In this document: positions 1 to 31,327 of the stretch, in pieces
Layout: each line of letters starts with the position of its first letter
How positions within the stretch are numbered: position 1 is the first letter of the stretch
Source of the DNA: a virus
DNA: 31,327 nt
IMG/VR virus record: IMGVR_UViG_3300039018_000118
Location: 1-31,327 of that record
Strand: one strand, 5' to 3'
The notes under the pieces: model-generated
Told to the model about the DNA's origin: nothing
Seen by the model: the letters and a program-made list of their open reading frames with translations, nothing else
The model's database searches: none
Position numbers and translations under genes: made by a program

Positions 1-1
1 G

Positions 2-388
2 ATGGGCACATCCAAGTTCGGCGGCGCAGCCACCACCTGCGTGGCCATCCCAGATGATGATGCAAATGCCACGAAACCCCACAAAAAACCTACAAAGCAC
101 GACGAGAACGTGCGCACAGTCGAGCGTGCCTGGTGGGCCTCGGGTGCCGAAGAGCGCGAGGGTTTTCCCTACGTCAGCAGGTCGGCGCTGCGTGAGCTTC
201 TGGTCAAAGATGGCGCGACCGAGCGCACCGCAAAGAACAAAACCGAGGCATCCAGACCGGATGGAATCATCTCGCAAATGCTCAACTCGGGCGCTTTGCA
301 ATCGACTGAACACGGCTGGATTTTCATCAACAAGGCCCAGGCAAGTGCCATGCTGATGCAAAAAAATGGGGGACAAAATCGCCCCTAA
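2..388 (+). CDS. C-terminal part of a probable phage replication ATPase (RepA-like), truncated by the window edge
   Basis: The frame is open to the left edge, and the Met at position 2 is probably internal, so the gene is partial. The visible 128 residues begin with a Gly/Ala-rich stretch, pass through a charged linker (about residues 18-36), and end in a compact region (about 38-118) with the look of a winged helix: the segments around VERAWW, SRSALRELL and GIISQMLNSGAL, closed by a short HGWIFI strand. Similar tails are known at the end of AAA/RecA-type replicative ATPases of phages and plasmids. No Walker motif lies inside the window, so the ATPase assignment is inference. The gene sits directly upstream of a repeat-rich region with a DnaA box, which fits a replication role. 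It could instead be another DNA-binding protein. Confidence 0.5.
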   Translation: MGTSKFGGAATTCVAIPDDDANATKPHKKPTKHDENVRTVERAWWASGAEEREGFPYVSRSALRELLVKDGATERTAKNKTEASRPDGIISQMLNSGALQSTEHGWIFINKAQASAMLMQKNGGQNRP

Positions 389-463
389 ACGCCCCTGAGT
401 GCCCCTAGGGGTTTTTAGGGGTTAGGGGCAAAAGCCCGTTAAATCGCCCCTCCCCGCCCCTAA

Positions 464-475
464 AACGTATACGTT
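464..475. promoter_or_regulatory. 12-bp perfect palindrome AACGTATACGTT inside the repeat region
   Basis: AACGTATACGTT equals its own reverse complement. It is flanked by inverted repeats, GCCCCT on the left (456-461, with two extra A before the palindrome) and AGGGGC on the right (476-481). A dyad this regular in a short non-coding region suggests a dimeric DNA-binding protein site or the core of the origin. Confidence 0.4.
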
Positions 476-518
476 AGGGGCGGTAGGGGCAACGGGATGC
501 GGAAAATCAGGGACAAAG

Positions 519-527
519 TTATCCACA
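519..527 (+). promoter_or_regulatory. DnaA box TTATCCACA
   Basis: This is an exact match to the strongest bacterial DnaA-binding consensus. It lies about 20 bases before the next start codon and just after the GCCCCT repeat cluster. A single 9-mer can occur by chance, but its place in a short repeat-rich non-coding stretch makes host DnaA recruitment plausible. Confidence 0.5.
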
Positions 528-548
528 GGAAAGTAAGCAGGCACTAAC

Positions 549-731
549 ATGAAGCAACACCGAGAGACCCCAGACTTCAAGACCTGGCAGCTCGACACCT
601 TGGCCAAGTTTGCGACCGAGTGCTACCTCCGGCTGCAGGACGAGCAGGCCGCAAACGAGCAGCTCAGGCTCGACCTCAAAGATGCCATGAAACTGGCGCG
701 AATCCAAAACATGAAGGAGAATGCAGCATGA
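549..731 (+). CDS. Small hypothetical protein (60 aa) ahead of the methyltransferase
   Basis: This is a 60-residue charged protein predicted to be largely helical, with a heptad-like segment around residues 29-50 (DEQAANEQLRLDLKDAMKL) that could form a short coiled coil. I recognise no domain. No strong ribosome binding site precedes the ATG. The TGA overlaps the ATG of the ParB-methyltransferase gene (ATGA at 728-731), so the two are probably translationally coupled. It is the first gene after the candidate origin. Confidence 0.6.
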   Translation: MKQHRETPDFKTWQLDTLAKFATECYLRLQDEQAANEQLRLDLKDAMKLARIQNMKENAA

Positions 732-1989
732 CCACGAAAACCCACGATTTAAAAGCATCGATCGAGTACATCTCGGTCGACAAGCTCATTCCCTACGCAC
801 GCAACAGCAGAACCCACAGCGACGCACAGGTGGCCCAGATTGCTGCATCGATCAAGGAATTTGGCTTCACCAATCCGGTGCTGATTGATGGGGGGGGGGA
901 ATCATTGCAGGACACGGTCGAGTCATGGCGGCACGCAGCATGAAAATTGATACAGTCCCGTGCATCCGACTTGGCCACCTGACTGATGCACAGAAAAAGG
1001 CCTACGTGATCGCAGACAACAAGCTAGCGCTGAATGCTGGGTGGGATAACGAGTTGCTGGCCATCGAGCTGGGCGAGCTGGGTGATCTCGGTTTTGACCT
1101 TGAGCTGACTGGCTTCACCGACGACGAGATCAAAGCACTTATGCCGGTGCAAGGCACTGACGGCCTCACCGACCCGGACGATGCGCCAATTGTTCAGGAA
1201 ACAGCAACCACGGTGCCAGGCGACATCTGGGTGATGGGAAAACACCGGCTGCTCTGCGGAGACTCGACCAGCATCGATGACCTGACCAAACTCACTGGCG
1301 GTCAGTTGGTGGACATCTGGCTGACAGATCCACCTTACAACGTGGCGTACGAAGGCGGCACAAAAGAAAAGCTGACCATCAAGAACGACGAGATGGGCGA
1401 CGATCAGTTTCGACAGTTCTTGCGCGACGCCTACACGGCTGCCGACATGGTGATGAAACCCGGCGCGGTGTTTTACATCTGGCACGCTGACAGCGAGGGC
1501 TACAACTTCCGAGGCGCTGCCAAAGACGCTGGCTGGACGGTGCGGCAGTGTTTGATCTGGAAGAAGTCCTCCCTCGTCATGGGGCGGCAGGACTACCACT
1601 GGAAACACGAGCCTTGCCTGTACGGCTGGAAAGAAGGTGCAGGCCACCTCTGGGCAGCCGACCGCAAGCAGACCACCATCCTTGAGTTCGACAAGCCAAC
1701 TCGCAACGGCGAACACCCGACCATGAAACCCGTGGCTCTGTTTGAGTACCAGCTCCTGAACAACACAAAAGGCGGCGACGTAGTGCTCGACAGCTTTGGC
1801 GGCAGCGGCACCACTTTGATCACAGCCGAGAAGAACGGTCGAGTCGCAATGCTGATGGAACTCGATCCACGTTATTGCGACGTCATCGTGAAACGCTGGC
1901 AGCAATTCACAGGCAAAATAGCAATTCACGCAGAAACTGGACAACCTTTCGCGGAGGTTACAAATGGCAACCAAGAAACAAAAACTTGA
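728..1989 (+). CDS. ParB-domain DNA methyltransferase (beta-type, DPPY), frameshifted at a poly-G run
   Basis: The product is predicted to be a DNA adenine-N6 or cytosine-N4 methyltransferase with an N-terminal ParB/Srx-like domain. Translation from ATG 728 (AAGGAG at 714-719) gives 54 ParB-type residues ending in PVLID. It then enters ten G (890-899) and goes out of frame, ending at 943. The other frame resumes with IIAGHGRV, the normal ParB continuation, and runs to 1989. One more G, or a -1 ribosomal shift, would restore a protein of about 420 residues, the usual size of such fusions. The downstream part carries TDPPYNV (about residues 200-206 of the restored protein, catalytic motif IV) and DSFGGSGTT (SAM-binding motif I); that motif order is the beta class. 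The 3' end overlaps the next gene. Likely roles are modification against host restriction or at packaging sites. Whether the break is a sequencing error, phase variation or recoding cannot be decided here. Confidence 0.85.
890..899 (+). repeat. Homopolymer of ten G at the methyltransferase frameshift
   Basis: Ten consecutive G span the point where the reading frame changes. The flanking codons on both sides encode matching ParB-family sequence (PVLID before, IIAGHGRV after), so the frame break maps exactly to this tract. Such tracts are prone to polymerase slippage and to sequencing miscounts. Confidence 0.95.
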
Positions 1990-2404
1990 AAAACCGGTTC
2001 TAAAAAACACAAAGTCCCACGGAGGCGCACGTGAAAACGCTGGCCGGATGGCTTTTGAACCGACTGAGCAGGAGCGCAAACAGGTCGAAGCCTTCTCCGG
2101 CTACGGCTTGCCGCTGGAGCAGATCGCTGTCCTGGTGCGAGAAGGCATCTCAGTAGAAACCCTGACCAAGCACTTTGAGCGTGAGCTGGTGTCGGGCAAG
2201 GCCAAAGCCAACACCGGCGTTGGCCGCACGCTGCATCAAAAGGCGATGGCAGGCGACACGACCGCAGCCATCTGGTGGTCCAAGACCCAGATGCGCTGGA
2301 AGGAAACCCAGCAGCACGAGCTGACCGGCGCAAATGGTGTGCCGCTGGAGTTCACCAAGATCGAACGAGTGATTGTCCGTGGCAAAGCAAACTCTCAAGA
2401 TTGA
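1964..2404 (+). CDS. terS: Probable small terminase subunit
   Basis: The protein has 146 residues. The basic N-terminus contains GGARENAGR (about residues 20-28), typical of phage proteins encoded just before the large terminase. A helical part follows (SGYGLPLEQIAVLVREGISVETLTKHF, about 44-70) that reads like a helix-turn-helix for DNA recognition, then a conserved-looking AIWWSKTQMRW segment (about 101-111). The small terminase recognises packaging sites and loads the large subunit. The gene overlaps the methyltransferase end by 26 bases and its 3' end overlaps the large terminase start. The assignment rests on position and general form, as small terminases diverge quickly. Confidence 0.7.
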   Translation: MATKKQKLEKPVLKNTKSHGGARENAGRMAFEPTEQERKQVEAFSGYGLPLEQIAVLVREGISVETLTKHFERELVSGKAKANTGVGRTLHQKAMAGDTTAAIWWSKTQMRWKETQQHELTGANGVPLEFTKIERVIVRGKANSQD

Positions 2405-3608
2405 GACCCCAGAGTGGGCGCTGCCCATGCTGGAGCCTGCGCGCTACAAGGGCGCTCACGGTGGCCGTGGCTCGGGCAAGTCCCACATGTTTGCCGAGCT
2501 GATGATCGAGGCCCATATCATTGACCAAAAGCGCAGAAGCGTCTGCGTGCGTGAAATCCAGAAGTCGCTGGCCCAGTCGGTCAAGCGCCTGCTCGAGACC
2601 AAGATCGAGCAGATGAATGCCGGTGCTTACTTCGAGGTCCAAGAGGCGGTCATCAAGTCCAAGAAGGGCGATGGCATGATCATCTTCCAGGGCATGCAAA
2701 ACCACACAGCCGACTCGATCAAGTCGCTCGAGGGCTACGACTGCGCCTGGGTGGAGGAGGCCCAGAGCCTGAGCCAGACCAGCCTGGACCTGCTGCGGCC
2801 AACAATCCGCAAGCCCCAGTCCGAGCTGTGGTTCACTTGGAACCCGCGCCAGCAGACCGATCCTGTCGATCACCTGTTGCGCGGCCCGACGCCACCGAAG
2901 GATGCCACAGTCCTGAAGGTGAACTTCACCGACAACCCTTGGTTTCCAGACGTCCTGCGCGACGAGATGGAGTACGACAAGCGGCGCGATCCGGACAAGT
3001 ACAGCCATGTCTGGATGGGCCAGTACCTGACCAACAGCAGCGCCAGGGTCTTCAAGAACTGGAAGATCGACGAGTTCGAGGCACCTAGAGACGCCATCCA
3101 CAGGCTCGGCGCTGACTGGGGCTTTGCCATCGATCCTACCGTGCTGGTGCGCTGCCACATCATTGGCCGCACCCTGTACATCGACCACGAAGCCTATATG
3201 GTGGGCTGTGAGATCGTGAACACGCCTGAGCTGTTCATGACCGTGCCAGAGTCCGAAAAGTGGCCCATCGTGGCCGACTCGGCCAGGCCGGAAACCATCA
3301 GCCACATGAAGAAGAACGGATTTCCAAAGATCATGACGGCGGTCAAAGGCCCGAAGTCGGTAGAGGAAGGCATTGAGTTTCTGAAGAATTACGACATCGT
3401 TGTCCACCCACGCTGCATCCACACGATTGACGAGCTGACCCTTTACAGTTATAAGCAAGACCCACTGACAGGTAAGATTCTGCCGATCCTGGAGGACAAG
3501 AAAAACCACGTCATCGACGCCTTGCGATACGCCTGCGAGGCGGTGCGGCGGTCCAGTGCGGCCAAGCCTGCCGTCTTCACGCCTTTGCCAAACGTAAAGA
3601 AGTGGTGA
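2379..3608 (+). CDS. terL: Terminase large subunit (packaging ATPase-nuclease)
   Basis: The product is the motor that pumps DNA into the procapsid and cuts concatemers. Counting from an in-frame TTG at 2373, Walker A is GGRGSGKS (30-37), Walker B ends in CAWVEEAQ (124-131), and FTWNPR (154-159) resembles the coupling motif. The RNase H-like nuclease residues are D248 (ADWGF), D302 (VADSARPE) and D382 (HVIDALRYA). A length of about 410 residues fits PBSX/Terminase_3-type enzymes. I prefer the GTG at 2379 over the TTG at 2373; either overlaps the small terminase end. The product should dock on the portal encoded next. Confidence 0.95.
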   Translation: MAKQTLKIETPEWALPMLEPARYKGAHGGRGSGKSHMFAELMIEAHIIDQKRRSVCVREIQKSLAQSVKRLLETKIEQMNAGAYFEVQEAVIKSKKGDGMIIFQGMQNHTADSIKSLEGYDCAWVEEAQSLSQTSLDLLRPTIRKPQSELWFTWNPRQQTDPVDHLLRGPTPPKDATVLKVNFTDNPWFPDVLRDEMEYDKRRDPDKYSHVWMGQYLTNSSARVFKNWKIDEFEAPRDAIHRLGADWGFAIDPTVLVRCHIIGRTLYIDHEAYMVGCEIVNTPELFMTVPESEKWPIVADSARPETISHMKKNGFPKIMTAVKGPKSVEEGIEFLKNYDIVVHPRCIHTIDELTLYSYKQDPLTGKILPILEDKKNHVIDALRYACEAVRRSSAAKPAVFTPLPNVKKW

Positions 3609-3637
3609 GACAATCGCACAAATTGAGGAACTAATCT

Positions 3638-5698
3638 ATGGCCAGAATCTCCAACGACCAGCGCCTTGCCAATCTTCACTCAGAAGCCTTGGCGCAGTTC
3701 GACGACGTTCAGAGCGCATTGCGCGACGAGCGCCTGCAATGCCTGCAGGACCGGCGTTTCTATTCTTTGGCAGGCAGCCAGTGGGAAGGCCCACTCTGGG
3801 ACCAGTACGAGAACAAGCCTAAATTCGAGGTCAACAAGATCATGTTGGCCGTGATCCGAGTGGTCAACGAGTACCGCAACAACCGGATCACGGTGGACTT
3901 TGTGTCCAAGGATGGCACCGAGAACGACAAGCTGGCCGAGGTCTGCGACGGTCTGTACCGTGCCGACGAGCAGGCCTCCGTGGCCGACGAGGCCTACGAC
4001 AACGCCTTCGAGGAGGCGGTCGGCGGTGGCATCGGAGCCTGGCGTCTGCGCACGGTCTACGAGGACGAGGAAGACCCAGAGGACGACCGGCAGCGCATCC
4101 GCATCGAGCCGATCTTCGACGCTGACAGCTCGGTGTTCTTCGACCTTGGTGCCAAGCGCCAGGACAAGAGCGACGCCAAGTTCTGCTTTGTGGTCACCAG
4201 CATGACCCGCCAGGCATACAAGGACACCTGGGGCGACGACCCGACCGACTGGCCCAAGATCATCCACCAGTACGAGTTCGACTGGTGCACGCCTGATGTG
4301 GTCTACGTGGCCGAGTACTTCAAGGTCGAGGAAAAGACCGAGACAATTCGCATCTTCCAGGCCATTGACGGCACCGAGGAGCGTTACAGCCAGGCCGACT
4401 TTGCAGCCGACGAGACCCTCGAGGACACGCTGGCCGCCATCGGCACCCGCGAGGTGCGCCAGAAGAAGGTCAAGCGCAAGCGCGTGCGCAAGTACGTCAT
4501 GTCCGGTGGCCGAGTGCTTGAGGACGCTGGCTATATCGCAGGCAACTGCATCCCGATCGTGGTCGTCTACGGCAAGCGGTGGTTCGTGGACAACGTGGAA
4601 CGCTGCATGGGCCATGTGCGCCTGGCCAAAGATGCCCAGCGTCTGAAGAACATGCAGCTCTCCAAGCTGGGCGAGATCAGCGCACTATCCAGCGTCGAGA
4701 AACCGATCCTCACGCCTGAGCAGGTGGCTGGCCATCAGGTCATGTGGTCTGAGGACAACCTCAAGGACTACCCGTACCTGCTGATCAACCCGATCACAGA
4801 CCAGAACGGCAACCAGGCCGTCAGCGGTCCGGTGGCCTACACGAAAAGCCCACAAATCCCACCGGCAATGGCCGCGCTCCTGCAGATCACCGAGACCGAC
4901 ATGCAGGACATCTTGGGCAATCAACAAGGCGCTGACAAGATGGTGAGCAACATCTCCGGCAAGGCCGTCGAGATGATTCAGGCCAGAGTCGATGGCCAGG
5001 CCTACATCTACATGTCCAACTTTGCCAAGGGCATGAAGCGCTGCGGCGAGATTTGGCTCTCGATGGCCCGTGACATCTACACCGAAGAAAAGCGCAAGAT
5101 GAAGACGGTCGCGGCCACTGGCGAGGCTGGCATGGTCGAACTGATGCAGCCTTCCATCGACCAGGAGACCGGAGAGGTGGTCATGGAAAACGATCTGTCC
5201 AGCGCCACCTTCGATGTGATTGCAGACGTCGGCCCGTCCAGCTCGAGCAAGCGCCAGGCGACCGTCAGGGCACTGACCGGCATGCTCTCGATCACGCAAG
5301 ACCCAGAGACCGCACAGGTGCTGACGGCGATGGCCATGATGAACATGGAGGGCGAGGGCGTCGGCGATGCCAATGCCTACTTCCGCAAGAAGCTGCTGCG
5401 CATGGGCGTGGTTGAGCCGACCGAGGAAGAAGCCAAAGACCTCATGGCCGAGATGCAGGGCAAGCCCCAAGACCCGAATGCCATGTACCTCCAGGCCGCT
5501 GCCGAGGAGGCCACCGCCAAGGCGGCGCAGGCCCGTGCCAACACCGTCAAGACCGTGGCCGACGCAGAACTCAGCCGTGCCAAGACGCTCGAGACGCTCG
5601 GCAAGGTTGACGAGACAGCCCAGAACATGGCGCTCACAAATGCAGAAGCCGTGCAGGAGATTCTGCGTGGCCAGATCATTCAGCCTGTTGTCAGGTAA
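3638..5698 (+). CDS. Portal protein, P22 gp1-like
   Basis: The predicted 686 residues are close to the P22 portal (725). The dodecameric portal occupies one capsid vertex and serves terminase docking, DNA entry and neck attachment. The N-terminal third contains the clip/stem pattern of P22-type portals (FYSLAGSQWEG about residues 42-52, then VNEYRNNRI near 75). The C-terminal about 70 residues are an Ala-rich helix (EEATAKAAQARANTVKTVADAE) like the helical barrel of P22 portal. The start ATG follows a GAGGA site. The gene lies between large terminase and scaffold, as in P22. Confidence 0.9.
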   Translation: MARISNDQRLANLHSEALAQFDDVQSALRDERLQCLQDRRFYSLAGSQWEGPLWDQYENKPKFEVNKIMLAVIRVVNEYRNNRITVDFVSKDGTENDKLAEVCDGLYRADEQASVADEAYDNAFEEAVGGGIGAWRLRTVYEDEEDPEDDRQRIRIEPIFDADSSVFFDLGAKRQDKSDAKFCFVVTSMTRQAYKDTWGDDPTDWPKIIHQYEFDWCTPDVVYVAEYFKVEEKTETIRIFQAIDGTEERYSQADFAADETLEDTLAAIGTREVRQKKVKRKRVRKYVMSGGRVLEDAGYIAGNCIPIVVVYGKRWFVDNVERCMGHVRLAKDAQRLKNMQLSKLGEISALSSVEKPILTPEQVAGHQVMWSEDNLKDYPYLLINPITDQNGNQAVSGPVAYTKSPQIPPAMAALLQITETDMQDILGNQQGADKMVSNISGKAVEMIQARVDGQAYIYMSNFAKGMKRCGEIWLSMARDIYTEEKRKMKTVAATGEAGMVELMQPSIDQETGEVVMENDLSSATFDVIADVGPSSSSKRQATVRALTGMLSITQDPETAQVLTAMAMMNMEGEGVGDANAYFRKKLLRMGVVEPTEEEAKDLMAEMQGKPQDPNAMYLQAAAEEATAKAAQARANTVKTVADAELSRAKTLETLGKVDETAQNMALTNAEAVQEILRGQIIQPVVR

Positions 5699-5776
5699 AT
5701 GAAAAAGCGCGAGAATGTGATAAACGGCATCCACCCAGCCGTGTCAATGGGTGAGTTTGATGGGGTCATAGAATGA
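5699..5776 (+). CDS. Candidate 25-residue micro-ORF between portal and scaffold
   Basis: An ATG directly abuts the portal stop (TAA 5696-5698). The frame runs 25 codons with a basic start (MKKRENVINGIHPAVSMGEF) and ends in a TGA that overlaps the scaffold ATG as ATGA (5773-5776). This spacing fits translation coupled from portal through to scaffold. No strong ribosome binding site is seen, and so short a frame could be chance. It might exist mainly to couple or tune scaffold translation. Confidence 0.4.
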   Translation: MKKRENVINGIHPAVSMGEFDGVIE

Positions 5777-6669
5777 GTAAAAAGGCAGTATCAGGAGATG
5801 AAAGCCAAGACGATGAAACCGTAGTTATTGAGGACGAAGGCCAAGGCTCTGAGCAAGAAACCAGCGAGTATCAATCCACTGGTGACCAGGGCGATGGACA
5901 GAATGCCGAAGATGGCGAGGGCGAGTCGGACGAGGTAATCGTCTCCATTGGTGAGGAAGCGCCACCTCCCGAAGAACAGACTCATGCGCCGGAATGGGTG
6001 CGCGAGCTGCGTAAGACGAACCGAGAATTGCAACGTCAGAACCGCGAGCTACAGAGCAAGCTGCAGACAACCGCACAGACTGAGACCAAGCCGGTCGTGC
6101 TGGGGCCAAAGCCGAAGCTGGAAGATCACGACTACGACGCTGACAAATTCGAGGAGGCACTGGCTGGTTGGTTTGAGCGCAAGCGAAAAGCCGACGAGAT
6201 GCAGACCGCGCAGGAAGCTGAAGTTATGAATCAGCAGAAGGCGTGGAAGGCAAAGCTGGATGGCTACGGCAGGGCGAAAGCCGAGCTGCGAGTCAAAGAT
6301 TTTGAGGATGCCGAGGCCGTGGCCCAGGAACTCTTCAACATCACCCAGCAGGGCGTGGTGCTTCAAGGTGCAGATAACCCTGCGCTCGTTATTTACGCAC
6401 TCGGCAAGAATCCGAAGAAGGCCAAGGAGCTGTCCGATATTAAAGACCCCGTGAAGTTTGCCTTTGCGGTAGCGAAACTGGAGAAAGAATTGAAAGTTAC
6501 AAACCGTAAGGCAGCCCCGCCACCCGAGAGAGTAGTGTCAGGAACTGGCCGAGTATCTGGGGCGGTGGACTCAACCCTCGAACGGCTGCGAGAAGAAGCG
6601 GCTCGTACTGGCAACATGACCAAGGTCATCCAGTACAAGGCGCAGAAGCGTGCAGCATCCAAAAACTGA
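5773..6669 (+). CDS. Scaffolding protein
   Basis: The protein has 298 residues, close to P22 gp8 (303). The first 75 residues are extremely acidic and Gly/Ser-rich. A heptad-rich coiled coil follows (WVRELRKTNRELQRQNRELQ, about 77-96), and the end is a basic helical tail (KVIQYKAQKRAASKN). In P22 the basic C-terminal helix-turn-helix binds coat subunits while the rest directs shell curvature; the same layout is visible here. Position between portal and coat supports the call. Primary sequence similarity is not the evidence, since scaffolds diverge strongly. Confidence 0.85.
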   Translation: MSKKAVSGDESQDDETVVIEDEGQGSEQETSEYQSTGDQGDGQNAEDGEGESDEVIVSIGEEAPPPEEQTHAPEWVRELRKTNRELQRQNRELQSKLQTTAQTETKPVVLGPKPKLEDHDYDADKFEEALAGWFERKRKADEMQTAQEAEVMNQQKAWKAKLDGYGRAKAELRVKDFEDAEAVAQELFNITQQGVVLQGADNPALVIYALGKNPKKAKELSDIKDPVKFAFAVAKLEKELKVTNRKAAPPPERVVSGTGRVSGAVDSTLERLREEAARTGNMTKVIQYKAQKRAASKN

Positions 6670-6691
6670 TTTTTTGAAATAGGAATTAATC

Positions 6692-7984
6692 ATGTCCAAT
6701 AGTTTCTCGAAAGAAGAGCGCGTCGCGTTTGAAGACCTTCTCGAAGGCTTCCAAGATGCGCTGGTCCTGTCCCGTCACGTCAACATCTACAACACAGATC
6801 AGACGATGATGGAGCGTGCCAACAACACCATCTGGCGTCCCCAGCCTTACATCGCTCAATCCCAGAGCAGCACCCCAGGCACCCCGGTGACCTATCAGGG
6901 CATGACCCAGTTGGCAGTTCCTGCCACCCTGGGCTTCAGCCAGACCGTGCCTTGGGAGATGACCACGCTTGAGCTGCGCGATGCGCTGCAAGAAGGCCGT
7001 CTGGGCGAGTCTGCCAAGCAGAAGCTGGCCTCCGACATCAACGTCGCAATCATGAACTCGGCTGCAAGCCTTGGTTCGCTGGTTGTGCCGATTGCTGCCG
7101 CTGCCGGTGACTATGATGACATCGCTTTGTGCGACACTATCATGAACGAACAGGGAGTTTCGAACTACGACCGCTTCATGGGTCTGTCCAGCCGTGACTA
7201 CAACGGTCTGGCCGGTAACTTGTCGCAGGCTTCGCGTTCGTTCGGCAATGCCAAGTCGGATCGTGCCTACGAGCGCAGCTTCGTTGGTATGGTCGCAGGC
7301 TTTGACACCTATAAGTTCGACTACGCCAACCGCCAAGCAGCCGCTGCTGGTGGTTCTGGTGTTCGCATCGACACCAATGGTTCGAACACGCAAGCTAACT
7401 ACGCTCCTCAGGCCACCTCGACCTCGGTCGGCGGCCAGATCAACGTGGACAACCGCTTCCAGACCGTCACCGTTAACACCTCGGCCAACATCGCCCCTGG
7501 CGATGCCTTCACCATTGCCGAAGTGTACGCAGTGCACCACATCACCAAGCAGTCCACTGGCCAGCTCAAGACCTTCCGTGTCGTGAGCGTTCCAGCCGGT
7601 GGCACCAGCCTGGTGATCACGCCTCCAATCATCGGTGCTCAAACCATCGGTGCTACACCTCCAACCGACGCTCAGTTGCAGTACAAGAACGTGGAAGTGG
7701 CCATCGCTGCCGATGCAGCCGCCATCACTTTCTTGAACGTGAATGCCGCTGCGGTGAACGTGTTCTGGCAGCGTGATTCTCTGGAGATTCTGCCTGGCCG
7801 TTACGCTGTGCCTTCGGATGCTGGTGTCGCAGTGATGCGTGCAAGCACCGACCAGGGCATCGAGCTGGTCATGCAGAAGTTCTACGACATCGACAGCATG
7901 GTGATCAAGTACCGCCTTGACACCCTGTTTGGTGTGGTGAACAAGAACCCCGAGATGTCCGGCATCTTGTTGTTCAACCAGTAA
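6692..7984 (+). CDS. Major capsid protein, P22 coat (gp5)-like
   Basis: The length is 430 residues, the same as P22 coat. The N-terminal part has ANNTIWRPQPYI (about residues 48-59), like the SNTIWMPVE stretch of P22 coat. The middle has VDNRFQTVTVNTSANIAPGD (about 249-268), matching the VDNRFATVTL region where the fold returns to HK97 architecture. The C-terminus has NVFWQRDSLEI, like NVFWADDAI of P22. It forms the T=7-type shell by analogy. An AGGA site precedes the ATG and a strong terminator follows. Codon use is the most even of the window, as expected for a highly expressed gene. Confidence 0.95.
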   Translation: MSNSFSKEERVAFEDLLEGFQDALVLSRHVNIYNTDQTMMERANNTIWRPQPYIAQSQSSTPGTPVTYQGMTQLAVPATLGFSQTVPWEMTTLELRDALQEGRLGESAKQKLASDINVAIMNSAASLGSLVVPIAAAAGDYDDIALCDTIMNEQGVSNYDRFMGLSSRDYNGLAGNLSQASRSFGNAKSDRAYERSFVGMVAGFDTYKFDYANRQAAAAGGSGVRIDTNGSNTQANYAPQATSTSVGGQINVDNRFQTVTVNTSANIAPGDAFTIAEVYAVHHITKQSTGQLKTFRVVSVPAGGTSLVITPPIIGAQTIGATPPTDAQLQYKNVEVAIAADAAAITFLNVNAAAVNVFWQRDSLEILPGRYAVPSDAGVAVMRASTDQGIELVMQKFYDIDSMVIKYRLDTLFGVVNKNPEMSGILLFNQ

Positions 7985-7994
7985 GCAGCAGGTT

Positions 7995-8025
7995 GAGGGA
8001 AGGGGCTTCGGCCCCTTCCCTCTTT
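7995..8025 (+). terminator. Rho-independent terminator after the coat gene
   Basis: A perfect 12-bp stem (7995-8006 with 8011-8022), GAGGGAAGGGGC against its complement, closes on a TTCG tetraloop and is followed by a short T tract (8023-8025). It starts about ten bases after the coat stop. It probably attenuates rather than ends transcription, because essential neck and tail genes continue in the same direction. It could also stabilise the 3' end of the coat message. Confidence 0.8.
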
Positions 8026-8044
8026 CATCATCAAGGAGCGCACC

Positions 8045-8215
8045 ATGCCAATGACCAAAGGTTACTCGCAGAAATCCATCAGCAAGAACATCTCCAAGGA
8101 GATGAAGTCTGGCATGCCTCAGAAGCAGGCCGTGGCCGTGGCGCTGTCCACCGCACGCAAGGCCGCAATGAAGGCTGGCAAGCCCAGCAAGGCACCGGCA
8201 AAGGCCAAGAAGTGA
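8045..8215 (+). CDS. Small basic protein (56 aa)
   Basis: The ATG has an AAGGAG site seven bases upstream. The 56 residues are Lys/Ala-rich: GYSQKSISKNISKEMKSG, then PQKQAVAVALSTARKAA, then a KAPAKAKK tail. This pattern is common in small phage proteins next to head genes and is of unknown function; the basic tail suggests nucleic acid binding. Its TGA overlaps the GTG of the next gene (GTGA at 8212-8215). Confidence 0.75.
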   Translation: MPMTKGYSQKSISKNISKEMKSGMPQKQAVAVALSTARKAAMKAGKPSKAPAKAKK

Positions 8216-8388
8216 AAGCCGGTCTCTACGCCAACATCGCAGCCAAGCGCGAGCGCATCGAACGCCAGAAGGCTGCAGGCAAGACGCCTGAGCGCATGCG
8301 CAAGCCTGGGAGCAAAGGCGCACCCACAGATGCTGCTTTTAAGGCCGCTGCAAAAACAGCCAAGCCCATGAAGAAAAAAGCCAAGTGA
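8212..8388 (+). CDS. Small basic protein (58 aa), GLYANI-type
   Basis: The start is a GTG overlapping the previous stop. The sequence opens with KAGLYANIAAKRERIERQKA and contains RMRKPGSKGAPTDAAF, a pattern I know from many phage and prophage small proteins of unknown role. It is strongly basic. The end (TGA 8386-8388) overlaps the next ATG by one base. The pair with the preceding gene looks like a coupled cassette inserted between coat and neck genes. Confidence 0.75.
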   Translation: MKAGLYANIAAKRERIERQKAAGKTPERMRKPGSKGAPTDAAFKAAAKTAKPMKKKAK

Positions 8389-8693
8389 TGCAAGACAACA
8401 TTCTGATTCCAAAGTACCTCAGAGGAAAGAAGCCCGTGAAGGTACGCAAGCCATCGCGTCCAATCGACGGCATCAATTACCGCCTGCTGCGTGAGCAAGA
8501 AGAAGCGGCAGCCCAGGCACAAGCCCAGGCTGTTGAATCTGTGGACACAGTACCAGACGACGACGCAGCGCCAACCCGTGAAGAGCTGGAGGCCAAGGCC
8601 ACAGAACTCGGCATCCGATTTGACGGTCGCACAAGGGACAAAAAGCTGGGACAATTGATCCAAGATCGGCTGTCCGAGAAAACAGGAGAATGA
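8388..8693 (+). CDS. Hypothetical protein with HeH/LEM-like C-terminal segment
   Basis: The protein has 101 residues from the ATG at 8388. The N-terminal 45 residues are basic with Pro-rich turns (PKYLRGKKPVKVRKPSRP) and are followed by an acidic Ala/Gln linker. The C-terminal 35 residues (TREELEAKATELGIRFDGR, then KKLGQLIQDRL) have the helix-extended loop-helix look of SAP/HeH/LEM domains, which often occur in phage head-completion genes. The function is not known; position just before the gp4-like gene suggests a virion or assembly role. Confidence 0.65.
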   Translation: MQDNILIPKYLRGKKPVKVRKPSRPIDGINYRLLREQEEAAAQAQAQAVESVDTVPDDDAAPTREELEAKATELGIRFDGRTRDKKLGQLIQDRLSEKTGE

Positions 8694-8694
8694 C

Positions 8695-9177
8695 ATGGGA
8701 TGGACCAAGCGCCAATTCATCGAGCAAGCCTTCGACGAGATCGGCTTGGCCTCCTACGCCTTCGACCTCGGCCCAGAACAGATGCAGTCAGCACTGCGCA
8801 GGCTCGACACCATGATGGCTGCCTGGAATGCTCTGGGCATCCGGCTGGCTTACCCGCTTCCATCCAGCCCACAGGATAGCGACCTAGACGAGCAGACCAA
8901 CGTGCCGGACAGCTCCAACGAGGCCATCTACACCAACCTGGCCATCAAGCTGGCCCCGAGCTACGGCAAACAGGTGATGCCAGACACCAAGGCCACGGCC
9001 AAGGAGTCCTACAACACGCTCCTGTCCCGTGCGGCCATGCCGATGCTCCAGCAGATGCCTGGCACCATGCCAAGCGGTGCAGGCAATAAGCCCTGGCGCG
9101 TCTACGACGACCCCTTCCTGCGCCAACCCGTCGATCCAGTCCTGGCAGGCCAGGACGGCCCACTCGAGTACAACTGA
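8695..9177 (+). CDS. Neck/tail accessory factor, P22 gp4-like
   Basis: The 160 residues match the size of P22 gp4 (166), the first head-closure ring under the portal, which also has a muramidase-like activity in P22. Shared marks are KRQFIEQAFDEIGLAS at the start, the LRRLDTMMAAWNALGIRL helix, a NLAIKLAPSYGK stretch and a C-terminal MPSGAGNK like the MPTGSGN of P22. AGGAG precedes the ATG. I see no separate evidence for the lytic activity. Confidence 0.85.
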   Translation: MGWTKRQFIEQAFDEIGLASYAFDLGPEQMQSALRRLDTMMAAWNALGIRLAYPLPSSPQDSDLDEQTNVPDSSNEAIYTNLAIKLAPSYGKQVMPDTKATAKESYNTLLSRAAMPMLQQMPGTMPSGAGNKPWRVYDDPFLRQPVDPVLAGQDGPLEYN

Positions 9178-9189
9178 GGAACCAGAACT

Positions 9190-9645
9190 ATGCCAACCAT
9201 AAATCAACTCTCTGGCATCAGCCAGGTCTCTGGCGGCGACCTTTTGCCGGTCTACGTCTCCAACAATGGCGACGCACGCAAGGTCTCGATCACGCAGCTC
9301 CTGCAATACTTCCAGACCACCTTTGCAGCCCCGACGGTGGCCACCAACCTGTACACGCCTGGAACTGGCTTTAACATCACGGTGCCGACTCCGACCACCG
9401 AGCAGCAGTGGATGCTGATCCAGCCTGCTGGCACTTTGGCTGCTGGCACGGTCACGCTGCCGCTGAATACTGGCGTGCCTGATGGCACCCAAGTGCTGGT
9501 GACCACCACCCAGATCATCACCAGCTTCACGCTGGCCTTGAATGGCGCAGCAGCAGCCTTTGGCGCACCCACCACCATGGCCGCCAATGCCTTCTTTACC
9601 GTGCGCTTCTACCAGGCCACCAATTCCTGGTATCGCGTCGCCTAA
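9190..9645 (+). CDS. Probable virion/tail-associated beta-rich protein
   Basis: The protein has 151 residues. The N-terminus (TINQLSGISQVSGGDLLPVY, then VSNNGDARKVSI) is a motif I have seen at the start of many phage fibre-like proteins. The rest is Thr/Val/Ala-rich beta sequence without Cys, ending in NSWYRVA. It lies between the gp4-like and gp10-like genes, where P22 has nothing, so it is an addition to the conserved order. It is likely a decoration or tail-surface protein, but the exact role is unknown. Confidence 0.6.
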   Translation: MPTINQLSGISQVSGGDLLPVYVSNNGDARKVSITQLLQYFQTTFAAPTVATNLYTPGTGFNITVPTPTTEQQWMLIQPAGTLAAGTVTLPLNTGVPDGTQVLVTTTQIITSFTLALNGAAAAFGAPTTMAANAFFTVRFYQATNSWYRVA

Positions 9646-9666
9646 ACACCATCCAAGGAGATCCCC

Positions 9667-10857
9667 ATGTTCATCCAGCCATCCCTCAATTTCGGCAACA
9701 CTGACCTACCAATCCCAGCAGGTCAGGCCATCAGCATTGGCAGCACAGGCAATGAGGCCACCACAGTCCAGTTGCAAGAGGCTTACCCAGGCCAGCAATG
9801 GCTGTACACCACATTGGCCACCCTGACCAACAGCGCCCAGACCTTCGGCCCCTATGGTCAAGACCGTACCATTCGCATCCAGAACCGCAGCGCACAAGTT
9901 GAATACGACATTGGTGCGCAGCCGATTCTTCGTGGCTTTCCAGCCCTGGTGCTCAACAGCACCACACCAGTCAGCATCGTCCAACCTGCTGCCACCTTCA
10001 CGACCTTGACCTATGACAACAACGCAGGCAAAGTTCGTTTGAACAGCGCAGGCGCTCACGGCCTCACAGCAGCCGTGGCAGTCGGTGCAAGCGTTTATGC
10101 CACATGGACTGGCGGCACTGGTGTGACCGGCTTGTATCCGGTCACAGCTCTGGATACTGACACCACCGGCACTGCTGTGACCATTGATCTGGCTTATGTC
10201 GCATCCACCGTCACCATCACCATCGCAGCCCCTGGCGTGGTCACATGGACAGCACATGGCCGTTCGGTCAATGACACCATCCGCTTCACCACCACAGGTG
10301 CACTGCCCACTGGCCTGGCGATCAACACCACGTATTACGTTAAGACCGTTTTGTCGGCCAACACCTTCACCGTCTCCACCTCGGCAGGCGGTGCAGCAGT
10401 CACCACCAGCGGCACACAGTCCGGCACTCAGACCGCCCTGGTCTGGTATGGCACAGCAGTCGTGGCCGTGGCCAACACCGTTTTGACGCTCGGCTCTGTC
10501 GTCATTCCAGCCTGGTCAATGGGCCTCAAAGGTGGAATGATCGTCAACGCTCAGTTCTCAATGACCAACACCGCAAACGCCAAGAACATTGGCATTAGCT
10601 ATGGCGGCAGCGCCATCTCAGCCGTTGCAGGCACAAGCAATGCCAGCGTAAGCATTCAGAAAGATGTCTACAACCGCAGCAACGGCACACTGGTCACCAG
10701 TGCCTTGGCCGCCACCGGCCACGGACTCAATGGGACAGCCACTGTCGTCATCACCGAAGACACCACGCTCGATCAAGTTTTCTTGATTACCGCACAGCCA
10801 GCCGTGGCCAACAACGTGGTGACATTGGAAGGCTACAACGTGATCTGCAGCTTCTGA
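9667..10857 (+). CDS. Beta-rich structural protein with E1-FCCH-like repeats
   Basis: The protein has 396 residues, is poor in charged residues and rich in Thr, Ala, Val and Gly. Residues about 198-250 (TWTAHGRSVNDTIRFTTTG, then LPTGLAINTTYYVKTV and ANTFTVSTS) match a small beta module frequent in phage structural proteins. A related, more degenerate copy precedes it (about 124-170, AHGLTAAVAVGASVYATWTGG, GLYPVTA). The N-terminal FIQPSLNFGNTDLPIP part is specific. It is probably a capsid decoration or tail-surface protein. AAGGAG lies upstream of the ATG. Confidence 0.65.
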   Translation: MFIQPSLNFGNTDLPIPAGQAISIGSTGNEATTVQLQEAYPGQQWLYTTLATLTNSAQTFGPYGQDRTIRIQNRSAQVEYDIGAQPILRGFPALVLNSTTPVSIVQPAATFTTLTYDNNAGKVRLNSAGAHGLTAAVAVGASVYATWTGGTGVTGLYPVTALDTDTTGTAVTIDLAYVASTVTITIAAPGVVTWTAHGRSVNDTIRFTTTGALPTGLAINTTYYVKTVLSANTFTVSTSAGGAAVTTSGTQSGTQTALVWYGTAVVAVANTVLTLGSVVIPAWSMGLKGGMIVNAQFSMTNTANAKNIGISYGGSAISAVAGTSNASVSIQKDVYNRSNGTLVTSALAATGHGLNGTATVVITEDTTLDQVFLITAQPAVANNVVTLEGYNVICSF

Positions 10858-10859
10858 CC

Positions 10860-11144
10860 ATGGCCACCAAGGACTCAAGACTCGCCCGTGTTGGCGTCGA
10901 AGGCTTCAACAAGCCCAAGCGCACGCCATCGCATCCGACCAAAAGCCACGTTGTCGTGGCCAAGGTCGGCGACCAAGTGAAGACCATTCGCTTCGGCCAG
11001 CAGGGCGTCTCTGGCAGCCCAAAGAAGGAAGGCGAGTCCAATACCGACAAGACTCGGCGCGAGTCTTTCAAGGCCAGGCACGCTGCCAACATTGCCAAGG
11101 GCAAGATGAGTGCTGCATACTGGGCAAACCGCGAAAAATGGTGA
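10860..11144 (+). CDS. Hypothetical basic protein (94 aa), possibly DUF5872-like
   Basis: The protein is strongly basic. FGQQGVSGSPKKEGES (about residues 44-59) is followed by RRESFKARHAANIAKGKMSA and AYWANREKW at the end. The SFKARH plus SAAYWA pattern is known from small proteins of phages and large DNA viruses; the family name is recalled, not checked. It starts two bases after the previous stop and precedes the gp10-like gene. The function is unknown. Confidence 0.6.
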   Translation: MATKDSRLARVGVEGFNKPKRTPSHPTKSHVVVAKVGDQVKTIRFGQQGVSGSPKKEGESNTDKTRRESFKARHAANIAKGKMSAAYWANREKW

Positions 11145-11149
11145 CCTGA

Positions 11150-12595
11150 ATGCAAGTTCCAATCCTATCCGGCATTTACGCTGACAACACGCCAGAGCTG
11201 CGCACCGCATACCCTGTAAACATGGTTCCGGTGCCAAAGGCGTCTGGCATCAGCAATGGCTTTCTGCGTCCTGGTGACGGCATCGTGGCCAACGGCAGCG
11301 GCCCAGGTGTTGACCGTGGCGGCATTAACTGGAACGGCGTCTGCTATCGGGTCATGGGCACCAAGTTGGTGTCAGTGTCCAGCACTGGCGCTGTGACTGT
11401 GCTTGGCGATGTTGGTGGGCCAACCACAGAACTGGTGACGATGGACTACAGCTTCGATGTGCTGGCCATTGCGTCCGGTGGCCGCCTGTACTATTGGATT
11501 CCAGTCAACACCACAGCAACATTGGTCTGGAACCCAACGGCTCCAATCTTGCGTCAAGTCACCGATCCAGACCTTGGCGTGGTGCTTGATGTGGCATGGG
11601 TAGATGGCTACTTCATGACGACTGACGGTGCTAATTTGGTCGTCACCGAGCTGACGGACCCGACCCAAGTCAACCCGCTGAAGTACGGCAGTTCTGAGGT
11701 TGACCCAGACCCTGTGGTGGCACTCATCAAGCTGCGCAACGAAGTCTATGCACTGAACAGCAACACCATCGAGGTGTTCGACAACGTGGGCGGCTCGGTG
11801 TTCCCGTTTGCACGCATCGACGGCGCACAAGTTCAGAAGGGCGTGCTTGGCACGCATGCCTGCTGCACATATCTGGAGCGCATCGCATTCTTGGGCGGTG
11901 GCCGCAACGAAGCGCCAGGCATCTACCTTGGCGCAGCAGCAACCACCCAGAAAATCAGCACGCAGGAGATCGACAACCTGCTCCTGCAATACACCGAAGC
12001 GCAACTGGTTAAGGTCAAGCTGGAGGCTCGCAACGACAAGGCGCACCAGCACCTCTACGTCCACCTGCCAGACCGCACTGTGGTCTACGACGCATCGGCC
12101 AGCGAGGCGCTCGAGCAGCCCGTCTGGTTCACGCTCACTACGGCTGTGGTCGGATTCAGCCAGTACCGCGCGCGCAACCTCGTATGGGTTTACGACAAGT
12201 GGCTGATCGGCGATCCGCAAAGCAGCAACATTGGTTATCTGGTGCAGGATACCGGACACCACTGGGGCCAGCAGGTGCGCTGGGAGTTCGGCACGATCAT
12301 CGTCTACAACGAGGGCAATGGCGCGATCTTTAACCGCCTCGAGCTGGTCGCACTGACCGGCAGCGTAGCGCTGGGCAAGAACCCGCAGATCAGTACCAGC
12401 TACAGCGTCAACGGCCTGTCCTGGAGCCAGGACCGCAGCATTGCCGTCGGCACCATTGGCAACACTGCCAAGCGCTTGGCTTGGTTCCAGCAGGGGCACA
12501 TGCGCAACTGGCGCATCCAACGTTTTCGTGGCGACAGCGATGCCCATGTGTCGTTTGCACGGCTTGAAGCACAGATCGAGGCGTTGGCGTACTGA
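11150..12595 (+). CDS. Packaged-DNA stabilisation/neck protein, P22 gp10-like
   Basis: The predicted 481 residues match P22 gp10 (472), which closes the neck below gp4 and holds the tailspikes and needle. Shared marks include YPVNMVPVPK near the start (YLPVNMLATPK in P22), VQKGVLGTHACCTYLERIAF (VQKGIAGTYC in P22) in the middle, and YVHLPDRTVVYDASAS (IIHLPRHVLVYDASSS in P22). The body is a beta-propeller-like repeat sequence. The stop overlaps the next ATG by one base (TGATG at 12593-12597). Confidence 0.9.
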   Translation: MQVPILSGIYADNTPELRTAYPVNMVPVPKASGISNGFLRPGDGIVANGSGPGVDRGGINWNGVCYRVMGTKLVSVSSTGAVTVLGDVGGPTTELVTMDYSFDVLAIASGGRLYYWIPVNTTATLVWNPTAPILRQVTDPDLGVVLDVAWVDGYFMTTDGANLVVTELTDPTQVNPLKYGSSEVDPDPVVALIKLRNEVYALNSNTIEVFDNVGGSVFPFARIDGAQVQKGVLGTHACCTYLERIAFLGGGRNEAPGIYLGAAATTQKISTQEIDNLLLQYTEAQLVKVKLEARNDKAHQHLYVHLPDRTVVYDASASEALEQPVWFTLTTAVVGFSQYRARNLVWVYDKWLIGDPQSSNIGYLVQDTGHHWGQQVRWEFGTIIVYNEGNGAIFNRLELVALTGSVALGKNPQISTSYSVNGLSWSQDRSIAVGTIGNTAKRLAWFQQGHMRNWRIQRFRGDSDAHVSFARLEAQIEALAY

Positions 12596-13017
12596 TGGCC
12601 ACCGCACCCGTCTCCCGAAGGCTGAACCTGACCCGCGACCAGCTCGCGGCGTTCCTGACAGACCAGCAGCAGATCAGGCAGTTTGAGCTGCTGTTTTCGG
12701 TCGTGGACGAGTTGCAGGTCATCACCGGCACGGACTTCGAGTACCAGGCCGACACGGCGGCGGCCACGGCCAATGAGGCGCTGGCGCAGATTGCAGCACT
12801 GGCACAGGACACAGCAGTCAATGATGCTGCACTCAATGCCAAGGTGCAGCAGGCTTTGGATGCCATCCCTCGCTTGGCCCAGGCTTTGGAGTTGCTGGCC
12901 TTGGCCCCGGTGCGCAACAATGTGGAGCTGTCGCACGATGTCAATGGCATCTTGCCCTATGCAAACCAAACCGCCTCCGTGCGATCTAACCAGGTGCTCA
13001 CATGGCTTTCGATGTAA
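12595..13017 (+). CDS. Helical structural protein at the tail-needle position
   Basis: The protein has 140 residues. A conserved-looking start (SRRLNLTRDQLAAFLTDQQQ) is followed by long Ala/Gln/Leu-rich helix (about 50-105) with low charge, then NNVELSHDVNG. In P22 the gene after gp10 is gp26, the trimeric coiled-coil tail needle; this protein sits in the same place and is helical but shorter (P22 gp26 is 233) and lacks an obvious tip domain. A needle or plug role is inference from position. It overlaps the next gene by 16 bases. Confidence 0.5.
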   Translation: MATAPVSRRLNLTRDQLAAFLTDQQQIRQFELLFSVVDELQVITGTDFEYQADTAAATANEALAQIAALAQDTAVNDAALNAKVQQALDAIPRLAQALELLALAPVRNNVELSHDVNGILPYANQTASVRSNQVLTWLSM

Positions 13018-13337
13018 TTACACCTGCTAAGTTTGGCCAGGCAGCAATCACCACAGGTGTGACCACGCTCTACACCGTGCCGGCCAGCACCCGTGCTCTG
13101 CTTAAAGAGTTCAGCATTGCCAACACCACGGCAGCAGCCATCAATGTGCGCGTGTTCCTGGTGCCATCCGCAGGCTCGGCAGGCACTGGAAATGCCTTCC
13201 TTTACGATGTGTCTGTACCAGCAAACAACGCGCTGCAGTACAACGGCATCGAGGTGCTGAACGCAGGCGACACTATTCAGATTCAGGCAGCATCTGCAGG
13301 CCTGACCATCATCGCCAGCGGCGGCGAAGCCACATAA
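13002..13337 (+). CDS. Small beta-sandwich-like virion protein, paralogue A
   Basis: The protein has 111 residues, rich in Ala, Thr and Val, with alternating beta pattern: TTLYTVPASTRALLKEFSIA, NVRVFLVPSAG, then GDTIQIQA and GLTIIASGGEAT at the end. It aligns end to end with the next gene product (same length, shared SAG turns, LTI-ASG-E-T ending). Proteins of this build occur near phage tail genes; it may be a decoration or adhesion subunit, but the function is unproven. Confidence 0.55.
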   Translation: MAFDVITPAKFGQAAITTGVTTLYTVPASTRALLKEFSIANTTAAAINVRVFLVPSAGSAGTGNAFLYDVSVPANNALQYNGIEVLNAGDTIQIQAASAGLTIIASGGEAT

Positions 13338-13347
13338 GGAGCATGAC

Positions 13348-13683
13348 ATGACCGTATCCATAAAGGTGCTGATCCCTGCCAAGCAGGCCGAGAACAGCCA
13401 GACCACGCAGTACACGGCGACGAACTGCAAGACCATCATCGACAAATTCACGGCCACCAACACCAGCGCAGGCAACGTGACCATCAGCGTCAACCTGGTG
13501 ACCAGTGGCGGCAGCGCAGGCGCGAGCAATCTGATCGTGGACACCCGTGCCATCGCACCAGACGAGACCTACACCTTCCCAGAGCTGGTCGGCCAGGCCT
13601 TGGAGCCTAGTGGTTTCATCTCCACCATTGCAAGCGCAGCCACATCGTTGACAATCCGCGCATCTGGCCGCGAGATCACATAA
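13348..13683 (+). CDS. Small beta-sandwich-like virion protein, paralogue B
   Basis: The protein has 111 residues. It aligns with the preceding product across TTQYTATNCKTIIDKFTATN, VNLVTSGGSAGASN and the end SLTIRASGREIT. AAGGAG precedes the ATG. The two genes therefore look like an old tandem duplication, with divergence of surface segments (YDVSVPANNALQYNG in A against VDTRAIAPDETYTFPE in B). The function is unknown. Confidence 0.55.
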   Translation: MTVSIKVLIPAKQAENSQTTQYTATNCKTIIDKFTATNTSAGNVTISVNLVTSGGSAGASNLIVDTRAIAPDETYTFPELVGQALEPSGFISTIASAATSLTIRASGREIT

Positions 13684-13693
13684 GGAGTAAGAC

Positions 13694-14101
13694 ATGGACT
13701 ACGCAAAGATGCCGAAGATGATGATTTCTGGGTTTGGTGGCATTCCCTACGAGGAAGAGTTCCTGACCACAGCCGAGAACAAAAAGAACACCCAGGTCGC
13801 CATCGACGACTGGATGCTCGGTCCCGAGAACCCCAGCAACGAGCCGACCGCCAACAAGACCTTCTGGATTGCCGTCGGCAAGGCCATGCAGTGTGACGAG
13901 AAAGAGGCCCGTCGGCGGCGCTGCTCAAACTGCGAGTACTACGACAACTCGGTCGAGATGCAGCTCAAGATGGAGCGCATCCCGCGCAACGATTGGGACA
14001 CCGACGCTGGTTTCAGAGGCTACTGCGAAAAGCTCGAGTTCATCTGCCACGATCTGCGGGTCTGCCAGGCTTGGGAAGAGCGCGAAGACGAAGAAGATTG
14101 A
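13694..14101 (+). CDS. Cys-cluster hypothetical protein (possible metal binding)
   Basis: The protein has 135 residues and is acidic. The C-terminal half holds CSNCEYY (about residues 76-82) and then GYCEKLEFICHDLRVCQAW (about 108-126), so five Cys and one His lie in a pattern that could bind Zn or an Fe-S cluster. The N-terminal half (PKMMISGFGGIPYEEEFL) has no recognised domain. It stands among structural genes and is preceded by AAGGAG. The function is unknown. Confidence 0.55.
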   Translation: MDYAKMPKMMISGFGGIPYEEEFLTTAENKKNTQVAIDDWMLGPENPSNEPTANKTFWIAVGKAMQCDEKEARRRRCSNCEYYDNSVEMQLKMERIPRNDWDTDAGFRGYCEKLEFICHDLRVCQAWEEREDEED

Positions 14102-14113
14102 CGGGATGTCGAA

Positions 14114-14629
14114 ATGTGGGAAAATGCAGTTGCTGAGCCTATCGAGCCGCCAGCAGCTCACCCTGAACAGGAGCTGCGCATGACTGGTGTCGATTGGCTG
14201 AAGGAGAACCTGCAAAGGTCTCTCGCGCTTCCTGCGCCAGCCGTCGAGTGGCTGCTCATGCTCTATGGTGCCATTCAAGTCTTTGACGATGTGGCCGACG
14301 GTGATCCAGTCGAGCGAGAAGACCTCAATGCAGTGATCTGGAACAGTCTGGTTGGCATGGGACAGAACGCATTCTGGCAGGCAAACGCACCCACACTCTC
14401 ACCCATTGTGGCCTCAATGATTCTCAAATGGCAGGCATCTGACCAAGCCGAGCGAGCAGGCAAGGCAGATGCGCGATCATTCGTCTGGCGTGCAGGATAC
14501 TATGACGTTGTGCTGATCGCTGTGGCGCTGTGCCACGGCACCCAGCGTGCTACAGAAGCGGCGTCTCAAGTCATGGAACTGTATGGCGAGACGCTCGAAG
14601 ACTACATGAAGGAGTTCAGCCATGCCTGA
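14114..14629 (+). CDS. Conserved helical hypothetical protein with DDVAD motif
   Basis: The protein has 171 residues and is all-helical in appearance. The annotated ATG is at 14114, but the Met at 14180 (MTGVDWLKENL) after CAGGAG is an equally good start and would give 149 residues. Residues WLLMLYGAIQVFDDVADGD (about 46-64) and FVWRAGYYDVVLIAVALCHG (about 123-142) are the distinctive parts. The protein is next to the gp7-like gene, the place of gp14 in P22, but I see no similarity to gp14. It overlaps the next gene by eight bases. The function is unknown. Confidence 0.55.
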   Translation: MWENAVAEPIEPPAAHPEQELRMTGVDWLKENLQRSLALPAPAVEWLLMLYGAIQVFDDVADGDPVEREDLNAVIWNSLVGMGQNAFWQANAPTLSPIVASMILKWQASDQAERAGKADARSFVWRAGYYDVVLIAVALCHGTQRATEAASQVMELYGETLEDYMKEFSHA

Positions 14630-15272
14630 TCCAGTAACTGGCTTAATCGTTGGAGGCTCTCAACTGATCGGCGGCATGATGCAGGCCGATGCAGCAAGTG
14701 AGGCCGCAGGTATTCAAGCAGGCGCATCTCAAGCAGGCATTGAGGAGCAGCGCAGGCAGTTCGATGCGCTGCAAGCCTTGCTCAAACCTTACACAGAGGC
14801 AGGACTTCCTGCACTTGCACAGCAGCAGGCTCTGCTTGGCCTGCAAGGACCAGAGGCAGAGCAGGCGGCCATTGAGCGCATCCGAGGTGGCGAGACTTTC
14901 CAAGCACTAACCCAGCAAGGCGAGGAAGCCCTGCTGCAGCGTGCTTCGGCCACTGGTGGGCTGCGTGGCGGCAACATTCAGGCCGCACTGAGCGAGTTCC
15001 GGCCACAGCTCCTGTCCAGCCTCATCGAGCAGCAATACGGTCGCCTTGGCGGCATGACACAACTTGGCCAGCGTTCTGCTGCCGGTGTCGGTGCTGCTGG
15101 CATGGAGACTGGCACCAACGTGGCCAACCTGTTGGCCCAGCAGGGCGCAGCCCGTGCCGGTGGCGAACTGGGCGAGGCCAAGGCATTCAGCGGACTGTTC
15201 AACTTGCCTGCTCAGGTGCTTGGCTTCCAGTACGGTGCAGGCGGCAAGGCTGGCATGGGCTTCGGTTTTTGA
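14622..15272 (+). CDS. DNA ejection protein, P22 gp7-like
   Basis: The 216 residues are close to P22 gp7 (229). The N-terminus is hydrophobic and Gly-rich (GLIVGGSQLIGGMMQADAAS), then helical Ala/Gln-rich with FDALQALLKPYTEAGLPALA (about residues 47-66) and RASATGGLRGGNIQAAL (about 107-123). The end is Gly-rich (GGKAGMGFGF). Such proteins are packed in the virion and leave through the tail to form a trans-envelope channel. The two following genes are the partner ejection proteins. Confidence 0.8.
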   Translation: MPDPVTGLIVGGSQLIGGMMQADAASEAAGIQAGASQAGIEEQRRQFDALQALLKPYTEAGLPALAQQQALLGLQGPEAEQAAIERIRGGETFQALTQQGEEALLQRASATGGLRGGNIQAALSEFRPQLLSSLIEQQYGRLGGMTQLGQRSAAGVGAAGMETGTNVANLLAQQGAARAGGELGEAKAFSGLFNLPAQVLGFQYGAGGKAGMGFGF

Positions 15273-15282
15273 GGAATAGAAC

Positions 15283-16791
15283 ATGGCCACCATCAATCCA
15301 TTCCAAGCCCCGATCAACTACGCAGTCGATGTGCAAAGCCCTTTTGAGGCGGCACTCGGTGGGTTTAAGCTCGGTGCCGGTGTTGCTGAGGCTCGAGCAC
15401 AAGTAGAGGCCCAAAGACAGGCAACTGAGAATCAACGGGTTTTTGAGACTGGTCTGAGCACATTCTTTTCAAATCCAGACCGCAAGTTTGAGGACTTGGA
15501 GTCAATCCTACCAATGGCCAACAAGCAGCAATTTGATGCGCTGAAGGTCATTGGCCAGAACATGGGCGAAAGGCGTCTGGAGAGTTCCAAACTCTTCTAT
15601 GGCCAGCTTCTCTCGGCTATTGAGTCCAATCCAAAAATTGCTCGAAACTTACTTGAGCAGCGTATCCAAGCCGAGACTGATCCGCAGCAGCGCAGGGCAT
15701 TTCAAACAACCCTGGAATTCCTTGATGTCAGCCCAACTCAAGCGGCCCAGATGGTCGAATACACCGGCATGGGTGCATTCGGCAAGGACTGGTACGACAA
15801 CGTAACAAAGATTCGAGCTGAGCGCAGGACTGCAGAACTGCAACCAGATGTTTTGAGAAAAAATAAGGCTGATGCAGATGCCTCTGTGGCTGAGGCAGAA
15901 AGAAAAGTTGCAGAGGCAAAAAATACACCTGACAGGCTGAAAGCAGAGCAAGAGCTAAGACTGGCTCAAGTCAGGAAAGAAAGAGCAGACGCTGATGTGG
16001 CTGCTGGAACTGTGCAGTCTCGCATTGCGAAGGCTGCAGAGGAGGCCAAGCCTGCTCCTGGGTTTGCAATCATCCCAGAGGCAGAAAGAGCAAGCCTCGG
16101 ACTTCCACCTGGCGTCTATCAAAGAAATCTGGGAACGCAGAAGATCGAGCCTGTCAGCAAAGAACTTGTCAGAATCGACATGGGCCAGCAGCGCGAGACG
16201 CTGGCGCTCAAAGAACTGGACATTCCCAGAGCGCAGGAGTTTTCTGCGTCTGCAGCGTCTGCCAGGTCACTTGCGCGAGACTCCAAGGTCATTGCCGACT
16301 TGCTCAAGGGCAAAGGCGGCGGTGCCACAGTCAAGTTGACGGCTGATTTTGCCAAGACGCTTGGGTTTGAGACCGAGACCGTCAGGGCCAACGATCTTGC
16401 CAACTCTCTGGCAATTCGTGGTGCCACGCAGCTTCGACCACCAGGCTCTGGCTCCACATCAGACACTGAATTCAAAGCATTCGTCTCGGCATTCCCATCG
16501 CTGGCGAATTCTGAAGGAGGCCGCGAGTTGATGGCCAAGTATGCAGACGCCTTTGCAACACGGACAGCAAAACTTGCAGACCACGCCAGGAAGCTGATTC
16601 GTGAGGACAGGTACAGCGAAGAAGAGATCGCAAGATTCGACACGAGTCTTGGTGCCATTCTCAAAGACGATTTTTATCAGCGACCTGGGGCTGGTGCTCG
16701 TGCTCCTGCTGCAGCAGCTCCGGCACCTGCCATTCCTCCGGCTGCTCCGGCTGCTCCTGCAATGCCGCCTGGCTTCAGAGTCATTAGGTAA
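15283..16791 (+). CDS. DNA ejection protein, P22 gp20-like
   Basis: The protein has 502 residues (P22 gp20 has 471). The N-terminal PFQAPINYAVDVQSPFEAAL is followed by long helical, Gln/Ala/Arg-rich segments and a coiled-coil-like run (DASVAEAERKVAEAKNT, about residues 205-221). A Pro/Ala-rich tail (APAIPPAAPAAPAMPPG) ends the protein and resembles the linkers in the next product. The order gp7-gp20-gp16 supports the call more than sequence similarity does. It lacks Cys and is likely membrane-interacting after ejection. Confidence 0.7.
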   Translation: MATINPFQAPINYAVDVQSPFEAALGGFKLGAGVAEARAQVEAQRQATENQRVFETGLSTFFSNPDRKFEDLESILPMANKQQFDALKVIGQNMGERRLESSKLFYGQLLSAIESNPKIARNLLEQRIQAETDPQQRRAFQTTLEFLDVSPTQAAQMVEYTGMGAFGKDWYDNVTKIRAERRTAELQPDVLRKNKADADASVAEAERKVAEAKNTPDRLKAEQELRLAQVRKERADADVAAGTVQSRIAKAAEEAKPAPGFAIIPEAERASLGLPPGVYQRNLGTQKIEPVSKELVRIDMGQQRETLALKELDIPRAQEFSASAASARSLARDSKVIADLLKGKGGGATVKLTADFAKTLGFETETVRANDLANSLAIRGATQLRPPGSGSTSDTEFKAFVSAFPSLANSEGGRELMAKYADAFATRTAKLADHARKLIREDRYSEEEIARFDTSLGAILKDDFYQRPGAGARAPAAAAPAPAIPPAAPAAPAMPPGFRVIR

Positions 16792-16803
16792 TGGAACAAC
16801 ACG

Positions 16804-19404
16804 ATGGCAACATATAAAGTCCAAGCACCTGATGGCAGCATCATTGAGCTAGAAGGCCCAGAAGGCGCAACTGATGTGCAACTGGGTCAGGCTGCGCAAG
16901 CAGCCTATGCGCAGCGCCAGCAACGCGCTCAAGCAGCCCCAGCATCTGCTCCTGCCGCAGCGCCTATGGCTGCACCTGCTCCTGCAGTTTCGGCTCCTGT
17001 TGCACCCGCTACAGACCTATCGGCATTGTCGGCTCAGTTTGCTGGTCAGCCAGCACCGGAGACCACTTTGTCCGGCCTCGCTGGCGCAGCCACCCGTGGC
17101 CTAGCATTGCCTGCCGCTGGTGCTGCTGCTGGTGCGTTAATAGGCGCACCGTTTGCTGGCGTTGGCGCTGTGCCTGGCGCAATTGCTGGGGCTGGTGCAG
17201 CCACCTTGGCCCAGGTCGTTGGCGACCCCATCGTCAGCACCATCAACAGCCTGTTTGGCACGCAGTACACGATGCCAACGGATGCGATGGCTGATCTGCT
17301 GACTCGCGTTGGTGTCCCGCAGGCCAGGAGCCAGGCCGAAAAGATTGTCCAAGCCACTGCTGCCGGTGCAAGCATGGCCGGAGGCACGGTGGCTGCTGGC
17401 CGAGCAATCCAGTCTGCTGCTGGCCAAGCGGCTCCTGTGACCCGCGAGGTCGGTCGCATGTTGGCCACCCAGCCAGGCCTGCAAGCTGTCAGCGGAGCTG
17501 CTGGTGGTGCGGCTGGCCAAGTAGCCCAGGAAATGGGCGCTGGTACCGCAGGGCAAATTGCGGCATCGGTTGCAGGTGGTCTGACTCCTCTTGGCGTTAC
17601 GGCGGCAACACGCAGGGCACGCAGAGCACCGGCACCTGCTCCTGCACCTCGCGTCGAGCCAACCTTTGAGGCTCCTCCTGCAGCACCCGCTGCGATGGCA
17701 CCTGAAGCCCCTGCAGCCCCTCCAATGGCTGCGGCAACACCAGAGGCGCCACCTCCTGCCCCCGGCCCTGCTGGCGCACCTATGGGCACGGCGATGGCCC
17801 CTGAAGTGCCGCCTGCGGCCCCTGGGACTGCCGTTCCGGCTGGCGATGTGGGCGAGGTGTTGAACCTGGCTCGCAAGGCAGGAGGCATGGGTCCAGGGTC
17901 CACTGCGGCCAAGGCCAAGCTGGTCGACATGGCCCAGGTTAACCCCGAGGCCCGTGCAGCAGCCGAGCGCTTGGGCATTGATGTGCCGTTTGACGTACTG
18001 AGCGACAACCCGCAGGTGCGCAGCGCTGTGGGCCTGACCCGTGCGTTGGTCGCAGGTGAGGCCGAGGCAGCATGGGAAAATACTGTTCGCCAGTCCATCC
18101 AGCGTGCAGACGAAATTTCGCAGCAGTTCGATGCGGCCTTTATTGAAGGCAGGCCAGCCCCAGGGCTTACATCACAAAAGATCGTGGATTCGCTTACAGC
18201 AACTCGGACGAAAGTAATTGAAGATGCACAAAATCTTTATAACCAAGTTCAAGACGTTGTTTTAAAAGAAACTCCGGTAAACGTTGATAGCTTGAAAAAA
18301 ACTATCAGTGATATTCGAAGAGATTACCCTGGGTCTTCTAAAAATAATCCAGCCATAGAAAAACTTGAAAAATTAGCCGAAGAAGGCATGACGTATGGTG
18401 ATTTGTCTTTTGAAAAGAGTTTTTTAGGAGCTGCAAAACGTGCAGGCACAGATAACGTTTACTCTAAAAGTTTAAACCTTGGAATAATTAAACAGCTTGA
18501 AGGTGCTTTAGCTAAAGATCAACTTGACAACGTTGAACGCTTAGCTGGAGAAGAAACACGCAGACAGCTCCGTGCTGCTCATCTGTTAACTGCAAAGCAG
18601 AAGGCACTTGAAGAACGCATCATTGGCGCATTCGGCAAAGAAATTGATGGCAGCGTGGCCCAACGTATGCAGACGGCCATCAGTACGGCAGCCAAAGGCG
18701 ATGCCGCTGCCTTCAACCGGCTGATGAAGGTCGTGCCAAAGGAGCTGCAGAAGGAGACGCTGGCCACGGCGCTGGCGTCTGTCACTGCAGGTAAGGCGGC
18801 AGGCCGTGCGGCGGCAGGGTCTGTCGAGACTGTGTTTAGCCCTGCTGAATTCACCAAGGTCTACCGTGGCCTTCGTGCCAACCCGCCTGTTTATTCCCAG
18901 ATGGTCAAGATCATGGGGCCAGAGTGGGACCGTGCATCGCGTGACCTCTACGAAATTTCAAGGCGCATCGCAGACGCACAGGCTCGCATCCCAACCACCG
19001 GCAAGGCAAACCAGATACTTGGTGAGGCTGCAGTCGAGGGATTGATGGGCAAGATCATGTCCAGCAGTCTGGCGCAGCGTGCAGCCACTGGAGTTGCCAG
19101 CATGGTCCCTGGCGGTGGATTGGTGGCACCAGACATCGTTGGGTTTATGGCTGGAGCCAAGGGCGCTGGCGTGCAGAAAGCGGCCAAGCTGTTTGCCTCT
19201 CCAGAGTTCCAGGAGCTGGCTGTGCAGTCTGCCACCAAAGGCGGCAATCCGAGCCAGGCGGCCATGCGTCGCACGGCCATGAGCAAGGCGTTTGGGGATT
19301 TCGCAAGAGAGGCAAACCTGCCACAATCTCTGGACGCACGAATTCAGTACCTGCAGAACGCAATACAGGCAGGACGACAATTTGAGCAGGAGCAACAACA
19401 ATGA
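16804..19404 (+). CDS. Large DNA ejection protein, P22 gp16-like position, with Ala/Pro linkers
   Basis: The protein has 866 residues (P22 gp16 has 609). It starts with a small domain (MATYKVQAPDGSIIELEGPE) common at the start of phage ejection or internal virion proteins. An Ala/Pro linker (about 40-75), a Gly/Ala-rich hydrophobic stretch (about 90-160, possible membrane insertion), a second Pro-rich linker (about 272-350) and a long helical region (from about 380) follow. Residues about 455-589 come from DNA clearly richer in A+T than its surroundings (18170-18570), a sign of intragenic exchange. The TGA overlaps the tailspike ATG (19401-19404). A lytic or other catalytic domain is not visible. 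Confidence 0.7.
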   Translation: MATYKVQAPDGSIIELEGPEGATDVQLGQAAQAAYAQRQQRAQAAPASAPAAAPMAAPAPAVSAPVAPATDLSALSAQFAGQPAPETTLSGLAGAATRGLALPAAGAAAGALIGAPFAGVGAVPGAIAGAGAATLAQVVGDPIVSTINSLFGTQYTMPTDAMADLLTRVGVPQARSQAEKIVQATAAGASMAGGTVAAGRAIQSAAGQAAPVTREVGRMLATQPGLQAVSGAAGGAAGQVAQEMGAGTAGQIAASVAGGLTPLGVTAATRRARRAPAPAPAPRVEPTFEAPPAAPAAMAPEAPAAPPMAAATPEAPPPAPGPAGAPMGTAMAPEVPPAAPGTAVPAGDVGEVLNLARKAGGMGPGSTAAKAKLVDMAQVNPEARAAAERLGIDVPFDVLSDNPQVRSAVGLTRALVAGEAEAAWENTVRQSIQRADEISQQFDAAFIEGRPAPGLTSQKIVDSLTATRTKVIEDAQNLYNQVQDVVLKETPVNVDSLKKTISDIRRDYPGSSKNNPAIEKLEKLAEEGMTYGDLSFEKSFLGAAKRAGTDNVYSKSLNLGIIKQLEGALAKDQLDNVERLAGEETRRQLRAAHLLTAKQKALEERIIGAFGKEIDGSVAQRMQTAISTAAKGDAAAFNRLMKVVPKELQKETLATALASVTAGKAAGRAAAGSVETVFSPAEFTKVYRGLRANPPVYSQMVKIMGPEWDRASRDLYEISRRIADAQARIPTTGKANQILGEAAVEGLMGKIMSSSLAQRAATGVASMVPGGGLVAPDIVGFMAGAKGAGVQKAAKLFASPEFQELAVQSATKGGNPSQAAMRRTAMSKAFGDFAREANLPQSLDARIQYLQNAIQAGRQFEQEQQQ
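18170..18570 (+). other. AT-rich segment inside the ejection protein gene
   Basis: Over about 400 bases the codons change to A/T-ending forms (many AAA, GAA, GTT, TTA, AAT), unlike the GC-rich codons on both sides. The frame stays open throughout, so this is a clean in-frame replacement. The encoded segment is helical and Lys/Glu-rich. A segment exchanged with a phage of lower GC content is the simplest reading. Confidence 0.75.
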
Positions 19405-21713
19405 GCGCACTCTCGATTCAAGTCCCATTCCCTGTCTTTCAGGACAGGGATGGACAGCCGCTGGATAACGGGTACATCTGGATTGGCCAGGCAAATCTGA
19501 ACCCTCAGACCAACCCTGTCGTGGCCTACTATGACGCTGCACTGACCATCGTGGCAGCACAGCCCCTGCGCACGCTCAATGGTTACGTTTCACGCGCAGG
19601 CACACCAGCTCAGATTTATGTTGATGGCGTGAACTTCAGCATCCTGGTGCAGGACAGCAAAGGCTCGATGGTCTACAACTTCCCAGATGGCACTGGCATC
19701 AGCCCGGACGCCTGCGGAGTGACCTACAACCCACCATTCACTGGTGCGGTCTCATATCCTGTCTGCGAAAAGTTAGAGCAGACCGTCAGTGTCAAAGACT
19801 TTGGCGCTGTTGGTGATGGCGTGGCTAACGATACAGCAGCGCTTCAGTTGGCTTTGGATGCTGGTGCGTCTGCTGTTTACTTTCCAGCAGGAACGTACAA
19901 AATTCAAGCAACCGCCGGTGTCGGTGTGACCATTCCAGCATCCATTGTGCTGTATGGCGATGGCATGGAGTCCACGGTAATCAAATCCGTACCGACTACT
20001 TTGTCAGACAACTTGTTGTACTCAAACAACCTGTTTACCACTGACGATGGTTTGGATGAAGTTGTTTTCCGTGACATGACGCTTGATGGTTCGGGTACTG
20101 GCCCAGGTGTTGGTGATGGTCATGAATACGCACTCGTCTTGACCTACAACGTCAACCGATTGACGTTTGAGAATGTGCGGGTAATTGAGTACTCAAGCGA
20201 TTGGGACGGCACATCGAAGTCTGTCTACGACAGGCACTTTCAAGCCATCACAGTTCGCAACGACACGGATACAGAGTACACGCAGTTTTTTAACTGCCAA
20301 CTGCGCGACAACCACTACGAGCAAGTGGATGTCTACTACCCTTACACCAGCGAGGCGTGGACGATCATTGACGGATGCTCGGAGATTAACACCGCAGCTA
20401 TTCCAGACTCTCACACGGCCTTCATGGTGACTGGTGGTCACTTGACGTTGACAAACTCGTTCTTTAAGAACACCAAGTTTTCAACGATCAACATCAACAA
20501 CACCAAGAGCGTGTTGGTTGATTCCAATCACTTCATTGACCAGTACCAGATCCCACTGTCGCAGGTTGTCAACGTCGGCCACAGCCTTTGGTATGGTTGC
20601 GACAACGTGGTCATCACGAACAACCATTTTGAGAACTGTGATTCGGCTGCCATTAGTCATGCGGGTGGAAGTGGAATTGTGATCGCTAACAACGTCATCA
20701 TTGACGGTGGGTTGAACCCAATCAAGTTGAGAGCAGAACTCAGAGATGACGGCTCTCCAAGCGGTTTTTCTGTTGCCTTCCCTGATTACCCATTGCCAAC
20801 CATCGGCATCAGCTATGATGTAAAAATCGTCAACAACGTCATTGCTGGAGCAACCTACACAAGCGGAGTTTCCAGCCGAGCAGTGTGGCTTTCGTATGTA
20901 GATCCATCAGATGGCTACTGGTACAACGTGGATATTTCCGGCAACACCATCTCAATGTTGAATGCTCCCGATGACACGCACTACCCGATCTGGGCTGACC
21001 AAGTGGAAGAAGTCAACATCGTTGACAATTACTTCAACTACAAGTTCACAGCCATTTACTCCACAGGCAAGTCTGACAATGTGCGTATTGTCGGAAACAC
21101 TTTTGGTGGAAACGTGTCCACACAATCGGACGACATTGTTTTCACCGGAGGTGGTGGGACAATTACCTCTAAAGAATTGCGCATTGAAAACAATCGGTTT
21201 ATTGCAATTCCGCGTGAAACCGCAACAAATATTACTGTTGCATTTGGCCGCAGTTTTGACGGTATTTTTATTCTCAACAATATCAATACCAAGCCTGAAA
21301 GTCTTATCAACACAACGTCGCCATACTTTGCGTCGAACACCTTGCCTGGAATGGTGACAACAACGCCAACGACCGGTATTTACCGAGCTTTTGATCGAGT
21401 TGCAACTATTCCTGCTGCTGGAAGACCACCAGAGTATGTGTGCAGTGAACCAGGCTGCTTTGCAACTTTCACAGCAACGGCAAGTGGCACGGCTGGTGAA
21501 TACACCCTGACTGTGACAGACGGAACGCAGTTCTTGGCTGGTCAACGAATCAACGTCACTGGTGTTGGATCAGGCGGGACAAATCGTTATTTCGTCGTGT
21601 GTGATGTTGCTGGAAATACTTTGAACGTCGATAGGACTGTTTTGACCACAGCTGCTGGGCAAACCGTAACTGCTGTCAACCCTACATTTGTCAAAACCTC
21701 GAACTACTCATAA
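19401..21713 (+). CDS. Tailspike: P22-like head-binding domain plus pectate-lyase-type beta-helix
   Basis: The protein has 770 residues. Residues 1-100 (PFPVFQDRDGQPLDNGYIWI, GQANLNPQTNP, LNGYVSRAGTPAQIYVDG) resemble the P22 tailspike head-binding domain, which attaches to gp10/gp4. A short neck leads to VSVKDFGAVGDGVANDTAAL (130-149), the hallmark opening of Pectate_lyase_3-type right-handed beta-helices. Repeated N-N-x-F/I rungs (NNHFEN, ANNVII, VNNVIAG, GNTFGG) continue to about residue 640. The C-terminal about 90 residues form a separate beta domain (EYTLTVTDGTQFLAGQRINV). It should bind and perhaps cleave a host surface polysaccharide; no catalytic residues can be assigned by eye. GC content falls along the helix part. 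Confidence 0.9.
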   Translation: MSALSIQVPFPVFQDRDGQPLDNGYIWIGQANLNPQTNPVVAYYDAALTIVAAQPLRTLNGYVSRAGTPAQIYVDGVNFSILVQDSKGSMVYNFPDGTGISPDACGVTYNPPFTGAVSYPVCEKLEQTVSVKDFGAVGDGVANDTAALQLALDAGASAVYFPAGTYKIQATAGVGVTIPASIVLYGDGMESTVIKSVPTTLSDNLLYSNNLFTTDDGLDEVVFRDMTLDGSGTGPGVGDGHEYALVLTYNVNRLTFENVRVIEYSSDWDGTSKSVYDRHFQAITVRNDTDTEYTQFFNCQLRDNHYEQVDVYYPYTSEAWTIIDGCSEINTAAIPDSHTAFMVTGGHLTLTNSFFKNTKFSTININNTKSVLVDSNHFIDQYQIPLSQVVNVGHSLWYGCDNVVITNNHFENCDSAAISHAGGSGIVIANNVIIDGGLNPIKLRAELRDDGSPSGFSVAFPDYPLPTIGISYDVKIVNNVIAGATYTSGVSSRAVWLSYVDPSDGYWYNVDISGNTISMLNAPDDTHYPIWADQVEEVNIVDNYFNYKFTAIYSTGKSDNVRIVGNTFGGNVSTQSDDIVFTGGGGTITSKELRIENNRFIAIPRETATNITVAFGRSFDGIFILNNINTKPESLINTTSPYFASNTLPGMVTTTPTTGIYRAFDRVATIPAAGRPPEYVCSEPGCFATFTATASGTAGEYTLTVTDGTQFLAGQRINVTGVGSGGTNRYFVVCDVAGNTLNVDRTVLTTAAGQTVTAVNPTFVKTSNYS

Positions 21714-21722
21714 GGATCAGTC

Positions 21723-22214
21723 ATGTTGAAAACTGTTGGATTCCCATCATCTCGCACAGGCGACCAGACCATTGTTGCTGGAAACCTTGTTATCGGCACA
21801 GCTGGAAAAGGCATCGACTTTTCAGCAGACAGCCATGCAACAGGAATGACCAGTGAGCTGCTGGATGACTACGAAGAAGGCACTTGGGCTTTGACTGTTA
21901 CCCCTGGATCAGGAGCATTCACCTCTGTAACACCACAGGTTGCTCGATATACAAAAATTGGGAATACCGTTGTTGCGACATTTAGGTACACCGTCGCCAA
22001 TGCCGGAACCGCTGGGTCAAACGTGACAATCAGTTTGCCGTTTACAGCAGTGGGGCAAGATTGTGGAACATTTAGGGAAAATGCTGTTACTGGACAGCAA
22101 GGCAGCGTTGCTGCCAGCGCAGGCGCAGCTTCCGCAATCGTTCGGTATTACGACAACAGTTTTGCTGGTGGAACTGGTGTAGATGTTACTGGCACGATCA
22201 CTTTTACAGTTTAA
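21723..22214 (+). CDS. Stand-alone tail-fibre C-terminal domain protein
   Basis: The protein has 163 residues. GIDFSADSHATG and SELLDDYEEGTWALTV (about residues 35-63) form a pattern found near the C-terminus of many phage fibres and tailspikes. The remainder is beta-rich (YTKIGNTVVATFRYTV, GTITFTV end). Here it is a separate gene ten bases after the tailspike, with AAGGA before the ATG, so it may be a second receptor-binding subunit or a split-off part of a longer fibre. It is somewhat AT-richer than the gp4-gp10 part of the window. Confidence 0.7.
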   Translation: MLKTVGFPSSRTGDQTIVAGNLVIGTAGKGIDFSADSHATGMTSELLDDYEEGTWALTVTPGSGAFTSVTPQVARYTKIGNTVVATFRYTVANAGTAGSNVTISLPFTAVGQDCGTFRENAVTGQQGSVAASAGAASAIVRYYDNSFAGGTGVDVTGTITFTV

Positions 22215-22225
22215 TTTTTGTTTTA

Positions 22226-22249
22226 ATCCGTACTGGCCCGGATGACCAG
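22226..22249 (+). promoter_or_regulatory. Candidate compact RNA pseudoknot upstream of a small gene
   Basis: ATCCG (22226-22230) is complementary to CGGAT (22239-22243), and CTGG (22233-22236) to CCAG (22246-22249). The two pairings interlock as an H-type pseudoknot with two-base connectors, in the 60-base leader of the next gene. The 2-nt third connector is geometrically tight, so one of the two stems may form alone. No covariation can be tested here. Confidence 0.3.
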
Positions 22250-22274
22250 AGATTGGTTTTGATTGGAGATCAAA

Positions 22275-22523
22275 ATGGCTTTAGAAAAAATTGAAATTGT
22301 TGACCGCATCGAAGTGGTCGAAAACGGATGCGTTCAAGTACGCACCAAGACTGCCATCATGGAAGACGGAAAACAGATCAGTGGTAACTTCCACCGTCAT
22401 GTCGTTGCCCCAGGTGATGACTACAGTGGCGAAGATGCTCGTGTGCAAGCCATCTGCTCTGCCACGCACACTGCTGACGTGATTGCAGCGTACAAGGCAG
22501 CCATTGCTGCACAAGGAGTCTGA
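22275..22523 (+). CDS. Conserved small hypothetical protein (82 aa)
   Basis: I chose ATG 22275 because GGAG lies five bases upstream (22265-22268); a TTG at 22263 would add four residues. The sequence LEKIEIVDRIEVVENGCVQV is followed by HRHVVAPGDDYSGEDARVQA and HTADVIAAYKAA. I know near-identical patterns from many environmental phages, where they lie near tail fibre genes, without a known function. It is acidic, with a beta start and a helical end. Confidence 0.65.
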   Translation: MALEKIEIVDRIEVVENGCVQVRTKTAIMEDGKQISGNFHRHVVAPGDDYSGEDARVQAICSATHTADVIAAYKAAIAAQGV

Positions 22524-22524
22524 C

Positions 22525-22878
22525 ATGTCCACCAATTCACAAATTGCATTCGCCCCCCTCGGCAAGACCGCAGTCGTAGCAGCCACAACCTCAGCCCCCA
22601 CTGGCATCCAAGCGCCTGTCTATGAAAAGTTCGACCCGCAGAACGCAGGTCAGTTTCGATTCATCAATGCAGGCAACACCACGGTGTTCTTGGGCACAGG
22701 TAGCACCGCTGCAGAGGCCGCTGCAAATGCTGTGGCACCTGTGGCTGGAACGCCATCGGCAGCCATCGTGCTGGTGGCCGGTGCCGTGGAGATTCTGCGC
22801 TTCAACCAGACCACGTTCTTCAGCGGCCTGTCCAGCGCAGCAGCCACGGTCTACATCACGCCAGGCCAGGGGTTGTAA
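22525..22878 (+). CDS. Small beta-rich hypothetical protein (117 aa)
   Basis: The start is ATG 22525 with AAGGAG upstream (22513-22518); an upstream in-frame start lacks support. The product is Ala/Thr/Val-rich: SQIAFAPLGKTAVVAATTSA, GQFRFINAGNTTVFLGTG, VYITPGQGL at the end. It looks like a small beta-sandwich akin to the tandem pair at 13002-13683 in style, though direct similarity is weak. A virion surface role is a guess. The TAA overlaps the next ATG by one base. Confidence 0.6.
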   Translation: MSTNSQIAFAPLGKTAVVAATTSAPTGIQAPVYEKFDPQNAGQFRFINAGNTTVFLGTGSTAAEAAANAVAPVAGTPSAAIVLVAGAVEILRFNQTTFFSGLSSAAATVYITPGQGL

Positions 22879-23081
22879 TGAATCAGGTCGATGCAACCGA
22901 TGCACGACTGCAGACGCACGAGGAAATTTGTGCACTGAGGTACGAGGCCATCCAAAAGTCGTTTGAGTCGGGCAGCAAGCGCATGAGCCGCATCGAGTAC
23001 ATCCTCTATGCGCTCATTGCCGTGACGCTGCTCGGCCCAGGCTTTGCTGCGGAGATGTTGAAAAAGATGCTGGGGGTTTGA
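22878..23081 (+). CDS. Small membrane protein of the lysis region, XhlA-like in layout
   Basis: The protein has 67 residues. A charged N-terminal helix (ARLQTHEEICALRYEAIQKS) leads into RMSRIEYILYALIAVTLLGP, with one membrane segment at about residues 40-57, and a short basic tail. Helix-then-membrane proteins of this kind (haemolysin XhlA type) accompany holins, which fits the holin gene 460 bases downstream. The start overlaps the previous stop (TAATG) and the end overlaps the next ATG (TGATG). An accessory lysis role is inference. Confidence 0.6.
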   Translation: MNQVDATDARLQTHEEICALRYEAIQKSFESGSKRMSRIEYILYALIAVTLLGPGFAAEMLKKMLGV

Positions 23082-23536
23082 TGATTGACCTCACCAAAGC
23101 CATTGGGGCAATTGCCGCAAGCGTTGCGGCGCTGGGCGGCAGCTACACCTTGGCCGACAAGTTCGGCTGGTTTGATCGAGCCATATTGGAATGGGCACCA
23201 GAGCACTTCAAGATCGTGGCCGAGGCCGGGAAGCCGATCAACGTCACAGTTGCGAGAATCAAAAAGCGTGATGATTGCTCTGTCGAGAGCTTCACGCCCA
23301 GCATCCGTGACGCAGCGGGGATGATTCATGCAGCGACGACCACGGCCAGCAAGTTCAGCGGCCCAGCAGGGCCAGAGATTGACACCTTCACGTACCAGCT
23401 TACCCTGGTGCAAAAGGAAAAAATTGCGGCTGGCAGCGCCACCTTGCTGGCGACGATCAAATACAAATGCCCCGAGGGTGAGCGCGTCGTGCAGTACCCG
23501 CGCCACCCCAACCTAAGTTTTGACCTGAAAGGGTAA
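23081..23536 (+). CDS. Hypothetical protein with N-terminal hydrophobic segment in lysis region
   Basis: The protein has 151 residues from ATG 23081. Residues about 5-25 (KAIGAIAASVAALGGSYTLA) are hydrophobic and could anchor the protein or act as a signal; the remainder (DKFGWFDRAILEWAPEHFKI, then a beta-rich soluble part with KIAAGSATLLATIKYKC) would be periplasmic. The position between a small membrane protein and the holin suggests a lysis accessory such as a spanin-like or regulatory protein. I see no lipobox, no coiled coil and no Rz1-like Pro-rich region, so I do not call it a spanin. Confidence 0.55.
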   Translation: MIDLTKAIGAIAASVAALGGSYTLADKFGWFDRAILEWAPEHFKIVAEAGKPINVTVARIKKRDDCSVESFTPSIRDAAGMIHAATTTASKFSGPAGPEIDTFTYQLTLVQKEKIAAGSATLLATIKYKCPEGERVVQYPRHPNLSFDLKG

Positions 23537-23539
23537 GCA

Positions 23540-23950
23540 ATGCTCGGACGTGACGCGCTTCTTTCTGTTGGTGGCAAACTCATTGACAAGCTGATCCCAG
23601 ACCCGGAGGCCAAGGCCAAGGCCCAGCTTGAGCTGGCGAAGATGGCCCAGGACGGTGAGCTGGCCAAGATGGCCAACGACACCGAGCTGTACAAGGCCGA
23701 GCAGGGCAATATCACCGAGCGCCACAAGGCCGACATGGGCAGCGACTCATGGCTGTCCAAAAACATCCGGCCCATGACCCTGATTTTCATCCTGGTGGCG
23801 TATTTCATCTTTGCCATGATGAGTGCCTACGGCCACAACGCCAACCAGTCCTATGTCGAGCTGCTGGGCCAGTGGGGAATGCTCATCATGTCGTTTTACT
23901 TTGGTGGGCGCACACTTGAGAAAATCATGGACATGAAAGCACGCAAATGA
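23540..23950 (+). CDS. Holin, GTA_holin_3TM-like
   Basis: The protein has 136 residues. A charged amphipathic N-terminal half (KLIPDPEAKAKAQLELAKMA) is followed by two membrane segments, IRPMTLIFILVAYFIFAMMS (about residues 76-95) and a second at about 105-123 (VELLGQWGMLIMSFYFGG), then a basic end (KIMDMKARK). The PDPEAKAKAQLELAK start is a hallmark of this holin family. It would form the lesion that releases the endolysin encoded next, whose ATG overlaps its stop. Confidence 0.85.
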   Translation: MLGRDALLSVGGKLIDKLIPDPEAKAKAQLELAKMAQDGELAKMANDTELYKAEQGNITERHKADMGSDSWLSKNIRPMTLIFILVAYFIFAMMSAYGHNANQSYVELLGQWGMLIMSFYFGGRTLEKIMDMKARK

Positions 23951-24384
23951 ACCTGACTCCTCACTTCACCCTGGAAGAGCTGACGGCCTCAGAGACCGCA
24001 GAGCGCAACGGCTGGGACAACAGCCCCAATGACACCGAGCTGGCCAACCTCACCAGGCTGGCTGACTTCTTGGAGCAGGTCAAGGTGGTGATGGGCGGCA
24101 AGCCCATCATGATCTCGTCTGGCCTGCGCACAAAGCTGGTCAATGATGCAGTGGGCAGCAAAGACACCAGTCAGCATCGGCTCGGCTGCGCTGCCGACTT
24201 TAAGGTGCCAGGCATGACCCCTGACGAAGTGGTGCGCAAGATCGTGGCCAGTGGCATTAGCTACGACCAGGTGATTCGTGAGTTTGATCGTTGGACGCAC
24301 ATCAGCGTGCCCAACAGCGTCGATGTCAGCCCCCGCAAGCAGGCGCTGATCATCGACAAGGCAGGCACCAGGCAATTTTCCTAA
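23947..24384 (+). CDS. Endolysin, peptidase M15A-type
   Basis: The protein has 145 residues. It carries the M15A pattern: ISSGLRTKLVNDAVG (about 56-70), SQHRLGCAADF with Zn ligands H77 and D84, and RWTHIS with H118. The enzyme should cleave the peptide side chains of peptidoglycan as a Zn-dependent endopeptidase or carboxypeptidase. No signal peptide is visible, so release through the holin is expected. The start overlaps the holin stop (ATGA). Its TAA (24382-24384) overlaps the stop of the convergent minus-strand gene. Confidence 0.9.
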   Translation: MNLTPHFTLEELTASETAERNGWDNSPNDTELANLTRLADFLEQVKVVMGGKPIMISSGLRTKLVNDAVGSKDTSQHRLGCAADFKVPGMTPDEVVRKIVASGISYDQVIREFDRWTHISVPNSVDVSPRKQALIIDKAGTRQFS

Positions 24385-24578
24385 GACGGCTGACGCTCGC
24401 CTGTCTCGAAGGCTTCCCGGCCATCCATCGAGTGGTGCACCCACACACCATCGTCCAGCGTCGGCTTGCAAAAGCAACTGCCGTTGGTCTCGTGCTCACG
24501 CAGATCGTTCAGCGGCACCACATGCCAGCCTGCGCAGTTGCAGTCCCGGCCGTGGCGGCAATTCTGGTTGCAGGTCAT
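24381..24578 (-). CDS. Cys-rich small hypothetical protein (65 aa)
   Basis: I start at the second ATG (24578), which overlaps the preceding stop as ATGA and lies eight bases after GAGGGG; the ATG at 24584 is too close to that site. The sequence has CNQNCRHGRDCNC at the start, then WHVVPLNDLREHETNGSC, FCKPT and DDGVWVHHSMDGREAFE. The Cys pairs suggest metal binding. The DLREHE and HHSMDGRE patterns recur in small early proteins of phages; the function is unknown. Confidence 0.65.
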   Translation of the reverse strand: MTCNQNCRHGRDCNCAGWHVVPLNDLREHETNGSCFCKPTLDDGVWVHHSMDGREAFETGERQPS

Positions 24579-24766
24579 CTGCATATCCCCTCACCGTTGT
24601 AGGCTGGCCAGCCTGACTGGCCCTTGGTCTGCTTCCACAGCTTGACCATCTCGCAGTACTCGGCCTGCTGGCGCTCGGCCTCCTCAAAGTCGGACTGGCC
24701 GACGATGCCCATTGCGATCACCAGGCCGATGACGGCCAGGATGACTTGGTAGCGTTTGAGTTGCAT
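24575..24766 (-). CDS. Small single-pass membrane protein (63 aa)
   Basis: ATG 24766 is preceded by GAGGAGG five bases upstream. Residues about 5-22 (RYQVILAVIGLVIAMGIVG) are a membrane helix. The rest is acidic then neutral with two Cys (EAEYCEMV... ending EGICR by shape). The C-terminal part would lie outside the cytoplasm or in it depending on topology. Similar short proteins are common in phage early or lysis-proximal regions, without a known role. Confidence 0.65.
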   Translation of the reverse strand: MQLKRYQVILAVIGLVIAMGIVGQSDFEEAERQQAEYCEMVKLWKQTKGQSGWPAYNGEGICR

Positions 24767-24776
24767 GGTGGCCTCC

Positions 24777-24926
24777 TCAGACTTTGAACTCATTGGCCTT
24801 CAAGAAGGCGATCTCTTCAGGCGTGGCCATGCAGGCAGCCATCATGTGCTTTTGCAGGTAAGTCTGCAGCTTGGCCCTGTTTGAAGGCGTCGGGCACTTG
24901 CGGTAGGTTTCGATCAGTTTGCTCAC
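24777..24926 (-). CDS. Small hypothetical protein (49 aa)
   Basis: The GTG at 24926 has an ideal AAGGAG six bases upstream (24933-24938 on this strand), so I prefer it over ATG 24962. The product reads SKLIETYRKCPTPSNRAKLQ, then KHMMAACMATPEEIAFLKAN. It is helical, and two helices around a PTPSNR turn are likely. I recognise it as a recurrent phage small protein of unknown function. It is the first gene after a 78-base gap with a possible promoter. Confidence 0.6.
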   Translation of the reverse strand: MSKLIETYRKCPTPSNRAKLQTYLQKHMMAACMATPEEIAFLKANEFKV

Positions 24927-24960
24927 GGTTAGCTCCTTGCTGGTTGGTTGCGATGACTGC

Positions 24961-24991
24961 ATCTTACCACGATTTCCCACGATTCATGCAA
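24961..24991 (-). promoter_or_regulatory. Possible promoter with tandem 10-bp repeat in the spacer
   Basis: On the minus strand, TTGCAT (24991-24986) and TAAGAT (24966-24961) could act as -35 and -10 elements separated by 19 bp, with a TGG just before the -10 as in extended -10 sites. The spacer holds AATCGTGG twice, exactly ten bases apart (24984-24977 and 24974-24967), one helical turn, as for an operator. The 19-bp spacer is longer than ideal, so the call is tentative. Confidence 0.3.
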
Positions 24992-25004
24992 CTAAGGACA
25001 AACC

Positions 25005-25163
25005 CTAATCTTTTGGTTCTTTTGCAACAATGATTTTGACCACCGTTTCGAGCGTCGTGAAGCGGTGCATGTTGGCGCATTCATAGCGTCGGTACTTGGC
25101 ATTGTCTGGACGCTGGCGAGTCTCTTTCACCAGCGTCCAGGTGCCGCAAACAGGGCACTTCAT
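25005..25163 (-). CDS. NrdR-like zinc ribbon protein (52 aa)
   Basis: The product starts MKCPVCGTWTLVKETR and continues with RRYECANMHRFTTLETV. This is the N-terminal zinc-ribbon pattern of NrdR (CPxC, then RRR-C, then RFTT-E), without the ATP-cone that follows in NrdR. It has two pairs of ligands, C3/C6 and C31 with H34 as a likely fourth ligand. A small transcription-related or DNA-binding role is plausible. The ATG overlaps the stop of the gene upstream (TGATG). Confidence 0.7.
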   Translation of the reverse strand: MKCPVCGTWTLVKETRQRPDNAKYRRYECANMHRFTTLETVVKIIVAKEPKD

Positions 25164-25294
25164 CAGTACCCTCTCCAGATGCGCACGTCCAGCAGCCACA
25201 GCGACAAAAAGAACTCGCCATTGGCAAAGCCAACAGCGAACACTGGCCACTTGTGCATCAGGGTCTCAATGCTGATCTTGATCTGCTTTTTCAT
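25163..25294 (-). CDS. Very small hypothetical protein (43 aa)
   Basis: The frame begins MKKQIKISIETLMHKWPVFA and continues with a hydrophobic part (VGFANGEFFLSLWLLDVRIW). It overlaps its upstream neighbour as ATGA (25291-25294) and its downstream neighbour as TGATG (25161-25165), so both ends are tied into the operon. These overlaps are the main support. It could associate with the membrane. I do not recognise it. Confidence 0.55.
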   Translation of the reverse strand: MKKQIKISIETLMHKWPVFAVGFANGEFFLSLWLLDVRIWRGY

Positions 25295-25458
25295 GCAGCC
25301 ACTTTCTTGCCCTCGTCGGCCAGCCCCTGCTTGATGTAGTGCAGCACCTGGGCAGCCAGGGTGCGCGTGTCGGCCTCGGCTTGGCGGCGCAGCGCCAACT
25401 CCACGTCCGGTGGGATGCGGATCGTCATCCAGCGGTCCTTGGTCTTGTCGGTGGCCAT
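25291..25458 (-). CDS. Small ribbon-helix-helix-like protein (55 aa)
   Basis: The sequence MATDKTKDRWMTIRIPPDVE is followed by LALRRQAEADTRTLAAQVLH and YIKQGLADEGKK. A basic strand (WMTIRIPPDVE) then two helices with a turn at ADTRT is the Arc/CopG ribbon-helix-helix layout. It may be a DNA-binding regulator of the early operon. Both ends overlap neighbours: ATGA with the downstream 43-aa gene and one base with the upstream stop. Confidence 0.65.
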   Translation of the reverse strand: MATDKTKDRWMTIRIPPDVELALRRQAEADTRTLAAQVLHYIKQGLADEGKKVAA

Positions 25459-25697
25459 CAGTCGGTGCCTCCGGCGTTGGTGATCGCGTCCTCGAACATA
25501 TCGGCGGTGGCACCTGCACCGGCCAGCTCGATGGGGATGCCGTTGGTCAGCAGGCTGACCAAGTCCTCCTGGCCAGCCACCTCGATGTCGAAGCGTGTCT
25601 GGGCTGCATGCCGGATGGCCTGCGCCTGGTTGCTTGCGCGGATCAGGCGGTGGCGGCTGGTCTCGATGTCGGTGACAACGTAAATGCGAGTGCTCAT
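25458..25697 (-). CDS. Hypothetical protein (79 aa)
   Basis: The sequence starts STRIYVVTDIETSRHRLIRA, then SNQAQAIRHAAQTRFDIEVA and EDLVSLLTNGIPIELA. The beginning (strand, then NQAQAIRHA helix) is known from small phage proteins of unknown function. The start overlaps the VRR-NUC gene stop as ATGA (25694-25697). It has no Cys and is acidic at the end. Confidence 0.65.
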   Translation of the reverse strand: MSTRIYVVTDIETSRHRLIRASNQAQAIRHAAQTRFDIEVAGQEDLVSLLTNGIPIELAGAGATADMFEDAITNAGGTD

Positions 25698-26056
25698 GGT
25701 GTGTTCTTTCGTTGGTTAAAAAAGGCGCTGATCTGCCCCTTGGCATCTTCCGCACCTTTTCCCACTATACAACAGAATCCCACACTTTCCAGATATTTAA
25801 TCCAGTCTTTCTGCTCGGCGCTCAGGCTGCCGCCTTTGGTGCGCTTCATCTCCACCCACAGCCCCCAGGCAGGCACGAATAGGTCAGGTACGCCACTGCT
25901 CACGCCTTCGGCCTTCAGTCGGCCAGCAGTGGCCTTGCTGCGCGCTCCACCGTTCGGGATGGCAAAGATGCGCACGCCTGGCCAAGTCTGGCGAAACCAG
26001 CGCACCAGCTCGCGCTGCTCCTCATGCTCGGTGGGGATGCGATCTAGAACGGACAT
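25694..26056 (-). CDS. VRR-NUC domain nuclease
   Basis: The protein has 120 residues, a complete minimal VRR-NUC (PD-(D/E)XK superfamily). The candidate active site includes E12 (HEEQREL), the PNGGARSK loop (about 34-41), D58 (GVPDLFVP) and E69-x-K71 (LWVEMKR), with LSAEQKDWI behind. Such single-domain enzymes act as structure-specific nucleases or Holliday-junction resolvases in phages. It could resolve replication or packaging intermediates with the helicase and RecB-like nuclease encoded upstream. Confidence 0.85.
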   Translation of the reverse strand: MSVLDRIPTEHEEQRELVRWFRQTWPGVRIFAIPNGGARSKATAGRLKAEGVSSGVPDLFVPAWGLWVEMKRTKGGSLSAEQKDWIKYLESVGFCCIVGKGAEDAKGQISAFFNQRKNTP

Positions 26057-26241
26057 TCAAGCTCCCACTTGTCGCAGGCATCGATGCTGGCCGCAAACTC
26101 CTCGGGCGGCGTCATGAAGAACTCGACGCACAGGCCATCGACCCCGTAGTGCTCGCAGGTGTGGCAGCACTTGGGTGGCCCAGCTTTGTCCCACTCACGC
26201 CACTGAATCAAAAACTCCGGCTCTGGTGGTCTGGTGCTCAT
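26044..26241 (-). CDS. Cys-rich small protein (65 aa)
   Basis: AGGAGG precedes the ATG. The sequence has KCCHTCEHYGVDGLCVEFFM (about 24-43) and then CDKWELECPF at the end, so six Cys and one His in a metal-binding-like arrangement. The PPEEF segment sits between the clusters. I know similar short phage proteins with this CxxC, then C-EF pattern; the function is not known. It overlaps the nuclease gene start by 13 bases and its upstream neighbour as ATGA. Confidence 0.65.
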   Translation of the reverse strand: MSTRPPEPEFLIQWREWDKAGPPKCCHTCEHYGVDGLCVEFFMTPPEEFAASIDACDKWELECPF

Positions 26242-26480
26242 GGTTGGCCTCCTGTTGTTTTTGCGATGGCGGCGCGGGCGTCAATCATCTGCTGCGCGTG
26301 TTCAATCATCCCCTCGTCGTCTTGATCGACCAGGGACTTCACGATGGCCTGCAGCGCAGCCAGCAGATCAGGCGCAGCAGCAGCCAGCTTCCAGTCTTGC
26401 TCTGTGACTGGGCCGTTCAAGTCCCAGTCACTGCAGCCCACATAGACGGCCTTCCACGGCCCTGGTGTGTGGTTGTTCAT
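26238..26480 (-). CDS. Small hypothetical protein of the NxxPWxA type (80 aa)
   Basis: ATG 26480 follows a GGAG site and overlaps the exonuclease stop (ATGA). The start, NNHTPGPWKAVYVGCSDWDL, with LAAAAPDLLAALQAIVKSLV further on, is typical of the Ea22/ead-like small early proteins of phages. The function is unknown. The end (MIDARAAIAKTTGGQP) is helical then flexible. Confidence 0.65.
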   Translation of the reverse strand: MNNHTPGPWKAVYVGCSDWDLNGPVTEQDWKLAAAAPDLLAALQAIVKSLVDQDDEGMIEHAQQMIDARAAIAKTTGGQP

Positions 26481-26911
26481 GATTCGCTCCTGACTGAATT
26501 CATGTCCACGTTGACGTACCAATCGCGCAACGCCATCGCATCGGCCAGTGCGTTGTGCGGATTGCTGGAAATCGTGTCCACTCGCAAGACCTGCATCGTC
26601 AATGGCGGCGTGTTCAGCCGTGTGCCTGGTCCGGTGACCAGCACTTTGCAGAACCACATAATGTCCTCCGGCCAGTCGGCAATGATGTGCACGCTGTCAA
26701 ACTGATTGAGGAACACCTCAAGCCAACTTTGCAAAACATCCAGCGTGACCCAATCTTCATGCAGCTTTGGCATGACGTTTTCAGCAACCCACGGGTCTGG
26801 GCTGGTGCAGCCAAGCACGCGGTAAAACGACCTTCCGTCCTCAGCAACCAGCGCCAGAGAAATCAACTCGCCACCGTAACTGTTCCATTCCCCATCAATA
26901 AAAACTCTCAT
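26477..26911 (-). CDS. DnaQ-like (RNase H fold) 3'-5' exonuclease
   Basis: The protein has 144 residues. The start, MRVFIDGEWNSYGGELISLA, has the first acidic pair D6/E8 and the GGELISLALV strand of the Rv2179c-like exonuclease family. WVAENVMPKL and IIADWPEDIMWFCKVL carry further acidic residues, and PHNALADAMALRDW near residue 118-131 is the C-terminal D motif. It is likely a small RNA or DNA exonuclease. The ATG overlaps the upstream stop as ATGA and a proper site precedes it (GGAGAAAGAC). Confidence 0.8.
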   Translation of the reverse strand: MRVFIDGEWNSYGGELISLALVAEDGRSFYRVLGCTSPDPWVAENVMPKLHEDWVTLDVLQSWLEVFLNQFDSVHIIADWPEDIMWFCKVLVTGPGTRLNTPPLTMQVLRVDTISSNPHNALADAMALRDWYVNVDMNSVRSES

Positions 26912-27342
26912 GTCTTTCTCCTTTGTTCATGTCGCCACCAAAACCAGGGCATCACCCTGTCGTCTAATTCCCACATCGGCACGCCAGTCAGCTCTGACTG
27001 GTGCTTGCGAAACCTGCGCATCGCCTTCATCAGAATCTGGCGCACACGCTCCTGCGTGCGGCCCATCACCTCGCCTGCCTCGCGCAGCGTGCAGTTGTCC
27101 AACACGCACAAGATGACCACCTGCTCCTCCTGCTCGGTCAGCGGCGTGATGGCCACCAGGCGACGCGCAAAGTCCTGCCTGATCCACAGATCAGGATCGG
27201 TCTGCATCGGCCACCAGAAATCAATCGGCTCGCACGGCTCTGGCTCGATGTGCCGGCTGTACCAGATGGCCTTGACCTCGCTGGACAGGCTGGCCACGCC
27301 GAGCTTGCCATAGTGCGGCAGGGCGCGGCCTCTCACTCCCAT
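26908..27342 (-). CDS. Sigma region 4-like DNA-binding protein
   Basis: The protein has 144 residues. Residues about 66-113 (TPLTEQEEQVVILCVLDNCT, LREAGEVMGRTQERVRQILM, KAMRRFR) read as a sigma-70 region 4 helix-turn-helix: LTEQE, then TLREAG as first helix and ERVRQI-KAMRR as recognition helix. The N-terminal part shows no region 2. The product may bind promoter -35 elements or host RNA polymerase and switch phage transcription. It lies inside the early operon, overlapping the helicase start region by ten bases at its own upstream end (27333-27342). Confidence 0.75.
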   Translation of the reverse strand: MGVRGRALPHYGKLGVASLSSEVKAIWYSRHIEPEPCEPIDFWWPMQTDPDLWIRQDFARRLVAITPLTEQEEQVVILCVLDNCTLREAGEVMGRTQERVRQILMKAMRRFRKHQSELTGVPMWELDDRVMPWFWWRHEQRRKT

Positions 27343-28922
27343 ATCCTTTTCATCACTCTGAAAAATTTGCCATCACGCTTGAACTCGATGCTGGCCGGTG
27401 GTTGCGTTTGATTCATGTTGGCCACCATCTCCTCCAGCGACTGCACGTTCAGGCCACCAGGTACGATCTGGCTGCGCTCGGCCATGTTGACCAGCTTTTG
27501 CATGGCCATCTGCCCTGCATACCCCTCGTGCAAGATCGGCAGGTATTCGGTGATGGCCGGATCGCTCAGGCCACCGTAGTAGGTCACGGCGATCATCTCC
27601 TTGCCACTGGCCTTGCTGACGTGCTTGCGCCAGGACCAGGCTGTCACGTCCAGATCACTGCCCTCCAGCCCCATGATGTCGTCGTTGCGCAGCTCCAGCT
27701 TCTTGCGCTCCGGCTCGGGAAACGGATGGCCGCAGGCAGGGCATGCAGACACCGAGATGGCGCACAGCTCCCCGCAGTTGTCGCAGACCTTGACCGGTGC
27801 CTCACCGTTGCCCTCTCCGGCCTTCTTGGGCGGCTGCACAGCGGTGATCGGCCCGTGGGTGGCCACCACCCCGGCGAAGTCCAACACCAGGCAGTGATCG
27901 ATGTGCGACTTCACCCGCATGCCCCGGCCTGCCATCTGCACGTACAGGCTCGCGCTCATGGTGGGGCGCAGCATGGCGATCAAATCGATGTCTGGGTAAT
28001 CGAAGCCGGTGGTCAGCACGTTGGCGTTGGTGAGGGCTTGCAGCCGTCCGGCCTTAAAGTCGGCCAGCATGCGCTCGCGCTCCTTTTTTGGCGTCTCGCC
28101 CGTCACGCACTCAGCAGCCACGCCATGCTGGCGCAGGACTGCGGCGATGTGCTGGGCATGCTTGACACCTGTGCAAAACACCAGCCACGCCTTGCGCTCC
28201 CCTGCCAGCTCGACGATCTCGCGCACCACGCGCTCGTTGTTGTCCTTGGTGTCCACAGCGGCCTGCAGCTCGGACTCGATGAACTCCCCGCCACGCTTGT
28301 GCACGCCAGTGGTGTCCAGCTTGGCCTTGGTGACCTTGCTGCGCAGCGTGGCCAGGTAGCCTTTGAAGATCAGCTCCTCAATGCTTGTTGGTTCAATAAT
28401 TGCATCAAACATCGCAGGCTTGTCCGTTATCAGGCCATGCCCAAGACGGTATGGGCTTGCCGTGAGGCCAATCACACGTAAGTGCGGATTGATGGCCTTC
28501 AGCTCGGCCAGCAGCTTGCGATAGCCACCCTCGTCCTTGTGGTTGACCAGGTGGCACTCGTCAATCAGCACCAGGTCGATGTGGCCCAGCTCCTTGGCCT
28601 TGCTGCGCACCGACTGGATGCCTGCAAAGGTGATCGGCTCGCCGAGCTGCTTCTTGCCAATGCTGGCGCTGTAGATGCCAAGAGGTGCACCAGGCCAATG
28701 CTGGCGCATCTTCTCGGCGTTCTGCTCGATCAGCTCCTTGACATGCGTGAGCATGAGCACCACGGTCTCCGGCCAATTCTGCAAGGCATCCTTGCACAGC
28801 GCGGCGACGATGTGGCTCTTGCCCGAGCCGGTCGGCAGCACCAGGCAAGGGTTGCCTGACTCACCAGCCTCGAACCAAGCATAAAGCTGGTCGATGGTGC
28901 GTTGTTGGTAGTCTCTCAGCAT
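27333..28922 (-). CDS. Superfamily 2 DEAD/DEAH-type helicase with zinc finger
   Basis: The protein has 529 residues from ATG 28922. Motifs in order are YQQRTI (Q-like, 5-10), Walker A LPTGSGKS (29-36), DECH (121-124), TAS (154-156) and QMAGRGMR (329-336), all of which fit the RadD/SSL2-like branch. A zinc finger CDNC plus CPAC (C380, C383, C394, C397) follows, as in RadD-like proteins, then a C-terminal domain of about 120 residues. It probably unwinds or remodels DNA in phage replication and recombination, alongside the nucleases in the same operon. Confidence 0.9.
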   Translation of the reverse strand: MLRDYQQRTIDQLYAWFEAGESGNPCLVLPTGSGKSHIVAALCKDALQNWPETVVLMLTHVKELIEQNAEKMRQHWPGAPLGIYSASIGKKQLGEPITFAGIQSVRSKAKELGHIDLVLIDECHLVNHKDEGGYRKLLAELKAINPHLRVIGLTASPYRLGHGLITDKPAMFDAIIEPTSIEELIFKGYLATLRSKVTKAKLDTTGVHKRGGEFIESELQAAVDTKDNNERVVREIVELAGERKAWLVFCTGVKHAQHIAAVLRQHGVAAECVTGETPKKERERMLADFKAGRLQALTNANVLTTGFDYPDIDLIAMLRPTMSASLYVQMAGRGMRVKSHIDHCLVLDFAGVVATHGPITAVQPPKKAGEGNGEAPVKVCDNCGELCAISVSACPACGHPFPEPERKKLELRNDDIMGLEGSDLDVTAWSWRKHVSKASGKEMIAVTYYGGLSDPAITEYLPILHEGYAGQMAMQKLVNMAERSQIVPGGLNVQSLEEMVANMNQTQPPASIEFKRDGKFFRVMKRIWE

Positions 28923-28926
28923 GGCG

Positions 28927-29280
28927 TCAGTCCTTGAAGCCAACCATGATGCTGGGCGGCATCGGCAGCGACACGCCAATCGGTCGCCACAGGTGCAGGC
29001 AGTTGGGGTGGTTGTTGACGTACTCGCTGGCCGGTGGGTGATACTGGATCACGCAGTCGTCCTCGTCCCAGAACAGCGCCTTGATCTGGCACATCTCGTC
29101 CCAGGTTGGACAGCGGTCGCGGCGGCTTACGCTCACGTGCTCCCAGCCGAAACCGTCGCTGGCGATGATGCGCAGCTTCTGCTGGTGCTTCAGCGGAACG
29201 ATGAAGCAGCCGTTGCGATTGTCGCCTGCAGGGTAACCAGGCATCTGCACACGGTACTTTTCAGGGCATTTAAATGTCAT
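28927..29280 (-). CDS. Conserved hypothetical phage protein (117 aa)
   Basis: The product has [20 protein letters not shown] (about 45-64), [20 protein letters not shown] and CLHLWRP, a dense row of Trp, Cys and His that marks a known but uncharacterised phage family. The compact mixed fold has no catalytic residues I can assign. It ends four bases before the helicase ATG, and its own ATG overlaps the upstream stop (ATGA). Confidence 0.7.
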
Positions 29281-29804
29281 TCTTGCACCTTGATGTCTTG
29301 CGCGGATGCGCTGCTCAACTTGTCTCGATTGACCCTAATGTCGCCAAGCCATGTTGCAGGCGCATCTTTGAATTCAGGTTGACGCACTTCAAGCAGCGAC
29401 AGCGCAAACTCAAGCCCGTTGTACAGCCCTTGCATGTAAGGGTCATAGTTCCAGTTGCCGTCGTAGCCTTGCACATTGCGCATATGCCGCACACTCTCAA
29501 TTCGCTCATCCATCAGCGTCTGAAGCTGGTCCATTCCCGTTGCCTTGTCATAGTCCTCAAAGCATTCAGCCGAGTGCAGGTTGGAGTTGGTGCTGCCGCA
29601 GTTGCGACCGGCACAGGGTTGCATTGGTTCATAGTCCAGCCCCAACTCTCTGGCGTTCTCGGCCATGCGGTCAAGCGCATCCCACTGCGCCAGCCTCTCG
29701 CGCAGGGCATCGTGCGCTGGCTCAAACAGATGAGTTTCGCCCGTCCAATGCCACAGGTGAATGGCATCAAGTGCTTGCTGCAATACTTCTTTGTCAGTTT
29801 TCAT
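29277..29804 (-). CDS. Hypothetical protein (175 aa) with short Cys/His cluster
   Basis: The N-terminal helical part ([20 protein letters not shown]) is typical of small phage early proteins. A cluster [20 protein letters not shown] (about 64-83) could bind zinc. [20 protein letters not shown] (about 117-136) is a further conserved-looking part. I do not recognise a function. The gene overlaps both neighbours by four bases (ATGA). Confidence 0.65.
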
Positions 29805-30829
29805 CCCACAATCCTCCCGCCGAAGTCCCTGCGCATCTCGGCAATGAACGAATCACCGCTGGCGCAGGCAGCAGCATTGATCAGCAATTCCTTGCTGCTG
29901 TAAACACCCTCAATCTCTGGGTCTCCGTTGGCCACGGTCACACCGCCAACCACATAAACAGCCGTGAAATCGTCCGGCCCGTCTTGGCGTTGCCAGGGCA
30001 CCAGGTCAGGGTGCAGCACATGGCCCTCACAGCCGGTGTGCTGGGCCTCAAGCGGCACCACAGCATCCCAGCGCACACAGTGCCACTCGCTGGCCTTGGT
30101 GGCCGTGCTGTGCGCGCAGGTGCGGCAGTTCACGTGCTTGGTGGTCTTGCTCTCGTGGCAGAACTCGTGCGCGTCGCAAAACTTGCACTGGTACCAGCTC
30201 GGGTCCGTGCTGATCGGTGGCGGCATGTGGTCGTCCAGCGCCAGCCGGTGGCCACGCTCAATGGCCTTCATGGCCACAGCCTTGTCGTAGGCCACGCGCT
30301 CGGTGTAGATGCGGTCGTCGTCCTTGCAGACAGCCAAGTACAGGGCGCGGTCGATCTCGGTGCCGTGCATGTAGAGCTGCATCTGCACAAAATGCTCGGG
30401 CTTGGACTTCTCGACCCCGTGCTTGTCCAAGTCATCAAACGACTTCTTGCTGTGCGTCTTGAACTCGGCGATGTGGCGCTTCTTGGGTGCCTCCGGCACG
30501 CCAGACTCGACGATGGCGTCCAGGCTGCCGGACACGTGGCAGCCAAGATCGACTCGGGTCTGCTTGCCCGAGGTGCCGCGAATGTCCATGCCGATGGCTC
30601 TGAGGTCGGACACGATGGTGGCCTCCTCCATCTGGCCCCTGCGAAACAAACGCAGGATGCGGCCAGGGAACTTGGGCTGCACAGCCCAGCGAAACGACAG
30701 CCATAGCCATCGGTCGCAAGGGTGGCCCAACTGGCTGCAGCCCATGTGCCCTCTGGGCTGCTCAGCCTTTGCCTCGTGCGCCTTGTCAATCAAGGCCTGA
30801 ATGGTATGCTCTGATTCGGGAATCTTCAC
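29801..30829 (-). CDS. RecB/Cas4-like PD-(D/E)XK nuclease with Cys cluster
   Basis: I favour GTG 30829, which has AGGAG six bases upstream; ATG 30844 would add five residues and is also possible. Numbered from that [22 protein letters not shown] (36-54), D109 in GSLDAIV, E127 and K129 in AEFKTHS, and Q154 in QMQLYMH give the RecB-family order. Cys residues early (C36, C43) and in the C-terminal half ([18 protein letters not shown]) recall the Fe-S or Zn-binding of Cas4/AddB types. It likely processes DNA ends in recombination with the helicase. The end overlaps the next ATG (ATGA). Confidence 0.8.
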
Positions 30830-30857
30830 TGGGTTCTCCTTCATGTAGTTGCCATTT

Positions 30858-30892
30858 GCCCCAACCTCCGCAAGAGGCTGGGGCTTTTCTTT
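30858..30892 (+). terminator. Rho-independent terminator oriented for plus-strand transcription
   Basis: An 11-bp stem (30858-30868 with 30874-30884, one A-C or G-T type mismatch) around a five-base loop is followed on the plus strand by TTTTCTTT (30885-30892). On the minus strand, the coding strand here, no T tract follows. It therefore fits transcription coming from the left, opposite to the local genes. It lies in the 65-base gap between the DUF669-type gene and the RecB-like gene. Confidence 0.6.
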
Positions 30893-30894
30893 GC

Positions 30895-31327
30895 TTACTT
30901 CTTGACCCAAGGCGGCGAGGCCTTGGCAGGCTTTGCCGGTGCGGCTTCAGCGGTCTGGGCGGCAGCCGCTGGCGCTGCAGACAACGCGCCTTTGAAGGTA
31001 GGCGCAGCGCCACCGCTGATGGCGCGGTAGGCCTTGACCTCGTTGCTGGCCTCGTACGTCTTGCCGGTCTTCTCGTCCAGGCGCGAGGCACGAATCGACA
31101 ACTTGATGTTGAGGCTGCCACCAATGAGCTGGTCGGTGTCGGTCACCTTGGCCAAGCCGATGGCGCGCATGATGTCGCCAAGCTGCTGGCGTCCGATCTC
31201 CTCTGCCTTGGCGCTCGCGTTCTTGATGTTGAGGTTTGAGAACACCACCCGGCCTTGGTGCGTTGGACCGGTGATGTCCAAGCGCATCTTGATGTACTGG
31301 CCAGTGCCGTCGGCGGTGGGCTTAAGC
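30895..31327 (-). CDS. DUF669-type protein, possible single-strand DNA-binding role; 5' end outside window
   Basis: The frame is open to the window edge, so the N-terminus is missing. The visible 144 residues include KMRLDITGPTHQGRVVFSNL, NIKNASAKAEEIGRQQLGDI, MRAIGLAKV and SLNIKLSIRASRLDEKTGKT, the pattern of DUF669 phage proteins encoded with recombination genes. A low-complexity Ala/Pro tail ends in SPPWVKK. The family is thought to act on single-stranded DNA; here that is inferred from the neighbouring nuclease and helicase. Confidence 0.75.
   Translation of the reverse strand, partial: LKPTADGTGQYIKMRLDITGPTHQGRVVFSNLNIKNASAKAEEIGRQQLGDIMRAIGLAKVTDTDQLIGGSLNIKLSIRASRLDEKTGKTYEASNEVKAYRAISGGAAPTFKGALSAAPAAAAQTAEAAPAKPAKASPPWVKK

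Follow-up and report, generated by a model that had tools for sequence, protein, structure and literature searches.

The origins of most environmental phages are, as far as we are aware, unknown, and the locus described here raises the question of whether a cluster of short repeats lying directly behind a probable replication gene is one of them. It is found at the start of the virus record IMGVR_UViG_3300039018_000118 (positions 1 to 31,327; we refer to this whole stretch of 31,327 bases as the window), where an initial annotation had proposed a candidate origin made up of at least six exact GCCCCT/AGGGGC copies in about 110 bases followed by a perfect DnaA box. The features of the locus are as follows, with the strand given where it applies:

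2–388, + strand: 3' end of repA (last 128 amino acids), 98–100% identical to the C-termini of the same protein in the five nearest relatives (L002–L006)
381–490: array of eight exact AGGGGC/GCCCCT copies, spaced by 9–10 bp within most arms, the proposed RepA-binding iterons
381–429: hairpin 1, with GCCCCT (381, 391, 401) opposite AGGGG (407), AGGGG (417) and AGGGGC (424), recognised from the sequence, DNA folding with shuffles, and conservation
435–496: hairpin 2, CCCGTT-AAATC-GCCCCT-CCCC-GCCCCT-loop-AGGGGC-GGT-AGGGGC-AACGGG, recognised from its covarying stem and an independent DNA pattern search
464–475: apical palindrome AACGTATACGTT, in which the TATA core is mostly kept and the flanks change in pairs
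496–502, + strand: GATGCGG, directly after hairpin 2 and conserved in relatives
519–527, + strand: DnaA box TTATCCACA, an exact match with conservation and a fixed spacing to the array

The repeat array and the upstream gene

In the relative L002 the full-length protein encoded by the upstream gene has 690 residues, in which Toprim_3 and AAA_25 are the only Pfam domains, and the helicase part matches RSF1010 RepA (PDB 1g8y, residues 353–515, E 4.8e-7). On these sequence matches the product of the upstream gene is a fused TOPRIM primase and RepA-type helicase, here named RepA, and the annotation of a probable replication gene immediately upstream of the repeats was borne out by this L002 homologue. 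The repA stop codon of the window falls inside the first GCCCCT repeat.

The count of at least six exact copies proved to be conservative, as eight are present in 381–490 (GCCCCT at 381, 391, 401, 446 and 456, and AGGGGC at 424, 476 and 485), accompanied by CCCCT/AGGGG variants. Across the whole window the word occurs 22 times compared with a shuffled mean of 19.8, so that it is not enriched window-wide and only its clustering stands out. The rate in the rest of the window is 0.05 per 110 nt, and in a word-free scan no other 6-mer cluster in the window was as dense as 381–490 (8 copies vs 0.1 expected). This is the arrangement looked for in an iteron origin, in which one short word is clustered beside an initiator gene (8 copies in the array of the window). 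Coding constraint was ruled out as the source of the repeats, as the repA stop codon sits at differing repeats or ahead of them. We also note four more GCCCCT copies within 120 nt at 17707–17823, inside an ORF (16804–19404) with Ala/Pro-rich coding, which are probably explained by codon use.

The repeats fold into two tandem hairpins (381–429 and 435–496), a feature absent from the initial annotation, and the longest perfect hairpin is just modestly longer than those of controls because the stems contain bulges. No AT-rich gap separates hairpins 1 and 2 in the window family, and the subfamily to which the window belongs has no AT-rich stretch (AT 0.47 downstream of repA and 0.48 upstream), which is unusual for an origin.

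Conservation and covariation in close relatives

The annotation could be challenged by relatives that keep the flanking genes and have lost the repeats, and when these were checked the array was found directly after repA in all 80 loci fetched via the C-terminal protein (the L014 contig ends after two copies; it should be noted that related phages and loci of the same contig are not independent in our counts). The hairpin 2 DNA pattern, searched for in viral contigs without using repA, was found in 75 contigs, in all of which it lies downstream of repA. Eight of these were already among the 80 loci, and for the 67 stretches that were new, tblastn placed repA upstream in 65; L187 is another part of the L023 contig, where repA is present, and the short upstream flank of L221 reads as the RepA C-terminus. 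Among the 75 matches, the array is located about 0.3 kb beyond repA in L182, L189 and L210, where an extra small ORF lies between the two and the array is intact.

For the analysis of covariation we used an alignment (A1) of 42 of the 49 distinct elements, leaving out L014 and six distinct type-B second hairpins. The two-hairpin structure is paired in 99.4% of cells, and two-sided changes were seen in 75 cells compared with 25 in shuffles (0/500 as high), with sliding of the pairing partners by 1–3 columns leaving 1–9 two-sided cells. Hairpin 2 has no varying pair with a G–U intermediate and its arms have unequal bulges, and together these make a symmetric double-stranded dimer site an inadequate explanation of the symmetry, which points instead to base pairing inside a single strand of DNA. 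In the window family the word hardly varies in either arm while the remaining stem pairs covary, and these sequence patterns suggest that within this family the word is read while the remaining stem is folded. At the apex, a CTATAG-like motif was found in 85/87, 31/39 and 48/61 members of three RepA groups, compared with 2, 4 and 4 upstream.

A different second hairpin with a CTACCCCCT core was seen in 11 of 81 loci (L007, L016, L017, L019–L021, L045, L046, L052, L060 and L061), in which it is joined to the ordinary first hairpin as though hairpins were exchanged as modules.

The DnaA box in the subgroup of the window

The perfect DnaA box annotated after the repeats is present as TTATCCACA at 519–527 and is the sole exact copy in the window, and at one mismatch 3 were found compared with 3.4 expected, making the box weak on its own. 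Of the 87 distinct family members, 55 have an exact box, compared with 0/87 of the upstream controls, and in all 55 carriers its distance from the first base of the last AGGGGC is 33 or 34 nt; this conservation and fixed spacing make it meaningful despite the weak single-window statistics. When the exact box is counted by RepA group (55/87, 7/39 and 0/61), it proves to be a subgroup feature and is thus not a defining part of the origin.

Other words in more distant RepA relatives

Further from the window family, RepA relatives show the same layout after repA with other words (GGTACA, GGTTCA, GGGACA, CGTAAC, CTACAA, GTATAA and others), and examples are given here:

MW202867: TGGGACA
Salicola phage CGphi29: GGGGACA
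Idiomarinaceae phage 1N2-2: CGGTACA
Alteromonas phages PB15 and XX1924: TGGTTCA
Two MAG contigs: CGGACC and CGTAAC
Roseobacter phages: CTGGAAA, CTACAAA and GTATAAA

From 359 loci with a usable RepA match we obtained 350 usable downstream stretches, 200 of which were distinct. One 6-mer occurs at least five times (up to 16) in 187 of these 200 regions, compared with 0/200 for the 300 nt just upstream and 57/2713 for other 300-nt windows from the same loci, and the words with at least five copies comprise 46 distinct 6-mers in 23 clusters. The cluster after repA ranks first in density among all 6-mer clusters of the record for the window and for three of the four named phage genomes, and ties for first place in the fourth. 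Thirteen of the 200 regions have fewer than five copies, and in the case of L182 and L210 this is because the extra ORF separates repA and the array. The thirteen also include two distant RepA relatives from Manatee Spring phages, L314 (MW202475) and L318 (MW202711), in which there is no word array after repA and minus-strand genes are found there instead. Many members of the Roseobacter-type group have a gap of about 45–57 bp between iteron sets, and the AT content downstream of repA in this group is 0.57. We also note that the first 300 bases of L404 contain ACGGCT 16 times in 300 nt, distant from the repA 3' end.

Lattice agreement between arrays with different words was at least 80% in 127 of 1111 pairs (median 0.33 vs 0.25 for random) and was strong just within subgroups, and some arrays on one lattice have altered all copies together. 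Such joint alteration has a bearing on a variant of the origin reading in which double-stranded iterons alone matter and the hairpins are a by-product of hairpin-templated mutation or concerted repeat turnover, with no selection for folding. This variant would accommodate both the joint alteration and the two-sided changes, all of which are perfect Watson–Crick pairs as templated correction would yield, but covariation extends to the outer stem of hairpin 2, in which there are no iterons, and this stem is kept in 42 distinct sequences despite the unequal bulges, and the apical motif is retained in 85/87. We consider it unlikely, and prefer an origin in which the folding of the array matters as well.

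The word and the RepA C-terminal domain change together

The analysis of coupling between word and protein included the 155 of 200 regions with at least five copies and enough protein, and compared the last 110 residues of RepA in pairs whose helicases are at least 90% identical. In the Roseobacter-type group the median C-terminal identity was 0.94 for pairs with the same word (65 pairs) and 0.70 for those with different words (24 pairs), and in the 1N2-2-type group the corresponding values were 0.90 (9 pairs) and 0.31 (12 pairs). Just a single word is present in the RepA group to which the window belongs, and the coupling is therefore demonstrated in the two other groups. The same relationship can be followed along the DNA of phages CRP-831 and CRP-823, which have different words and about 95% nucleotide identity through most of the helicase, falling to about 0.4–0.85 across the C-terminal domain and array and returning to about 0.9–1.0 in the next gene. 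Identity drops likewise over the C-terminal domain and array between CRP-811 and CRP-821, which also have different words, and no such drop was seen between CRP-821 and CRP-831, which have a common word. The best reading of these sequence comparisons is that the C-terminal domain and array form a specificity cassette that would evolve or be exchanged as a unit.

The AlphaFold2 model of the window-type C-terminal domain has the order H-E-H-H-H-E-E (pLDDT 79.8), and both C-terminal domain types are predicted to be winged helices (the alignments used for structure prediction, A3 and A4, included 46/53 selected relatives plus the window and 26/29, respectively). Winged-helix DNA-binding proteins are among the best PDB structure matches of the models, with modest Z values of about 7–8 that speak for the fold only, and the profile match between A3 and A4 is weak (probability 37%). 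Nothing credible came from searching PDB sequences with a profile of the C-terminal domain, and the 50 matches listed in the two C-terminal structure searches contained neither P4 alpha nor any other replication initiator of a plasmid or phage. The search for plasmid relatives of the domain found none, and no plasmid record was covered to at least 80% by the full protein. When pairs with the same and different words were contrasted residue by residue, the changes were found across the whole C-terminal domain and not in the recognition helix alone, and for this reason we claim no recognition residues. From the coupling, together with the winged-helix predictions and their modest structure matches, we infer that the RepA C-terminus binds the word.

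Probable assignment as a replication origin

Taken as a whole, positions 381–527 are very probably a phage replication origin acted on by the adjacent RepA. This keeps the candidate of the initial annotation as the best reading of the sequences, supported by conservation in 80/80 loci, by the word arrays of 187/200 regions and by the coupling between word and C-terminus. In the mechanism we propose, the winged-helix C-terminal domain of the adjacent RepA would read AGGGGC at the eight or more phased, inverted sites, and the bound words would gather RepA helicase–primase subunits on the array. Because the words are inverted, the array could fold into two hairpins, either as a cruciform or as a single strand once opened, and these hairpins would give the RepA helicase single strands for loading and the RepA TOPRIM domain templates to prime. 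In the window's subfamily host DnaA may assist from the box 33–34 nt past the last word. The array, its constant position behind repA, the covariation of the hairpins and the coupled change of word and C-terminal domain are seen directly in the sequences, and RepA binding, hairpin extrusion, loading, priming, the order of these steps and the start of replication at the array are all proposed here on inference.

Other roles for the array have to be weighed against an origin. The first is a structured RNA between repA and the next gene with a role in mRNA stability, translation control or attenuation, as might be imagined for an array which sits between two co-directional genes and whose + strand folds well as RNA (z −5.0). 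This we judge very improbable, as the 75 changed cells of hairpin 2 are all two-sided with no G–U intermediates, no Rfam match scored above the gathering threshold in the window and six loci, the repA stop codon sits at varying repeats, and the word changes with the RepA C-terminal domain, for which an RNA role has no need. In addition, a scan of positions 250–800 found no promoter-like and no + strand terminator-like sites (two − strand terminator-like sites were found, compared with a shuffled mean of 1.0).

The absence of promoter-like sites in 250–800 also weighs against the array as an operator, at which bound RepA would merely autoregulate the rep region while replication begins elsewhere. 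A word-reading domain and its sites are predicted under either reading, but here the sites are found at the 3' end of repA, and up to 16 word copies exceed what an operator needs, so that this too is a very unlikely role compared with that of an origin. A packaging site (cos/pac) might be considered given the terminase genes downstream, with the terminase small subunit gene beginning about 1.4 kb downstream in the window, but we reject it as extremely unlikely on gene order, as the array adjoins repA and not terS, PB15 has several kb of other genes between them, and terS lies elsewhere than beside the array in both CRP-823 and CRP-811 yet the array is still found after repA.

Cumulative GC skew was followed in the window, the four named genomes and two circular Roseobacter phages, and gave no signal at the array that could be separated from that of gene orientation. 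The skew is flat for the window and MW202867, and in 1N2-2, PB15 and CGphi29 the minimum near the array is close to a divergent-transcription point 1–2.4 kb upstream. GC skew speaks neither for nor against an origin at this site.

A more tentative proposal, which we regard as possible though somewhat doubtful in its entirety, is that these arrays represent a widespread and undescribed class of origin, whose hairpin array would keep a fixed lattice and be rewritten wholesale to a new 6–7-nt word as the winged helix of a self-loading RepA primase–helicase changes. The domain and array would then be one cassette moving between lytic phages that are nearly identical elsewhere, an exchange probably driven by the advantage of an origin that satellites, rival phages or origin-directed nucleases do not recognise, with the extruded hairpins acting as loading and priming sites.

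Comparison with known replication systems

In the alpha protein of satellite phage P4, primase, helicase and a C-terminal origin-binding domain are combined in one protein, and ori and crr are two separate cis sites. RepA resembles alpha in having a primase, a helicase and a (predicted) C-terminal origin-binding domain in one protein, but differs in its helicase family and from the use of two separate cis sites in P4. The initiator, helicase and primase of RSF1010 are three proteins (RepA-RepB-RepC), with hairpin priming sites beside the iterons of oriV. The likeness here is in the helicase domain, which is homologous to RSF1010 RepA (PDB 1g8y), and in the proposed hairpin priming sites by the iterons, and the difference is in one polypeptide compared with three proteins.

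The passages cited for the SaPI/PICI elements describe an initiator helicase, often with a primase, followed directly 3' by an origin of short iterons which is recognised by the C-terminal domain and whose iteron sequences vary between elements; in these satellite elements two iteron sets lie around an AT-rich region, and the Rep helicases have their relatives among the DUF927 or D5/Primase_Cterm proteins (PMC6092414, PMC7581432). Compared with these descriptions, the array is likewise located directly 3' of repA (80/80 loci, with 75/75 pattern matches downstream), but the window family has two covarying hairpins instead of an AT-rich middle and the Rep helicase is RepA/AAA_25 with TOPRIM rather than DUF927 or D5/Primase_Cterm. 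The carriers also have terminase, capsid and tail genes of their own and are not satellites: the window has terminase genes and further large ORFs in a long + strand block, and the relative MW202867 is annotated with terminase, P22-like portal, scaffold and coat.

For the Vibrio cholerae PLE, the passages cited report that the RepA DNA-binding domain changes in step with the origin and the remainder of the protein is conserved, with module swapping and counter-selection by an origin-directed nuclease also reported (PMC8263062). The initiator described there is a RepA_N protein with an N-terminal binding domain and no predicted primase or helicase, and the origin has three semi-palindromic iterons of about 30 bp (PMC8263062). 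Binding domain and origin change as a pair in the phages with RepA arrays too, but here the initiator has a primase and helicase, the domain predicted to read the origin is C-terminal, and the words are short and placed in hairpins. No description of a repA-adjacent word array was found in the passages returned by our literature search.

If the assignment is correct, it provides a rule by which the origin can be located from sequence in a wide group of phages from fresh and marine waters, among them Roseobacter phages CRP-811, CRP-821, CRP-823, CRP-831 and CRP-406, together with a natural set of initiator domains and their matching words (46 6-mers in 23 clusters) that could serve to work out and test a winged-helix recognition code. 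The near-identical pairs CRP-821/811 and CRP-831/823, whose words differ, would permit a direct test in cultured lytic phages of origin incompatibility and exchange, which in the passages cited are addressed for satellites such as PLE (PMC8263062).

Finally, we note two observations on the neighbouring genes. A phosphoadenosine-phosphosulfate-reductase-like gene directly precedes repA in the closest relative (L002, 3479–4333), and such a gene is found two genes downstream of repA in CRP-831. The ParB-N and N6/N4 methyltransferase gene of the window (620–1989) is broken into two ORFs at a run of G residues at about 891–899 and is intact as one ORF in L002 (6727–7989), and the split at this homopolymer is probably a sequencing or assembly error.
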